In this document: positions 1 to 57,349 of the stretch, in pieces
Layout: each line of letters starts with the position of its first letter
Position numbering within the stretch: position 1 is the stretch's first letter
Assembly (NCBI GenBank): GCA_016342495.1
Contig: JAEIOG010000024.1
Location: 1 to 57,349, forward strand
DNA length: 57,349 nucleotides
DNA from: Phycisphaerae bacterium
Lineage (GTDB): Bacteria; Planctomycetota; Phycisphaerae; Sedimentisphaerales; SM23-30
Direction: 5' to 3'
Program-made: the position numbers and the translations under genes
Notes under the pieces: generated by a model
What the model saw: the letters and a program-made list of their open reading frames with translations, nothing else
Databases searched by the model: none
What the model was told of the DNA's origin: nothing

Positions 1-242
1 TTCCGTTTGCGTTTATCGCTTTTATTTTCTTTGACAAACGCTGGCTTTTGCCCCGAAGGACATGCCGGGTCATCCGCCCCCAGAGCCGCCGCCTGCTTAG
101 CTTCGCCTGCGATCTTCGATAACTTCAGCAATGCAAACACTACCGCATCTTCGCCTTGAGCGAAAATCGCTTTAGCTTGCTCAGCTGTCAAATTGCCATC
201 CAAAGGCAAATCAAATTCATTTTCAACGCTATGTTTTTCCAT
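1..242 (-). CDS. IS66-family transposase, N-terminal fragment cut by the window edge
   Basis: Reading leftward from the ATG at 242-240, an open frame runs off the window after 80 codons. It begins MEKHSVENEFDLPLDGNLTA, followed by a stretch with AEQAKAIFAQGEDAVVFALL and then a CPSGQKPAFVKE segment before a basic Lys/Arg tail. This is the usual start of planctomycete IS66 (TnpC-type) transposases: a short helical region (xAxAIFAQGxEAVVFALLxL) followed by a 'PSGxxPPYxK' linker that precedes the zinc-finger and DDE domains. Those later domains lie outside the window, so integrity cannot be judged. I saw no convincing terminal inverted repeat or tnpA/tnpB partner to the right, so this may be an orphan of the one-gene IS66 kind common in planctomycetes. 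Confidence 0.75.
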   Translation of the reverse strand, partial: MEKHSVENEFDLPLDGNLTAEQAKAIFAQGEDAVVFALLKLSKIAGEAKQAAALGADDPACPSGQKPAFVKENKSDKRKR

Positions 243-491
243 AGCGAAATTATACCTAAATTTGCGAAAAGCGCAAGTTGCCTATATTAATATTTGGAAC
301 TTTTTTGAGACTTTTTTCAAGAAATTTGCTCCACTTGGCTAAATTGTTACGAAATTTCAAGTTGCATTCTATGACCATTTAATGCAAGCTATTTTGGTAT
401 TAAGGCATGATCCAGCCTTATCGTCCACGCGCTGGCGCTTGCGGTTATATCAGGACAATCGTGTGACAATAGAAGTTTTATTGCCATTTTC

Positions 492-520
492 TTGACAATT
501 GGGCCATAACCTGCTTTTAT
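492..520 (+). promoter_or_regulatory. Probable sigma-70 promoter of lpxB
   Basis: A perfect -35 box TTGACA (492-497) is followed after 17 bases by TTTTAT (515-520). A transcript would start near 527, which coincides with the second in-frame ATG of lpxB. The mRNA would then be leaderless or nearly so. Confidence 0.5.
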
Positions 521-1657
521 ATGGCCATGCAGAAAGAATATAAAATATTTATCAGTGCCGCTGAGCTCAGTGGCGACCAGCATGCCGCCAAACTTATTAA
601 TGCGATTATGGACGATATGCCCACGGCGCAATGTTTTGGCCTTGGCGGGCCTAATATGGAAAATGCAGGCTGTGAATTAATGGAGAATCTCGTTGATAAA
701 AGCGCGATGCTGACCCATATTCTAAAACTGGTCCCTTTTTATAAAAAACTATTAAAACGGGTCAAAAAAACTCTCATTGAGGAAAAACCCGATCTGGTGA
801 TACTGGTCGATTCGCCGGCCTGGAATTTCAATGTCGCCAAGGTTGCCCATAAGCTTGAGATCCCAGTATTAGCTTATATCGCCCCACAGCTTTGGGCCTG
901 GGGTGGATGGCGTATCAAAAAAACCCGGCGGGACATCGACCGCATAGCCTGCATTCTGCCATTTGAAGAAAAATGGTTTAGGGACCGTAATGTAGCGGCA
1001 GACTATATCGGCAATCCACTATTTGATGAAGAGAGCAATATTGCCTCTAATATTGGCTTTAATCATAAAAGTAAGAATTTCCCGACTATCGCCCTATTGC
1101 CTGGTTCACGCCAACATGAAATTGAAACGCTGTGGTTACCTATGCAGGAAATTGCCAGTGAAATTAAGAAACGATACCCGCAGGTGAACTTTGTCTCTGC
1201 GGTGCCAAACGCTAAAGTCCTCAATCAGCTTAAAAGCTCGGCAGATGCAAAACTCAATATTGATATTCAGCATCGCTCTATTGAAGCTACGGTTCGCTAT
1301 GCGGATTTGGCACTGGTAGCCTCAGGCACCGCTACCATGGAAATAGCCTCGCAGGATTGCCCGATGATCGTTATGTACAGCGTAACAAAGCTGCAAAAAA
1401 TGCTGGGCAAGCTATTATTGAAAATTAAATATATCGCACTGGTCAATATCTTAGCAGATAAAATGCTGGTACCCGAATTTGTGCCTTTTGAGGGCAGTGA
1501 AGAAGAAATAGTCCATAAAGCCCTGGGGATATTAAGCAATGACCAACGTCGCAGCGCCATGCGTCAGGAATTACATGAACTGATGGAACCGATCATAAAA
1601 CCCGGAGCCGCGGCCAATACGATTAAAATCATTAAACAGATGTTGCCTAAGTATTGA
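521..1657 (+). CDS. lpxB: Lipid-A-disaccharide synthase
   Basis: GT19 glycosyltransferase that joins UDP-2,3-diacylglucosamine and lipid X (2,3-diacylglucosamine-1-phosphate) to form the lipid A disaccharide at the inner face of the inner membrane. The protein (378 aa, normal for the family) opens with KIFISAAELSGDQHAAKL, the LpxB signature 'ISAGExSGDxHAA' with P replaced by L. It also carries the conserved YIAPQLWAWGGWR segment, the LLPGSRQHEI motif near residue 190 and the ALVASGTATMEIA nucleotide-binding motif. Two starts are possible, ATG at 521 or at 527. There is no Shine-Dalgarno sequence, and the upstream promoter places the transcript start at about 527, so the second ATG may be the true start. 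The gene stands alone and ends at a strong bidirectional terminator. Its presence implies an LPS-bearing outer membrane. Confidence 0.93.
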   Translation: MAMQKEYKIFISAAELSGDQHAAKLINAIMDDMPTAQCFGLGGPNMENAGCELMENLVDKSAMLTHILKLVPFYKKLLKRVKKTLIEEKPDLVILVDSPAWNFNVAKVAHKLEIPVLAYIAPQLWAWGGWRIKKTRRDIDRIACILPFEEKWFRDRNVAADYIGNPLFDEESNIASNIGFNHKSKNFPTIALLPGSRQHEIETLWLPMQEIASEIKKRYPQVNFVSAVPNAKVLNQLKSSADAKLNIDIQHRSIEATVRYADLALVASGTATMEIASQDCPMIVMYSVTKLQKMLGKLLLKIKYIALVNILADKMLVPEFVPFEGSEEEIVHKALGILSNDQRRSAMRQELHELMEPIIKPGAAANTIKIIKQMLPKY

Positions 1658-1702
1658 CTACATACATATAGAAATGGATGCGATTTACCTTAAAAAACAC
1701 AT

Positions 1703-1736
1703 AAAAAAGGCTTCCATTTTAGCGGAAGCCTTTTTT
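1703..1736. terminator. Bidirectional rho-independent terminator between lpxB and the M60 peptidase gene
   Basis: Arms AAAAAAGGCTTCC (1703-1715) and GGAAGCCTTTTTT (1724-1736) pair perfectly around an 8-base loop. The A-run on one side and T-run on the other let it stop transcription from both convergent genes. Confidence 0.85.
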
Positions 1737-1752
1737 AGGTTTATTGAAATTA

Positions 1753-4700
1753 TCACTTCATCCAATTGCTTATCATTATAGCAATATCATCGACATCGAC
1801 ATCATTATCGCCATCAAGGTCGGCTCCATCGCAAGAGCCACAATCGCTGTTGAGCCAACTGGAAGAAATGCCAGCGAAATCTTCTAAAGCTTTGTCGCCC
1901 ATAAAACGATTCTGGACATTAATTCTTAAAGTCGCCTGAATTGAAGCATCAGCAAAATCAGTGGCTTTGATAGTAAATTCATTCAAGCCGACATATTCAT
2001 CACCTGGGATACCGCCCAGATTACCATCTTCGTCAATTGTCAGCCATTTAGCTTCGCCAACAACAGTAAATGCCAAAGGTATACCATCAGGATCATTAGC
2101 ATCATCGGCAAGGCTGGCTGCGTATGAGCCACCTTCTAAAGCATCAACCTTAACAATAACAGAATCATCAAATGTTGGCAACTGGTTGGCTTTGATAGGT
2201 GAAAGAAATTCGCCATCAATAATCGAACGAGTTGGGCTGTCAGGGCCTTGCCAGGCAACAGAAAGATGATCACTGCCGCCACCTTCTTTATGCAAAGCAC
2301 CAATGAGGTATTTCCTGCCGGCTTTAAGATAAATACTTGCAGATTTCTGGAAAGGTTTGCTATCGAAATTATCAGCACTGGTATAACCAACAACCTGAGC
2401 TATCAATTGAATATTATTCATATTCATATTAGAGCTTAGATAAAGCTGACTTTCATCGTCACTAGCGATCCAGAAGGTATAATCACCTGAGGTTCGAGGT
2501 TTTAAGAAACCTATGATCCTGCTGCCATAATTGTCACCGGAATTTTGCGGAGCCTTAAAGCTGGTAAGCTTTTCTTCGGAATCTGGTGCTTCATTGTACT
2601 TTGGAGAGCTGGTCAAATCAGCGACAGAACTGCCGTTAATATTATTCCATACCTGGCGGGTAATAGAGCAGCCAACCAAAACATCAATATTACTGGTAAA
2701 CATATTGTTATAATTATTTTTCACTGTATAGAAAAATGAATCTTTACCATCAAAGCCAGCATTTGGCGTATAGCGATATGATCCACCAGAATAAGTAATG
2801 GTGCCATTAGCTGGCTGGCTAAATCCAACAAAGGTTTTTGAACCAGTAAAGCTATAGTCATTAGCAATGACATTTGGAAGCACTACGGCGGTATCAACAT
2901 CAGTTGTAAAGTTTTCTGCGACTAACTCAACCATATTCCAATCGGGCAGGTCACTAAGAGAATTTTTAGCGGTAGCACTTACACCATAATCCCAGCTAGT
3001 GAAAAATGGGCTTAGGTCATAGCCAACCACACGTGAAAACCGAATCATAAATTGATCCCATTCTTCCTGATCATTAGAAGGAAGTGCAGAAGGATTATTA
3101 GCAATATCATCATGATAGGTCTGGAATGTCGCTTTGAAAGCTTCCCAGCCAAAGGCAAATCTCAGCTGAGCAAACATGGCAAGTCTTTGGCCCAGACCGG
3201 CTTGGCTGAAACCGCCAACTGCGACAGTAGATTGATATTCCTCTACACGTGATGCCGGATCCCACATTCTACCCCAGCCACCGGCAGATTTGCCGGAATC
3301 ACAAGCGGCTTCGATACCTACCATAGAAAAAATATTTACGGTTACTTCGCCGGTTCTGCCATCAGTCCAATAGCCACTCTGGTGCATGTGGCCAAGTTCA
3401 TGATATGAACCCCAGCAGTTGCCAGCTTCCAGCGATGGTAGATTGCCAAAATTCCAGTTCCAGGCACCAATAGGATAGCCGGCATAGCCTCCACCCCATG
3501 CGGTCTGAATCATGTTATACATACGCGATGGTCTGGTTCTTGCACCAACAAGGCCAGCAAGATCATCCTGGGCATAATTACCCTGCTGCCAAAAACGAGC
3601 TAAACCTTCAGCATCATCAATATCTATCACCTGATATTTCTGGCAGGTAAAGATAACATTATCACAATGGAATTCTACGTATGGAGCTGGTCTTTTGCGG
3701 ATTTCATTTACCCATTGTTCATTAGTATTTTCGCCTAAGACGAAATATGGCATTTCTATAGCGTTGGCGATAGTAACGGTAAAAGCACCCGGAACGGTAT
3801 CTTTAGGAATTGTAATATAAACCGGCCCGCCAAAAGCATTAGCTGCCAGGGTTGTATCGCTTTCAATTTCAAATTCACGAACTGTGCCAAAAGGCATACG
3901 CGACCAGCTGTCACGACCAGAGATATTATTCCAGTCGCCACTAATTTGTACTTTCATATTTTTATTGGTAATAGGCGAAGAAGTAGTTACCGTGACAACT
4001 TCACCCGGAACGGCATAAAGGCCGGTACTGAGCCAGATATTGCTGTCATTGCCACGAGTATCTTTGCCTTCTTTGTCTACATTGAAATCAAGGGTTTTAG
4101 TAACACGCTGAGCATATTCAGGGATCTGGCCCCAGACAGCTTCAGCGGTTCTGTGTGCAACAGTTTCTTCCACTGGGGTATTTAGCAGAACCTGACATTC
4201 ACGGGTCAGCATAGCCTTTTCAAAATCATTGCGAACTGGGGTTGATGGGGTAGGATTAATCGATTCAATCAATTTATAATATTCGACATCAAGCTCAGCC
4301 TGCAGAGAATGGCCTTCCGGCAATACAAGATAAATTCTACCAAGAACAGTACCTGCAATATTTTTTTGCGTAGTGCTGTAGGCCGAAGGATTCTTAAGAA
4401 CATTTAAGACATCTTTGGCCGTGGTTTGGCCGGTAGCTGCAGTAATCGGTGTTGTACTGCCGTAACTTTCTTTTGTTAAGCCAATACCTGCATGAATGAA
4501 AATCTTATTGGTTGGCATATCCGGGGTGTCTTTGCCCCACCACCAGTCATAACCAACGCCTGTATCACAAAGCATCAGAGCTCCGCCACCTCTGGCGAAA
4601 TCTACCAGAGCATTAGCATAAGCATCAGAAAAATTGTTTCCCGGCCAGCCAACAATTAAATCAATATCACTTAAATCACCATTATAACTGCCAATATTAA

Positions 4701-5436
4701 CTACATTATTATAACCTTGAGAATTAAGCCAGGTTTTAGCAGAAGAACTCAACACCAAAATCCCAACGTTTTTGGAGGTAGTTGCAGTTAGCCAGGCAAT
4801 GCTATTGCGGTAAAGATTACCGGTATCAGCGGTATCGCCGTAGGAGTCCATATTAAGCCATTGATGATCAGGCAAAGCCATCACTCTGCCAGCACCAATA
4901 GTTCCTATTGCAATTAAAGGATTACTGTGATTGTCACCTTGGTAATTTCCGACACTGTATGCTGTCGGGCCATAACAAACCATCCAACCGGGTCCTGAAG
5001 CATCAGCAATTTCTGAAACACCACTTAATATCTGGGAGCGTGCGGCATTAATATTAAACTGTTGATTAACATCAATTCTGACAAATGCCGCATCTTCATT
5101 GCCATTGCCGTCAGTAACGGTATAACTAAAATAATCATAACCATAAAAACCAGAAACCGGGGTATATATTAAACTTGCATCCCCGGAAATAGCAATCGTG
5201 CCACCTTGGGCACCAACAGAGTCATATTGGCTGATAGTAAGATTATCACTTTCCGGATCCAGATCATTTAATGTGACTTTAAATGTATTTGGGACATTTG
5301 GATCCGCTAAGTAATGATCATCTCTTGCGGTAAGTTCAGTTACATTCCCTCCCTGACAGATACTACTTAAAACAAAGCACATCAGTAAGCTAAAAACAAC
5401 TGACATTTTTTTGACAACAACGCCTTCTCTCATCAT
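1753..5436 (-). CDS. Large secreted M60-family (enhancin-like) peptidase with PA14 and dockerin domains
   Basis: A 1227-aa secreted protein. Order of parts: signal peptide (hydrophobic run about residues 11-27); an Ig/cadherin-like 'YTPVSGFYGYDYFSYTVTDG' module (35-125); a region resembling the N-terminal part of M60 peptidases (130-400); the M60 core with the zinc motif HELGHMHQ (679-686); a second Ig-like module (about 835-920); a PA14-like carbohydrate-binding module (about 920-1070); a cadherin/He-PIG-like module (about 1080-1175); and a C-terminal dockerin repeat (DLDGDNDVDVDDIAIMISNW). M60 enzymes are known to cut mucin-type glycoproteins, so a role in attacking glycoproteins is inferred. 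No cohesin is visible nearby; lone dockerin-like ends are common on planctomycete exported proteins. AAGGAG lies just upstream of tandem ATGs at 5436 and 5433; the second has the better spacing. A good promoter lies at 5542-5570. Confidence 0.85.
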   Translation of the reverse strand: MMREGVVVKKMSVVFSLLMCFVLSSICQGGNVTELTARDDHYLADPNVPNTFKVTLNDLDPESDNLTISQYDSVGAQGGTIAISGDASLIYTPVSGFYGYDYFSYTVTDGNGNEDAAFVRIDVNQQFNINAARSQILSGVSEIADASGPGWMVCYGPTAYSVGNYQGDNHSNPLIAIGTIGAGRVMALPDHQWLNMDSYGDTADTGNLYRNSIAWLTATTSKNVGILVLSSSAKTWLNSQGYNNVVNIGSYNGDLSDIDLIVGWPGNNFSDAYANALVDFARGGGALMLCDTGVGYDWWWGKDTPDMPTNKIFIHAGIGLTKESYGSTTPITAATGQTTAKDVLNVLKNPSAYSTTQKNIAGTVLGRIYLVLPEGHSLQAELDVEYYKLIESINPTPSTPVRNDFEKAMLTRECQVLLNTPVEETVAHRTAEAVWGQIPEYAQRVTKTLDFNVDKEGKDTRGNDSNIWLSTGLYAVPGEVVTVTTSSPITNKNMKVQISGDWNNISGRDSWSRMPFGTVREFEIESDTTLAANAFGGPVYITIPKDTVPGAFTVTIANAIEMPYFVLGENTNEQWVNEIRKRPAPYVEFHCDNVIFTCQKYQVIDIDDAEGLARFWQQGNYAQDDLAGLVGARTRPSRMYNMIQTAWGGGYAGYPIGAWNWNFGNLPSLEAGNCWGSYHELGHMHQSGYWTDGRTGEVTVNIFSMVGIEAACDSGKSAGGWGRMWDPASRVEEYQSTVAVGGFSQAGLGQRLAMFAQLRFAFGWEAFKATFQTYHDDIANNPSALPSNDQEEWDQFMIRFSRVVGYDLSPFFTSWDYGVSATAKNSLSDLPDWNMVELVAENFTTDVDTAVVLPNVIANDYSFTGSKTFVGFSQPANGTITYSGGSYRYTPNAGFDGKDSFFYTVKNNYNNMFTSNIDVLVGCSITRQVWNNINGSSVADLTSSPKYNEAPDSEEKLTSFKAPQNSGDNYGSRIIGFLKPRTSGDYTFWIASDDESQLYLSSNMNMNNIQLIAQVVGYTSADNFDSKPFQKSASIYLKAGRKYLIGALHKEGGGSDHLSVAWQGPDSPTRSIIDGEFLSPIKANQLPTFDDSVIVKVDALEGGSYAASLADDANDPDGIPLAFTVVGEAKWLTIDEDGNLGGIPGDEYVGLNEFTIKATDFADASIQATLRINVQNRFMGDKALEDFAGISSSWLNSDCGSCDGADLDGDNDVDVDDIAIMISNWMK

Positions 5437-5541
5437 ACACTCCTTGATTTTTGCCTGTGTGGCTAGTGGTAGGCAAGCTTACTATGGTTACATGCTAGGG
5501 GACGAGCATATAACACCCCTTCAAACAAGCTCTTACATGGA

Positions 5542-5570
5542 ATTATAACAAATATTATGGCAAAAATCAA
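5542..5570 (-). promoter_or_regulatory. Sigma-70 promoter of the M60 peptidase gene
   Basis: On the minus strand TTGATT (5570-5565), 17 bases, TATAAT (5547-5542). Transcription would begin near 5535, giving a leader of about 100 bases. I recognise no riboswitch in that leader. Confidence 0.55.
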
Positions 5571-5848
5571 ACATTTACTGAGAATTTGCAGACTTTTTGC
5601 CTGACCAAGGAGTTCCCTTTAAAAACAATCTCGATAAACTATCTGCCATATTGAGATAATGGAGCAAATATTTTCAGGGCTGACCAAAATATATATTAGT
5701 TCAGACCAAGTTGATATAAACGGATTATCTTGGAATAGCTTAAAGATGGCTAAAATGATGCAAAATATTGCCTAAATACAAAAAAGACGCAGGCACAACA
5801 GATGGGCTTACGTCTTTTTAATATCAAGGAAAAGCAGGACAGGAAGAT
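5571..5848. other. Intergenic stretch between the M60 and DUF2202 genes
   Basis: With the leader and promoter at 5437-5570 this makes about 410 bases without a gene. Apart from the hairpin at 5781-5819 I see only AT-rich sequence and no ORF, RNA gene or repeat. Confidence 0.4.
5781..5819 (-). terminator. Probable terminator of the DUF2202 unit
   Basis: Arms AAAAAGACG and CGTCTTTTT pair across a 21-base loop, followed on the minus strand by a T-run. It sits about 30 bases past the DUF2202 stop codon. The long loop makes it weaker than the others in this window. Confidence 0.5.
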
Positions 5849-6547
5849 TTAACGACCTTTTCTGGCTCTTGATTTATTGGAATTAGCACCTTTGGATTGG
5901 GCACCAGTTTCCTTGGCTGAATATGCGATCTGATCAAATTCTTCCTGAGTTAAATATTGAGGTTCATAAACTTCGCCAAAAGCATCAAGCAATCCTGCAA
6001 AAGCCCGCAGATGATTCCGTGAGCCACGCATGAGATTTTCGTAAATCAATATAACTGGTTCTGCCTGAGTATCTTCAATTGCTAATTTGATATCGTAAAT
6101 GTCCATTTCTTCAATTAGAGCACCAACTTTGATAGCTTCGATAAGCGATTGGGAACCAAGCTGAACCAAGTCATTATAAAGGTTGGTAAATGTTTCATCT
6201 TGAAATACCCCGACTTCATCGCTGGCAACAGTATCGGTTAGCTCATACATATTAACCAGATTCAGAAGAGCATTCATGTGATTCTGTTCTGAACTAGCAA
6301 TATTATAGAAAACCGGTACCTGATACATATCATACAAAGTCAGATAAACATCTCTGGCCAGTTTTTCTTCTTGTCTCATCCAAAGGATATGTTCTGTTTC
6401 CAATTCCGTTAATATTGGAGTTTCAGTTACCTGACAGGTGCCATTACAAGTGCCCTGCTGAGTACCTTTTGGTCCACGAGCATCTGAAAAGTTTGTGAAA
6501 GTCAATAAAAGTCCAGCGATTAAAGTAAGAGTTAGTTTAGTTTTCAT
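5849..6547 (-). CDS. Secreted ferritin-like DUF2202 protein
   Basis: A 232-aa exported protein with a cleavable signal peptide (MKTKLTLTLIAGLLLTFTNF, cleavage near SDA). The mature part is a four-helix ferritin-like domain of the DUF2202 family. It has an MRQEEKLARDVY segment, an SSEQNHMNALL segment and an SRNHLRAF segment; Glu and His at these positions would form a di-metal or metal-binding centre. The start was placed at the ATG at 6547 because AAGGAG lies 7 bases upstream; a longer frame from 6574 would put this ribosome-binding site inside the gene. It follows the Gly/Gln/Arg-rich gene by 84 bases in the same direction and ends in a basic KGANSNKSRARKGR tail. The biochemical role of DUF2202 is not established. 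Metal or redox stress is inferred from the ECF/CnrX-like genes opposite. Confidence 0.8.
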   Translation of the reverse strand: MKTKLTLTLIAGLLLTFTNFSDARGPKGTQQGTCNGTCQVTETPILTELETEHILWMRQEEKLARDVYLTLYDMYQVPVFYNIASSEQNHMNALLNLVNMYELTDTVASDEVGVFQDETFTNLYNDLVQLGSQSLIEAIKVGALIEEMDIYDIKLAIEDTQAEPVILIYENLMRGSRNHLRAFAGLLDAFGEVYEPQYLTQEEFDQIAYSAKETGAQSKGANSNKSRARKGR

Positions 6548-6631
6548 TTTAGATCTCCTTGCTTGTTTCTGCAATTTTAAGCAGAGTGTATAAAGTTTAG
6601 TTTGTAATAAATATTAACGTTAAAATCAGCT

Positions 6632-7036
6632 TTAAATGCATTTCCCCTGGCCTTGTCCTTGACCACGTCTTTGCCTTTGTCTCTGGCCCTGGCCCTGGCC
6701 ACGTCTTTGGCCCTGCCCACAACCTTGACCTTGGCCTTGACCTTGACCGAAACCCTGGCCACGCCTTCTGCCTTGTCCCTGAACTTGACCCTGGCCTTGT
6801 CTTTGTCTATTACATTGCCCCTGCCCCATAACATCACTCGAATTTCTATCCTGAGCGTAAGAAGTATCATAACTCAAACGATACCGATAACCCATGTCAT
6901 ATTGTGAAGCTGAGGTTTGAAGACAATCTTGATTTCCGCTCCTGTTTCCTTGGTGAGTGCTGTTAGCGTATGCTAAGGAACTGAGAGAAAGCCCAAAAGC
7001 AACGATACTTAAAAGAGTTATTTTTGTAGTTTTCAT
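6632..7036 (-). CDS. Secreted Gly/Gln/Arg-rich low-complexity protein
   Basis: A 134-aa product. It starts with a clear signal peptide (MKTTKITLLSIVAFGLSLSS, cleavage near AYA-NS). A short unique region follows, and the second half consists almost entirely of GQGQ, GQGR and GQRRGQ repeats with two cysteines. AAAGGA lies 6 bases upstream of the ATG at 7036; the frame could be extended only to a TTG at 7051 within that site. Long repeat ORFs in the other frames here are by-products of the repeats. This frame is preferred because it alone has a signal peptide and a ribosome-binding site. It lies directly upstream of, and probably with, the DUF2202 gene. No function is assigned; an unstructured, highly basic periplasmic or surface polymer is all the sequence supports. 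Confidence 0.7.
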   Translation of the reverse strand: MKTTKITLLSIVAFGLSLSSLAYANSTHQGNRSGNQDCLQTSASQYDMGYRYRLSYDTSYAQDRNSSDVMGQGQCNRQRQGQGQVQGQGRRRGQGFGQGQGQGQGCGQGQRRGQGQGQRQRQRRGQGQGQGKCI

Positions 7037-7600
7037 GGCTGGTCCTTTCAAAAGTTTGTTTTAAATTGAAAACTTATTAAAATCATCAAATGATCACAAA
7101 GGCCTGTTGATCGTTTCTACCAATTAAACGAGCAGATATAACATACCCTGCGAAAATTATATAAATATTATTGTTTATGTTTTATTTCTATACCTTGACC
7201 AGAGCGATTACAGTTGTTAATATCTGTTTAAATTTAAATAAATACATGGGAAATGTGAGTGAGATTTTTTAGTGGCAGGGTAAAAATATAAGAATAGCAC
7301 ACGGATTTTGACGGATCTGGCGGATTTTCGCGGATTTGATTGGGCAATAGCCAACGATTGTTTTAATGGATTTGTGGATTTTTTAGCTGGCAAGGCCTGT
7401 TTTGATGCAATTGGTTTTTAATTGTTTGTTTTGAAATTGTCAATTTGTGATTGATTATCACTGATCAAACCAGATTTTTTTTATGGCTATTGTTGGTTAC
7501 AAGCCCGGAAGACCAATTTTAAGCACGAGTCATTTGCTAAGTTGATATTGGATATGGCTTTAGGTTTGCCACCAAATAAACTCGCTCACTGGGAAATTTG
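7037..7600. other. Divergent control region between the DUF2202 unit and the ECF sigma operon
   Basis: About 560 bases without a gene. It is AT-rich and must hold the promoters of both units, but I could not pick a convincing -35/-10 pair. It also carries a copy of the 'CGGATTTT' dispersed repeat (7297-7340). No ORF with a ribosome-binding site was found. Confidence 0.5.
7297..7340. repeat. Dispersed CGGATTT-type repeat, copy 1
   Basis: Tandem-like units CACGGATTTTGACGGATCT and GGCGGATTTTCGCGGATTT. A related copy is at 14430-14472. Repeats of this composition are scattered between genes in a number of bacterial genomes; their role is unknown. Confidence 0.6.
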
Positions 7601-8158
7601 ATGACATTTAACACTTTGACAGATAAACAGCTAATGTCTCTGGTCGCAGAAGAAAAAATGGAAGCACTAGGAGAACTAGTAAAGCGGCATCAAAGCAATG
7701 CGTTATCCATAGCATATCGTACTGTTGGGGCTTGGGATATTGCAGAAGATATTTGTCAGGAAGCGTTCATAAGAGTATATAGGTCCGCGGCAAAATATCA
7801 GCCAACGGCAAAATTCACTACTTGGTTTTATCGAATAATAGTTAATCTATGTATAGATGAAAAACGCAAATCTAACAGAGCCCCACAGGATTATTCTGAA
7901 TATATTGATGTTTTAGAAGACAAACAAAATATTAATCCAATGGACAAACAAATAGCTTTGGATCGCAAAAAAGCGGTTTGGCAAGCACTAGGCCAATTAA
8001 ATAAACGAGAAAGAATTACAGTTGTTCTCCATAAATTTCTTGGCAAAAGCCATAGAGAAATAGCGGAAATAACCGGATGGAGCCTTTCAGCGGTAGAATC
8101 ACTACTGGTTAGGGCTTACCAAAAGTTGCGTGAAAAACTAAAAGATATAAATAAATGA
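7601..8158 (+). CDS. ECF-family RNA polymerase sigma factor
   Basis: A 185-aa sigma-70 family protein. Region 2 spans about residues 20-90, with GAWDIAEDICQEAFIRVYRS and FTTWFYRIIVNLCIDEKRK. Region 4 (about 120-182) contains a helix-turn-helix (SHREIAEITGWSLSAVESLLVRAYQKL). Regions 1.1, 1.2 and 3 are absent, as expected for ECF factors. The ATG at 7601 was chosen; a TTG codon immediately before it extends the frame by one residue. No strong Shine-Dalgarno sequence is visible. It heads a co-directional set: a zinc-finger anti-sigma gene 57 bases downstream and a CnrX/ZraP-like sensor 3 bases after that, an arrangement like CnrH/CnrY/CnrX. It probably directs transcription of its own operon and perhaps of the divergent DUF2202 unit. 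Confidence 0.92.
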   Translation: MTFNTLTDKQLMSLVAEEKMEALGELVKRHQSNALSIAYRTVGAWDIAEDICQEAFIRVYRSAAKYQPTAKFTTWFYRIIVNLCIDEKRKSNRAPQDYSEYIDVLEDKQNINPMDKQIALDRKKAVWQALGQLNKRERITVVLHKFLGKSHREIAEITGWSLSAVESLLVRAYQKLREKLKDINK

Positions 8159-8215
8159 TAAAAACCGCTGGTTATTGCCTTTGTCGACGTTATAACTTAT
8201 AGAAAGCAGATAGCA

Positions 8216-8659
8216 ATGGAACATATTAAAGACATAATAATGCTTGAAATACTTGAAGGTCATGGCAGTGATCAAGACCGAAAGTACTTTAATAGTCATA
8301 TTTCCGAATGTGAACAATGCCAAAAACGATGGAGTGAATATCTCCAAATATCCAACAATCTTTCTGAACTTAAAATAGATGCTACAGAGATAGATTTATT
8401 TTCTGCAATAGCAAAACAAATTCAAGGAAAGAAAGAAGTTAAAAGGCCTATTTATGCCAGAACGTTTGTGAGGGTTGCCGCATCAGTTTTCCTTTCAATT
8501 GCTTTAGGCCATATCATTGGAAAAGTAAGCACCCATAATATTAACCAGAATAGGAATATATCTGAATCAAATGTGAATTTCCTTTATGCTCTTGCTCCCA
8601 GTTCTGCTACGGGATTAAGCGAGCATATTACCGTGGATAATGCTCTGGAAAGCGAGTAA
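8216..8659 (+). CDS. Membrane-anchored zinc-finger anti-sigma factor
   Basis: A 147-aa protein with the anti-sigma zinc motif H28-x3-C32-x2-C35 (HISECEQC) in a cytoplasmic N-terminal domain. One transmembrane segment follows (about residues 84-105, VRVAASVFLSIALGHIIG), with a short periplasmic tail of about 40 residues. It would hold the ECF factor encoded just upstream and release it on a periplasmic signal. The tail ends almost at the start of the next gene, which encodes a periplasmic CnrX/ZraP-like protein likely to be its partner. The position and motif are clear; the signal sensed is not. Confidence 0.85.
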   Translation: MEHIKDIIMLEILEGHGSDQDRKYFNSHISECEQCQKRWSEYLQISNNLSELKIDATEIDLFSAIAKQIQGKKEVKRPIYARTFVRVAASVFLSIALGHIIGKVSTHNINQNRNISESNVNFLYALAPSSATGLSEHITVDNALESE

Positions 8660-8662
8660 ACC

Positions 8663-9517
8663 ATGAGGATTACAATAAAAAACATCGGAGTCGTAATATT
8701 GGTGCTGACTGCTGGATTGATATCATTTATAATTACTTCAATAAATGCAAGAATCTATGATCCTCGTCATAACGAAATGAGTCAATTATTAAATTATTCT
8801 CTAGAACAGGACAATTTAATAAACGCTTCAGACCCTGATTTTAATAAAGAAGCCTCGGAATTATCATCAGCACTTATTAATCAGCGACAAGGACTTGCCA
8901 GGTTGCTAGAGACTCAAGCCCCCGATGAACAAATATTGTCACAAACCGCCAGTGTTATAGAATCTAATAATGATTTAATCATCCGTGTTGTTGAGCATAT
9001 TGTTATTATTAGAAAACATCTTACGGCAGAACAAAAACAGCAGCTACTGACTTTGTGTAATGACATTGTAAGTGGTCGTGGCGTCCGTAATCGCTTGCAA
9101 TCTGACAGTAGCAAAGTTGATAACGCAGGTAGAAGAAATGGCGGCGGACAGGGAAGAGGAATGGGTCTCAGGAAAAGAAATAGAGGCAGAGTGCTGTCGC
9201 AGAAAATAACATTTTCAGTTGACCAGGTGGAAGCTATTAAGCAGCTTGATCCAGATTTTGAAGACGAATCTGCTGTTTTACATGATTTGACCAGCAAAGA
9301 ATACAGTCAGTTTTTTGTATTGTTAAGTGAATCTAATTCTTCTGGTGAAGAAATACGGTATCAATTGGATAAAATGTTGGAAGCAAGAGAAAAACTGGAG
9401 CTTAAAATAATCGAACATATAATTCGTATTCGTTCACTTTTATCGTTAGAGCAGCAGAAAAAAATCGCCGGAATTTGTGGTAACTGCGGAAATGGACACA
9501 ATACTGAACAGCCATAA
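8663..9517 (+). CDS. Internally duplicated CnrX/ZraP/Spy-like periplasmic protein
   Basis: A 284-aa protein with an N-terminal signal anchor (about residues 8-28, VVILVLTAGLISFIITSI) and two homologous all-helical halves. Half 1 runs roughly 55-135 and half 2 roughly 190-275. Both begin with DPDF, contain matching helices (RVVEHIVIIRKHLTAEQKQQ versus KIIEHIIRIRSLLSLEQQKK) and end LC/IC. The 'LTxEQ' helix end is the hallmark of the Spy/CpxP/ZraP/CnrX family of periplasmic chaperones and metal sensors. A basic glycine-rich linker (RRNGGGQGRGMGLRKRNRGR, near 155-175) joins the halves and echoes the composition of the Gly/Gln/Arg-rich protein encoded opposite. The C-terminus has CGNCGNGH, a possible metal site. 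It begins 3 bases after the anti-sigma gene, so the two are translationally linked. The role as signal sensor is inferred. Confidence 0.75.
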   Translation: MRITIKNIGVVILVLTAGLISFIITSINARIYDPRHNEMSQLLNYSLEQDNLINASDPDFNKEASELSSALINQRQGLARLLETQAPDEQILSQTASVIESNNDLIIRVVEHIVIIRKHLTAEQKQQLLTLCNDIVSGRGVRNRLQSDSSKVDNAGRRNGGGQGRGMGLRKRNRGRVLSQKITFSVDQVEAIKQLDPDFEDESAVLHDLTSKEYSQFFVLLSESNSSGEEIRYQLDKMLEAREKLELKIIEHIIRIRSLLSLEQQKKIAGICGNCGNGHNTEQP

Positions 9518-9650
9518 TTTATTAGCCAAATAGTCTGGGCAATAAATTTGAATATGTAGAGTCGCTTGACTAACTACAACAATAACTGATAAATATCTCA
9601 ACTAACAAAAAAGTGTCGATTTCTGCATTTCTCCAGACGAGCGAATCTGA

Positions 9651-10850
9651 TCACTGTTGCTCATTAATTGTTTCTAGCATAATGAGATAGCTTTCGTATC
9701 GCGTCGCTGTAATACCACCCTGCTGAACCGCATCTTTGACCGCACAATCCGGCTCATGAGTATGCGTGCAATTATTATATTTACAACTATCAGCATAATC
9801 GTCAAATTCGTCAAAATACCAACGCAACTCATCTGGCTGCATCTTCCATAAACCAAAGCTTCGCACACCTGGGGTGTCAATAATAGAAATATCACCCGGC
9901 AATTCATAGAGATTGCTTTTGATGGTAGTGTGTCGGCCTTTAGCGATAACGGTACGAACCAGTTTAGTTGGCAAATCCAGTTCAGGGGCCATGGCATTTA
10001 GTATTGAACTTTTGCCAACCCCACTATGGCCTACAACAACTGCAATCTTGCCGCTTAGATAATCTCTTAATTCCTGGATATTACAGCCCGACTCAGCTGA
10101 ACACTTAACGATATCGATTCCCAAAGACCGATACGGATGCAAAGCTTCATCTAATTCCTGCAAGCCTTGCTCATCAAGCAAATCAACCTTATTGATACAT
10201 ATCAAAGGATGAATTCTGCCCCGATTGACCGCCAGCAAATAACGATCGATCATATTGGTACTTAGAGCCGGTGCTCTTACCGACCCGGTAATGACAGCTA
10301 CATCTATATTAGCGGCGATGACTCGCTCGATACGACAATCATAGGGGTCTGGCCGCGATAAAACATTAGTACGCTCCAAAGTCTGCTCGACAATAGCGGT
10401 ATTATCTTCTGTAATAGAAAAACGGACCTTATCGCCTACAGTCAGATCGCTTCTTTGGGCCATCATCAGTTCGGGCCTTAAAATACATTCGATGTTTTTA
10501 TGGTTAAAGTTGACTTTACAGGTTCCAGATTTGATTGAAATAACTATCCCCTGATGAGTTTGAACCTTAGCATCAGCAATCGCTGCTTTTTCGTCAAACT
10601 TTCCCTCTTCTAATAGCTTAAGGACCCAATCGTCCAAAGAAACCGGGCCTTTACCCTGCCGTTTCCCTACATTAGGGCCATCTTCAAGATTTCCTTTTTG
10701 GTATTGGCGAGTATAGTCGGTGCGGACATTACTGCGGGAACTGATCGCTTTTTTGCGTTTGCGGGCAGCTTGCTTGTAAAGACTTTCGCGTTGTTGCTCA
10801 GTTAAGGCAGCCAATTTTTCTTTTAGATTTTTTTTATTAATTTTTGCCAT
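9651..10850 (-). CDS. rsgA: Ribosome small subunit-dependent GTPase A
   Basis: Circularly permuted GTPase that acts late in 30S ribosome assembly. Parts in order: a basic, lysine/arginine-rich N-terminal extension of about 90 residues; an OB-fold (about 100-155); G4 (NKVD near 200); the P-loop GHSGVGKS (274-281); G3 (DTPGVRSF near 325); and a C-terminal zinc finger with C356, C361, H363 and C369. The G4-G1-G3 order is diagnostic. At 399 aa it is longer than the typical 300-350 aa enzyme because of the N-terminal extension. A promoter at 10863-10890 would start transcription only about 5 bases before the ATG, so the mRNA may be near-leaderless. Confidence 0.95.
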   Translation of the reverse strand: MAKINKKNLKEKLAALTEQQRESLYKQAARKRKKAISSRSNVRTDYTRQYQKGNLEDGPNVGKRQGKGPVSLDDWVLKLLEEGKFDEKAAIADAKVQTHQGIVISIKSGTCKVNFNHKNIECILRPELMMAQRSDLTVGDKVRFSITEDNTAIVEQTLERTNVLSRPDPYDCRIERVIAANIDVAVITGSVRAPALSTNMIDRYLLAVNRGRIHPLICINKVDLLDEQGLQELDEALHPYRSLGIDIVKCSAESGCNIQELRDYLSGKIAVVVGHSGVGKSSILNAMAPELDLPTKLVRTVIAKGRHTTIKSNLYELPGDISIIDTPGVRSFGLWKMQPDELRWYFDEFDDYADSCKYNNCTHTHEPDCAVKDAVQQGGITATRYESYLIMLETINEQQ

Positions 10851-10862
10851 ATATACAGAAGT

Positions 10863-10890
10863 ATAATAGCCATTTTTATGACTAATGCAA
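10863..10890 (-). promoter_or_regulatory. Probable rsgA promoter
   Basis: On the minus strand TTGCAT (10890-10885), 16 bases, TATTAT (10868-10863), with the rsgA ATG only 12 bases past the -10 box. Confidence 0.4.
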
Positions 10891-10962
10891 TCCCAAAGCT
10901 CTCAATCGCACTGCTATTTAAACCATTATTTAAGCCAAAACAAGATTTTATCTGATTAATCC

Positions 10963-10990
10963 TTGCATAAATGCTCAATTTTGCTAAACT
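10963..10990 (+). promoter_or_regulatory. Probable promoter of tRNA-Ser
   Basis: TTGCAT (10963-10968), 16 bases, TAAACT (10985-10990). The tRNA begins 12 bases later, which allows a short 5' leader. Confidence 0.4.
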
Positions 10991-11001
10991 TCTGGACCAC
11001 T

Positions 11002-11087
<86 letters not shown>

Positions 11088-11590
11088 TTCCATTTTCTAT
11101 ACATACCATAAGTTCTTTAATTGCAGTATCTTGTGAAGTATTTACTATTTCATACTCAGCTTTTGTCCTCATTTTGTCCTCAAGCACACTTTTTTGTCCC
11201 TGGCATTCATTTGCAGTCTTATCTGGCAATTCCTCTTGAAAATCCCCGTGACTGCTGGCCAATTCAGCCATAGCCTGCTGACTATCAGCATCGTGGAGAT
11301 GATAATAAAGGTCAAGCATATCCGAATTTGAATGGCACAGCCAGGCTAAAGCTTTCTTATATGCAACGTTATGGTTGGCACAAAGACTGGCAAAATGATG
11401 CCGAAAAGTATGTAATTTATATTGCTGAGGCTTATAAAGGCCGCAGGTTCTACATAGTTTTTTCAACCTGCCAAGTAGTTTTCGCTCAGTTATAGTGTTA
11501 AATATGATGCCTGCCTTACTTTTTATAGGAAGGTAATAACTCTGCTACCCTTGGATGAATCGGTACAAATCGCTCATCTTTATCACCGAT
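11088..11590 (-). pseudogene. Decayed tyrosine recombinase (integrase) C-terminal fragment beside tRNA-Ser
   Basis: Reading leftward, residues IGDKDERFVPIHPRVAELLP (from 11590) match the beta-sheet region of phage-type integrases, but that frame stops near 11519. The sequence continues one frame over as KAGIIFNTITERKLLGRLKK, then HTFRHHFASL (catalytic HxxR box), ALAWLCHSNSDM and DLYYHLHDADSQQA (catalytic Tyr). A frameshift near 11520 and the missing N-terminal half make it a pseudogene. The second frame stays open through the antisense strand of the tRNA to 10984, but that tail (GGFEPPVREPHTRF...) is only tRNA read backwards. An integrase ending at the 3' end of a tRNA marks a former attachment site. 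Confidence 0.75.
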
Positions 11591-11723
11591 TTACTATTTT
11601 ACTAAGAAATTTCATACACAATATGATGTTTTAGAATAGGGGATTTTACCGTGAATTGAACTAAATCGAGGTTTAGACTCTGGGGAATATTAATAAAACC
11701 CAACGCTCACGCTCAGAGCTCCA

Positions 11724-11996
11724 TCAAGGGTTACTGCTATTATTATTTTCATAGCCATTGCCCTCCATATCGCTGAGGCTGCCACCATCATGGACATTGT
11801 CATAGCCCAGCTCAATTAATGCATCCATCGCTATTTTAGACCGTCGCCCCGCCCGACAATAAACGAGAATTTCAGTTTGCTTATTCGGAACATGTTTATG
11901 GATTTCATCCTCAATGATATCATAAGGTATCAAGATAGCATCGCCATAATAACCTGTGGCATATTCCTCTTGGGTACGAACATCAATTATTACCAT
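11724..11996 (-). CDS. Small single-domain rhodanese-like protein
   Basis: A 90-aa cytoplasmic protein with IDVRTQEEYATGYYGDAILI and the active-site loop CRAGRRS (cysteine persulfide site), followed by ALIELGYDNVHDGG. It is a compact rhodanese domain of the PspE/GlpE size class, probably a sulfur carrier or sulfurtransferase. The first strand found in longer homologues is absent: the ATG at 11996 starts directly at VIIDVRT, with AAGGAA upstream. The frame is open for 16 further codons upstream without a good start. It lies downstream of the transketolase gene, separated by a strong terminator. Confidence 0.8.
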   Translation of the reverse strand: MVIIDVRTQEEYATGYYGDAILIPYDIIEDEIHKHVPNKQTEILVYCRAGRRSKIAMDALIELGYDNVHDGGSLSDMEGNGYENNNSSNP

Positions 11997-12036
11997 ATCA
12001 ATTTCCTTATCATTATCAGGACAATCATCGCCAATT

Positions 12037-12072
12037 AAAAAGGCTCATCACCTGATTATAGGTGTTGAGCCT
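12037..12072 (-). terminator. Rho-independent terminator of tkt
   Basis: On the minus strand the arms AGGCTCA-A-CACCT and AGGTG-A-TGAGCCT pair around ATAATC and are followed by TTTT. It lies 24 bases beyond the transketolase stop codon. Confidence 0.85.
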
Positions 12073-12095
12073 GGAATTATAAGTTCAAATGTAAT

Positions 12096-14108
12096 TTATT
12101 TTTTCCTGAAAACTTTTTTAGCTGCTTTGACGACATTCTCGGTAGTAATGCCAAATTTCTCAAAACAGATATCCGCTGGAGCCGATGCACCAAAGCCCAT
12201 CATACCAACAAATTCGCCATCAGAACCGATATACTTATGCCAGCCCTGCTCGGTGGCAGCTTCGACAGCAACATACTTTGCCCCCTTAGGCAATAAAGCA
12301 TTACGATAATTCTGGGGCTGAGCTTCGAATAATTCCCAGCTGGGCATTGAAATAACTCTGGCCTGAATGCCATCTTTTGCCAACTGAGCTGCAGCATCAA
12401 CGGCCAACTGAACTTCGCTACCGGTACCGATCAAAATAACATCAGGTTTGGCAACTTCATTTAAGGCATAAGCACCCTTTTGGACCTGCATCGCAGCGGT
12501 ACCTTCAAGCACCGGGAGATTCTGACGAGTAAGCAATATAACTGCTGGCTTATCATTGTTCTCCAATATCCATTTCCAGGCAGCGACCGTTTCATTGGCA
12601 TCGGCTGGTCTTAAAACAGTCAGGTCAGGAATAATTCGCAAAGAACCCAGAATTTCGACAGGCTGATGAGTTGGCCCATCTTCGCCAACGCCAATGCTGT
12701 CATGGGTAAAGACAAAAGTTGTATTATAATTGCTTAATGCCGCCATGCGAATCGCCGGACGCATATAGTCAGCAAAGCTCAAAAAAGTTGCACTATAGGC
12801 CCGCAGCAAATTGCTGACACAAATACCATTCATAATAGCACCCATAGCATGTTCACGCACGCCATAGCGAATATAGCGGCCAGCATAATTATCTTTCTGG
12901 AAATCCTCTACTCCATCAAAATGCGTACAATTTGAAGGGGTAAGGTCAGCGGAACCACCCATGTAAAACGAAAGCTTTGGCATAACAGCATTAATCACCG
13001 CACCTGATACTTTACGGGTCGCTACCGAATCACCAACTTTATACTTTGGCATCATTTCATCAATATCTTTTGGCAAACGCCCCGCGGTCATGCTATCAAT
13101 CTCATCGGCTAGCTGGGGATATTCCTTGGCATAGGCATCGAATAAATCCATCCACTTACACATGGCATCCTGGCCCTTATCGCGAGCCTGACGAGTCAGC
13201 TGATAAACTTCTTCGGGGACATAAAAAGATTTTTCCGGGTCCCAGCCCATAGCTTTCTTGGTAAGTTTAATTTCTTCAGCTCCCAAAGGCGCGCCATGGC
13301 TGTCATGGGTGCCCTGTTTATTAGGCGAACCAAAACCAATTTCGCTGCGAATCTTAATCAAACTCGGTTGGCCTTTATGGGCCAGTGCTTTTTCAATAGC
13401 CTTATTAATTGCAGCGCGGTCCTGGCCATCGCCATCGACAAACTGCACATGCCAGCCATAGGCTTCATAGCGTTTGGCCACATCTTCGGTGAATGACAAA
13501 TCAGTAGCGCCATCAATGGTGATATGATTATCATCATACAGGACAACCAGATTATCTAAACCCAAGTGCCCGGCCAGCGAACAGGCCTCAGAAGTGATAC
13601 CCTCTTGCATACAGCCATCACCGGCGATAGTATAAATATTATAATCAAAGATCGGGAAATTCTCTTTATTGAATCGGGTAGCTAAATGTTTTTGCGCGAT
13701 AGCCATGCCCACACAATTAGCCACACCCTGACCTAGAGGGCCAGTGGTTGCTTCGATACCAGGAGTCATGCGATATTCCGGATGGCCAGGGGTGATACTG
13801 TCCCACTGGCGAAAATCTTTCAGATCATCCAGGGCAATATCATATCCTGCCAGATGCAATAGAGCATAATGAAGCATACTGCCATGACCAGCTGAAAGCA
13901 CAAATCTGTCACGATTCAGCCATTGTGGATTTAGTGGGTTATGCTTGAGGAACTTATCCCAAAGTTCAAAGGCGGTAGCAGCCATCCCCATCGGCATACC
14001 CGGGTGGCCCGAATTAGCCTTTTGAACCGCATCCACTGCCAATAAACTAATAGCTTCCACGCAAAGTTGCTCTATCGGGCCACGATTTGCATCGGTGGTC
14101 TGTATCAT
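12096..14108 (-). CDS. tkt: Transketolase
   Basis: Thiamine-diphosphate enzyme that moves two-carbon units between sugar phosphates in the non-oxidative pentose phosphate pathway. At 670 aa it has the full three-domain length. Visible motifs: ANSGHPGMPMGMA near residue 31, SAGHGSMLHYALL, the ThDP/Mg motif GDGCMQEG at 163-170, a GSADLTPSN segment at the start of the pyrimidine domain and GVREHAMGAIMNG containing the catalytic Glu. AGGAG lies upstream of the ATG at 14108. It is a single-gene unit with its own terminator. Confidence 0.96.
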   Translation of the reverse strand: MIQTTDANRGPIEQLCVEAISLLAVDAVQKANSGHPGMPMGMAATAFELWDKFLKHNPLNPQWLNRDRFVLSAGHGSMLHYALLHLAGYDIALDDLKDFRQWDSITPGHPEYRMTPGIEATTGPLGQGVANCVGMAIAQKHLATRFNKENFPIFDYNIYTIAGDGCMQEGITSEACSLAGHLGLDNLVVLYDDNHITIDGATDLSFTEDVAKRYEAYGWHVQFVDGDGQDRAAINKAIEKALAHKGQPSLIKIRSEIGFGSPNKQGTHDSHGAPLGAEEIKLTKKAMGWDPEKSFYVPEEVYQLTRQARDKGQDAMCKWMDLFDAYAKEYPQLADEIDSMTAGRLPKDIDEMMPKYKVGDSVATRKVSGAVINAVMPKLSFYMGGSADLTPSNCTHFDGVEDFQKDNYAGRYIRYGVREHAMGAIMNGICVSNLLRAYSATFLSFADYMRPAIRMAALSNYNTTFVFTHDSIGVGEDGPTHQPVEILGSLRIIPDLTVLRPADANETVAAWKWILENNDKPAVILLTRQNLPVLEGTAAMQVQKGAYALNEVAKPDVILIGTGSEVQLAVDAAAQLAKDGIQARVISMPSWELFEAQPQNYRNALLPKGAKYVAVEAATEQGWHKYIGSDGEFVGMMGFGASAPADICFEKFGITTENVVKAAKKVFRKK

Positions 14109-14429
14109 CTGTAATTAACTCCTGAAACAATACTGCTAAGCAGTAAATTAAATATTTTATGGCCGGACAATCCTGTTTCCCTCAAAAACACATAGTATCT
14201 GGGCAAAACATCTTTTGCGGCCACGGAAAAACAAACAGCAAATCTTAACCGATAGCATCCTGATAAGCAAGAATAATTAATTCCACCGGCTTTATTGACC
14301 TATAAGTTTATATGCTCCAAGGCTTTAGCACAAACTCTGCCAGATAAATCATATCCTTTGGGTATAATAACAACCTCGAATATCCTTTTGAAGCTGTGCC
14401 CCAAATATTGATCAGTCACGAATTGATCA

Positions 14430-14472
14430 GTCACGGATCAGGGCGGATTAAAACGGATTTTCGCTGATTCAG
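14430..14472. repeat. Dispersed CGGATTT-type repeat, copy 2
   Basis: GTCACGGATCAGGGCGGATT followed by AAAACGGATTTTCGCTGATT, related to the copy at 7297-7340. It is preceded by a short direct duplication of TTGATCAGTCACG. Confidence 0.6.
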
Positions 14473-14577
14473 AATGAATTATTTTTTCACGCCCTCAAAG
14501 AGATGCGAAGCATAAAACGCAAAGCCGCCAAGGGTCTTGCTATTACTTATGCCTTCTTCCTTTTTTGAATATTTCTT

Positions 14578-14614
14578 TAACGCAAGAGACGCTAAAGACG
14601 CAAAGAGTCTTGAT
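14578..14614. repeat. AACGCAAGAGACGC-type dispersed repeat
   Basis: Short 'GCAAGAG-ACGCTAAAG-ACGCAAAGAG' units. A weaker relative (AAACGCAAAGCCGCCAAGGG) lies at about 14516-14535. Such units occur between genes in many anaerobes. Confidence 0.4.
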
Positions 14615-14668
14615 ATCAATTATGCCTCTTAACTTTTGTCACGGGCGACCGACATCCAGCCCGATGCA

Positions 14669-14738
14669 GGCGGCAACGACGCCGGAAGGGTGCACCAATC
14701 AGTGACCCTTATGTAAGCTGCGTGCAGGTTCAACCTGC
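14669..14738. repeat. Three consecutive intergenic hairpins
   Basis: Hairpin 1: GGCG/CGCC (14669-14683). Hairpin 2: AAGGGT-CAC paired with GTG-ACCCTT (14686-14710). Hairpin 3: GCAGGTT-C-AACCTGC (14724-14738), followed by TTTT. They could be a structured RNA, a terminator cluster or a composite repeat. Confidence 0.4.
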
Positions 14739-14824
14739 CTTTTGCGTTTGAATAATTCCTGTTATTAATATCAGGACTCAGGCAAACAAAAAAAGTATTC
14801 GCTTCGCCCATGAAATTTTAATCC

Positions 14825-14848
14825 GCATGGGCAAAGTAGTTGCCCATC
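14825..14848 (+). repeat. 24-bp palindromic repeat, left copy
   Basis: Itself a hairpin (ATGGGCAA, loop AGTAG, TTGCCCAT). An identical 24-bp copy in inverted orientation lies at 15361-15384, on the other side of the orphan gene. Confidence 0.8.
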
Positions 14849-14855
14849 TACTCGG

Positions 14856-15299
14856 CTATCTTTCCAGTGTGTAGTAGTTAACTTCCTCTCCTTTTTTCTT
14901 AGAGTTTACTTTGTCGCTATTGATAATTAAATTATTCCATAAAGTCAGCTGCTTAGGAGAAGTTGTACTAAGAATTATAAGCACCCAATCTAATTTATCG
15001 CCATCACAGTTTGTATTGTGCAATACAACATCATATTTTGAAGTAGGTTTGATTTTAGTAGAAACTAATTTGCAATCACTCCCAAATACCACCCTTATAT
15101 CATTGATTTTCCCATTATCTTCAATATATGCTCTTGCAATATGCAATAGTGCATGTTTATATTTCATTCTATCCTTTTTTTTATAGGAATTTTGCGAATA
15201 CAATATAAGACACAATAGTATTATTGCGATAACAAAAACAATATTAACGACAAAATTAAATTTATTTTTTTTATTCAATTTATTTCCCTTCAATTCCAT
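14856..15299 (-). CDS. Orphan single-pass membrane protein
   Basis: A 147-aa protein I do not recognise. It has a lysine/asparagine-rich N-terminus, one transmembrane segment (about residues 15-34, VVNIVFVIAIILLCLILYS), then a mixed alpha/beta domain of about 110 residues with two cysteines (FGSDCKL and HNTNCDGD), placed outside if the N-terminus is inside. It is clearly more AT-rich and lysine-rich than its neighbours. Identical 24-bp inverted palindromes flank it. The ATG at 15299 has no ribosome-binding site; a TTG eight codons in has GAAGGG 7 bases upstream and may be the real start. Recent acquisition is plausible. Confidence 0.55.
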   Translation of the reverse strand: MELKGNKLNKKNKFNFVVNIVFVIAIILLCLILYSQNSYKKKDRMKYKHALLHIARAYIEDNGKINDIRVVFGSDCKLVSTKIKPTSKYDVVLHNTNCDGDKLDWVLIILSTTSPKQLTLWNNLIINSDKVNSKKKGEEVNYYTLER

Positions 15300-15360
15300 T
15301 ACGACGAGTTAGCCCGGTAGACAATATGGAACGACTCCAAGACTTGCGAGAGTCGCGTAG

Positions 15361-15384
15361 GATGGGCAACTACTTTGCCCATGC
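15361..15384 (-). repeat. 24-bp palindromic repeat, right copy
   Basis: Exact reverse complement of 14825-14848. Just left of it is a further imperfect hairpin (GACTTGCGAGAGTCGCG). Confidence 0.8.
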
Positions 15385-15476
15385 TGTTTCAAATAGCTTT
15401 CCTTCCTATTTTACCCCAACCGTAAACATCAAGAATCCGGAGCAATAAATATACCCACCGGCGATAAAAATAAAGG

Positions 15477-16469
15477 TTAATCGACAAAATACTTAACATT
15501 GGTCTTTTTATATTCTATCGATGTTCGTAAAATATCACTTTGCAGGGGCTTGATTAACTGAATCATCTCTTGTGATAATTTTTCTAACTCCTGGTCACTG
15601 TGACAATGAGTCATAGCAAAAAGATTATAAGGCCAACCCGGAGCGGTTGGACGATGATAGCAATGGCTAACCTGCTTGTACTGGGCCAGCAAGCGGCCAG
15701 ATTCTTCGATCCGATCCGGCTCCACGGCAAAGACTACCATGCCATTTGCTGTGAACCCGATTTTATTATGTCGAACACTGGCACCAAAGCGACGAATCAC
15801 GCCTTGACTTTTCCACTGGCTAACCTGCTCGACAATATCAGCGACAGTCATCTGCAGCTTTTCTGCAATATCGGCAAAAGGCTCACTTTTAACTGGCAAA
15901 TCCAGCTGCAATTCCCGAATCAAAACCCGCTGCCTTGAACTCAATTCTGCAGGGATAATCTTAGCAGATGAATTTTTCTTTTTTTCAGAAATATCTTCAA
16001 TAGTCTTATCAGGACGATTATCCTGGAGGTCAAAGTCTACCTTAATCTTAAACATTTTCTCCGCCGGCAAACTGTAAATATCATCTATGCCATATTTGCT
16101 ACGCAACTGATTCAATCTTGCCTGGATATATTCCTTGCCCGGCATAGTCATAGTAAACCAGATATTATACTGATGCATTCTTCCATAATTATGCGAAACC
16201 CCGCTAATAGCATTAACCTCGACGACAAACTCCTCAACTCTGTTGATTGGAACTTTCGCCGCTACCAGTGTGCTGACATAACCCAGATGAGCAGCACTGA
16301 AAATCGCCCCAATCCTTCGAATCAGGCCACCATCCTTGAGCAAATCAACCTGCTTAATAATTTCCTCTTCATCACTGCCCAGTTCATTAGCAATAGCAGC
16401 AAAAGGTTTCGCCTCAATAGGATAATTCGCCTGGATTATATTAAGAATTTGTTTTTGTAATTCATTCAT
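15477..16469 (-). CDS. ahbAB: Fused siroheme decarboxylase (AhbA-AhbB in one chain)
   Basis: A 330-aa protein made of two Lrp/AsnC-like halves. Each has a winged helix followed by an effector-type domain: half 1 about residues 1-150 (RRIGAIFSAAHLGY, HNYGRMHQYNIWFTMT) and half 2 about 180-330 (RRFGASVRHNKIGF, HCYHRPTAPGWPYNLFAMTH). In sulfate reducers and archaea AhbA and AhbB are separate proteins of about 160 aa that together decarboxylate siroheme to 12,18-didecarboxysiroheme. Here a charged linker (about 150-178) joins them. It is the last gene of the hemC-cobA/hemD-ahbC-ahbD-ahbAB run, 9 bases after ahbD, which supports an enzymatic rather than regulatory role. DNA binding is not excluded, since the helix-turn-helix parts are retained. 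Confidence 0.9.
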   Translation of the reverse strand: MNELQKQILNIIQANYPIEAKPFAAIANELGSDEEEIIKQVDLLKDGGLIRRIGAIFSAAHLGYVSTLVAAKVPINRVEEFVVEVNAISGVSHNYGRMHQYNIWFTMTMPGKEYIQARLNQLRSKYGIDDIYSLPAEKMFKIKVDFDLQDNRPDKTIEDISEKKKNSSAKIIPAELSSRQRVLIRELQLDLPVKSEPFADIAEKLQMTVADIVEQVSQWKSQGVIRRFGASVRHNKIGFTANGMVVFAVEPDRIEESGRLLAQYKQVSHCYHRPTAPGWPYNLFAMTHCHSDQELEKLSQEMIQLIKPLQSDILRTSIEYKKTNVKYFVD

Positions 16470-16478
16470 AAGTTTGAA

Positions 16479-17591
16479 TTATACTTTCGGCTTTGCCTTA
16501 GGTTCATAAACACAAAATGGCTCGGTTTCAAGACAATCACCGGTAAGTGCAAAAGCACGCGCCCGGCAACCACCGCAAATCCTGCGAAATTCACAATAGC
16601 CGCATTTGCCTTTATAACTATCCACATCGCGAATTTCATTGAAAAACCTGGAATTCTTCCAGATGTCTTCGAAATCAAAATCATTTTTACTGACATCGCC
16701 GGCCAGAGTTTCTAAAAAACCGCAAATCTGCACTCTGCCGGTATGGGAAATAAAAGCAAAACTCTTGCCACCCATACACCCAGCTGGCTGAACGCCATGC
16801 TTTTTGCCCGGTCCACCCCGATGGCCATGCCCCTTAGGCTTTTCCACATTATCTGCCAAAGACTTATGATTCTGACGAATAATTCGCTGATAATGCGGTG
16901 CACAAGTTACACGCATCTGCATTTCTGTTTCGGTGCTTTTTTCACTTAGCCATTGCAGGGTCTGTTCATATTGCTCAGGGGAGAGCTCCTGATCGGCTAA
17001 TTCTTTGCCCCGGCCTGTAGGAACCAGCAAAAATGGATTAAAAGTAACCACACCCAAATCCCGGGCCATCTGCATAATATCAGGTAATTCATCAATATTA
17101 TGCGTGGTAATTGTCGTATTTATCTGAAAAGGCAGACCATGTCGTTTGGCTGCTGCGATAGCATCCATGGCAATCTGGAACGCTCCGGGAACCCTGCGAA
17201 ACTCATCATGAGATTTTGCATTTGCTCCATCAATGGAAATCGAAATGCATTGAATACCGGCATCAATAATTTTCTTCACCGCTTCATCATCAATAAGCAT
17301 CCCGCACGGGGCCATCACCATTCTCAAACCCAGGTCGCTGCCATGCCGTGCAATCTCGTAAATATCTTTACGCAGCATGGGTTCACCGCCGGTGAGAATA
17401 ATAATTGGCTTGGCAAATCCAGCGATATTATCCAGCAATTTGAAACATTGCTCTGTCGTCAATTCATTGGGATAAACACAATTCTTAGCCGCCGCCCGAC
17501 AATGCTGACAATTCAAATTACAGCTACGGGTAACTTCCCATGCAATTAATAATGGTGATGGAATATCCTGATCTTGTAGATTATTATTCAC
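16479..17591 (-). CDS. ahbD: Radical SAM heme b synthase AhbD
   Basis: A 370-aa radical SAM/SPASM protein. It has the 4Fe-4S motif C24-x3-C28-x2-C31 (RSCNLNCQHC), the GGEP motif (LTGGEPMLR), and a cysteine-rich C-terminus (CGYCEFRRICGGCRARAF, then EPFC) binding one or more extra clusters. A His/Gly/Lys-rich insertion (GHGHRGGPGKKHG) sits near residue 255. AhbD performs the last step of the siroheme route, oxidative decarboxylation of two propionates of Fe-coproporphyrin III to vinyl groups. The start is a GTG at 17591. The gene lies between ahbC and ahbAB with short gaps. Assignment as AhbD rather than NirJ rests on the CRAR C-terminus and the neighbouring AhbC. Confidence 0.88.
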   Translation of the reverse strand: MNNNLQDQDIPSPLLIAWEVTRSCNLNCQHCRAAAKNCVYPNELTTEQCFKLLDNIAGFAKPIIILTGGEPMLRKDIYEIARHGSDLGLRMVMAPCGMLIDDEAVKKIIDAGIQCISISIDGANAKSHDEFRRVPGAFQIAMDAIAAAKRHGLPFQINTTITTHNIDELPDIMQMARDLGVVTFNPFLLVPTGRGKELADQELSPEQYEQTLQWLSEKSTETEMQMRVTCAPHYQRIIRQNHKSLADNVEKPKGHGHRGGPGKKHGVQPAGCMGGKSFAFISHTGRVQICGFLETLAGDVSKNDFDFEDIWKNSRFFNEIRDVDSYKGKCGYCEFRRICGGCRARAFALTGDCLETEPFCVYEPKAKPKV

Positions 17592-17608
17592 TTTACAAAT
17601 ACCTGTTT

Positions 17609-18787
17609 TTATTTAGCGATTTCTTCATCAGTTAGGTAACATGCCGGATCCGGTGCCCACAGACCACTTGTCGCCTCGGCCCGAACTCTGAAATTACCAT
17701 TACAAACATCCTGGAATCGACATGTGCTACACCGACCTTCCAGATACTGTCTGCGATTTTTCAATTTAGCCATCAGCGGATCGCTCGTATCTGTCCATAT
17801 CTCTGAGAATTTTCTCTCTTTGACATTGCCAAAGCTGTAATGGCGCCAGAACTGATCGGCATGAACCTTGCCATCCCAACTGACACAACCGATACCAATA
17901 CCGGTGCTATTGCCAGCGTTCATCTTCAATAATTCCATAATCTCAGCGGCACGCTGAGGGTTTTCTTTGAGCATACGCAAATACAAATAAGGCCCATCAG
18001 CATGATTATCTACAGTTAGAACTTCTTTTTTCAAGCCCCGGTCATGCAAATCTTTTGTGCGGTCAATAATCAAATCAACCACTTTACGCGTACCTTCATG
18101 GTCTAAGTCATCTTTCATAATATTAGTGCCTCGACCAGCATAAACCAGATGATAGAAACAAACACGCGGAATATCTTCTTTTTCCAGCAAATCAAATATC
18201 TGCGGCACATCATCAACATTACGTTTATTAATCGTAAAACGCAAACCAACTTTCACGCCCGCTTTCTTACAATATCGAATCGCGTTCATCGCCGCATCAT
18301 AAGCACCTTCCTTGCCACGGAATTTGTCATTGGTTTCTCTCATGCCGTCTAAGCTGATACCAACATAGCTTAAACCAATTTCCGCTAACTTGTCAGCTTT
18401 CTCCTGGTCGATCAATGTGCCATTGGTTGAGATAACCGCACGCATACCCAGCTTTTTAGCATGCTTAATTAATTCCATCAAATCATGCCGCATCAAAGGT
18501 TCGCCACCGCTAAACAAAATTACCGGCACACCAAAATCCGCCAGATCATCCAGCAAAGCCAACCCTTGCTCGGTTGTAAGCTCATCATCATATAATTTAT
18601 CCGCCGATTGCGAATAACAATGAACACATGACAAATTACAGCGTCGTGTAGTATTCCACACAACGATTGGTTTTTTATCTTCAGAAAACTGCAGCAAATG
18701 GCTGGGCATCTCTTTTGCCTTGCGGCCATAACGCAACATATCCGATGGTTCAACTGTCCCGCAATATAATTTCGAAATTCCTATCAT
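17609..18787 (-). CDS. ahbC: Radical SAM 12,18-didecarboxysiroheme deacetylase AhbC
   Basis: A 392-aa radical SAM/SPASM protein starting MIGISKLYCGTVEPSDMLRY, a characteristic AhbC N-terminus. Radical SAM cysteines are C50, C54 and C57 (RRCNLSCVHC), followed by FSGGEPLMR. The C-terminal SPASM-like cysteines are in CSTCRFQDVC and DPAC. It removes the two acetate side chains of didecarboxysiroheme to give Fe-coproporphyrin III. It lies 18 bases downstream of the cobA-hemD gene and 17 upstream of ahbD. The protein is cytoplasmic and oxygen-sensitive by nature, consistent with an anaerobic host. Confidence 0.92.
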   Translation of the reverse strand: MIGISKLYCGTVEPSDMLRYGRKAKEMPSHLLQFSEDKKPIVVWNTTRRCNLSCVHCYSQSADKLYDDELTTEQGLALLDDLADFGVPVILFSGGEPLMRHDLMELIKHAKKLGMRAVISTNGTLIDQEKADKLAEIGLSYVGISLDGMRETNDKFRGKEGAYDAAMNAIRYCKKAGVKVGLRFTINKRNVDDVPQIFDLLEKEDIPRVCFYHLVYAGRGTNIMKDDLDHEGTRKVVDLIIDRTKDLHDRGLKKEVLTVDNHADGPYLYLRMLKENPQRAAEIMELLKMNAGNSTGIGIGCVSWDGKVHADQFWRHYSFGNVKERKFSEIWTDTSDPLMAKLKNRRQYLEGRCSTCRFQDVCNGNFRVRAEATSGLWAPDPACYLTDEEIAK

Positions 18788-18805
18788 AAGTTATGTCTCT
18801 AATAT

Positions 18806-20326
18806 TTAAGATTTATTTTCAATTTCAACAATGGCATTTATCAACCCATCAATTGTATACTGCTGAGCTTCAACATCAACAGTCAGCCCACCTGCCCTGA
18901 TAGTATCAGAGGTAATCGGCCCAATACTTGCCAGACGCACTTTTTTACCTTCAAGTAATTTAACATCAACCTGAGCCAGAAAATTCTTCACGGTCGAAGA
19001 ACTGGTAAAAGTTATCCAGTCAATCAAATCATTTTCCAATTCAGCTGCAACATCATCTTTAACAGATCCATCTATAACTGTGCGATAAGTTACAACTTCA
19101 TCAACAATCCCACCAAGAGCTCTAAGCATTACAGGCAAGTTTTCCCGGGCAATATCCGCCCGTGGCAACAGTATCCGCTTGCCTTTAATTTCTTCCTTTT
19201 CTTTCAATGCTTCAATAACCGATTCTGCGACAAATCGCTCCGGCACCATATCTGGCTTAATCCCATTAGCAATCAAACGCTCACCCGTCGATGGCCCAAT
19301 AGCACATACCTTTACCCCGCCAAAATGTCGGGTGTCATATCCCTTTTCATGGAGATTACCAAAAAACCTCTCCACCCCATTAACGCTGGAAAAAATAACC
19401 CAGTCATATTGACCGAGCTCATCAATCGCATTTTTCAATGGTTCATTATTTTCCGGTTCTGCAATACGAATCGTCGGAAACTCAATAACTTCGGCACCCA
19501 GCTTGCCAAGATTTGCTACCACTTCGCTGGCCTGACTACGACTGCGTGTAACAACAATCTTTTTACCAAATAATTTACGACTCTCAAACCAGCTAAGCTT
19601 ATCACGCAAATTTATCACTTTGCCAACAACAATAATACATGGTGGCTTAAAGTTTTTCTCTACTGCCAAATCCGGCAGAGTTGCCAAAGTGCCAACCAGT
19701 GTTTTCTGGCGTGTGGTCGTTCCCCAATTTATAAGTGCCGCCGGCGTTTCAGGGTCCATGCCATTATCACAGAGCTTATCGCAAATAATCGGTAGATTTT
19801 TAACCCCCATATAAAATGAAAGCGTGCCCTTCCACTTACCCAAAGATTCCCAGTCTACCTGACTTTCACCGCTGCGGCTGGCATTTTCATGGCCGGTGAC
19901 CAATGCAAAATCACTGGCATAATCCCGATGCGTAACCGGTATCCCCGCATAGGCACTGGCCCCGATGCTGGCGGTAATGCCGGGCACTACCTCATAATCG
20001 ATTCCTGCCTGGACCAACTCCAAAGCTTCTTCGCCCCCTCGTCCAAATACAAATGGATCGCCGCCTTTAAGCCTTACCACCATTTTGCCTTCTTTGGCTT
20101 TATCAATCAGCAATTGATTTATCTGTCCCTGTGGCAAGGCATGATTGGCCGCCTGTTTGCCAACATAAATAATCTCCGCTTCCCGACGAGCCAACTTCAG
20201 CAATTGTGGCGATGACAGATAGTCATAAACAATGACATCAGCCATTTTAATCAGTTCATGGCCCCGTACAGTTATCAAACCCGGATCACCCGGGCCGGCA
20301 CCAACTAAATATACACAATTTCTCAA
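18806..20326 (-). CDS. cobA-hemD: Bifunctional uroporphyrinogen-III C-methyltransferase / uroporphyrinogen-III synthase
   Basis: A 506-aa fusion. The N-terminal half (about 1-240) is SUMT, which makes precorrin-2: VYLVGAGPGDPGLIT, DVIVYDYLSSPQLL, MVVRLKGGDPFVFGRGGEE, VVPGITASIGASAYAGIPVTHRD. The C-terminal half (about 250-506) is a HemD-type uroporphyrinogen-III synthase (VTRSRSQASEVVANLGKLGA, WVIFSSVNGVERFF, CAIGPSTGERL, WITFTSSSTVKNF). The start was set at the TTG at 20326, with GGAG 6 bases upstream. The open frame reaches back to 20401, but that would overlap hemC and add an atypical tail. It follows hemC by 25 bases. The pair turns hydroxymethylbilane into precorrin-2, the siroheme precursor. 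Confidence 0.93.
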   Translation of the reverse strand: MRNCVYLVGAGPGDPGLITVRGHELIKMADVIVYDYLSSPQLLKLARREAEIIYVGKQAANHALPQGQINQLLIDKAKEGKMVVRLKGGDPFVFGRGGEEALELVQAGIDYEVVPGITASIGASAYAGIPVTHRDYASDFALVTGHENASRSGESQVDWESLGKWKGTLSFYMGVKNLPIICDKLCDNGMDPETPAALINWGTTTRQKTLVGTLATLPDLAVEKNFKPPCIIVVGKVINLRDKLSWFESRKLFGKKIVVTRSRSQASEVVANLGKLGAEVIEFPTIRIAEPENNEPLKNAIDELGQYDWVIFSSVNGVERFFGNLHEKGYDTRHFGGVKVCAIGPSTGERLIANGIKPDMVPERFVAESVIEALKEKEEIKGKRILLPRADIARENLPVMLRALGGIVDEVVTYRTVIDGSVKDDVAAELENDLIDWITFTSSSTVKNFLAQVDVKLLEGKKVRLASIGPITSDTIRAGGLTVDVEAQQYTIDGLINAIVEIENKS

Positions 20327-20351
20327 TTCGTTCTCCAATGCAAAAATACTA

Positions 20352-21290
20352 TTAATGCCCAGATGTTTCACGAAATATCTGAGCCAGAATTTCTTTGCCA
20401 CCTTTTTCCAGTAATTCTTCGGCGATTAACTGACCAAGTTTCTCTGGTGCTCCAATATCACCGTGACCTTCAGCAGTAATTAACTTATCACCAGCTAAGC
20501 TGGCTATTATCGCCCGCAAATAAATCTTATTACCTCTTATCTGCCCATAAGCACCTATCGGGATCTGACACCCTCCTTCAAGTTGACCCAAAACTGTTCG
20601 CTCAGCCACCACCGCCGCCCCACCTACAGGGTCATCAAGTACGCTTATAATCTCTGCCGTTTCAGCATCATCACAACATATTTGAACCGCCAAGGCCCCC
20701 TGGCCACATGCCGGAACAAATACTTCAGGATTCAGACGCTCACTTATACGATCTGCCAAACCTAGCCTTTTAAGACCCGCGCTGGCCATTATCATCGCAT
20801 CAGCATCGGATTCATCAAATTTTCGTAATCGAGTCTGAACATTCCCCCGAATATCTTCGACCACAATATCATTTCGATAATGCAATACTTGGGCCTTCCT
20901 GCGCAGAGAGCCACTAAACAATTTCGCCCCAAAAGGCAACTGCTCAAGAGTTAATCCATCTCGGCTTATCAATACATCTGCCGGATCTTCACGGCTGGTA
21001 ATTGCCCCTATACATAATCCCTCTGGCCAAACTGTTGGCATATCCTTAAGGCTATGAACCGCCAAGTCAATCTCCCCAGACAAAAGTTTTTGTTCTAACT
21101 CCTTGGTAAATAATCCTTTATCACCAATTTTAGACAAAGCCACATCAAGTATCACATCGCCTTTGGTCTGAACAATCTTCAGCTCAATCTCTAATTGATC
21201 ATATCTTTCCAGCAGAGCCTGTTTTACCCAGCGTGATTGCCACAATGCCAGTTCACTGCCTCTGGTCCCGATAATTATTTTTTTATGCAT
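20352..21290 (-). CDS. hemC: Hydroxymethylbilane synthase (porphobilinogen deaminase)
   Basis: A 312-aa enzyme that polymerises four porphobilinogens. Visible motifs: IIIGTRGSELALWQSRWV at the N-terminus, HSLKDMP near residue 79, GSLRRKAQ, VEDIRGNVQTRLRK, and the cofactor-binding loop LEGGCQIPIGAY with C241 as the dipyrromethane attachment site. It is the first recognised gene of the heme operon. No clear Shine-Dalgarno sequence precedes the ATG at 21290; a short cysteine-rich frame ends 4 bases upstream, so translation may be coupled to it. Confidence 0.96.
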   Translation of the reverse strand: MHKKIIIGTRGSELALWQSRWVKQALLERYDQLEIELKIVQTKGDVILDVALSKIGDKGLFTKELEQKLLSGEIDLAVHSLKDMPTVWPEGLCIGAITSREDPADVLISRDGLTLEQLPFGAKLFSGSLRRKAQVLHYRNDIVVEDIRGNVQTRLRKFDESDADAMIMASAGLKRLGLADRISERLNPEVFVPACGQGALAVQICCDDAETAEIISVLDDPVGGAAVVAERTVLGQLEGGCQIPIGAYGQIRGNKIYLRAIIASLAGDKLITAEGHGDIGAPEKLGQLIAEELLEKGGKEILAQIFRETSGH

Positions 21291-21294
21291 AGTA

Positions 21295-21480
21295 TTATTT
21301 TATCACAAATTGCCCATCCAATCCAAAATGACATGAGCTTATTTGGCAAGTTTTTCGTCTCTGTTTCTTATTTATCCTATAGAATATAGCAGTACAATCA
21401 CAGTTAATGCAAGAAAAATACATTTCATATCCAATCGGGTAAGTGAGTTTATCTGGTGGCAAACCTAAAGCCGAAGTCAT
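21295..21480 (-). CDS. Possible small cysteine-rich protein upstream of hemC
   Basis: A 61-codon frame from the ATG at 21480 with YFSCINCDCTAIFYRINKKQ and CQISSC, i.e. CxxCxC and CxxxxC clusters that could bind zinc or iron. It stops 4 bases before the hemC start, which would suit translational coupling. There is no convincing ribosome-binding site and I do not recognise the family. It may equally be a chance frame in the hemC leader. Confidence 0.28.
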   Translation of the reverse strand: MTSALGLPPDKLTYPIGYEMYFSCINCDCTAIFYRINKKQRRKTCQISSCHFGLDGQFVIK

Positions 21481-21620
21481 ATTCAATATGCACTTAATAA
21501 ATGACTCATGCTAATAATTAGGTCTTCCGAGCTTATAGCCACCAATAGCCATCAATAACCCAACCCAATCATTGATAATCAATTCCAAATTGTTAACTTC
21601 AAAACAAACATCCAAAACCA

Positions 21621-21653
21621 AAAAAGGGAAATACCATGCCGGTATTTCCCTTT
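21621..21653 (-). terminator. Rho-independent terminator of the GntR-SBP gene
   Basis: Perfect 13-bp stem AAAGGGAAATACC (21623-21635) with GGTATTTCCCTTT (21641-21653), loop ATGCC, followed on the minus strand by a run of six T. It lies about 27 bases past the stop codon. Confidence 0.9.
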
Positions 21654-21679
21654 GATAAGAACTAAATTTTTATCGAACT

Positions 21680-23047
21680 TTACATGCTTTTAAATTGTCC
21701 GCAAAGTTCATCTATCTGCAATAGGCCCAGATGCATTTCCTGTATCACTTTTTCTACCGATTGACCATAAGCAATACTTTCAGGCCTGTTGGCAGGCTTA
21801 ACCGAACCAGTTTCAGCCGTAAATACATTAACTGCTTCATTGCTCAAACCTGCATCGTGCAGTCTGGTGGCCGACAATACTTCACGGCAAATCGGAAGAG
21901 CTACACCTTCCTGCACCATAATCGTTTGAGTATTAGCCAGCATCAATGTACGGAGCATATCTTCGACTGGCTGGAGGTTTTCCATGCCTTTCATTACCAT
22001 TAACACAAAACCATCAACAACCGCCGCTGCTGGTTTAGCTCCTGGCAAAATCGCTATTCCAAGATCCTCACCCAGTGCTTTACGATACTCATTATATTTG
22101 TCATAGCCTTCCATAGCCATCCCGCAACGCTTTTCTGCAAACAAGTCTATATGATCATAACCAACTGGTGCAACTGCTTTGCTGGTAATTAAATCTTCAA
22201 TAAATCTAAAAGCAGCACAGAAACCATCGGACTCATTAACTCCAACTTTGCCATCGGCCCGATACAGTTCGCCACCAAAACCAGCAACTAAAGCGGCATA
22301 ATGTGAATATTTTGGGCGAATCTGGAAGCCAAACTTATTACCAACAAATCGCCTTGCGATATCTGCCAGTTGATCCCAATGCCATGGGCCCTGCGGGATA
22401 CTCACTCCAACTTCATTTACCATAGCCTTATTATAATACAATACCATGGGAGAAACCCCCAAAGGCACAGCTTTATAAAAACCACCACTCACAAACGACT
22501 CTCGAAGTGCCATCGGCATATCAGAATCACTTACAACTGATGCTGGAAAAGGCGTAAACATTTCTTCCTGACCCATCATACAATTAGCATATTCCAAGTC
22601 ACAAAGCAAAATATCAGCTCCACTTGCAGGCTGAGTTACCAGCTCACTTATTGCTCTTTCACGACGAATATCAAGCAATTGAAGCTGACAGCGTGGTGGC
22701 ATAAGCTGCTTTTCACCAAGCAAACGTAAAACTTCTTTGAGCCGTGGGCTCGTACAAGCTATACGTAAATTAGGCTGAATATCTCGTCGAAGCGTTACAA
22801 TTGCGCTGCGACGGTCACGCCTGGTGATAAGTCCTTCCTGTTCCAGATGTTGCAATGCGGTTCGAACTGTCGCTCGAGACGCATTAAATTGATGTGCTAT
22901 CTGACGCTCTGAAGGCAGTTTATTGCCAGGCTTCAGTTCGCCACCATTAATACGATTACTCAAGTTCTCCGCTATGCGACGATGCAACGGAGTTCTTGGG
23001 TTAGTAAGCTCTTGTTGATTTGATTGTTCTGAATAATCCACGGTCAT
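21680..23047 (-). CDS. GntR-type regulator fused to an extracellular-solute-binding-protein fold
   Basis: A 455-aa protein. Residues about 20-88 are a GntR winged helix (LPSERQIAHQFNASRATVRT, LEQEGLITRR). Residues about 95-455 look like a family 1 ABC solute-binding protein without a signal peptide (ADILLCDLEY, VPLGVSPMVLYYNKAMVNEV, GPWHWDQLADIARRF, GKVGVNESDGF, VVDGFVLMVMKGMEN). The binding domain is thus cytoplasmic and most likely senses a sugar or similar solute as effector, in place of the usual UTRA or FCD domain. A strong AGAAGGAGG site precedes the ATG. The gene is monocistronic between an extended -10 promoter and a terminator, and no transporter or catabolic cluster sits beside it, so the target genes are unknown. 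Confidence 0.85.
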   Translation of the reverse strand: MTVDYSEQSNQQELTNPRTPLHRRIAENLSNRINGGELKPGNKLPSERQIAHQFNASRATVRTALQHLEQEGLITRRDRRSAIVTLRRDIQPNLRIACTSPRLKEVLRLLGEKQLMPPRCQLQLLDIRRERAISELVTQPASGADILLCDLEYANCMMGQEEMFTPFPASVVSDSDMPMALRESFVSGGFYKAVPLGVSPMVLYYNKAMVNEVGVSIPQGPWHWDQLADIARRFVGNKFGFQIRPKYSHYAALVAGFGGELYRADGKVGVNESDGFCAAFRFIEDLITSKAVAPVGYDHIDLFAEKRCGMAMEGYDKYNEYRKALGEDLGIAILPGAKPAAAVVDGFVLMVMKGMENLQPVEDMLRTLMLANTQTIMVQEGVALPICREVLSATRLHDAGLSNEAVNVFTAETGSVKPANRPESIAYGQSVEKVIQEMHLGLLQIDELCGQFKSM

Positions 23048-23132
23048 CTTGACCTCCTTCTGGCAATGCCAGACTTAAAAACTCTAATTCCAACAGATAC
23101 CATTTGATACCTGTCCCTGCCCCTGAAATAAC

Positions 23133-23141
23133 ATTATAGCA
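23133..23141 (-). promoter_or_regulatory. Extended -10 promoter of the GntR-SBP gene
   Basis: TGCTATAAT on the minus strand, about 85 bases upstream of the start codon. No good -35 box is present, as is common with extended -10 elements. Confidence 0.45.
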
Positions 23142-23392
23142 CCCACAGGAGTGCCCAGTTCTCTAATATTCTAATAACTAATCGGCTTCTTTGCAATATG
23201 CAAACACAATATTATATGCAAAAGGACACACCATTTGTACAAAAACAAGTTTTTTTTCTTATTTTTCTTTATTTTTTTACTTTAAGATCAAAAAAACTTC
23301 AAAAAATATATATAAAAAAACCAGTAATATCACTGACATATTTCTCAATAAACCCCACTCAATCTAAAAAAAAGATGATTTACACAAGCCAG
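23142..23392. other. AT-rich divergent intergenic region
   Basis: The central part of a 448-base gap between the GntR-SBP and fmdB genes. It is very AT-rich with several A and T runs. A 67-codon frame (23198-23401, plus) is composed of Phe/Lys/Tyr from these runs, has no ribosome-binding site and is not accepted as a gene. Confidence 0.5.
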
Positions 23393-23421
23393 TTGCTTTA
23401 ATAAGCATTTGATGATATACT
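23393..23421 (+). promoter_or_regulatory. Sigma-70 promoter of fmdB-like gene
   Basis: TTGCTT (23393-23398), 17 bases, TATACT (23416-23421), about 75 bases before the fmdB-like start. Confidence 0.55.
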
Positions 23422-23495
23422 CTGCTGGTTAAATTAAAACATTAACCGAATCTAATAAACAGGATCGTCCAAAATTATCAGGAGTTTGACAAAAA

Positions 23496-23735
23496 ATGCC
23501 ACTTTATGAGTTTATTTGCGATAAATGCGGTTATAAATTTGAGAAATTAGTCAATTCAATGAGTAATCGGACCAAACAGATATGCCCAGAATGTAATTCT
23601 GAGGCAAAAAAAACTGTCAGTTCCTTCACTGCCCATAGTAACCCCGGCACTGGCCCTTGCGGTAAAAAAGAAAATTCCTGCTCGACGGCCCACGATCACG
23701 GTGGTTGTGGCGGATGCTGCCCTTTTTCAGGGTAA
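23496..23735 (+). CDS. FmdB-family zinc ribbon protein
   Basis: A 79-aa protein beginning MPLYEFICDKCGYKFE, with the zinc ribbon cysteine pairs CDKC and CPEC, and a Cys/Gly/His-rich tail (CGKKENSC, HDHGGCGGCCPFSG) typical of the family. FmdB was first named as a putative regulator of formamidase/formate genes, but the family's function is not settled. AGGAG lies 11 bases before the ATG. It leads a co-directional set with phenylacetate-CoA ligase and an ACT protein; the 94-base gap to the ligase has its own AGGAG site. Confidence 0.88.
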   Translation: MPLYEFICDKCGYKFEKLVNSMSNRTKQICPECNSEAKKTVSSFTAHSNPGTGPCGKKENSCSTAHDHGGCGGCCPFSG

Positions 23736-23829
23736 ATTCTGGATTTTTATCTAAATCCTGCTACAATACCTATCTTATATATAATAATACTGCATCAATT
23801 TTGATCATTTAGCTAAACAGGAGTATATT

Positions 23830-25155
23830 ATGGATAATCCAGGCAAAATTTGCGATTTCAACCCGGCCAGCGCTACTGATTATTTGCCTTTGGACAAATT
23901 AAGGCAACTTCAGCTTTTTCGGCTGCAAAATATAGTTAAACGAGCCTATGATAATGTCGAGCATTTTCGCAACCGACTGGATGAACGGAATATCACTCCA
24001 GATGCTATCAAATCTCTCGAAGATATTGCAAAACTACCTTTCACTGTCAAAACTGACCTGCGCGACACATACCCATTTGGACTATTTGCCAGCCCGATGC
24101 AGGAAATTGTCAGACTGCATGCTTCCAGTGGCACTACAGGCAAACCTATTGTCGTAGCTTATACTCAGGAAGATATGAATGTCTGGACTGATGCGATGGT
24201 ACGAACCTTTGCCTGCTGCGGTCTGCATAAAGGTGACGTCGTACAAAATGCTTATGGCTATGGATTATTCACCGGTGGACTCGGAGCCCATTATGGTGCT
24301 GAAAAGCTTGGGGCAACGGTAATACCTATTTCTGGAGGAAATACCGAAAGACAAATCATGGTCATGAAAGATTTTGCGGTAACCGCTATTTGCGCAACGC
24401 CAAGCTATTTCATTCATATCATCGAAAAAGCTGAGCAGATGGGAATCAAAATGGAGCAGCTTCCTTTACGAGCTGGAATATTTGGAGCTGAACCCTGGAC
24501 AGATGGGATGAGAGATTATATTGAACAAGCAGGCAAAATCAAAGCCTATGACATCTATGGGCTATCTGAAATAACCGGCCCCGGCGTTGCCTCCGTTTGC
24601 CAGGAGCAGGAAGGTTTGCATATTTTCGAGGATTATTTCTATCCTGAAATTATCGACCCTGAAAGCGGGCAGCCATTACCTGATGGCCAGGAAGGTGAAC
24701 TGGTCTTAACTACTTTATGTAAACAGGCCATGCCTATGATCCGCTATCGTACAAGAGACATCACCACGCTTATGACTGAAAAATGCTCCTGTGGGCGTAC
24801 GATTCGACGCATGAAACGCATTGGCCGACGCAGCGATGATATGTTTATTATCCGTGGCGTTAATGTATTCCCTTCCCAGATCGAAGAAGCATTGCTGGCC
24901 GTCGAAGGTGCCCTGCCACATTATCAGATTGTACTTACCCGCGATAGTGGGCTGGATAATCTCGAAGTACAGATCGAAGTCACCGCTAATGTATTTAGCG
25001 ATAAAATCAGCACAATGGAAAAACTCCAGCGCCAAATCGAAAAATCTATCGAGCATATTATCAATATTAGAGCAAGAGTAAAATTAGTTGCACCAAATAC
25101 TATCCCACGCAGCCAAGGCAAAGCCAAACGTCTAATTGACAATCGCCAATTGTAA
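23830..25155 (+). CDS. paaK: Phenylacetate-CoA ligase
   Basis: A 441-aa ANL-superfamily adenylating enzyme that activates phenylacetate or a related aryl acid to its CoA thioester. Visible features: the P-loop SSGTTGKP (99-106), IYGLSEITGPGV, IRYRTRDIT, the hinge GRRSDDMFIIRGVNVFPSQIE and a C-terminal PRSQGKAKRL with the catalytic lysine. A cysteine pair (CSCG, near 320) matches the family's usual CxCG. AGGAG precedes the ATG by 6 bases. It is followed by a tandem ACT-domain gene, a pairing common in anaerobes that ferment aromatic amino acids. No indolepyruvate oxidoreductase is seen here, so the substrate is uncertain. Confidence 0.93.
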   Translation: MDNPGKICDFNPASATDYLPLDKLRQLQLFRLQNIVKRAYDNVEHFRNRLDERNITPDAIKSLEDIAKLPFTVKTDLRDTYPFGLFASPMQEIVRLHASSGTTGKPIVVAYTQEDMNVWTDAMVRTFACCGLHKGDVVQNAYGYGLFTGGLGAHYGAEKLGATVIPISGGNTERQIMVMKDFAVTAICATPSYFIHIIEKAEQMGIKMEQLPLRAGIFGAEPWTDGMRDYIEQAGKIKAYDIYGLSEITGPGVASVCQEQEGLHIFEDYFYPEIIDPESGQPLPDGQEGELVLTTLCKQAMPMIRYRTRDITTLMTEKCSCGRTIRRMKRIGRRSDDMFIIRGVNVFPSQIEEALLAVEGALPHYQIVLTRDSGLDNLEVQIEVTANVFSDKISTMEKLQRQIEKSIEHIINIRARVKLVAPNTIPRSQGKAKRLIDNRQL

Positions 25156-25194
25156 TTTATATAAAATGCATAAAATAAACCTCAGGAGTTGAAT

Positions 25195-25623
25195 ATGAAA
25201 CTTAAACAACTTTCAATTTTTCTGGAAAACCAAACCGGTAATCTTAGCGGCCCTTGTAAAATATTATCCCAAAACAATATTAACATTCTCACACTCTCTG
25301 TTGCCGACACCGAACAGTTTGGCATCATGCGTTTGATTGTCGCTGATTGCGACAAAGCTAAAACTGCTCTGGAACAGGCTGGCTATGTTGTCAATGTTGC
25401 CGAAGTTGTAGCAATAGAAGTTGGCGATCAGCCCGGCAGTCTGGGCGAAGTCTTAGCTATCATCGAAAAACATAATTTCAATGTTGAATATATGTATGCC
25501 TTCAGTGGCGACCTGAAAGAAAAAGCCATTTTGGTTTTCCGATTTGAAGACACAGATAAAGCAATCAAAGTCCTCTGCGATGACGGAGTTAATGTCATCA
25601 AAGCAGTCGAGCTTTATAATTAG
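25195..25623 (+). CDS. Tandem ACT-domain amino-acid-binding protein
   Basis: A 142-aa protein with two ACT domains (LKQLSIFLENQTGNLSGPCK at the start, VVAIEVGDQPGSLGEVLAII near residue 78). ACT domains bind amino acids and usually regulate a partner. This stand-alone type is frequently encoded beside phenylacetate-CoA ligase, from which it is separated by 39 bases. The start is the ATG at 25195, preceded by CAGGAG; a TTG six bases earlier extends the frame but lies in the spacer. It is likely a ligand-responsive regulator of the ligase or its pathway. Confidence 0.88.
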   Translation: MKLKQLSIFLENQTGNLSGPCKILSQNNINILTLSVADTEQFGIMRLIVADCDKAKTALEQAGYVVNVAEVVAIEVGDQPGSLGEVLAIIEKHNFNVEYMYAFSGDLKEKAILVFRFEDTDKAIKVLCDDGVNVIKAVELYN

Positions 25624-25815
25624 CTTGAATCATATCTGGTGAAATAAGATTGGAAGAATATCATGAACATTTTTGAATACATTGGAAAAAATAGACAAAC
25701 TGATTAAAAAGAAAGATTGGGCTTGTTGGGCGAAACCAATAACCAGATCGTATGTATATTGAGATTTTGAGTTAGACCATGAGCTCCCGGCGTAAATCAG
25801 TAAAAGGAATTTATT

Positions 25816-26538
25816 GTGTTTAAAATAGATATGTTTTCATTATGTTTAATATTATCAAATTTATTTATTTTAGCATTATCTTTGAAGTTATTTGGCAAAA
25901 AATACATTTTATTATCTTTTAGGATTATGGTACTATCAGGAATTGTTTTAATGGTATTTCGAAGACCTATCGTTATTTATAATGAAGGATTTGCTAGTGA
26001 TTTTTACAGAAAATCTTTTACAATCTTGTTGTGGTACTGGTTTGTTTTAATTTTAGGGATTGCAGTTGAAATAGCAATTTTGTTAAATAGTTTTAAAAAT
26101 AAAAGCAAATCAAAAATATTATCTAATTTTTTTATTGTCATGATACTTATTTTGATTTTTCCCCTTTTAGGGCATACTCTTCAACCTGCTAATGATTATC
26201 ATTTGCAGGGATTTGCCGATAGCATAAGTCAGCGTTTAGATGTAGATGCAGCAAAGGTTTGGTTGCATAATACTTGTGAAACAAATAAAAGTCACCAAGA
26301 GAGAGAAATTCCAACATTCTTGAGAGATTTTAATGTGAATCGAGTCAGTTTAGATCACTTAAATAGTAGTAACTGGCTATTTGCAATGTGTGGCAGTTCG
26401 TTGATGCAGTGGGGGATTATTATAACAAATTCTAATAATGAAATAATTGACATGGTTAAAGATAATATAGATGAAGATGCTTTGGTGGTTAATGTTAGCC
26501 CGGGAGTTTGGGCTTGGCATAATATTAGGGCAAAGTAA
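25816..26538 (+). CDS. Orphan multi-pass membrane protein
   Basis: A 240-aa protein I do not recognise. About four transmembrane segments fill residues 1-130 (SLCLILSNLFILALSLKLF, ILLSFRIMVLSGIVLMVF, ILLWYWFVLILGIAVEIAIL, FFIVMILILIFPLLGHTL). A soluble C-terminal domain of about 110 residues with two cysteines follows. The start is a GTG at 25816 with AAAGGAA 7 bases upstream. Codon use is strongly AT-biased relative to both neighbours. In the gap before it (25660-25780) a short stretch reads like a broken protein (KIDKLIKKKDWACWAKPITR, then stop), suggesting that this whole 900-base block was acquired. No function is proposed. Confidence 0.6.
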   Translation: MFKIDMFSLCLILSNLFILALSLKLFGKKYILLSFRIMVLSGIVLMVFRRPIVIYNEGFASDFYRKSFTILLWYWFVLILGIAVEIAILLNSFKNKSKSKILSNFFIVMILILIFPLLGHTLQPANDYHLQGFADSISQRLDVDAAKVWLHNTCETNKSHQEREIPTFLRDFNVNRVSLDHLNSSNWLFAMCGSSLMQWGIIITNSNNEIIDMVKDNIDEDALVVNVSPGVWAWHNIRAK

Positions 26539-26587
26539 ATTTTTATACCTCTGCCCTACGCATAAAAATGTGAATAAAAATCATATT

Positions 26588-27826
26588 TCATTCGCTTTCA
26601 ATAGCGGCCAGCATTGCCGGGTCATCGTCGGAACCATCGATTTGCAGGAGGTTTTTACCTGCCCAGCTGATTGCCAGAGCTCCAAGTGGAGCGGTTATTA
26701 AAATACTCAAAACCGCAACAGCAAGAATCAAATCCCCCGGAGCGGTATCCAAACCCTTTCTTTGCATCTCAACTAAGGGAACAGCGCCGATGGCGGCCTG
26801 AACAGTTGCCTTGGGCAGATAGGATATCCCTACGAAAACCTTTTCTTTGGTAGTAAAATTACTTTTGAGAAGGCACAGCTGGGTGCCTATACTGCGACCG
26901 ACAAGGCCCAACAAGATCACCGCTGCCCCGGCAAGGCCAGCATTTCTGGCAACGGGAATATTGACCTGAGCACCAACAAGAGTAAATAATAATATGGAAG
27001 CAAAAACCCATATCTTACTTAATTTACTGGAAATTTCATGGGCGGCATGTTCGCGTTTTTCCAATATTATAAATCCAACAGCCATTATCGCCAGCAAAGA
27101 TGCAAAAGGAATTATAATAGTTTTTTCAAAATGGTGCAGCACAATAGCCAACCCTAAAAGTATTAAAACCCGTTTTGTTGCGCGAGGATTAAACCTGTCG
27201 AATAATTTATATAAAACCACCCCTAAAACCAACCCTAAAGCTATTCCGGTAATAACTGAAACCGGAACAGTTCCAATTTGCTTAACAATATTAACATTTG
27301 AACCGGTGTACATCCCCAAAAATGAGCTGAATAATACAATAGCAACGGCATCATCACAGGATGCCCCGGCAAGAACCAGCGTAGGTACGGCACGTTTGGC
27401 TCCGCGTTTTTCCTCAATAAATTTAATCATCAAAGGCACAACAACAGCAGGCGAAACAGCAGCAAGAATCGCCCCCAGCATAGCTGCTTCCAACCGGGTG
27501 AGTTTCAGCACCATCGGGGCAATTATGGTAATAACCGCAACTTCACAAAAACAAGGTATAAAGGCCATCAAAACCGCTCTTACGCCCACTTTAGCCAGAG
27601 CTTCGCGGCTGATTTCAAAACCAGCCCGCAATAATATCACCACCAGTGCAATTAATCTTAAATCGGATCCTGCAGTTTGCAAATCGGTGGGCAGTTTATT
27701 TAATGCATAAGGGCCTAAGGCAACGCCCAACAATAACAGACCAACTAAACCGGGCAATTTTATCTTTCTTACCAGCCAATCAACCATAAGACCCAATAGT
27801 ATAAGTTCAGCAATTCCAAATGCCAT
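26588..27826 (-). CDS. CPA-type Na+(K+)/H+ antiporter under a fluoride riboswitch
   Basis: A 412-aa integral membrane protein with about 12 hydrophobic segments, of the Kef/NhaP-like cation:proton antiporter superfamily. It has LVRKIKLPGLVGLLLLGVAL at the N-terminus, ILLRAGFEISREAL, the LAAVSPAVVVPLM segment and ASCDDAVAIVLF, whose tandem Asp pair is characteristic of electrogenic CPA antiporters. It lacks the C-terminal RCK/TrkA domain of true Kef systems. AAAGG precedes the ATG at 27826. A fluoride riboswitch with terminator lies directly upstream, so expression should rise when fluoride enters the cell. Na+/H+ antiporters are a known minority class in fluoride-riboswitch regulons. The transported ion cannot be deduced. 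Confidence 0.9.
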   Translation of the reverse strand: MAFGIAELILLGLMVDWLVRKIKLPGLVGLLLLGVALGPYALNKLPTDLQTAGSDLRLIALVVILLRAGFEISREALAKVGVRAVLMAFIPCFCEVAVITIIAPMVLKLTRLEAAMLGAILAAVSPAVVVPLMIKFIEEKRGAKRAVPTLVLAGASCDDAVAIVLFSSFLGMYTGSNVNIVKQIGTVPVSVITGIALGLVLGVVLYKLFDRFNPRATKRVLILLGLAIVLHHFEKTIIIPFASLLAIMAVGFIILEKREHAAHEISSKLSKIWVFASILLFTLVGAQVNIPVARNAGLAGAAVILLGLVGRSIGTQLCLLKSNFTTKEKVFVGISYLPKATVQAAIGAVPLVEMQRKGLDTAPGDLILAVAVLSILITAPLGALAISWAGKNLLQIDGSDDDPAMLAAIESE

Positions 27827-27878
27827 CTATAAAACCTTTCTATTACTAAGCGATTATATGGCACTGTAATAGGCGCAT

Positions 27879-27990
27879 AAAAAAACCGCTATGTCAGCGG
27901 CAACTTCAAACACACCTGCCGCCAGTTAATACCAAAACAGCAGGAGTCATCAGCCCAAAAGGCGGTTATAAGGAGAACTCCATCTCCATA
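27879..27990 (-). ncRNA. Fluoride riboswitch (crcB motif) with terminator
   Basis: Read on the minus strand, the aptamer runs from about 27987 to 27936. It begins GGAGATGGAGTTCTCC (stem 1, loop containing GGAGT), followed by TTATAACCGCC, TTTT and GGGCTGATGACTCCTGC. The loop bases GGAGT can pair with ACTCC in GATGACTCC to form the pseudoknot that defines the crcB motif. Conserved GGNGATGG and GCTGATGA..CC elements match the known Pseudomonas syringae and Thermotoga aptamers. Downstream, CCGCT/AGCGG plus seven T (27900-27879) form a terminator. ACCGCC in the aptamer or the later GGCGG stretch can take part in the switch. It controls the antiporter gene 53 bases further on. Confidence 0.9.
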
Positions 27991-27996
27991 AACTGT

Positions 27997-28024
27997 ATTA
28001 TACGATATAATCTGGTATTGTCAA
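27997..28024 (-). promoter_or_regulatory. Consensus sigma-70 promoter of the fluoride-riboswitch transcript
   Basis: On the minus strand, perfect TTGACA (28024-28019), 16 bases, perfect TATAAT (28002-27997). The predicted start, about 27990, falls at the first bases of the aptamer. Confidence 0.85.
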
Positions 28025-28043
28025 GTATGACATAAGAGTGGCC

Positions 28044-28225
28044 AGGGCTAACGCATGAAATTTAATTTTGTCATTCCCGCGAAGGCGGGAATCCAGTTTT
28101 CGAGCCAAAATCAGGGTTTGCATTTCCTGGATCCGGTGCCTGCGCGGGGATGATAAGGTCAACTTTTTTGGTTTAGCATCGATTTTGAGCCACAAATAAG
28201 GATGAAAATTTCATGCGTTAGCCCT
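28044..28225. mobile_element. 182-bp MITE-like element with perfect 20-bp terminal inverted repeats
   Basis: The ends are AGGGCTAACGCATGAAATTT (28044-28063) and its exact reverse complement (28206-28225). Inside is a nested imperfect inverted pair built on the widespread TCATTCCCGCGAAGGCGGGA repeat (28071-28096) and its diverged partner (about 28126-28152). It encodes no protein; a 65-codon frame across it is accidental. No clear target duplication was seen. It sits between the divergent promoters of the antiporter and the glycosyltransferase. Confidence 0.75.
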
Positions 28226-28296
28226 GCAAGATGGGCAGTTACCAATAACCACTGAAAAATCTCACTCACCTAATTTTTAAGCCAAAAAGATTCTAC

Positions 28297-28326
28297 TTGT
28301 AAGTGCGGCGATATGGCGGTTATAAT
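28297..28326 (+). promoter_or_regulatory. Promoter of the glycosyltransferase-NuoEF run
   Basis: TTGTAA (28297-28302), 18 bases, perfect TATAAT (28321-28326). The transcript would start near 28333, which rules out translation starts upstream of that point. Confidence 0.55.
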
Positions 28327-28342
28327 GCAGTTTTATGTGACA

Positions 28343-29548
28343 ATGAAGGATATAAAATTGACCGAAAATCAAGAAATAACCAAAGAAATCAAGCCCCTGC
28401 GGGCAATTCTCATAGGCGATGACGATGATTTGCATAGCTATGGGCCGGTATTGCGAAGATTAAGCGTGGGCCTGCTGGACGATGTAGCCGATTTGTCGAT
28501 ATTGTCTCTGGGAGATAGCAACTTATTGAAATTTGTACCCAGCCCGCCAGTGCGGTTGATAATCGAACATAAAGAACCGTATCAAGTCAAAGCAGTAGTT
28601 AATGAACGTGACCGCCATATTACTATCAGCCGCCCCAGCTTGAATATCCTTGAATACATCTGGCCCCATCGTCGAATAAATCGAATTGCAGAGACACTAC
28701 AGGCATACAAGCCTACATTACTACATGCATTAAGCGGAAAACATGCAAAATTCGTTCGCAGGCTAAGCAAGCACCTCAATATCCCCTATGTGATTTCAGT
28801 ATTAGCATGTAATAATAAAAATCTGGCGGTTTCGCAGCGTCGTTGTGGCCAGATACTGCCCTGTTTCAGCTCGCTAACCCGCCAGATACGGCAAGCTCGA
28901 CCAAATATCGCAAATCGAGTGCATCATCTGACCATTGGTACGCATGTTAACGAAAACCCTTGCTGTTTTAATCATGATGATAAACTGCCTCATTTATTCT
29001 GCAGTACCAGACTCGAACACAAATATGGATTATCAACCTTACTCTACGCGATGGCTAAACTTACGGAAAATGAGCATAAGTTCCATCTGACAATATCAGG
29101 CCATGGCCCGGCAGAAAGCGAACTTCGCAAATTATCCAGTACCCTAAAACTAAATAATATCGTTCATTTCATCGAACCTCTGGAAGATATAATTGCTGAC
29201 AATGACGCATATAAGCTGTTCTTGCAAACCGTGGATATATTCATTCAGCCCTGGACATCCCAGGTTTGGCGACCTGAACTGACCGAAGCGATGGCTGTTG
29301 GAAATGCAGTCGTAGTCGCCCAAGGCACAGACAATGACCTGACACAAAATAATAAAGCTGCTCTAACATTTAATCCTAATGACAGTAATTCACTGGCTGG
29401 GCAATTGGAACTTTTATTGACCGACCACGACCACGCCAGACAATTAGCCCGGCAATGCCAGGATCATGTTCGCAAACATTTTCTTGCCAGCCAAATGATC
29501 AGTTGCCTGACCAAAGCATACAGGCAGGCCGTCGACATGGAAATCTAG
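28343..29548 (+). CDS. GT4-type glycosyltransferase
   Basis: About 400 aa with the GT-B layout. The C-terminal half is the clearer part: FCSTRLEHKYGLSTLLYAMA, FHLTISGHGPAESELRKLSS, and the donor-site region VDIFIQPWTSQVWRPELTEAMAVGNAVV, where the Glu-x7-Glu pair of GT4 enzymes is seen as RPELTEAM. The N-terminal domain is divergent. The start is uncertain. ATG at 28343 lies about 10 bases after the predicted transcript start; TTG at 28358 has an ideal AAGGA 7 bases upstream. It is the first gene of a co-directional run that continues with a PQQ-like propeller protein 24 bases later. The acceptor is unknown. Confidence 0.8.
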   Translation: MKDIKLTENQEITKEIKPLRAILIGDDDDLHSYGPVLRRLSVGLLDDVADLSILSLGDSNLLKFVPSPPVRLIIEHKEPYQVKAVVNERDRHITISRPSLNILEYIWPHRRINRIAETLQAYKPTLLHALSGKHAKFVRRLSKHLNIPYVISVLACNNKNLAVSQRRCGQILPCFSSLTRQIRQARPNIANRVHHLTIGTHVNENPCCFNHDDKLPHLFCSTRLEHKYGLSTLLYAMAKLTENEHKFHLTISGHGPAESELRKLSSTLKLNNIVHFIEPLEDIIADNDAYKLFLQTVDIFIQPWTSQVWRPELTEAMAVGNAVVVAQGTDNDLTQNNKAALTFNPNDSNSLAGQLELLLTDHDHARQLARQCQDHVRKHFLASQMISCLTKAYRQAVDMEI

Positions 29549-29572
29549 TAAATAATTAGAATTTATCATCAA

Positions 29573-31285
29573 ATGAACAACAGAAACAGAACTGACAACA
29601 TAGCTTACTCCTGTGCCATCGCAACAGCTATCATTTGCGCATTATTTTGTATTACTATCGGGTATTTGCTCACGCAGAATTACTCAAAAGCCAATGCTGA
29701 AAATATCGTAGATAACCCTGAATGGACTGAGCTATTAGATCAATTGGCCCGGCAACCTCAAAATCAAAAACTAAAAGAAGAAATTCGCGTCTTCGACCAG
29801 AATTTGCGCCAGAATTATTTCAATTCACAAAAACAGAATAAAACATATATTTATATGCTTGCCGTTGGCGGGACCATCTTGATTGTTTCTCTGAAATGGG
29901 CGAGGATGGTCAGAATCAGGCGAAAAAACATTCCTGATTTCAGCGATGATACAGTCGATGATCAGCTCGAAAGAAATTTAAATTTTCAGTTAATAATTAT
30001 TATTGGTGTTTTGCTTAGCCTGACGGGAATTGCCGCCTCAGTAATGTCTGATAAAACTGGAGATTTTACAGTCGCCAAAATCCAAACCAGCAATGACCCC
30101 ACCCCAACAAAGATCGATAAGGTTGTAAGCCTTGAATTTGAAAAGCAATGGCCAACATTCCGCGGCCCAGGCGGTCAGGGCATAGCCCCGGTTACTAATG
30201 TGCCATTGGAATGGGATGAAACTAAAAATATTTTATGGAAAATACCATTGGAGACACCCGGGCACAATTCGCCAATCGTCTGGGGCGATAGAATATTTTT
30301 CAGTGCCGCCGACGAAGAAGTCCGCAAGGTATATTGCCTTGATGCCAGCGATGGCAAGATTTTGTGGGAAAAACCAGTACTGACCGCCGAAAAAAATATA
30401 CCAGAGGTAATGGAAGAAACCGGATTTGCCGCACCAACCATGGTTACCAATGGAAAATACGCCTGTGCGATATTTGCTAATGGTGACCTGGTATGTTTTG
30501 ATTTTGATGGCAAAGAAATATGGATCAAAAACCTGGGGCTCACTGAAACTACTTATGGCTATTCTTCCAGCTTAGCCATTCATAAAGATATATTAATTGT
30601 ACAATATGACCAGGGCTATGCCGACGATGGCTTGTCGAAAATGCTTGCATTTGACATTGCATCGGGAAATATTAAATGGCAGCAGAAACGCCCTGTCAAT
30701 AATTCATGGTCATCGCCGGTAATACTGTTTGAAAATGATAAGCCCATGCTAATAACGACTGCCGAACCTTTTACAATATGTAATGACCCACTTACCGGAA
30801 AAGAACTATGGAAAATTGAATCGGTAGAAGCAGATATAGCACCAACTGCAGTCTTTGGCGACGGCATTTATGTCGTTATCGCACCGAATTATTATGCCAA
30901 AGGCATAACCGTAATTGATGGCAAACCTGAAATCAAATGGGAAATTGAAGATAATATTCCTGACACGTGCAGCCCGCTGGCTAATGATAATTTTCTTTGG
31001 CTTTTGACCAGCGATGGCAACCTGGCATGCTTTGAAATTAAATCTGGCCAACTGCTCTGGGTACATGAATTTGAGCAGGAATTCCAGGCATCACCTGTAC
31101 TTGTTGGTGACAAAGTTCTTTTGACCAGCCACAAAGGCGAGACATTCATTGTCGAAGCTGCCAGTGAATTTAAACTTATCGGGAGCAATAAACTGCAAGA
31201 ATCCGTAACCGCCAGCCCGGCAATTGCTAATGGCATAATTTACATCCGCACCAAAAATCATTTGTTTGCCATAGGAAAGAAATAG
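29573..31285 (+). CDS. Membrane-anchored PQQ-like beta-propeller protein
   Basis: A 570-aa protein with two transmembrane segments before residue 165 (CAIATAIICALFCITIGYLL near 14-33, and one near 140-158), plus a further hydrophobic stretch near 88-105. A seven- or eight-bladed PQQ/quinoprotein-like propeller follows: WPTFRGPGGQGIAP, IVWGDRIFFSAADEEVRKVY, VYCLDASDGKILWE, and repeated 'G-ILW' blades. This is the planctomycete type of outer-membrane-assembly (BamB-like) propeller protein that begins WPxFRGPxGxG. There is no dehydrogenase active site, so cofactor binding is doubtful. It ends 8 bases before the NuoEF gene, so co-transcription with that redox module is likely. Confidence 0.85.
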   Translation: MNNRNRTDNIAYSCAIATAIICALFCITIGYLLTQNYSKANAENIVDNPEWTELLDQLARQPQNQKLKEEIRVFDQNLRQNYFNSQKQNKTYIYMLAVGGTILIVSLKWARMVRIRRKNIPDFSDDTVDDQLERNLNFQLIIIIGVLLSLTGIAASVMSDKTGDFTVAKIQTSNDPTPTKIDKVVSLEFEKQWPTFRGPGGQGIAPVTNVPLEWDETKNILWKIPLETPGHNSPIVWGDRIFFSAADEEVRKVYCLDASDGKILWEKPVLTAEKNIPEVMEETGFAAPTMVTNGKYACAIFANGDLVCFDFDGKEIWIKNLGLTETTYGYSSSLAIHKDILIVQYDQGYADDGLSKMLAFDIASGNIKWQQKRPVNNSWSSPVILFENDKPMLITTAEPFTICNDPLTGKELWKIESVEADIAPTAVFGDGIYVVIAPNYYAKGITVIDGKPEIKWEIEDNIPDTCSPLANDNFLWLLTSDGNLACFEIKSGQLLWVHEFEQEFQASPVLVGDKVLLTSHKGETFIVEAASEFKLIGSNKLQESVTASPAIANGIIYIRTKNHLFAIGKK

Positions 31286-31293
31286 ATCGAAAA

Positions 31294-33639
31294 ATGAACG
31301 AAATTGAATTACAACCGGTTGAGACCATAGCAAATGACATTGGCCCGGTCAGCGAAAATCTGATCGCAATATTACAGGCGATACAGCATCATTATGGATA
31401 TCTACCCAAGCAAGCTCTGGAGCATTTAGCCAAGGTTACCGATCTATCAGCCAGAGACATCGCCGGCGTATCGACTTTTTACAGCCAGTTCCGACACAAA
31501 CCCGTCGGTAAGCATGTCGTCTGTGTATGTCATGGAACTGCCTGCCACGTCAAAGGTGCCCCAGGAGTTACTGATGCATTGCGACGACATCTAAAAATTG
31601 AAGATGGCGAAGATACCGACGCCGATGGCTTATTTACGGTTGAAAAAGTCGCATGTCTGGGATGCTGCACACTGGCACCTGCGGTACAGATTGGCGATAT
31701 TACTTTTGGCCACATTAATGCAGGTAAAGTTGAGCAGATGCTTAAGGATTATCTATTTTTAAGCAAGTTGAAAGAACAGGATAAAAAACAAGCTAAACCT
31801 ATCGGCCCGGCCCAAGGCATTGTCAAACTGGGCCTGGGCTCATGCTGTATCGCCCGTGGTAGCGATGATGTTCGCAAAGCTGTTCAGGCAACGCTTGAGC
31901 AATATAATATCAATGCCACAATTAAACCGGTTGGCTGCGTAGGAATGTGCCACCAGACACCTTTGATGGAAATTGAACTTGCTAACGGAAAGTCGCATTT
32001 ATATGCCCAGGTACAATGTGCCGATGTAGAAAAAATTATCCTCAAGCATTTTCGCCCGCCAAAAATCGGTAAAAAGATTGTCGCTAAACTGCGTAATGCA
32101 CTGGATGAAGTTCTATCCGATGGAGCAGCTACCCCGGCCAGTCATTATGGCATTGGCCTGCGCGACAAACCCGTAGCGGCCTTTCTTGATCGGCAAAAAC
32201 ATATTACCACCGAATATCATGGCCAGATTTCACCACCGGACTTACAGGAATACCTCGATAAAGGTGGCTTTGAAGGCCTGAAAAAATGCTTCAGCCATAA
32301 ACAGCAGGATATCATTGACATTGTTACCGAATCACAAATTCGTGGACGTGGTGGCGGTGGATTCCCATCTGGTATTAAATGGCAAATCGCTTTCGATGCC
32401 AAGGCTGAGAAAAAATATCTCATTTGTAATGGCGATGAAGGCGACCCTGGTGCATTTATGGACCGGATGCTTTTAGAATCTTATCCTTACCGGGTCATCG
32501 AAGGCCTCATTATCGCCGCTTATGCCATCGGTGCCCACGAAGCATTATTTTATATTCGAGCAGAATACCCTCTGGCATTACTGCGGGTCAAAGAAGCACT
32601 GGAACAATGTCGCAAACAAAAATTACTGGGTAACAATATTCTCCATAGCGATTTTTCAATTGATATAAAAATCGTCGAAGGTGCCGGCGCATTTGTCTGT
32701 GGCGAAGAAACCGCTCTTATCGCTTCTATCATGGGCCAACGTGGCATGCCGCAAATACGCCCGCCCTATCCGGCAGTTAAAGGCCTACATGATTGCCCAA
32801 CGATTGTCAATAATGTCGAAACATTGGCGACACTGCCCTGGCTGATATTAAATGGAGCTAAGGAATTCAATTCCATCGGTTCAGAATCCAGTAAAGGCAC
32901 CAAAGTTTTTGCCTTGGCCGGCAAAATCGAACGCGGTGGCCTGGTCGAAGTGCCAATGGGCATTACTATCAGAGAAATTATCGAAGACATCGGCGGTGGC
33001 GTACCGGCCCCGGGCAAATTAAAAGCCGTTCAAATCGGCGGCCCTTCCGGCGGCACTCTACCGGGTCGAATGCTCGATGTTAAAGTTGACTATAAAGCAT
33101 TACAGCAAGCCGGTGCGATTATGGGCTCCGGTGGTCTGATAGTTCTGGATGACCGTGACTGCATGGTTGATATCGCCCGCTATTTCCTTGAATTCACTCA
33201 GGATCAATCCTGTGGAAAATGCACGTTCTGTCGTGTTGGCACCAAGCGAATGCTGGAAATTCTCGATAGATTCTGTAAAGGTAAAGCGGTATTAACTGAC
33301 ATTGATAAGTTGCACGAATTAGCCCTTAGCGTTAAACATACCTCACTGTGTGGTCTGGGCAAAACCGCACCGAATCCTATCCTTTCGACTTTGGAATATT
33401 TCAAAGATGAATACATAGCCCATATCGAAGGCAGATGCCCGGCAGGAAAATGCCCCGATCTGATTCGCTATGAAGTCAACGATAATTGCATCGGATGTGT
33501 GATGTGCGCACGGGTCTGCCCAGTGAGTGCCATCGAATATAAACCCTATGAAAAACACGAAATCGACACCGAAAAATGCATCAGATGCAATGGCTGCAAA
33601 GACATCTGCCCCGAAGATGCCATTGATATTATAAGTTAA
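31294..33639 (+). CDS. NuoE-NuoF (HndA-HndC / HydC-HydB-like) fusion, NADH-oxidising flavo-iron-sulfur subunit
   Basis: A 781-aa multidomain redox protein. Residues about 1-160: NuoE-like thioredoxin fold with 2Fe-2S ligands C79, C84, C121 and C125. About 175-255: a second thioredoxin-like ferredoxin domain (C184/C185, C215, C219), as found at the N-terminus of HydB/HndC. About 290-690: NuoF core with the FMN/NADH site GRGGGGFPSG (351-360) and ICNGDEGDPGAFMDR, then the 4Fe-4S motif SCGKCTFCRVGT. About 725-781: a 2x[4Fe-4S] ferredoxin (CIGCVMCARVC, CIRCNGCKDIC). Such units feed NADH electrons into bifurcating hydrogenases or formate dehydrogenases. No hydrogenase catalytic subunit is in the window; the only partner is the flavoprotein 9 bases downstream. 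Confidence 0.93.
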   Translation: MNEIELQPVETIANDIGPVSENLIAILQAIQHHYGYLPKQALEHLAKVTDLSARDIAGVSTFYSQFRHKPVGKHVVCVCHGTACHVKGAPGVTDALRRHLKIEDGEDTDADGLFTVEKVACLGCCTLAPAVQIGDITFGHINAGKVEQMLKDYLFLSKLKEQDKKQAKPIGPAQGIVKLGLGSCCIARGSDDVRKAVQATLEQYNINATIKPVGCVGMCHQTPLMEIELANGKSHLYAQVQCADVEKIILKHFRPPKIGKKIVAKLRNALDEVLSDGAATPASHYGIGLRDKPVAAFLDRQKHITTEYHGQISPPDLQEYLDKGGFEGLKKCFSHKQQDIIDIVTESQIRGRGGGGFPSGIKWQIAFDAKAEKKYLICNGDEGDPGAFMDRMLLESYPYRVIEGLIIAAYAIGAHEALFYIRAEYPLALLRVKEALEQCRKQKLLGNNILHSDFSIDIKIVEGAGAFVCGEETALIASIMGQRGMPQIRPPYPAVKGLHDCPTIVNNVETLATLPWLILNGAKEFNSIGSESSKGTKVFALAGKIERGGLVEVPMGITIREIIEDIGGGVPAPGKLKAVQIGGPSGGTLPGRMLDVKVDYKALQQAGAIMGSGGLIVLDDRDCMVDIARYFLEFTQDQSCGKCTFCRVGTKRMLEILDRFCKGKAVLTDIDKLHELALSVKHTSLCGLGKTAPNPILSTLEYFKDEYIAHIEGRCPAGKCPDLIRYEVNDNCIGCVMCARVCPVSAIEYKPYEKHEIDTEKCIRCNGCKDICPEDAIDIIS

Positions 33640-33648
33640 AAGCATATT

Positions 33649-35148
33649 ATGATTAAATTAAGAATAGACAATAAAAGCATTGAAGTCGCCGAAAACACCA
33701 CAATCTTACAGGCCGCCAACAGCATAGGCATTGACATCCCCACGCTTTGCTATTTACAGGGCAAGAAACCCTGCACATCCTGCTTTGTTTGTGTAGTCAA
33801 GGTACAGGGAATTGATAATTTCGTACCCGCCTGTGCGACCGTAGCCAAAGATGGCATGGTTGTCGATACCCAAAGCGATGATGTCCTTAAGGCCCGCAAA
33901 GGAGCATTGGAATTATTACTCAGCGACCATCTCGGCGATTGCTATGAACCTTGTAAGATAGCTTGCCCGTTTGGCCTGGATATTTCAGCAATGCTCACCC
34001 ACATCGAAAACAAAAATGACGATAAAGCCATCAAGGTTATGAAAAACGCAATGCCCATGCCCGCCATAGTCAGTCTTTTATGCCCGCGACCCTGTGAAAG
34101 CATCTGTCGCCGCAAACAATTTGATACATCTATACCTATCGCGTCAATTAAAATCCAGTTGGCCCAAAATGATTTAGCTAAAGAAAAACCTTATACCCCA
34201 GCCCCAGCTCAAAATATCGGCAAAAATATCGCCATCATCGGCGCCGGCCCTGCAGGATTAACCGCCGCATACTTAATGACAATAGCCGGCTGCAATTGTA
34301 CTGTTTTCGATAAAAACAATAAACCCGGCGGCACGCTAAATGATACCAAAATCGACAAGGAATTATTAACCGCCGAAACCATGGAAATTCTTGAAGCTTG
34401 CCACGAAGTTCATCTTTCCCAGGAATTAGGGGTGGATTTCACCCTTGAACAGCTATCCAAAGATTATAATGCGGTTATACTTGCAACTGGTGAAAATAAA
34501 ATAGAACAGGCAAATTTGCAATATAGCAAAACAGGAATAGCGATTGATACCCAAACGCATAAAACCAGCATTGATAAAGTTTACTCTATCGGCTCAGCGG
34601 TTAAACCAGCAAAATCAGCAGTCCTTGCCATGGGTAAAGTCAAAAAATCATGCAGCGATATTATCAGCCATCTAAAAGGTGACAAAATTGATAATCCAAA
34701 GCTGTTTAATTGTCGCATCGGTAAATTAAATGAACAGCATATAGAGGCAATCAAAGCGATCATGCCTGCCCGGCCAAATAATGAAAAAGACAATATCCTT
34801 GAATCCGCTAAGCTTTGCCTCCATTGCGATTGCCTGAAAAAAGAGCAATGTGGCCTGAAAAAATATTCCCAGCAATATGACGCCAACTTCCAAAGCTTCC
34901 AATGCGATAAACCTGCATTAGAAAAAATCGAATGCGAAATTGATGGCCGCCACGTAATTTACGAAAGTGGTAAATGTATCAAATGCGGAAAATGCATTAC
35001 CATCAACCCCAATCTAACCTTTATCAATCGTGGCTACAATTCAACCCTGTCACCCGCCATCGGTATGGATTGGCCCGAAGCGCTAAGTGTAAAAACCGAT
35101 GAAATAATAAACAACTGCCCCACCGCCGCGTTATCATTTCAGGATTAA
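33649..35148 (+). CDS. NuoG/GltD-like iron-sulfur flavoprotein lacking the NAD(P)H domain
   Basis: A 499-aa protein. The N-terminus is a 2Fe-2S ferredoxin with canonical C34-x10-C45-x2-C48-x13-C62 spacing, as in NuoG and HydA. Next are the GltD-type cysteine groups C98/C102/C106 and C145/C149/C153 for two 4Fe-4S clusters. A FAD Rossmann motif GAGPAGL (198-204) follows. The chain then passes from VILATGE (277-282) to VYSIGSAVKPAKSAVLAMGK (311-330) in about 30 residues. In GltD and NfnB these points are separated by a domain of about 150 residues with a second GxGxxG that binds NAD(P)H; it is absent here. The C-terminus has further cysteines (CLHCDC, CIKCGKC). It probably docks on the NuoE-NuoF fusion and passes electrons through FAD and clusters. 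Confidence 0.88.
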   Translation: MIKLRIDNKSIEVAENTTILQAANSIGIDIPTLCYLQGKKPCTSCFVCVVKVQGIDNFVPACATVAKDGMVVDTQSDDVLKARKGALELLLSDHLGDCYEPCKIACPFGLDISAMLTHIENKNDDKAIKVMKNAMPMPAIVSLLCPRPCESICRRKQFDTSIPIASIKIQLAQNDLAKEKPYTPAPAQNIGKNIAIIGAGPAGLTAAYLMTIAGCNCTVFDKNNKPGGTLNDTKIDKELLTAETMEILEACHEVHLSQELGVDFTLEQLSKDYNAVILATGENKIEQANLQYSKTGIAIDTQTHKTSIDKVYSIGSAVKPAKSAVLAMGKVKKSCSDIISHLKGDKIDNPKLFNCRIGKLNEQHIEAIKAIMPARPNNEKDNILESAKLCLHCDCLKKEQCGLKKYSQQYDANFQSFQCDKPALEKIECEIDGRHVIYESGKCIKCGKCITINPNLTFINRGYNSTLSPAIGMDWPEALSVKTDEIINNCPTAALSFQD

Positions 35149-35395
35149 ATGACAACTGAAACAAAAGGCAGGCCCAGAACTGTGTTTACCGTGAATATTA
35201 GGAACGACGTTTTTAAATATTCAAGGTACATGTTGCAAAAAATCAACACAACAACACCCATAGTTCATTTTAAACAACAATAGTTATAAACCCACCGCAT
35301 TTCTCAATTGATAAATTCCCACTTAAACCATAAAAATCTGCTTTTTTTGACCTCTAAATGCATATTTCCAAAATAATCTCGAATTATTATTATAC
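35149..35395. other. Intergenic region downstream of the flavoprotein gene
   Basis: With the promoter and leader to 35473 this is 325 bases without a gene. It is AT-rich. Apart from the sigma-54 promoter match at 35396-35411 I see no ORF, repeat or strong terminator. Confidence 0.4.
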
Positions 35396-35411
35396 TGGCA
35401 CAGCCTTTGCA
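35396..35411 (+). promoter_or_regulatory. Sigma-54 (RpoN) promoter match
   Basis: TGGCAC (35396-35401), AGCCT, TTGCA (35407-35411), an exact match to the TGGCAC-N5-TTGCA consensus with correct -24/-12 spacing. Transcription would start near 35423, about 50 bases before the ATG of the small coiled-coil gene. No enhancer-binding protein is encoded in the window. Confidence 0.65.
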
Positions 35412-35473
35412 AATACATATCTCCGTTAGCCTAAATAAAATTGAATTATTTATATATGCCAAGGAGCAATAAT

Positions 35474-35737
35474 ATGGACGAGTCAAACTTCAAAGAAAAA
35501 CTGGACAAACTAACTGACGAAATCAACACCCTGCCAGCCGACCAGCGTAAAAAAATGGAAGGTCTCGTTGAAGAAACCAAAGAAAGACACACCCAGATCA
35601 AAAAGAGCATCGGTGCCCTGCAGGATTCCCTGGATCGCTTACGCCTCAGCACCAAATATCTGCTGTTCGACCTGGAAGCCACCCGCAGAGAAAACACCTA
35701 CCTGCGCAAAATGCTCGATCAGGGTGAAGACAAATAA
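35474..35737 (+). CDS. Small coiled-coil protein
   Basis: An 87-aa, highly charged, all-helical protein with two predicted coiled-coil stretches (LDKLTDEINTLPADQRKKME and a region around SIGALQDSLDRLRLSTKYLL), and no membrane segment or cysteine. AAGGAG precedes the ATG at 35474 by 8 bases; upstream in-frame TTG codons are ignored. I do not recognise a named family. It has its own sigma-54-type promoter and a strong terminator, so it is an independent unit. Coding composition is well balanced, and the ribosome-binding site makes it a confident gene. The function is unknown. Confidence 0.8.
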   Translation: MDESNFKEKLDKLTDEINTLPADQRKKMEGLVEETKERHTQIKKSIGALQDSLDRLRLSTKYLLFDLEATRRENTYLRKMLDQGEDK

Positions 35738-35760
35738 TATAACTCCATAAGTGAACTATT

Positions 35761-35800
35761 AATACGCATAACAAAAGAGGGGATGTTATGCGTATTTTTT
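35761..35800 (+). terminator. Rho-independent terminator of the coiled-coil gene
   Basis: 12-bp perfect stem AATACGCATAAC (35761-35772) and GTTATGCGTATT (35785-35796), loop of 12, then TTTT. It is followed by a small TATGCGCATA palindrome. Confidence 0.9.
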
Positions 35801-35837
35801 ATGCGCATAATCAAAGATATTGAGCTAAATCGATAGA

Positions 35838-35865
35838 TTGATTTCTGAAATTGTCTTGGTATAAT
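35838..35865 (+). promoter_or_regulatory. Promoter of metXW with leaderless geometry
   Basis: TTGATT (35838-35843), 16 bases, TATAAT (35860-35865). The ATG lies 6 bases after the -10 box, so the expected transcript start is the A of the start codon. No Shine-Dalgarno sequence is present. Confidence 0.6.
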
Positions 35866-35871
35866 GTACCG

Positions 35872-37737
35872 ATGGAAAATAAAACCGTACAATCAAACAA
35901 TTCTCCAGCTCAACCCGGCGAAGAACTTTTGGATAACAATGCCCAATCCGTTGGCATAGTCGAAAAAAAATCTATCAGGCTTTTTGACCACGAAAACAAG
36001 CTTAAACTTGAAAATGGCACTTTTCTGGGCCCTATCGATGTCGCTTATGAAACTTATGGCCAACTTAACGCCAATTGCGACAATGCGATTTTAATAACCC
36101 ATGCCTTAACTGGCGATGCTCATATTGCTGGACGCCATAAAAAAACCGACCGTAAGCCCGGCTGGTGGGAAAACATGGTTGGCCCCGGCAAAGCCTTTGA
36201 TACCGACAAATATTTCATTATTTGCTCAAATTCTCTCGGTGGCTGCATGGGCACAACCGGTCCGGGCTCTATCGACCCGGAAACATCTAAGCCCTATGGC
36301 TTGAATTTCCCCATCATAACCATTGGCGACATGGTCGATGTCCTGGCTAAGTTGCTCGAATATTTAGGAATTGATAAACTCTTAGCTATCGCCGGTGGTA
36401 GCATGGGCGGCATGGAAGTCCTCGATTTTGCAATTCGTTACCCAGACAAAACCTCCGCGGCCCTGACAATTGCTTCCACGGGCAGACTAAGTGCCCAAAG
36501 TATCGCATTTGATGCCGTGGGCCGCAATGCCATCCTGCGCGATAAAAATTTCCAGAATGGCAATTATTACAATAGCGGGTCCCAACCCGATGGCGGCCTA
36601 TCTGTCGCTCGCATGATTGGCCACATAACCTATCTATCCGAAGAAGCCATGCACGCCAAGTTTGGCCGCCGCCTGCAAAATGCCCAGGATTATCAATACG
36701 CCTTTGAAAAGGAATTCTCCGTCGAAAGCTACCTTGACTATCAGGGCAGCATATTTGTAGACCGCTTTGATGCCAACACTTACCTGTACCTGACCAAAGC
36801 CATGGATTATTTTGACCTTGGCCGCCGCTATGGATCACTTGCCGAGGCTATGTCTAAGACAAAATGCAGGTTCCTGGTCATCAGCTTTGATTCCGATTGG
36901 CTCTTTACTCCCGGTCAATCTCAGGATATTACCAATGCCCTGATCCAGGCCGAAAAAAATGTCACTTACGCTAACATTACCTGCCCCTTTGGCCATGATT
37001 CCTTCCTGCTGGAAACTGATTGCCAGGGTCGACTTATCACCGGATTTCTAAACCAGACTCAAAAACAAATTATTGCCCCTGAAAAAAATCAAAACAATAC
37101 CAGCTCTTCCCATCAACATCGTTTTGGAGACAGCATATTCAAAGGCAAACGCCTTGACCACCATATGATTAGCGACCTCATCAAACCCGACAGCAAAGTT
37201 CTGGACTTAGGTTGCGGCGATGGCAAACTGCTCAAACTCCTGAAAAAAACCAAAAACACTCAGGGCGTTGGCTTCACTCTCAGTCAGGAAGACCTCTGCC
37301 TTTGCGCTGCCGATGGCCTTGATGTTCTCCAATATGATTTACATGACAATCTTCATATCTTTGCCGACAATAGCTTTGATTATGTTGTCCTGAGCCATAC
37401 CCTTCAGGTTATCAATCATATCCCCGAAACCCTCAACGAACTATTGCGCATTGGCCAAAAAGTCATTGTCTCCTTCCCAAATTTCGCTTACTGGCAAAGT
37501 CGCCTGCAATTACTCTTCAAGGGCAAAGCTCCCGTTTGGGGCGCATTGCCAGATTCATGGTTCGATAAAACCGCCGTCAATTATCTTTCGATCAGCGACT
37601 TTGAAACTTTTATCGAAAACCAACTGCACGCAAAACTCATTAAACGAATACCATTTAGCTCCAGACTGGGAAGACCTATAAACATCCTGCCCAACCTTCT
37701 GGCCAACGAAGCTATTTTTGTAATAACCAAAAAATAA
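35872..37737 (+). CDS. metXW: Homoserine O-acetyltransferase fused to MetW methyltransferase-like protein
   Basis: A 621-aa fusion. Residues about 35-400 are MetX, an alpha/beta hydrolase that acylates homoserine for methionine synthesis: THALTGDAHIAG, NSLGGCMGTTGP, nucleophile S177 in AGGSMGGME, with D342 (SFDSDWLF) and H375 (PFGHDSFLL) completing the triad. About 415-621 is MetW, a class I methyltransferase-like fold (VLDLGCGDG at 443-451, YDLHDNLHIFADNSFDYVVL, FPNFAYWQSRLQLL, KGKAPVW). In most bacteria metX and metW are adjacent separate genes and MetW is thought to support MetX; here they are one polypeptide. The start is the ATG at 35872. It is probably translated from a leaderless mRNA. 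Confidence 0.93.
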   Translation: MENKTVQSNNSPAQPGEELLDNNAQSVGIVEKKSIRLFDHENKLKLENGTFLGPIDVAYETYGQLNANCDNAILITHALTGDAHIAGRHKKTDRKPGWWENMVGPGKAFDTDKYFIICSNSLGGCMGTTGPGSIDPETSKPYGLNFPIITIGDMVDVLAKLLEYLGIDKLLAIAGGSMGGMEVLDFAIRYPDKTSAALTIASTGRLSAQSIAFDAVGRNAILRDKNFQNGNYYNSGSQPDGGLSVARMIGHITYLSEEAMHAKFGRRLQNAQDYQYAFEKEFSVESYLDYQGSIFVDRFDANTYLYLTKAMDYFDLGRRYGSLAEAMSKTKCRFLVISFDSDWLFTPGQSQDITNALIQAEKNVTYANITCPFGHDSFLLETDCQGRLITGFLNQTQKQIIAPEKNQNNTSSSHQHRFGDSIFKGKRLDHHMISDLIKPDSKVLDLGCGDGKLLKLLKKTKNTQGVGFTLSQEDLCLCAADGLDVLQYDLHDNLHIFADNSFDYVVLSHTLQVINHIPETLNELLRIGQKVIVSFPNFAYWQSRLQLLFKGKAPVWGALPDSWFDKTAVNYLSISDFETFIENQLHAKLIKRIPFSSRLGRPINILPNLLANEAIFVITKK

Positions 37738-37791
37738 TCAGAGTGCAGTTAATACTTGTATTTGCATTCAAATTTTAAAAATGGAAAATTT

Positions 37792-40116
37792 ATGAAAAAA
37801 AATCTCAAACTATCGATTATCGCATTATTTATTTTCGCGTGCACATACCCCTTATCCGCCAGTGAACCAGTCGACTATATCGATACAATCATAGGTGCAT
37901 CGACATCCGGCAAGGTTGCTCGTTCTGGCCATGGCTTGGGCAAAACCTTCCCTGGAACTGCAACTCCGTTTGGTCTTGTCCAGCTTAGCCCCGACACTAT
38001 CACCGGTGGCGATAATGGCCCGGGTTATTCCTACCATCATAATACCATTGAAGGCTTCAGTTTCACCCATATGAGTGGTATTGGCTGGTATGGCGACCTT
38101 GGCAATTTCCTTGTAATGCCAACCACTGGCCCATTAAAAACAGCTTGTGGCCGCACTGACAATCCCGACGAAGGCTATCGCTCAAGATTTTCTCATGAAA
38201 ATGAAATCACCAAAGCTGGCTACTATGCAGTAACTCTGGATGACTATGGCATCAGAGCAGAACTTACCGCTGCCGCTCATGCAGGTATCCTGCGTTTTAC
38301 CTATCCAAAATCGCAGACTTCAAGAATCCAGATAGACCTGGCCCGACGAGTTGGCGGAACATCGACTCAGCAGTATATCAAAGTTATCGACGACCATACC
38401 ATTCAGGGCTGGATGAAATGCCCACCCGAAGGCGGTGGCTGGGGCAATGGAGCAGGCAAAGCCGACTACACAGTATATTTTTATTGCGAATTTAATATCC
38501 CGCTGAAAAACTTTGGAATATACTCCGCTGATATCCCTGACGACTGGCCCAGAAAACGTCAGGACATAACAAGCCAAAAATATCGCGACCTTGTAGCCAA
38601 AGCTGAAATATTACCCACCTGTCGAGAGCAGCAAGGTGAACATCTTGGTTTTTTTGTCGAATTCCCAACAACTGCAGACCAACAAATACTGGTTAAATCG
38701 GGCATATCTTTTGTCAGTATGGACGGAGCCAGAAAAAACCTTAAGCATGACATTCCCACCTGGGATTTCGATGAAACACATACCCAGGCCCGACAGCTTT
38801 GGGCCAATGCCATCGACAGGGTTAAAATCGAAGGTGCCAGTGAAGACCAGAAAAAAATATTTTATACAGCTCTTTACCATACAATGATAGACCCGAGAAG
38901 CGTTTCTGATGTTGATGGCTATTATATCGGAGCTGACAACAAAAAACACCTATCCCAAAGCTTTACCTACCGATCAATCTTTAGTGGCTGGGATGTCTTT
39001 CGCAGTCAATTCCCGCTGCAAACCATCATCAACCCTGAACTGGTTAATGACCAGGTAAATTCTCTTATCCAGTTGGCCGAATTAAGTGAAAAAAATTACT
39101 ACCCACGTTGGGAAATGATGAATGCCTATTCCGGATGTATGTTAGGCAACCCTGCCGTATCGGTAATTGTCGATGCATATACCAAAGGTATTCGTAATTA
39201 CGATATTAACAAAGCATATAACTATAGCGTCAATTCTGTCGAAAAATTCTCCAATGATCCCAAAGGCTATACACCCGGCAGTCTCTCAAAAACTCTTGAG
39301 TATGCCTATACTGATTGGTGTACCGGACATTTTGCCCAATTGCTCGGCAAAAAAGATGATGCAAAAAAGTATTATGAAAAATCATTGTCTTATAAAAAAA
39401 GCTATGACCCTTCCGTAAAATGGTTCAGAACAAGAAATGCAGATGGCAGTTGGCTGCCATGGAAAGGCAAAACCGTTCATGGCCAGGGATGCACTGAATC
39501 CAATCCATTTCAACAAGGATGGTTTGTCCCTCATGATGTCAGGGGAATGATGGATTTGTTGGGCAAGGATTATTTCATGCAGGAATTAACATCCTTTTTT
39601 GATAAGGCTCCCGAAGATTTCCTCTGGAATAATTATTATAACCATCCTAATGAACCGGTGCATCATGTCCCTTTCATGTTCAACTATACAGATTCGCCAT
39701 GGCTTACTCAGAAATGGACTCGAAAAATTTGTAATAATGCCTATGGAACCGATGTCCAGGGCCTTTGCGGCAATGAAGATGTTGGCCAGATGTCCGCATG
39801 GTATGTCTTAGCCGCCAGCGGCTTGCATCCAGTCAATCCAGGCGATGGCCAATATATGATCACCAGCCCCTTATTTAGCAAAATATCTTTCAGATTAGAT
39901 AAACGTTATGCTAAAGGAAAATCTTTTACAATTATTGCCAGAGATAATTCTGATTCTAATATTTATATCCAATCAATTAAACTCAACGACAAAAAAATTG
40001 ATCGACTATGGATTACCCATGATGAAATAACCGCAGGCGGCATCTTAGAATTCCAAATGGGCCCCCAACCAAATAAAACTCTTGGTACCGACCCGACAAG
40101 CTTACCAACTTACTAA
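37792..40116 (+). CDS. Secreted GH92 alpha-mannosidase
   Basis: A 774-aa exported glycoside hydrolase of family 92, calcium-dependent exo-alpha-mannosidases that trim N-glycans and other mannans. A signal peptide occupies residues 1-23 (IALFIFACTYPLSA). Typical GH92 motifs are GKTFPGTATPFGLVQLSPDT, GFSFTHMSGIGW, IFSGWDVFRSQFPL, LGNPAVSVI and GNEDVGQMSAWYVLAASGLHP near the C-terminal half. The start was placed at the ATG at 37792 because the upstream codons (from 37756) precede the signal peptide without homology. With the M60 peptidase it points to use of host or algal glycoproteins. It lies 54 bases after metXW and may be read from that transcript. Confidence 0.93.
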   Translation: MKKNLKLSIIALFIFACTYPLSASEPVDYIDTIIGASTSGKVARSGHGLGKTFPGTATPFGLVQLSPDTITGGDNGPGYSYHHNTIEGFSFTHMSGIGWYGDLGNFLVMPTTGPLKTACGRTDNPDEGYRSRFSHENEITKAGYYAVTLDDYGIRAELTAAAHAGILRFTYPKSQTSRIQIDLARRVGGTSTQQYIKVIDDHTIQGWMKCPPEGGGWGNGAGKADYTVYFYCEFNIPLKNFGIYSADIPDDWPRKRQDITSQKYRDLVAKAEILPTCREQQGEHLGFFVEFPTTADQQILVKSGISFVSMDGARKNLKHDIPTWDFDETHTQARQLWANAIDRVKIEGASEDQKKIFYTALYHTMIDPRSVSDVDGYYIGADNKKHLSQSFTYRSIFSGWDVFRSQFPLQTIINPELVNDQVNSLIQLAELSEKNYYPRWEMMNAYSGCMLGNPAVSVIVDAYTKGIRNYDINKAYNYSVNSVEKFSNDPKGYTPGSLSKTLEYAYTDWCTGHFAQLLGKKDDAKKYYEKSLSYKKSYDPSVKWFRTRNADGSWLPWKGKTVHGQGCTESNPFQQGWFVPHDVRGMMDLLGKDYFMQELTSFFDKAPEDFLWNNYYNHPNEPVHHVPFMFNYTDSPWLTQKWTRKICNNAYGTDVQGLCGNEDVGQMSAWYVLAASGLHPVNPGDGQYMITSPLFSKISFRLDKRYAKGKSFTIIARDNSDSNIYIQSIKLNDKKIDRLWITHDEITAGGILEFQMGPQPNKTLGTDPTSLPTY

Positions 40117-40141
40117 AGCTGTAACATTTTAGCCATATGTA

Positions 40142-40162
40142 GGATAAGCTTCCAGCTTGTCC
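40142..40162. repeat. Palindromic intergenic repeat
   Basis: GGATAAGCT, loop TCC, AGCTTGTCC: a 9-bp stem with one G-T pair, set in the convergent gap after the GH92 gene. Confidence 0.55.
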
Positions 40163-40273
40163 CCGTAGTGCGTCGGCCAGATAGAAAACCTTATTTCTTG
40201 TCAATAATCGTCGGTTGCTCCAGTAGCTAAAATTTACCTAAAGCAATTAAATGCCTTAAAAATCAAACTGTAG

Positions 40274-40293
40274 AGACAAGGCATGCCTTGTCT
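40274..40293. repeat. Perfect 20-bp palindrome
   Basis: AGACAAGGCA joined to TGCCTTGTCT, a perfect palindrome preceded by GTAG. Palindromes of this 'GTAGAGACAAGGCATGCCTT' wording are dispersed in other bacterial genomes. Confidence 0.6.
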
Positions 40294-40372
40294 TACTCCC
40301 GCAATGCCATGTAGTCTTGAACAGACATAGCCACTATCGCAATTATGTTGAAGGTAGTGCTTTACCCAAATT

Positions 40373-41339
40373 TCAATCCACCTTCCGCCTTGCCACAATT
40401 GATAATTCATAACCCATTCCCAGCTTACAAATTATTTTTCTTGGCAGCCAGGTCAACCATGCCAGCCAACTTGCTATTGTAGCCGGTAATTCCTGCGACA
40501 AATAACTTCTGAGTGAAGATTTGTTTTTCGCCGTTTCATTATTCCCACTTTCAATAGCAACAATTTTCTGTGGCTGACAATACCTCTTAATTTGCCGCAC
40601 ACTCAAAATCGTAAAAATTGTTGAAAAGAAGATTTCCCAATAATTCTCAAAAGTGCTACGGTACTTAACTTCAAAACCTTGTTTTTGAAGCAATAAACTA
40701 AGTGGCCTGGCCGATGGCAGAGTCAAATGATCCCGAATATTAGCATTTGACCACAAATAACCCCACATTTTACGGTGAATACTATTATAATTTGGAGTTT
40801 CAATATATATAATACCATCAGGTTTCAAACGCTGTTTGATTTGTTCGATAAATGTAACTAGGGTCGCTGATATGTTCCAAAACATGGAATAATACAACCG
40901 CATCATAGTCCCCATGTTCCTGGGGCAAACTGTCAAGATAACCTTCATGGCAGTATATCCCATACTGCTCGCGTAGAAACTCTACAAAAGGTTTTGCGGT
41001 TTCTACTGCCTCTATCTCATAACCTTTTTCCAAGGCACATTCAATGAATTCACCTGTGGCAGGCCCAATTTCCAGTATTTTTGCAGTCCCCAAAAGGTAC
41101 TTCGCGACAACTTTTCGACGCTTTTTCGCTAAAAATACCCCTCTTTTGCGATTTTTTAACCGATAATTCGTCAGCTTTTCATCGTAAAGTTCGGCATTTA
41201 ATTCCCCAACATCCTGTTCCTGCAATTGAGATTTAAACACAAGCTGACAATTATTACACTTACGTAGATTATAGTGATCCGTCCCATAAAGAAACTGGCT
41301 ATCAGCTGATCGGCAAAAAAAACATTTGTCAAACTCCAT
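40373..41339 (-). pseudogene. Class I SAM methyltransferase, frameshifted
   Basis: From the ATG at 41339 (GGAGA 5 bases upstream) the first frame gives a zinc-ribbon-like start (CFFCRSADS, CNNCQLVF), the SAM motif KILEIGPATGEF and DYDAVVLFHVLEHISDP, then leaves the homologous frame near 40864. The rest (TLVTFIEQIKQRLKPDGIIY, IETPNYNSIHRKMWG, DHLTLPSARPLSLLLQKQGF) continues in another frame to 40373. Deleting one C of the CCC run at about 40865 restores a single protein of about 320 aa. It is either a true inactivating frameshift or a sequencing error. The intact family methylates sugars or small molecules. It lies 89 bases downstream of the B12-binding radical SAM gene, same strand. Confidence 0.75.
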
Positions 41340-41428
41340 GCTATCTCCATTAATAAGAATAAATAATCTCATTTATGGTATCGCCAAGATGACTTATAAA
41401 GCTTGAATTGCTCCTCCTATAATTATGG

Positions 41429-42829
41429 TCAGCCCATCGTAGGCAGGGTTTTCACACCCAATATCGGGTCGTTGGCAACATAACTTTCCCAGCTAGCCAT
41501 TGCGTCAAGCATCTGCTTGCCTCGCCGACAATCGGCTATAGTCATTTTACCAGCCTGAACCAGATCATAATATGGCATAACATCACTTTGGCGGTATAGT
41601 TCAGCAAAAAGCTGATAAAATTTCTCCCGAGGCAATCTTGTGGGCAAAACCGAATGCAAGGTATCAAAACAGGAGTAATCATGAGTCAATAGCTCATCAT
41701 GGCGTTGGCGATATAGTTCGGTGCCGGGCAAAGGTGTCAGGACAGTATATTGGGTATGAGTAATTTTCTTTTGATGAACATAATCGCTTAGCTTTTTGAA
41801 ATCTTCTTGAGCCCAGTCTGGATCGACCAGAAAAGCACCCCAGATAATTACACCATTATCCTGAAGAATCTCAATCGCCCGGTTATTTGTATCGATGCTA
41901 TTTGATTTATTAACGCTGGCTAAAGTATCATCACCAGCACCCTCTAAACCCAATAATACCGCATATAGACCAATATCCACCCATTTTTTAACTAATTCAG
42001 GATGTTTAACAATCGAATCAGTGCGACATTCCATCGAATATGATTTTTTAATTCCCTGAGCTTTTATCAAATCGGCTATTTCATTTTCACGTTTATAATT
42101 CATCAAGAAATTATCATCGATAAAAGTAATATGGTCAGTTTCGACCGCAAGAATCTCCTGAATAACCCGCTGGGCCGACATCTGTGATATTTTACCGCCA
42201 TAGAATTCGTGGACACTGCAAAAATTACATTTGAATGGACAGCCCCTTGAAGTGCAAACGGATGTGTCAGGCTTATCAAAAAGGAAAAAATACTCCTGAC
42301 GATATTTTTCGGTTAATTCTCTGGCTGGCAAAGCCAGGCTATCCATATCAATTTTCTTATTCGAAAGTGGATTATGGATAAAATCGCTGTTTTCACCTTG
42401 CCAAATGATACTTGGGACATCTGCCAGTGAGCTTTGGTTTTGGACCGCCATAACCAGTTCGGCAAACATTTGTTCACCCTGACCTATTGCGATTGCATTA
42501 ACATCATCTATATAAAAATCATCAGGCATAAGTGTGACGTGATGACCACCAATTACCGTAAAAATCTTTGGGGAAAAATTTTTGACTCGCTTTAAAATAT
42601 CTTTTGCGGCAGCAACTTCGGTTGTCAAAGCGGTAACTGCAACCATTTCTGGTTGAAATTCATTTAATACTTCTTCGATATTGGCATCAATTCGCATATC
42701 CAGAATCTGAATGTCGTGCTCACTGATCATCGTAGCTAACATCTCTAAATGCAAAGGTTCTGGCATCGCTACCATGCGAAAACCGCCAATTCCAGATACA
42801 TAGTCTGGCTGAACTAATAAAATTCTCAA
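41429..42829 (-). CDS. B12-binding-domain radical SAM protein
   Basis: A 466-aa protein. Residues about 1-140 form a cobalamin-binding-type domain (MRILLVQPDYVSGIGGFRMV, VTALTTEVAAAKDIL, IGGHHVTLMPDDFY) without an obvious DxHxxG motif, so B12 may not be bound through histidine. About 180-400 is a radical SAM core with CTSRGCPFKCNFC and ITFIDDNFLMN, followed by LLGLEGAGDDTL. This layout (class B methyltransferase-like, as in BchE and hopanoid enzymes) covers very different reactions, so the substrate is unknown. The neighbouring methyltransferase suggests modification of a lipid, glycan or secondary metabolite. Confidence 0.87.
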   Translation of the reverse strand: MRILLVQPDYVSGIGGFRMVAMPEPLHLEMLATMISEHDIQILDMRIDANIEEVLNEFQPEMVAVTALTTEVAAAKDILKRVKNFSPKIFTVIGGHHVTLMPDDFYIDDVNAIAIGQGEQMFAELVMAVQNQSSLADVPSIIWQGENSDFIHNPLSNKKIDMDSLALPARELTEKYRQEYFFLFDKPDTSVCTSRGCPFKCNFCSVHEFYGGKISQMSAQRVIQEILAVETDHITFIDDNFLMNYKRENEIADLIKAQGIKKSYSMECRTDSIVKHPELVKKWVDIGLYAVLLGLEGAGDDTLASVNKSNSIDTNNRAIEILQDNGVIIWGAFLVDPDWAQEDFKKLSDYVHQKKITHTQYTVLTPLPGTELYRQRHDELLTHDYSCFDTLHSVLPTRLPREKFYQLFAELYRQSDVMPYYDLVQAGKMTIADCRRGKQMLDAMASWESYVANDPILGVKTLPTMG

Positions 42830-43265
42830 AATTTGCTCTTTTCAATAAATGAGGGCCTAAAGCAATTACTTTAGGGCTAAATAAGTAATGTTCCTACGAG
42901 AAGGATATTCCCACATGATCCTTCCATAATACAATACCGCGACATAAAAGCCACTTGCAGAGGAATTTTAAACTTAAAGTGATGAGCCTGAAGATCAAAA
43001 AAACCAAACAGTGCCAACAATACTGTCACTTATATTATAGCAACAAAAATTCAAATAAACAATCATTTATTATTGTCTCAAAATTGAGTATAGCGTTCCC
43101 GACAGATAGCAGAATTAACTGGATAAGTTATCCCGTATCTCTGATAAATACCTGCATCGCAACTAACTTAACCTGATGTGGAATTTGTTGTTTCTATAAA
43201 AAATGAACGGAATCTTGTGAAATTTAGTAAAAAAACAATTTTTATGGTCCATTTACGTCTAAATG
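42830..43265. other. Intergenic region between the radical SAM and prepilin-like genes
   Basis: About 520 bases lie between the divergent genes, counting to 43349. Near the left end are two small hairpins in the leader of the minus-strand gene (CCTAAAG/CTTTAGG at 42856-42875 and GAAGGAT/ATCCTTC at 42900-42924). A 73-codon plus-strand frame at 42955-43176 has no ribosome-binding site or recognisable features and is not accepted. Confidence 0.45.
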
Positions 43266-43294
43266 TTGCATTATATATATACATAGGCTAATAT
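43266..43294 (+). promoter_or_regulatory. Promoter of the prepilin-like gene
   Basis: TTGCAT (43266-43271), 17 bases, TAATAT (43289-43294), with an overlapping TATAAT at 43292-43297. The start codon is about 55 bases on. Confidence 0.45.
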
Positions 43295-43349
43295 AATAAT
43301 GGTTATTTCATTGTTTTGGCCATCTGGTTTTATTTACGAAAGGTTTATA

Positions 43350-44117
43350 ATGAAAAGAAAAAAAGGTTTTACACTTATTGAGTTACTAGTCGTCATCTCA
43401 ATTATCGCCTTGCTGGTCAGCATCTTAATGCCAGCCCTGAGCAAAGCTCGTAGAAATGCACAGGCTACCGTTTGCCTTTCAAATTTGAGAGGATGGGGCA
43501 TGTGTTTTCAATTTTATGCAGACGACCACAATGGCAAATTGGCAAATACAAACTGGAACAGTACAGAGAACTCATTCATGCAAGTACTTAGAGATTATTA
43601 TGATAATTTAGATGAATTTCGTTTCTGTCCCACAGCCAATAAAAAATCTACACAGATATGGGATGCCAACAGAAGACCTGGGACAACAACAGGCGCCTGG
43701 TGGATGAATCCCGTTAATATCAGCTGGTTGCCTAATGATGATTCTGGTATGGGAAGTTATGGCGAAAACTTCTGGACAAGAAATGGTGGGTCTAGCGGAT
43801 ATTATTCAAATATTAACGAAAAAGGTGGCAATGAAATCCCTCTTCTTATGGATGCTCGCTGGCACAATTTCTATCCTAGTCAAAGCGATGCAATACCACA
43901 GCAATTAACTGATGTTACCAATTATTATAATGGGACCGGTCTATGGACTACAGCCACAACCGTTCTCATGAAGCGCCATGGCGATGGAATCAACATTGGT
44001 TTTCTGGATGCTTCCACAAGACGCGTAAATGCTGATGATCTCTGGAATCTAAAATGGAGTAAAGGATACAAACGCCGTGGCGATCAAGATATGAGTTTCA
44101 TTAAAGGCGATATCTAA
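43350..44117 (+). CDS. Prepilin-like (type II secretion pseudopilin-type) protein
   Basis: A 255-aa protein with a class III prepilin signal: MKRKKG^[13 protein letters not shown], cleaved after Gly by a prepilin peptidase, with Glu at +5 of the mature protein. After the N-terminal helix comes a C-terminal domain with [20 protein letters not shown] and, near the end, [12 protein letters not shown]. This is one residue off the H-X9-DG motif of the large planctomycete prepilin-like family. Start at 43350 with GAAAGG 8 bases upstream. Planctomycete genomes carry dozens of such genes, often next to secreted carbohydrate-active proteins, as here. A role at the cell surface is inferred. Confidence 0.9.
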
Positions 44118-44145
44118 CAAAACAACCACTGCATATGAAATAAAC

Positions 44146-44178
44146 AAGCCTGCCAATGAATTTTGGTGGGCTTTTTTT
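44146..44178 (+). terminator. Terminator of the prepilin-like gene
   Basis: AAGCCTGCCA pairs with TGGTGGGCTT (two G-T pairs) around ATGAATTT, followed by a run of T. Confidence 0.8.
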
Positions 44179-44211
44179 GTGTCAAATGGGTAATATTTAT
44201 ACTGAAAACTT

Positions 44212-44239
44212 TTGTTTACCGATATATGATATGCATAAT
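44212..44239 (+). promoter_or_regulatory. Candidate promoter of the 896-residue secreted protein gene
   Basis: TTGTTT (44212-44217), 16 bases, CATAAT (44234-44239), about 37 bases before the TTG start. Confidence 0.4.
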
Positions 44240-44275
44240 TATTTAATATTGGCGAAAAAATGAGGATTTTAGAAA

Positions 44276-46966
44276 TTGTTTGACCTCAAAAAATATATAT
44301 TTGTTTTATTATTTGCTATCCCTGTCGATTGCTGTTGGGCCCAGATTGGGGCTAATGGCAATAACAGCATAGCCCAGATGACCGGCAGGCGTGTGATGCA
44401 GACCTTCGATTTTGAAGAGACCCATGGCTTGCCAATTCCGATGTACTGGAAAAAATCTCCTTTTAAGCCAGGTTTTCCCCATTTTTCTATCGGTAAACTT
44501 GACGATAACCATTCCCGTAGCGGCAAAATGAGCTTTTCACTAATAGGTGATGGCGGCAGTATCGCCTTTGAATATGGTCAAAAGCGTATCAGAGTTAAAC
44601 CGGGCAGCGATTGCACTATCAGCGGATATGTTCATTTGGAAAATTCTGATAATTGCCGGGCTCAAATCAGATGTGCTTTGACGACCCGAAACGGACAGAT
44701 CATCCCCGGTAGCGAAAATGTCTCTCAGTTAATCAGCACAGATGATCAGGGCAGGGACGGCTGGGCTTTAATGGAAGCATATGTCCCGGGGAATTTCCCG
44801 GAGGCCCGTTACCTGCACCTTAGCGTATGGCTATTGCAGGAAGAACAATGGAATAAGGAAGGCGTTTCGGTATCACGAGTCTTTCAAAACAATATTGATG
44901 CGGTCGCCTGGTTTGACGATATTTCGATTTTTCAGTTGCCACGAGTTATCTTACGATCTATCAGTGCGGGAAATGTTTTCGATTCTGATAACCCCGCAAC
45001 CCTTGTAGTTGAGGTTGATGGTGTAACTACACTGGATTATCGTATACAATTAGACATTTTCAACTTGTATGAACAGCCTGTATTTAACGAAGAATGGATG
45101 TTGGCGATTGCGGAAGGACAAATATCAGAAAGAAAAATACCGGTAGATTCATTAGGGCCAGGCTGGTATATCGCAAAACTTAATATTATCTCTTATGAAA
45201 CTCAAATTGCCCAGCGGTCATTGAAATTCTGCATTTTAGCTGAATTACAAAACAATATTGCAAGAGGCAATGGCTTTGGCATATCACTGCTGAATAAAGA
45301 TATTGGTGACCTTGATACCGCAATTAAACTGGCGCAAATGCTCAAAATTGAAAGAGTAAAAATTCCGGTCTGGCATAAAACCCCTGAAATACCCGGGGCT
45401 TTCATGACAGAGAAACAGTTTGAACGTAAACTGCGCGAGCTTAAAAAAAGCCATATTGAAGTAATCGCGGCATTCGATGACATGCCAAATTCGCTGGCTC
45501 AGAAATTCGATATTAATTCACGCAGCGCAATCGACGTTTTCAGTCAAAAGACTGAACTCTGGCAGGACCATATCAATGAATTGATGGCCAAATATGCCCG
45601 GGGGGTTATGGTCTGGCAAATTGGCACGGGCAAAGAGAATAAGAACTGGGATATTCGCACAAAATCTGTGTTGGAAAAGCTCAGAACTGAATTTCCTCAA
45701 ATGTTCAACGAATCAATTTTAATTTCACCCATCGATAGCGCTATTGACATCAAAAGCGGAGCTGCTGGCACTGAATATATTGCTCTAAATATTTCTGAAA
45801 CTATTGCGCCAAAAAACATTGCCGAGTATATCAAAGATTTCAATGATAGAGGTTTTACTCATATCTGGGCTGCTATCAAGCCACTAAGTCGTGATATTTA
45901 TGACAAAGAAGATGTCCTGGTAGATTTTGCCAAAAGGATTATTTTCGCAAAAAAAGCCGATGCCGAAATGATATTTATCGATCAGCCCTGGCATCAAACC
46001 AATCGCAACGGCCGTGATGAAATAGAGCCAGATGAATTTTTTCCAATTTTTAGAACAATAGCACTTGAGCTTGGTGCGATGACATATACTGGTCAATTTG
46101 AATTCGCTCCGGGTATAAATGCGTTGATATTCAATCGAGATGGCAAAGGCACGATTGCAATATGGGATGAACTCTATGATTACCATAAGGAACCTCAAGG
46201 CAAAGATATCGAGCTATATCTGGGCCAAAACATCAAGGCCATTGATATTTTTGGTGACAGACATCCATTTACAAATATCAATGGAATAACTAAGATCAAT
46301 CTCAAAGGCTACCCTGTACTAATCAGCAATATCGACAGCAGAATAGCCCAGTTAAGAGCCGACATAAAATTAACACCAGAAGCACTGGAAGCTACCGCAG
46401 CCAGACAGCAGGTCAATCTAAGCTTTAAGAACCCATTCGGTGTTCCAATTTCAGGACAAATTATACTTGGGCCTGGGCGACATATGAAACGGAACTGGGC
46501 ATTTGACCCACAAACCATCAATTTCACTCTTAGTCGTGATGGGGTTCTCGATCAGCCAATCTATGTTAAAATCCCCGCAAATGAAGTTGGCGGCGAAAAA
46601 TCATTTCAGGCCCATATTATTGTCGAAGCTGACAAAAGTTATAGATTCAAGGTAGAAATACCGTTTGAGATCAAACTAACAGGCATAAATGTTGCAATTT
46701 TTACTAAGAGAATCAATCAGAATGATCTGCTTATCCAGCAGGTTATAACCAATGAGACTGATGAGCCTATTACGATGCGAAGCTTTGTAGATTATCCAGA
46801 TATGGATCATATCGAAAAAAGTATCTCCGGTCTGGAACCCAATGGAACCATAACCAAAAATTATGTAGTTCCCAATGCCACCGAATGGCTAGGGCAATAT
46901 ATCCGCATCGGACTTTATGACCCCAAGGGGACTCGCAGGATCAATTACCGGGTATTAATAAACTAA
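44276..46966 (+). CDS. Large secreted protein of unknown function, possible glycan-acting
   Basis: An 896-aa protein with a signal peptide (FVLLFAIPVDCCWAQ). Residues about 40-220 resemble a jelly-roll carbohydrate-binding module (FDFEETHGLPIPMYWKKSPF, SGKMSFSLIGDGGSIAFEYG, AVAWFDDISIFQLP). About 330-620 has the look of a TIM-barrel hydrolase (GNGFGISLLNKDIGDLDTAI, RVKIPVWHKTPEIP, VMVWQIGTGKENKNWDI, THIWAAIKPLSRDIYDKEDV). The C-terminal 250 residues look like beta-sandwich domains. I could not assign catalytic residues or a family. The start is a TTG at 44276 with weak GAGG upstream. It follows the prepilin-like gene. A role in polysaccharide degradation is only a suggestion. Confidence 0.75.
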   Translation: MFDLKKYIFVLLFAIPVDCCWAQIGANGNNSIAQMTGRRVMQTFDFEETHGLPIPMYWKKSPFKPGFPHFSIGKLDDNHSRSGKMSFSLIGDGGSIAFEYGQKRIRVKPGSDCTISGYVHLENSDNCRAQIRCALTTRNGQIIPGSENVSQLISTDDQGRDGWALMEAYVPGNFPEARYLHLSVWLLQEEQWNKEGVSVSRVFQNNIDAVAWFDDISIFQLPRVILRSISAGNVFDSDNPATLVVEVDGVTTLDYRIQLDIFNLYEQPVFNEEWMLAIAEGQISERKIPVDSLGPGWYIAKLNIISYETQIAQRSLKFCILAELQNNIARGNGFGISLLNKDIGDLDTAIKLAQMLKIERVKIPVWHKTPEIPGAFMTEKQFERKLRELKKSHIEVIAAFDDMPNSLAQKFDINSRSAIDVFSQKTELWQDHINELMAKYARGVMVWQIGTGKENKNWDIRTKSVLEKLRTEFPQMFNESILISPIDSAIDIKSGAAGTEYIALNISETIAPKNIAEYIKDFNDRGFTHIWAAIKPLSRDIYDKEDVLVDFAKRIIFAKKADAEMIFIDQPWHQTNRNGRDEIEPDEFFPIFRTIALELGAMTYTGQFEFAPGINALIFNRDGKGTIAIWDELYDYHKEPQGKDIELYLGQNIKAIDIFGDRHPFTNINGITKINLKGYPVLISNIDSRIAQLRADIKLTPEALEATAARQQVNLSFKNPFGVPISGQIILGPGRHMKRNWAFDPQTINFTLSRDGVLDQPIYVKIPANEVGGEKSFQAHIIVEADKSYRFKVEIPFEIKLTGINVAIFTKRINQNDLLIQQVITNETDEPITMRSFVDYPDMDHIEKSISGLEPNGTITKNYVVPNATEWLGQYIRIGLYDPKGTRRINYRVLIN

Positions 46967-46996
46967 TTGACAGAAGCCATAGGCTCCTGTTACACT
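46967..46996 (+). promoter_or_regulatory. Promoter of the beta-CASP nuclease gene
   Basis: Perfect TTGACA (46967-46972), 18 bases, TACACT (46991-46996), about 40 bases before the ATG. Confidence 0.5.
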
Positions 46997-47037
46997 GGTA
47001 TTGTAAACTTTAATCATAATTATATCAGGAGAATAAT

Positions 47038-48444
47038 ATGGGTTTAAAAATAAGTTTTCTTGGCGCAGTCCAGAATGTAACTGGTAGTCGTCATCTCATT
47101 CAGACCGAAAAAGCTTCAGTACTAGTTGATTGCGGGTATTATCAGGAACGTCAATACCAGGATCGCAACTGGGATCCATTCCCATTTAGTCCTTCAAAAC
47201 TTGACGCTATTTTGCTGACTCATGCCCACCTTGACCATTGCGGTTTAGTACCAAAGCTTGTCAAAGAAGGTTTTAAGGGCAAAATTTTCTGTACTACCGC
47301 CACTGCTGAAATCGCAAGTGTTATCATGTACGATTCGGCCAGGTTGCAATTAGAAGATATCGAGTACAAGAAAAAACGTCATGCAAGAGAAAAACGCAAA
47401 TCACCGAGACCACTAGAACCACTTTTCACTATCGAAGATGTTGAAGATACCGAACCATTATTTGCAACGGTTGACTATAAACAAAAAATAAATGTCGCTG
47501 ATGGGATTGATGCTACTTTCTTTGATTCAGGTCATATTCTGGGTTCATCGATGATTTACCTTAATGTTGAAACTGAAGGCAAGCAACGCACTGTGCTATG
47601 TTCTGGCGATATTGGCCGCCACGACAAACCTATACTCAACGACCCAAGCTATTTTGATCAGGCCGACTATGTTCTGGTAGAATCAACTTATGGCGATAGA
47701 ATTCACAAACCAGCATTAGGTTCAAAAGATGAGTTAGCCGATATTATAAATGACACCGTTACTCGGGGTGGCAATATCGTAATACCAAGTTTTGCAGTCG
47801 AACGGGCTCAGGAATTGCTTTATCATATTAATGAACTTGTTCGTGAAAAACGCATACCGCGTTTGATGACCTTCCTGGATAGTCCGATGGCGGTTAAGGT
47901 TACCGAAATCTTTAAAAATCATCCCGAAATGTATGATGAAGAAATGACTGATATGCACAATAATCATCAAAGCCCATTTAATTTCAATGGTCTAACGATG
48001 ACCCCTACCACTGCTCAGTCAAAAGCGATTAATAATATCAAAGGCTCAGCTATCATCATCGCCGGTTCGGGAATGTGTACTGGTGGCCGTATCAAGCATC
48101 ATCTAGCGGCAAATATTTCCAGACCGGAAAGCACTATTGTTTTTGTGGGCTATCAGGCGCAAGGTACTCTGGGGCGATTGCTATTAGAAGGTAAAAATCC
48201 AATTCGTATTATTGGTCAGCAATGGGCGGTTAATGCCAAAATCACCAAAGTTCATGGACTTTCAGGTCATGCCGACCGTAATGAACTGACAAACTGGATT
48301 ACTGCGTTAAAAACGCCTCCGAAACAAATCTTTGTTGTGCATGGCGAAACTGAAGCTTCTGATAGTTTTAAGGATCATCTTAAAAAAGAAACTGGTTGGA
48401 ATGTCACGGTGCCAAGTTATCAGGAAACTTTTGAGCTTGAATAA
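47038..48444 (+). CDS. Metallo-beta-lactamase-fold beta-CASP ribonuclease
   Basis: A 468-aa protein of the YSH1/CPSF-73-like family. Zinc ligands lie in THAHLDHCG (motif HxHxDH), DSGHILGSS and GDIGRHD. The beta-CASP region holds VESTYGDR, IPSFAVERAQELLY and the motif AGSGMCTGGRIKHHL. The C-terminus carries the RMMBL motif (VHGLSGHADRNEL, FVVHGE). These enzymes cut or trim RNA; stand-alone bacterial members are thought to act in RNA processing or decay. AGGAG precedes the ATG by 7 bases. It has its own promoter and terminator. Confidence 0.93.
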   Translation: MGLKISFLGAVQNVTGSRHLIQTEKASVLVDCGYYQERQYQDRNWDPFPFSPSKLDAILLTHAHLDHCGLVPKLVKEGFKGKIFCTTATAEIASVIMYDSARLQLEDIEYKKKRHAREKRKSPRPLEPLFTIEDVEDTEPLFATVDYKQKINVADGIDATFFDSGHILGSSMIYLNVETEGKQRTVLCSGDIGRHDKPILNDPSYFDQADYVLVESTYGDRIHKPALGSKDELADIINDTVTRGGNIVIPSFAVERAQELLYHINELVREKRIPRLMTFLDSPMAVKVTEIFKNHPEMYDEEMTDMHNNHQSPFNFNGLTMTPTTAQSKAINNIKGSAIIIAGSGMCTGGRIKHHLAANISRPESTIVFVGYQAQGTLGRLLLEGKNPIRIIGQQWAVNAKITKVHGLSGHADRNELTNWITALKTPPKQIFVVHGETEASDSFKDHLKKETGWNVTVPSYQETFELE

Positions 48445-48451
48445 TAAATAT

Positions 48452-48479
48452 AACCCTCGATTTTATTCGGGGGTTTTTT
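48452..48479 (+). terminator. Terminator of the beta-CASP gene
   Basis: AACCCTCGA pairs with TTCGGGGGTT (one G-T pair), loop TTTTA, then TTTTTT. Confidence 0.8.
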
Positions 48480-48515
48480 CTTTTAAATAAAAGTATTGCA
48501 TACAGGAGAGAAAAG

Positions 48516-49430
48516 ATGAAAATCCGGTTAATATTAAACTTGATTCTAATTGTATCTGCTTCTTTAGTGGTCGGGGGGTGTCTAGACACTAGCGGGCCGG
48601 TCGTCGATTTCAGAACTTTTCAGCCTTGCCAGAATCAGGTTTGCGTTGATATTGATAACCTTAGCGATTCGCAACTGACATCAGAGCTGGAAGATAAAAT
48701 CAGCAATTTATTAGATGCCAATAAACTCACAGCATTAACAGAAATTCGCAAAGGCATTAATAAGAAATCATGTGAGGTTGACGCTCAAAGACCGACACTG
48801 ACAACCAAGGCTCTACCGGAGCTTTATGAACAATGCAAACGTAGTATCGTTATTATTGCCAAGCTTTATAAATGCCCGCACTGTGATAACTGGCATACCT
48901 CGACTGCTGGCGGCTTTGTCGTCAATAGCGATGGGACTGTTATAACTAATTATCATGTCGTTAATGATACGGTAAGTGAAACAATGGTAGCGGTAACTGC
49001 TGATGGGAAGATATGGGCAGTGCGTGAAGTTCTAGCCGCCGACAAGGCAAATGACCTTGCGGTTATCAAAACCGACATCAAAGATGTTAAGCCATTGCCT
49101 GTTCGAGTGGATAAACCAGTTGGTAACGACGCTATCGTAATCAGCCACCCGGATCATCATTTCTACACCTTGACTAAAGGACTGATTAGTCGTTATGCAA
49201 TTATGAAAAGTCGCGGCAAACAAATTCAGCAAATGGAAATCACCGCTGACTATGCCAAAGGGTCTTCGGGATGTCCGATTCTGGATAATACCGGGGCTGT
49301 TATTGGGTTGGTAGTTAGTACATTATCGATCTATTATGATGAAGATGAAGATGTTCAAAAGAATTTGCAAATGGTGGTAAAAAATTGTGCGACCGCTAAA
49401 GCTATTAAGGAATTGATTAGTAAGGAATAA
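48516..49430 (+). CDS. Lipoprotein trypsin-like serine protease
   Basis: A 304-aa protein with a lipoprotein signal (ILIVSASLVVGGC, lipidated Cys at about residue 22). The serine protease fold of the DegP/S1C type begins near residue 115. The triad is visible as His in NYHVV, Asp in ANDLAVI and Ser in KGSSGCPI. No PDZ domain follows, so the protein ends after the protease domain. The N-terminal 100 residues contain three cysteines (QPCQNQVC, KKSCEVD), and a CPHC pair lies just before the catalytic domain. AGGAG lies 8 bases before the ATG. It probably acts in the periplasm in protein quality control. Confidence 0.87.
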   Translation: MKIRLILNLILIVSASLVVGGCLDTSGPVVDFRTFQPCQNQVCVDIDNLSDSQLTSELEDKISNLLDANKLTALTEIRKGINKKSCEVDAQRPTLTTKALPELYEQCKRSIVIIAKLYKCPHCDNWHTSTAGGFVVNSDGTVITNYHVVNDTVSETMVAVTADGKIWAVREVLAADKANDLAVIKTDIKDVKPLPVRVDKPVGNDAIVISHPDHHFYTLTKGLISRYAIMKSRGKQIQQMEITADYAKGSSGCPILDNTGAVIGLVVSTLSIYYDEDEDVQKNLQMVVKNCATAKAIKELISKE

Positions 49431-49431
49431 A

Positions 49432-49470
49432 AAAAGAGCTGGCGACCTATTTTGAATCACCAGCTCTTTT
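49432..49470. terminator. Bidirectional terminator between the protease and icd genes
   Basis: Perfect 11-bp stem AAAAGAGCTGG (49432-49442) and CCAGCTCTTTT (49460-49470) between two convergent genes. Confidence 0.85.
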
Positions 49471-49487
49471 AATTTTCATTTATTGTA

Positions 49488-51734
<2,247 letters not shown>

Positions 51735-51816
51735 TTAGTATTACCAGATCACATAAGCCATTAAATAATGGCTATTTCCACCATTTTTATCCGTCCGCTA
51801 CGGATACAGCGATGGT

Positions 51817-51845
51817 ATGCTACTAGCGGTTTTTGCGGGTGTCAA
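51817..51845 (-). promoter_or_regulatory. Promoter of icd
   Basis: On the minus strand perfect TTGACA (51845-51840), 17 bases, TAGCAT (51822-51817). The leader is about 95 bases. Confidence 0.5.
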
Positions 51846-51953
51846 CCAAAACCCGGTAAAAAAAACAAATTGTGTAAATTTAGAATCACTAGCTACATTT
51901 TTGGCACATAATCCGATAAAAAAATTTCTCAGTTTATCTAAGGAATTGTCATA

Positions 51954-52367
51954 TCATTGATTATGTCGAAACGGAAACTTAAAATAGCTGGATTTATTCA
52001 GGAATAGCAATGCCAAAAAGGCTCCGGCTAAATCGGCCAACCAATCGTCCAGATGGCAGGATCGACCAAAATATGGCTGAGTTAATTCATCAATGGCGCC
52101 GACAAAGGCGATAATAGCAATTATTGCCATTGCCAGTTTCATACTATTATATTTCTTCAATGAAAATAGAATCAAAGTAGCCAAAACCGCATAAGCTCCG
52201 ATATGCAAAAGCTTGTCCCAATCGGTCAATTCTTTAAATTCATTATCCATGACTTTTTGAGGGATATGGGTAGCTATAAGTAATACAATTGTATAGCAAA
52301 TAGCTGCCGATAGCCAAAACTTATTCACTTTTGCTTTAGTTGCCAACTTAGCGGAAGAAATTGTCAC
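51954..52367 (-). CDS. VanZ-family membrane protein
   Basis: A 137-aa protein with four hydrophobic segments and the VanZ-like signature DKLLHIGAYAVLA and DELTQPYFGRSCHLDDWLAD. It overlaps the end of wecB by 4 bases, so it is the last gene of the exopolysaccharide operon and translationally coupled. VanZ-like proteins are often encoded with surface-polysaccharide genes; their activity is not established. Confidence 0.85.
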   Translation of the reverse strand: MTISSAKLATKAKVNKFWLSAAICYTIVLLIATHIPQKVMDNEFKELTDWDKLLHIGAYAVLATLILFSLKKYNSMKLAMAIIAIIAFVGAIDELTQPYFGRSCHLDDWLADLAGAFLALLFLNKSSYFKFPFRHNQ

Positions 52368-53473
52368 TTTAATTCCTCATGCATAATTTTGACAATACGC
52401 GGGGCGGCATTGCCATCCCATAATGGTGGAATCTGCGCTTCGCGGAAGCTGCCATCTTTCAGCCGATTATACGCATTGAGAATATTCTGGGTTTCAGTGC
52501 CAACCACCTGATTAGAACCAATTTCAGCGGTTATGGGTCTTTCAGTGTTTTCACGTAAGGTTAAACATGGAATTTTCAATACGGTGGTTTCTTCCTGAAT
52601 GCCGCCGGAATCGGTCAAAACCAGTTTGGCATTGGAAGTAAGTTTTAGAAAATCAAGATATCCTATCGGGTCAAGCAAATGAAGATTTTTCATATTGTCG
52701 ACGCGATTTCCAAGATCAGTTCCTGCGATATTCTTGCGTGTTCGCGGGTGCATTGGGAAAATAATAGGCATATCATTCTGGATGACTTCCAAAGCATCAA
52801 GTATCCGGCCAAAAACAATAGGATCATCGACATTGCTGGGCCGATGCATAGTCAATACGCCATAGCCTTTGCTGCAATCGATGCCAAAATTATCATTCAT
52901 TTCATTATGGATATTTGAAGCTTTGGCTTTTTCAAGGTTTGTCAGCAGCGTATCTATCATAACATGGCCAACCATGTGGATTCTGGCTTTGCTGACCCCT
53001 TCGGCAAGGAGATTATCAACACCGCTTTGTTCGGTACAGAAAAGCATATCGGAAATAGAGTCAGTTAAGACGCGGTTAATTTCTTCGGGCATAGCTCTAT
53101 CACCACTGCGCAGGCCAGCTTCAACATGAATCAATTTTATGCCAAGCTTAACAGCAACTAATCCACAGGCAATGGTGCTGTTGACATCGCCAACAACCAA
53201 AACCGCATCAGGTTTATGCTCCAGACAGACCGGTTCGAAAGCTTTCATAATCTCAGCGGTCTGAACAGCATGGCTACCTGAACCTATTCCCAGATTAATA
53301 TCCGGGGTGGGGATACCCAGCTGACGAAAAAACAGATCACTCATCTTTTCATCATAATGCTGACCAGTATGGACCAGTATTGGTTCAATATCATCATATT
53401 TAGAATAAGCGGCCATCAGCGGCGCGATTTTCATAAAATTAGGACGAGCACCAACAATATTAACAATTTTCAA
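52364..53473 (-). CDS. wecB: UDP-N-acetylglucosamine 2-epimerase (non-hydrolysing)
   Basis: A 369-aa enzyme converting UDP-GlcNAc to UDP-ManNAc for surface polysaccharide. Typical motifs: VGARPNFMKIAPL, TGQHYDEKMSD, VVGDVNSTIACGLVAVKLGI, HVEAGLRSGDRAMPEEINR, TMHRPSNVDD, FPMHPRTRKNI and LTDSGGIQEETT. It lies 14 bases downstream of the WecG-type transferase gene, which uses its product, so the two very likely act in sequence. Confidence 0.95.
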   Translation of the reverse strand: MKIVNIVGARPNFMKIAPLMAAYSKYDDIEPILVHTGQHYDEKMSDLFFRQLGIPTPDINLGIGSGSHAVQTAEIMKAFEPVCLEHKPDAVLVVGDVNSTIACGLVAVKLGIKLIHVEAGLRSGDRAMPEEINRVLTDSISDMLFCTEQSGVDNLLAEGVSKARIHMVGHVMIDTLLTNLEKAKASNIHNEMNDNFGIDCSKGYGVLTMHRPSNVDDPIVFGRILDALEVIQNDMPIIFPMHPRTRKNIAGTDLGNRVDNMKNLHLLDPIGYLDFLKLTSNAKLVLTDSGGIQEETTVLKIPCLTLRENTERPITAEIGSNQVVGTETQNILNAYNRLKDGSFREAQIPPLWDGNAAPRIVKIMHEELK

Positions 53474-53487
53474 ATTTATTCTCCTGA

Positions 53488-54258
53488 CTAGATGGCTTTG
53501 TCGGGGCCAAATATTTTAGTTTTTATTACTTTAAGGCCAAATTTAAGTCTGAGTAGTTCACGTCGCCATCGCTTTCTGGGTTCACAAGCAAAACGGTAGA
53601 GAAATTCTGTTCCGGTTTTTCGATAGAACTTCGGGGCCCATTTTACTTTACCGCTGACGACATCAAAGGTGCCACCCACACCCATAAAATAGGAAACATC
53701 AAGATTTTCCATATGGGATTTGATCCAGTATTCCTGCCGAGGTGAGCCCATAGCGACAAACAGCATATCGGGTTTGACATTATTTATATGCTCGACCACT
53801 GTATTTTCATCTTCATAATAGCCATGCTGTCGACCAACTATTTGCAGTTTAGGATGTTTTTTCAGCAGGTTATTATAAGCGCCTTCATTAGCATCGGGAC
53901 TGGCACCTAACAGGAAAACTTTAAGATTTTCACGCTCGGCCCGAGTCATCAGATTCAAAAATAACTGCACGCCAGTAACCCGCGCTACTTTATTACCAGT
54001 GAGCCAACGAGCGGCGATTGCCGAACCTACACCATCGCAAATTTGCAAATCCGCCTGATTGAGGACCTCCTTAAGCTTTGCATCTGAAAAAGAAAGATAG
54101 GTCTTTTCAGGATTGATCGCGACACAAAAGGTTTTTTCTTTAGCTTTGATACGGCTGACAATATAATCTTCAGCATGAGCAAAAGAATCAAGCTTCGCCA
54201 ATGGAACACCAAAGATGTCCAGTTTTTCAATTTTAGGGGGGACAGTATCTTCTATCAT
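53488..54258 (-). CDS. WecG/TagA/CpsF-family glycosyltransferase
   Basis: A 256-aa GT26 enzyme that transfers N-acetylmannosamine or its uronate to a lipid-linked sugar. Visible features: VAINPEKTYLSFSDAKLKEV, ICDGVGSAIAARWL, VTGVQLFLNLMTRA, LLGASPDANEGAYNNL, and the family motif MGSPRQEYW. It ends 14 bases before wecB and starts 4 bases after the alpha/alpha-barrel gene. A second glycan step with UDP-ManNAc is inferred from the wecB neighbour. Confidence 0.92.
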   Translation of the reverse strand: MIEDTVPPKIEKLDIFGVPLAKLDSFAHAEDYIVSRIKAKEKTFCVAINPEKTYLSFSDAKLKEVLNQADLQICDGVGSAIAARWLTGNKVARVTGVQLFLNLMTRAERENLKVFLLGASPDANEGAYNNLLKKHPKLQIVGRQHGYYEDENTVVEHINNVKPDMLFVAMGSPRQEYWIKSHMENLDVSYFMGVGGTFDVVSGKVKWAPKFYRKTGTEFLYRFACEPRKRWRRELLRLKFGLKVIKTKIFGPDKAI

Positions 54259-54262
54259 TTTA

Positions 54263-55429
54263 TTAATCCCTGGATGATACCAAATATTCAGTTAAAGCAT
54301 GGAAAACCCAGGCCTGAGTCCATCGCATATAGGGAATTTTATTGGTATATAATTTGGTTTTTCTAAAATAGAAATAACCTTTTTCACTGTAAAGATTATT
54401 TAGAGTCCAATTCAGGATTTTATCGGTAAGCTCCTGATATTGTGGGCCCATGCTGGAGAAAAAATATATCGCCTGAGCCGGTGCGTGAATATCTATCGGA
54501 TAAGTCTTGTTATGGTAATATTTTGGTGTGCCATCTGCCAGAAAAAAATTGTTGGCATAATAATCAATACCTTTTTGATAGGCCTGTTGATATTGCTGAG
54601 CATAGCCAGCATTTAGAAAATATCTTAATGCCTGGAGATTAAAACCGGTATGGAAAGAATCTATCCATTTTTCTGAAAAGGTGTCGGCATAAAACCATGA
54701 GCCATCCTCACGCTGATGTTGCATTGAATAGGCCAGACTGGCTTGTGCCGCTTCGATGAGCTTAGGGTCAGAATGATATTGATTCAAACGGATAAGCATC
54801 GAAGCTCCAAACATATTAGCATTATGCACAACGGCAGTATCAACGGGGGTGTAGCTAAAGCAAAAAGTGTCATTGAGCTTGGTTCTATGCAAATCATTGA
54901 GGATGAAATCCTTGATAGACATGGCCATATCCAGCGATTTTTGATTGCCGGTTATATCATAGCAATCCAGCAAGGCATGGCCAATAAAAGAGCTGTTGAC
55001 AATAGTTGGAGTCTGCTTCGGACGAAAAAAAGTTCGACTTTGCCAATCGAAATTATATCCCCAGCAGTTACCACTATAACCGGGACTTTTAAGTTTTTCG
55101 AGCAAATCGAGGAGATAATTAATTTTTTGCAGATATTGGGGATTATTATCTATTGAATATAAACGACTATAGCCCCACAGGAAGAGCCCTATGCCTTTGG
55201 GATTATGGCCTTTTTTAACGCCTAGCAAAGGTCTTAAATTTATCGGCGATCTTCTTAGCAATTGGGTAAAGGCGACTTTGACCCATTTTAACTTGCAGGA
55301 AGCTATACCTATCAAAGGGCTGTTTAATGCGTCATAGGGGTCATAGCCAGCATAATCTGCTAATTCTATGTATTCTATGAGACTATTCAACACCAGGTTG
55401 ACATCTTTTTTTTCAACCTGTGATTTCAT
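54263..55429 (-). CDS. Alpha/alpha-barrel protein of the polysaccharide operon
   Basis: A 388-aa protein without a signal peptide or membrane segments, made of repeated helix pairs with aromatic and glycine motifs (GIGLFLWGYSRLYS, NSSFIGHALLDCYDIT, QREDGSWFYADTFSEKWIDS, FHTGFNLQALRYFL, YPIDIHAPAQAIYFF). This is the alpha/alpha toroid shape of glycoside hydrolases and terpene-cyclase-like enzymes, suggesting binding or cleavage of a glycan. Homologues in EPS clusters are known but have no settled function. It overlaps the end of the deacetylase gene by 17 bases. Confidence 0.8.
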   Translation of the reverse strand: MKSQVEKKDVNLVLNSLIEYIELADYAGYDPYDALNSPLIGIASCKLKWVKVAFTQLLRRSPINLRPLLGVKKGHNPKGIGLFLWGYSRLYSIDNNPQYLQKINYLLDLLEKLKSPGYSGNCWGYNFDWQSRTFFRPKQTPTIVNSSFIGHALLDCYDITGNQKSLDMAMSIKDFILNDLHRTKLNDTFCFSYTPVDTAVVHNANMFGASMLIRLNQYHSDPKLIEAAQASLAYSMQHQREDGSWFYADTFSEKWIDSFHTGFNLQALRYFLNAGYAQQYQQAYQKGIDYYANNFFLADGTPKYYHNKTYPIDIHAPAQAIYFFSSMGPQYQELTDKILNWTLNNLYSEKGYFYFRKTKLYTNKIPYMRWTQAWVFHALTEYLVSSRD

Positions 55430-56504
55430 TTATTGTATCCGCAAATGTTGAGAATTTTACTGTGCTGGTCATTTTTGAAACCTGAGATAGAAACTTATCT
55501 AAATTTTTATCATTCCAGAAATCTTTACAATGGCCAATCATCATCAGTGGAATAATTTTATTCTTATGATCATTATTATTTACGATTTCTTTGAGAGTGC
55601 TAAGCATATTGGAAGAACTTAATTTGCAAAAATCAAATGTCATGGGATGGACTGATCGCAGCTTTTTAATTATTGAGCCTGCCCCTGGGGTGCTTTTAGC
55701 ACCATAAGCTAAACCAGTATGCGGATCGTTATTTTCTAATTCACGCCTTTTTAGGGCGGCGCGTAACTTGGGCCATTTGAAGTTGTAAATATATGGTTTT
55801 GGCTGAGAAAATACCGGAAATTCCAGGATATTTTCTAATTCTGCGCCAGAACAGTTCAGGTCGTCAGCAGCTGTCCACCAATAGCCAAGATTCGATTGAG
55901 CAGATCGATAATCCAGTTGCCAGGGTTTTTCGATATGCATACCCTGAACAACAGAGCTGTCGGCTATCAGGCCAACCTGCTTGATTGCTTTAATTACATC
56001 ACCAGCTGGCTGGGCATAAAAACCACCTGCGCGAAAAGCCTGGCATCTATATCCAGGCCTAAGCGGATTGATTATACTTTCAAGAGTTTTCTTACCTTTA
56101 AGCAGAGCCCCGGTGATTGAAAAGATATTATTCGAATCACCCAGTCCATCAGGTAAATCAGCCAAACGCCATTGGTCAAATTTAAGTTGCCATAAGCCAT
56201 CGACTAATTCAGCACCAATCCATTGAGGGTGTATATGCAACTGCACATCATGGCCCCGCAGAACCGCGTCAAAAGCCTGCTGTCGCATCTTGCCATAGGG
56301 CGAGAAACCCAAAGTATCGGTTAATTCTTTGTCATATTGTTGAAATGACCAGTATTCAGCCACTTCAAACATAATAGTCAACCTGGCATTATGCTTATCA
56401 CAAATTCTTAGCATGCGATCGGTGGGTTCAATCACATCCCGCATTACATCGCCAGCGCCATTGCCGAAAATCTCATAATCAAGACTTAAAATAAGATTAA
56501 TCAA
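55413..56504 (-). CDS. NodB-like polysaccharide deacetylase-fold protein
   Basis: A 363-aa protein starting INLILSLDYEIFGNG, with the first acidic motif of the NodB fold, then HDVQLHIHPQW (histidine pair) and FRAGGFYAQP. The later MMIGHCKDFW fits the C-terminal histidine motif. It has no signal peptide and so may act on cytoplasmic or lipid-linked intermediates. It lies 12 bases after the export lipoprotein gene and overlaps the next gene, so it is firmly part of the exopolysaccharide operon. Metal-dependent deacetylation of a GlcNAc- or ManNAc-containing polymer is inferred. Confidence 0.82.
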   Translation of the reverse strand: MINLILSLDYEIFGNGAGDVMRDVIEPTDRMLRICDKHNARLTIMFEVAEYWSFQQYDKELTDTLGFSPYGKMRQQAFDAVLRGHDVQLHIHPQWIGAELVDGLWQLKFDQWRLADLPDGLGDSNNIFSITGALLKGKKTLESIINPLRPGYRCQAFRAGGFYAQPAGDVIKAIKQVGLIADSSVVQGMHIEKPWQLDYRSAQSNLGYWWTAADDLNCSGAELENILEFPVFSQPKPYIYNFKWPKLRAALKRRELENNDPHTGLAYGAKSTPGAGSIIKKLRSVHPMTFDFCKLSSSNMLSTLKEIVNNNDHKNKIIPLMMIGHCKDFWNDKNLDKFLSQVSKMTSTVKFSTFADTINEITG

Positions 56505-56516
56505 TTTACAACCTCA

Positions 56517-57254
56517 TTAAAGCCCACCAGTAGAAACCTGCTGAACCTGTCTTGCTGGCGATAAGGCCAAACCTATTGGACGGACCAGCTCAGCTAAGAC
56601 TTGTGAAAATGCCGCTAGAGGAGTTGGCGGTACATAAACAATATCGCCCGGCTGCAAAAGCACATTTTTGCTCAAATCACCGTGTTTTTTCATTTTCTTA
56701 TAGCTAATCTCGAAAACTTTAGGCTCGACATCTTTGGTTTCAGATGGTTTGATAACCTGAATACGTTTTTCCCAGGCAGTAACCTCAGGATTGGCATCGG
56801 CAATAGCCTGGAATAAAGTGTCACGACCAGTTATCGGACGCGAACCAGGGCGGCCCACTTCGCCAATAACATAATAGACATTACTTCTAACCACACTTAC
56901 CTTAACATCGATTGGCTCATTACCAGTTAAGGTATATAAACCAGCGATCTTTTCGGTAAGAATCTTGGTAACTGCAGCGGTAGTCAGGCCAGCGACCTTG
57001 ATTTCGCCAATACCTTCAAATGAAATCACACCATCGGGGCGAATTGGCTGAGACTGATTATGCAATTCAGCGACTCTGGAGCATTGAACATTAATGACAT
57101 CGGGGGGATTCATAATGTAGGTTTCTACAGAAGTGTCTACCTGATAAGGCTTTAGGAAAGCCTGTATATTTTTAGCTTTAGATGAAAAACAGCCATTACA
57201 TATAAAAATAATGGATAAAAGTAAAGATATTTGAATAATTGAGGTCTTTTTCAC
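56517..57254 (-). CDS. Polysaccharide export lipoprotein (OPX/Wza-type)
   Basis: A 245-aa outer-membrane polysaccharide export protein. A lipoprotein-like signal (QISLLLSIIFICNGC, Cys near residue 22) precedes a Poly_export domain (YIMNPPDVINVQC, IRPDGVISFEGIGEIKVAGL) and one SLBB-type domain (YVIGEVGRPGSRPITGRDTL). The C-terminus QPGDIVYVPPTPLAAFSQV is typical. The start was taken as GTG at 57254, with AAGGAG 7 bases upstream; an open frame reaches 57287 without homology. It is the first gene of the leftward operon within the window. The tyrosine autokinase/Wzc partner is not seen and may lie to the right. Confidence 0.93.
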   Translation of the reverse strand: MKKTSIIQISLLLSIIFICNGCFSSKAKNIQAFLKPYQVDTSVETYIMNPPDVINVQCSRVAELHNQSQPIRPDGVISFEGIGEIKVAGLTTAAVTKILTEKIAGLYTLTGNEPIDVKVSVVRSNVYYVIGEVGRPGSRPITGRDTLFQAIADANPEVTAWEKRIQVIKPSETKDVEPKVFEISYKKMKKHGDLSKNVLLQPGDIVYVPPTPLAAFSQVLAELVRPIGLALSPARQVQQVSTGGL

Positions 57255-57349
57255 ATTAATACTCCTTAGTAAAATTATCACAACCATCCCATAGTCTAGG
57301 GAATAGGTGTGTTAAGCTGATTTGCGGTAGCAAAAATAGCTTTTTTTTG

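Follow-up and report, generated by a model that had tools for sequence, protein, structure and literature searches.

A fluoride riboswitch in this Phycisphaerae genome stands in front of a gene for an NHA2-like cation/proton antiporter, and we somewhat favour the reading that this antiporter, induced by fluoride, serves in place of the standard fluoride exporters. In the standard account of fluoride resistance, Fluc or CLC-F exports the ion and antiporters assist; Na+/H+ antiporters with fluoride riboswitches have reportedly been described since the work of Baker et al. in 2012. Judged from its sequence, the locus, which lies within a window of 57,349 nucleotides (the whole stretch of DNA analysed), is a genuine pair of fluoride riboswitch and antiporter of a known class. 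The new part is the distribution, as the arrangement itself is already known; we found nothing in the literature on antiporters replacing fluoride exporters.

The initial annotation had described a fluoride riboswitch with a consensus promoter, a stem-1 loop pairing with ACTCC, a terminator and a CPA-type antiporter, and our searches bear out each of these elements (Table 1), with the antiporter narrowed to the NHA2-like type. The aptamer matched the Rfam model over its full length, against a gathering score of 34 bits; it is the only RF01734 match in the whole genome and has the top bit score among 246 genomes sampled from the same phylum. The promoter is the sole exact match to TTGACA-N15-19-TATAAT in the 57-kb window, where shuffled sequences gave an expectation of 0.13. 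The GGAGU of the P1 loop is complementary to ACUCC at 27943-27947, as the pseudoknot needs, and ACUCC is invariant across the 22 aptamers compared. A MAFFT alignment of the aptamers misplaced P3, so the Rfam model was used in place of a covariance model of our own.

Along the minus strand the order is promoter, aptamer, GGCGGCAGG, hairpin with U-tract (27901-27879 in the pattern scan), GAAAGG and the ATG at 27826. Because terminator-like sites occur at close to the chance rate (3 found, 2.5 expected), support for the terminator comes from its position and from folding; the isolated platform (segment 27879-27930), with a fold z-score of only -1.2, is of ordinary stability. Separately, a 184-bp element at 28043-28226, 18 bp upstream of the riboswitch promoter, has perfect 21-bp terminal inverted repeats (CAGGGCTAACGCATGAAATTT) and resembles a small non-autonomous mobile element.

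Table 1. Features of the riboswitch-antiporter locus (window coordinates) and positions of dynamin-like genes at other fluoride riboswitch loci.
Feature	Position	Strand	Support
Sigma-70-type promoter TTGACA-16-TATAAT	27997..28024	-	12/12 consensus; predicted start at the aptamer
Fluoride riboswitch aptamer, full length	27934..27996	-	RF01734, 60.4 bits, E 2.6e-14
Aptamer P1 hairpin GGAG-AUGGAGUU-CUCC	27972..27987	-	Sequence and Rfam alignment
Predicted switching strand GGCGGCAGG	27915..27923	-	ViennaRNA folds, aptamer enforced or free
Intrinsic terminator, GCCGCUGACAUAGCGGU then U-tract	27879..27903	-	Pattern scan and folds
Likely ribosome-binding site GAAAGG	27835..27840	-	8 nt before ATG; sequence
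NHA2-like (SLC9B-like) cation/proton antiporter, 412 aa	26588..27826	-	PF00999, 150 bits
Dynamin-like loci	L017, L018, L019, L024, L031; L087:644-2428, L110:599-2443, L123:1822-2478
Dynamin-like loci, continued	L101:20-1933, L124:346-2100	-

In fluoride riboswitches the aptamer is stabilised by an Mg-fluoride complex. ViennaRNA gives GGCGGCAGG two alternative partners, the 3' edge of the aptamer (CCUGCUG, approximately 27936-27944) or UUGCCGC (27897-27903). When the free leader is folded, CUCCUGCUGU at the aptamer 3' edge pairs with GGCGGCAGG and UUGCCGCU is left for the terminator; when the P1, P3 and pseudoknot strands are enforced in the leader to 27878, GGCGGCA pairs with UGCCGCU as an antiterminator, whose strand is overlapped by the 5' arm of the terminator. 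This modelling suggests an ON switch in which the aptamer 3' edge competes for the strand that otherwise makes the antiterminator. The equilibrium fold of the full leader to 27826 still favours the terminator, so the switching model is a co-transcriptional argument, short of proof. In the antiporter leaders L108, L120 and L121 the terminator takes in CUCCUACU of the aptamer itself, so that the two overlap directly as is usual, whereas the window terminator, compared with those of L108 and L121, has no direct overlap with the aptamer and GGCGGCAGG would relay the signal. A strong terminator was found in 20 of the 31 leaders whose aptamer adjoins the antiporter gene, a search in which the short hairpin of the window was not scored as strong.

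The antiporter is the next gene on the same strand after the riboswitch, and the Na_H_Exchanger match covers its whole transport domain, with only sub-threshold matches in NCBIfam. By sequence the closest solved structure is NHA2/SLC9B2 (7p1i, E 4e-45), with MjNhaP1 far behind (4e-9). An AlphaFold2 model made with 36 homologues (mean pLDDT 86.8) gave VIA-align Z scores of 46 against MjNhaP1 and 43 against bison NHA2, at 2.4-2.9 A over about 385 residues; since both NhaP and NHA2 structures fit this closely, the NHA2 label rests on sequence. NHA2 is distinguished from the electrogenic NapA by E214, R431 and T461 around D277/D278 (PMC8850199). Aligned with these five residues, in the order given, are E95, R311, T341, D158 and D159 of the window antiporter, which together with K339 make up its cation site. 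The site residues are kept in 37 of 37 riboswitch-linked proteins where covered, one row being truncated at the C-terminal positions, and therefore electroneutral cation/proton exchange is predicted, and nothing points to conversion into an anion carrier. An antiporter recast to carry anions was rejected on the same ground, that no site residue has changed in the riboswitch-linked members, and no alignment column cleanly separates linked from unlinked members. The antiporters at L075, L082, L087 and L113, of a Thermodesulfobacteriota/Deltaproteobacteria type, continue past the transport domain with a C-terminal extension of about 90 residues, which in L087 has no Pfam match.

Neither CrcB nor a CLC of any type was found anywhere in the genome (5.42 Mb in 221 contigs, 95% complete), which gives support to the earlier guess that the antiporter might be the sole fluoride defence. 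The same annotation held antiporters to be a minor class in fluoride regulons, and this fails in the present phylum: among its fluoride riboswitches with a readable downstream gene, about 11 precede an antiporter, about 12 CrcB and 2 CLC-F. There are three PF00999 proteins in the genome, and the window antiporter is the only one with the riboswitch in front. A SAM riboswitch (RF00162, 65 bits, L002:378-491, minus strand) lies near another PF00999 antiporter of this genome, on contig C139.

The pattern of exclusion was suggested by the 246-genome phylum sample, in which CrcB is present in 1 of 11 genomes having a riboswitch-controlled antiporter of either type and in 149 of the 235 others (Fisher 0.0004). 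Two follow-ups were made. Within the order of this genome, CrcB is found in 0 of 9 NHA2-like carriers and 48 of 89 non-carriers (Fisher 0.003; 0.001 when stratified by family), in a sample that overlaps the phylum sample by six genomes; the statistics are given without species-tree correction. In carriers from other taxa CrcB occurs in 2 of 50, both Anaerosolibacter; these 50 were all 34 riboswitch-linked loci plus 16 unlinked relatives of our choosing, and the count covers carriers only. CrcB is also absent in carriers that have no riboswitch, and in many genomes CrcB and an NHA2-like antiporter are both missing. Most carriers are draft metagenome assemblies, which makes the absence of a small gene weaker evidence. 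An anaerobic sediment lifestyle could drive both the riboswitch-antiporter pattern and the CrcB absence; lifestyle as the only cause of that absence was set aside, as the exclusion still holds within one order, family by family.

Of the 50 carriers from other taxa, 37 have CLC genes. The fluoride signature GREGT/GNNLI, of which GNNLI is published as the CLC-F signature (PMC11139923), is absent from the 11 shorter CLCs examined in carriers, most of which read GxEGP; both GREGT and GNNLI are present in the riboswitch-driven CLCs L016 and L027. CLC-F as the exporter of related carriers is disfavoured by those 11 sequences, with the same restriction to shorter CLCs.

Riboswitch linkage extends well beyond this phylum. 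Among the best 80 relatives from a scan of GTDB genomes, which come from many phyla, 34 have an RF01734 match upstream on the same strand; in 31 of these the aptamer adjoins the antiporter gene and in three there is one intervening gene. The linked loci belong to Bacillota, Nitrospirota, Thermodesulfobacteriota, Myxococcota, Spirochaetota, Bacteroidota, Planctomycetota and Bipolaricaulota, and no CrcB or CLC genes were found in the neighbourhoods of the 80. The linked antiporters are not one clade, as a quick tree needs 19 changes (28 for shuffled labels), and with linkage scattered over the tree in this way it must be old, or have been gained and lost often. In the tight clade of the window protein (six rows) the riboswitch is found on the window gene only and is absent at L039-L041, L048 and L051, so that fluoride control is not universal. 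At L046/L047 (G298:C223), from the same order, an NHA2-like gene linked to the riboswitch shows up as two overlapping matches, one of them containing a TGA, which points to a pseudogene or to an error of assembly.

Genes for dynamin-like GTPases (PF00350) also recur directly under fluoride riboswitches, at ten loci (Table 1), some of them in one operon with an NHA2-like antiporter. Pfam confirmed PF00350 at seven of the ten, and L019, L024 and L031 were assigned by sequence likeness. L124 has three fluoride riboswitches, at 2142-2213(-), 2326-2404(+) and 3987-4063(+), which serve a dynamin-like gene, an NHA2-like antiporter and a NapA-like antiporter. Our literature search found no link between fluoride riboswitches and dynamin.

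How an antiporter might stand in for an exporter can be outlined from the behaviour of fluoride itself, which comes in as HF that dissociates within the cell and therefore builds up according to the pH gradient; exporters, for their part, need the proton-motive force (PMC11139923). After entry as HF, an Mg-fluoride complex would stabilise the window aptamer, as in the rest of the class. According to the folds, the aptamer 3' edge would then be sequestered from GGCGGCAGG, which would make the antiterminator, and RNA polymerase would read through into the antiporter gene. The product, to go by its site residues, would be an NHA2-like protein that exchanges Na+ (or K+/Li+) for H+ electroneutrally, and this exchange would shift the pH gradient governing F- trapping inside or remove an acid load, with the result that the cell would need no Fluc or CLC-F. 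Depending on the direction of transport, the exchanger may reduce F- trapping by moving protons inward or ease acidification by moving them outward. We infer that the stand-in most likely works by proton/cation exchange altering the pH gradient that loads HF, and that direct export is less likely. Since this genome and nearly all carriers checked are without CrcB, they may rely chiefly on the antiporter for fluoride defence, and from the CrcB exclusion we argue that antiporters replace exporters in these lineages. A broader proposal, which we put forward tentatively, is that NHA2-like antiporters are a separate and widespread type of fluoride defence that replaces Fluc and CLC-F, either through the pH gradient or by moving fluoride.

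Three other accounts were weighed. The antiporter could be an accessory to pH and ion homeostasis that counters acidification by HF, fluoride itself being removed by an unrecognised exporter. The intact cation site agrees with this, as does the report that Na+/H+ antiporters are the next most frequent riboswitch-linked class after exporters, for pH homeostasis (PMC11139923), but in such a role the antiporter should occur together with CrcB or CLC-F, and the opposite is observed; the genome also lacks an exporter of known type; we judge it unlikely. That the NHA2-like family itself exports fluoride, for instance HF/F- with coupling to H+ or Na+, and so is a third exporter type, would fit the mutual exclusion with CrcB across taxa and the wide riboswitch linkage, and direct transport keeps some plausibility because CLC-F, itself a member of a chloride transporter family, was at first misannotated (PMC7266159). 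Nevertheless, every riboswitch-linked member keeps the E/DD/R/K/T site where covered and linked members are not cleanly split from unlinked by any column, whereas in CLC-F the filter changed, and direct export appears more doubtful still. A relic or mis-targeted riboswitch, with the aptamer decaying or the antiporter controlled for reasons unrelated to fluoride defence, is very improbable: the nearest homologues have no riboswitch and the terminator is short and statistically weak, but the aptamer is near-consensus, tops the 246-genome sample, has a perfect promoter, and the pairing with antiporters recurs in many phyla.

Replacement of the exporters, if carriers truly have none, would be a third route to fluoride tolerance, and if true would give a concrete reason for the presence of antiporters in fluoride regulons. 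The leader agrees with the fluoride (crcB motif) riboswitches of RF01734 in its full-length aptamer, P1, P3, pseudoknot complement, terminator downstream of the aptamer and predicted ON-switch logic. The protein shares with NHA2/SLC9B2 (7p1i, 7b4l; PMC8850199) 33% identity over about 385 residues, the fold, the DD motif and equivalents of E214, R431 and T461; it differs in being bacterial, in having no N-terminal TM -1 extension and in that its exchange activity is predicted. Unlike Fluc/CrcB and CLC-F it matches PF00999 only, and not PF02537 or PF00654. The NapA-like antiporters at L008, L010, L015, L020, L025 and L026 are likewise PF00999 proteins under fluoride riboswitches, in genomes mostly without CrcB as for the NHA2-like carriers, but belong to a different CPA branch, are closest to NapA structures and have ND instead of DD. 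As in the Na+/H+ antiporters already associated with fluoride riboswitches (PMC11139923), the gene lies directly behind the riboswitch; here the antiporters are typed as NHA2-like, and their genomes are without CrcB and, where examined, CLC-F.
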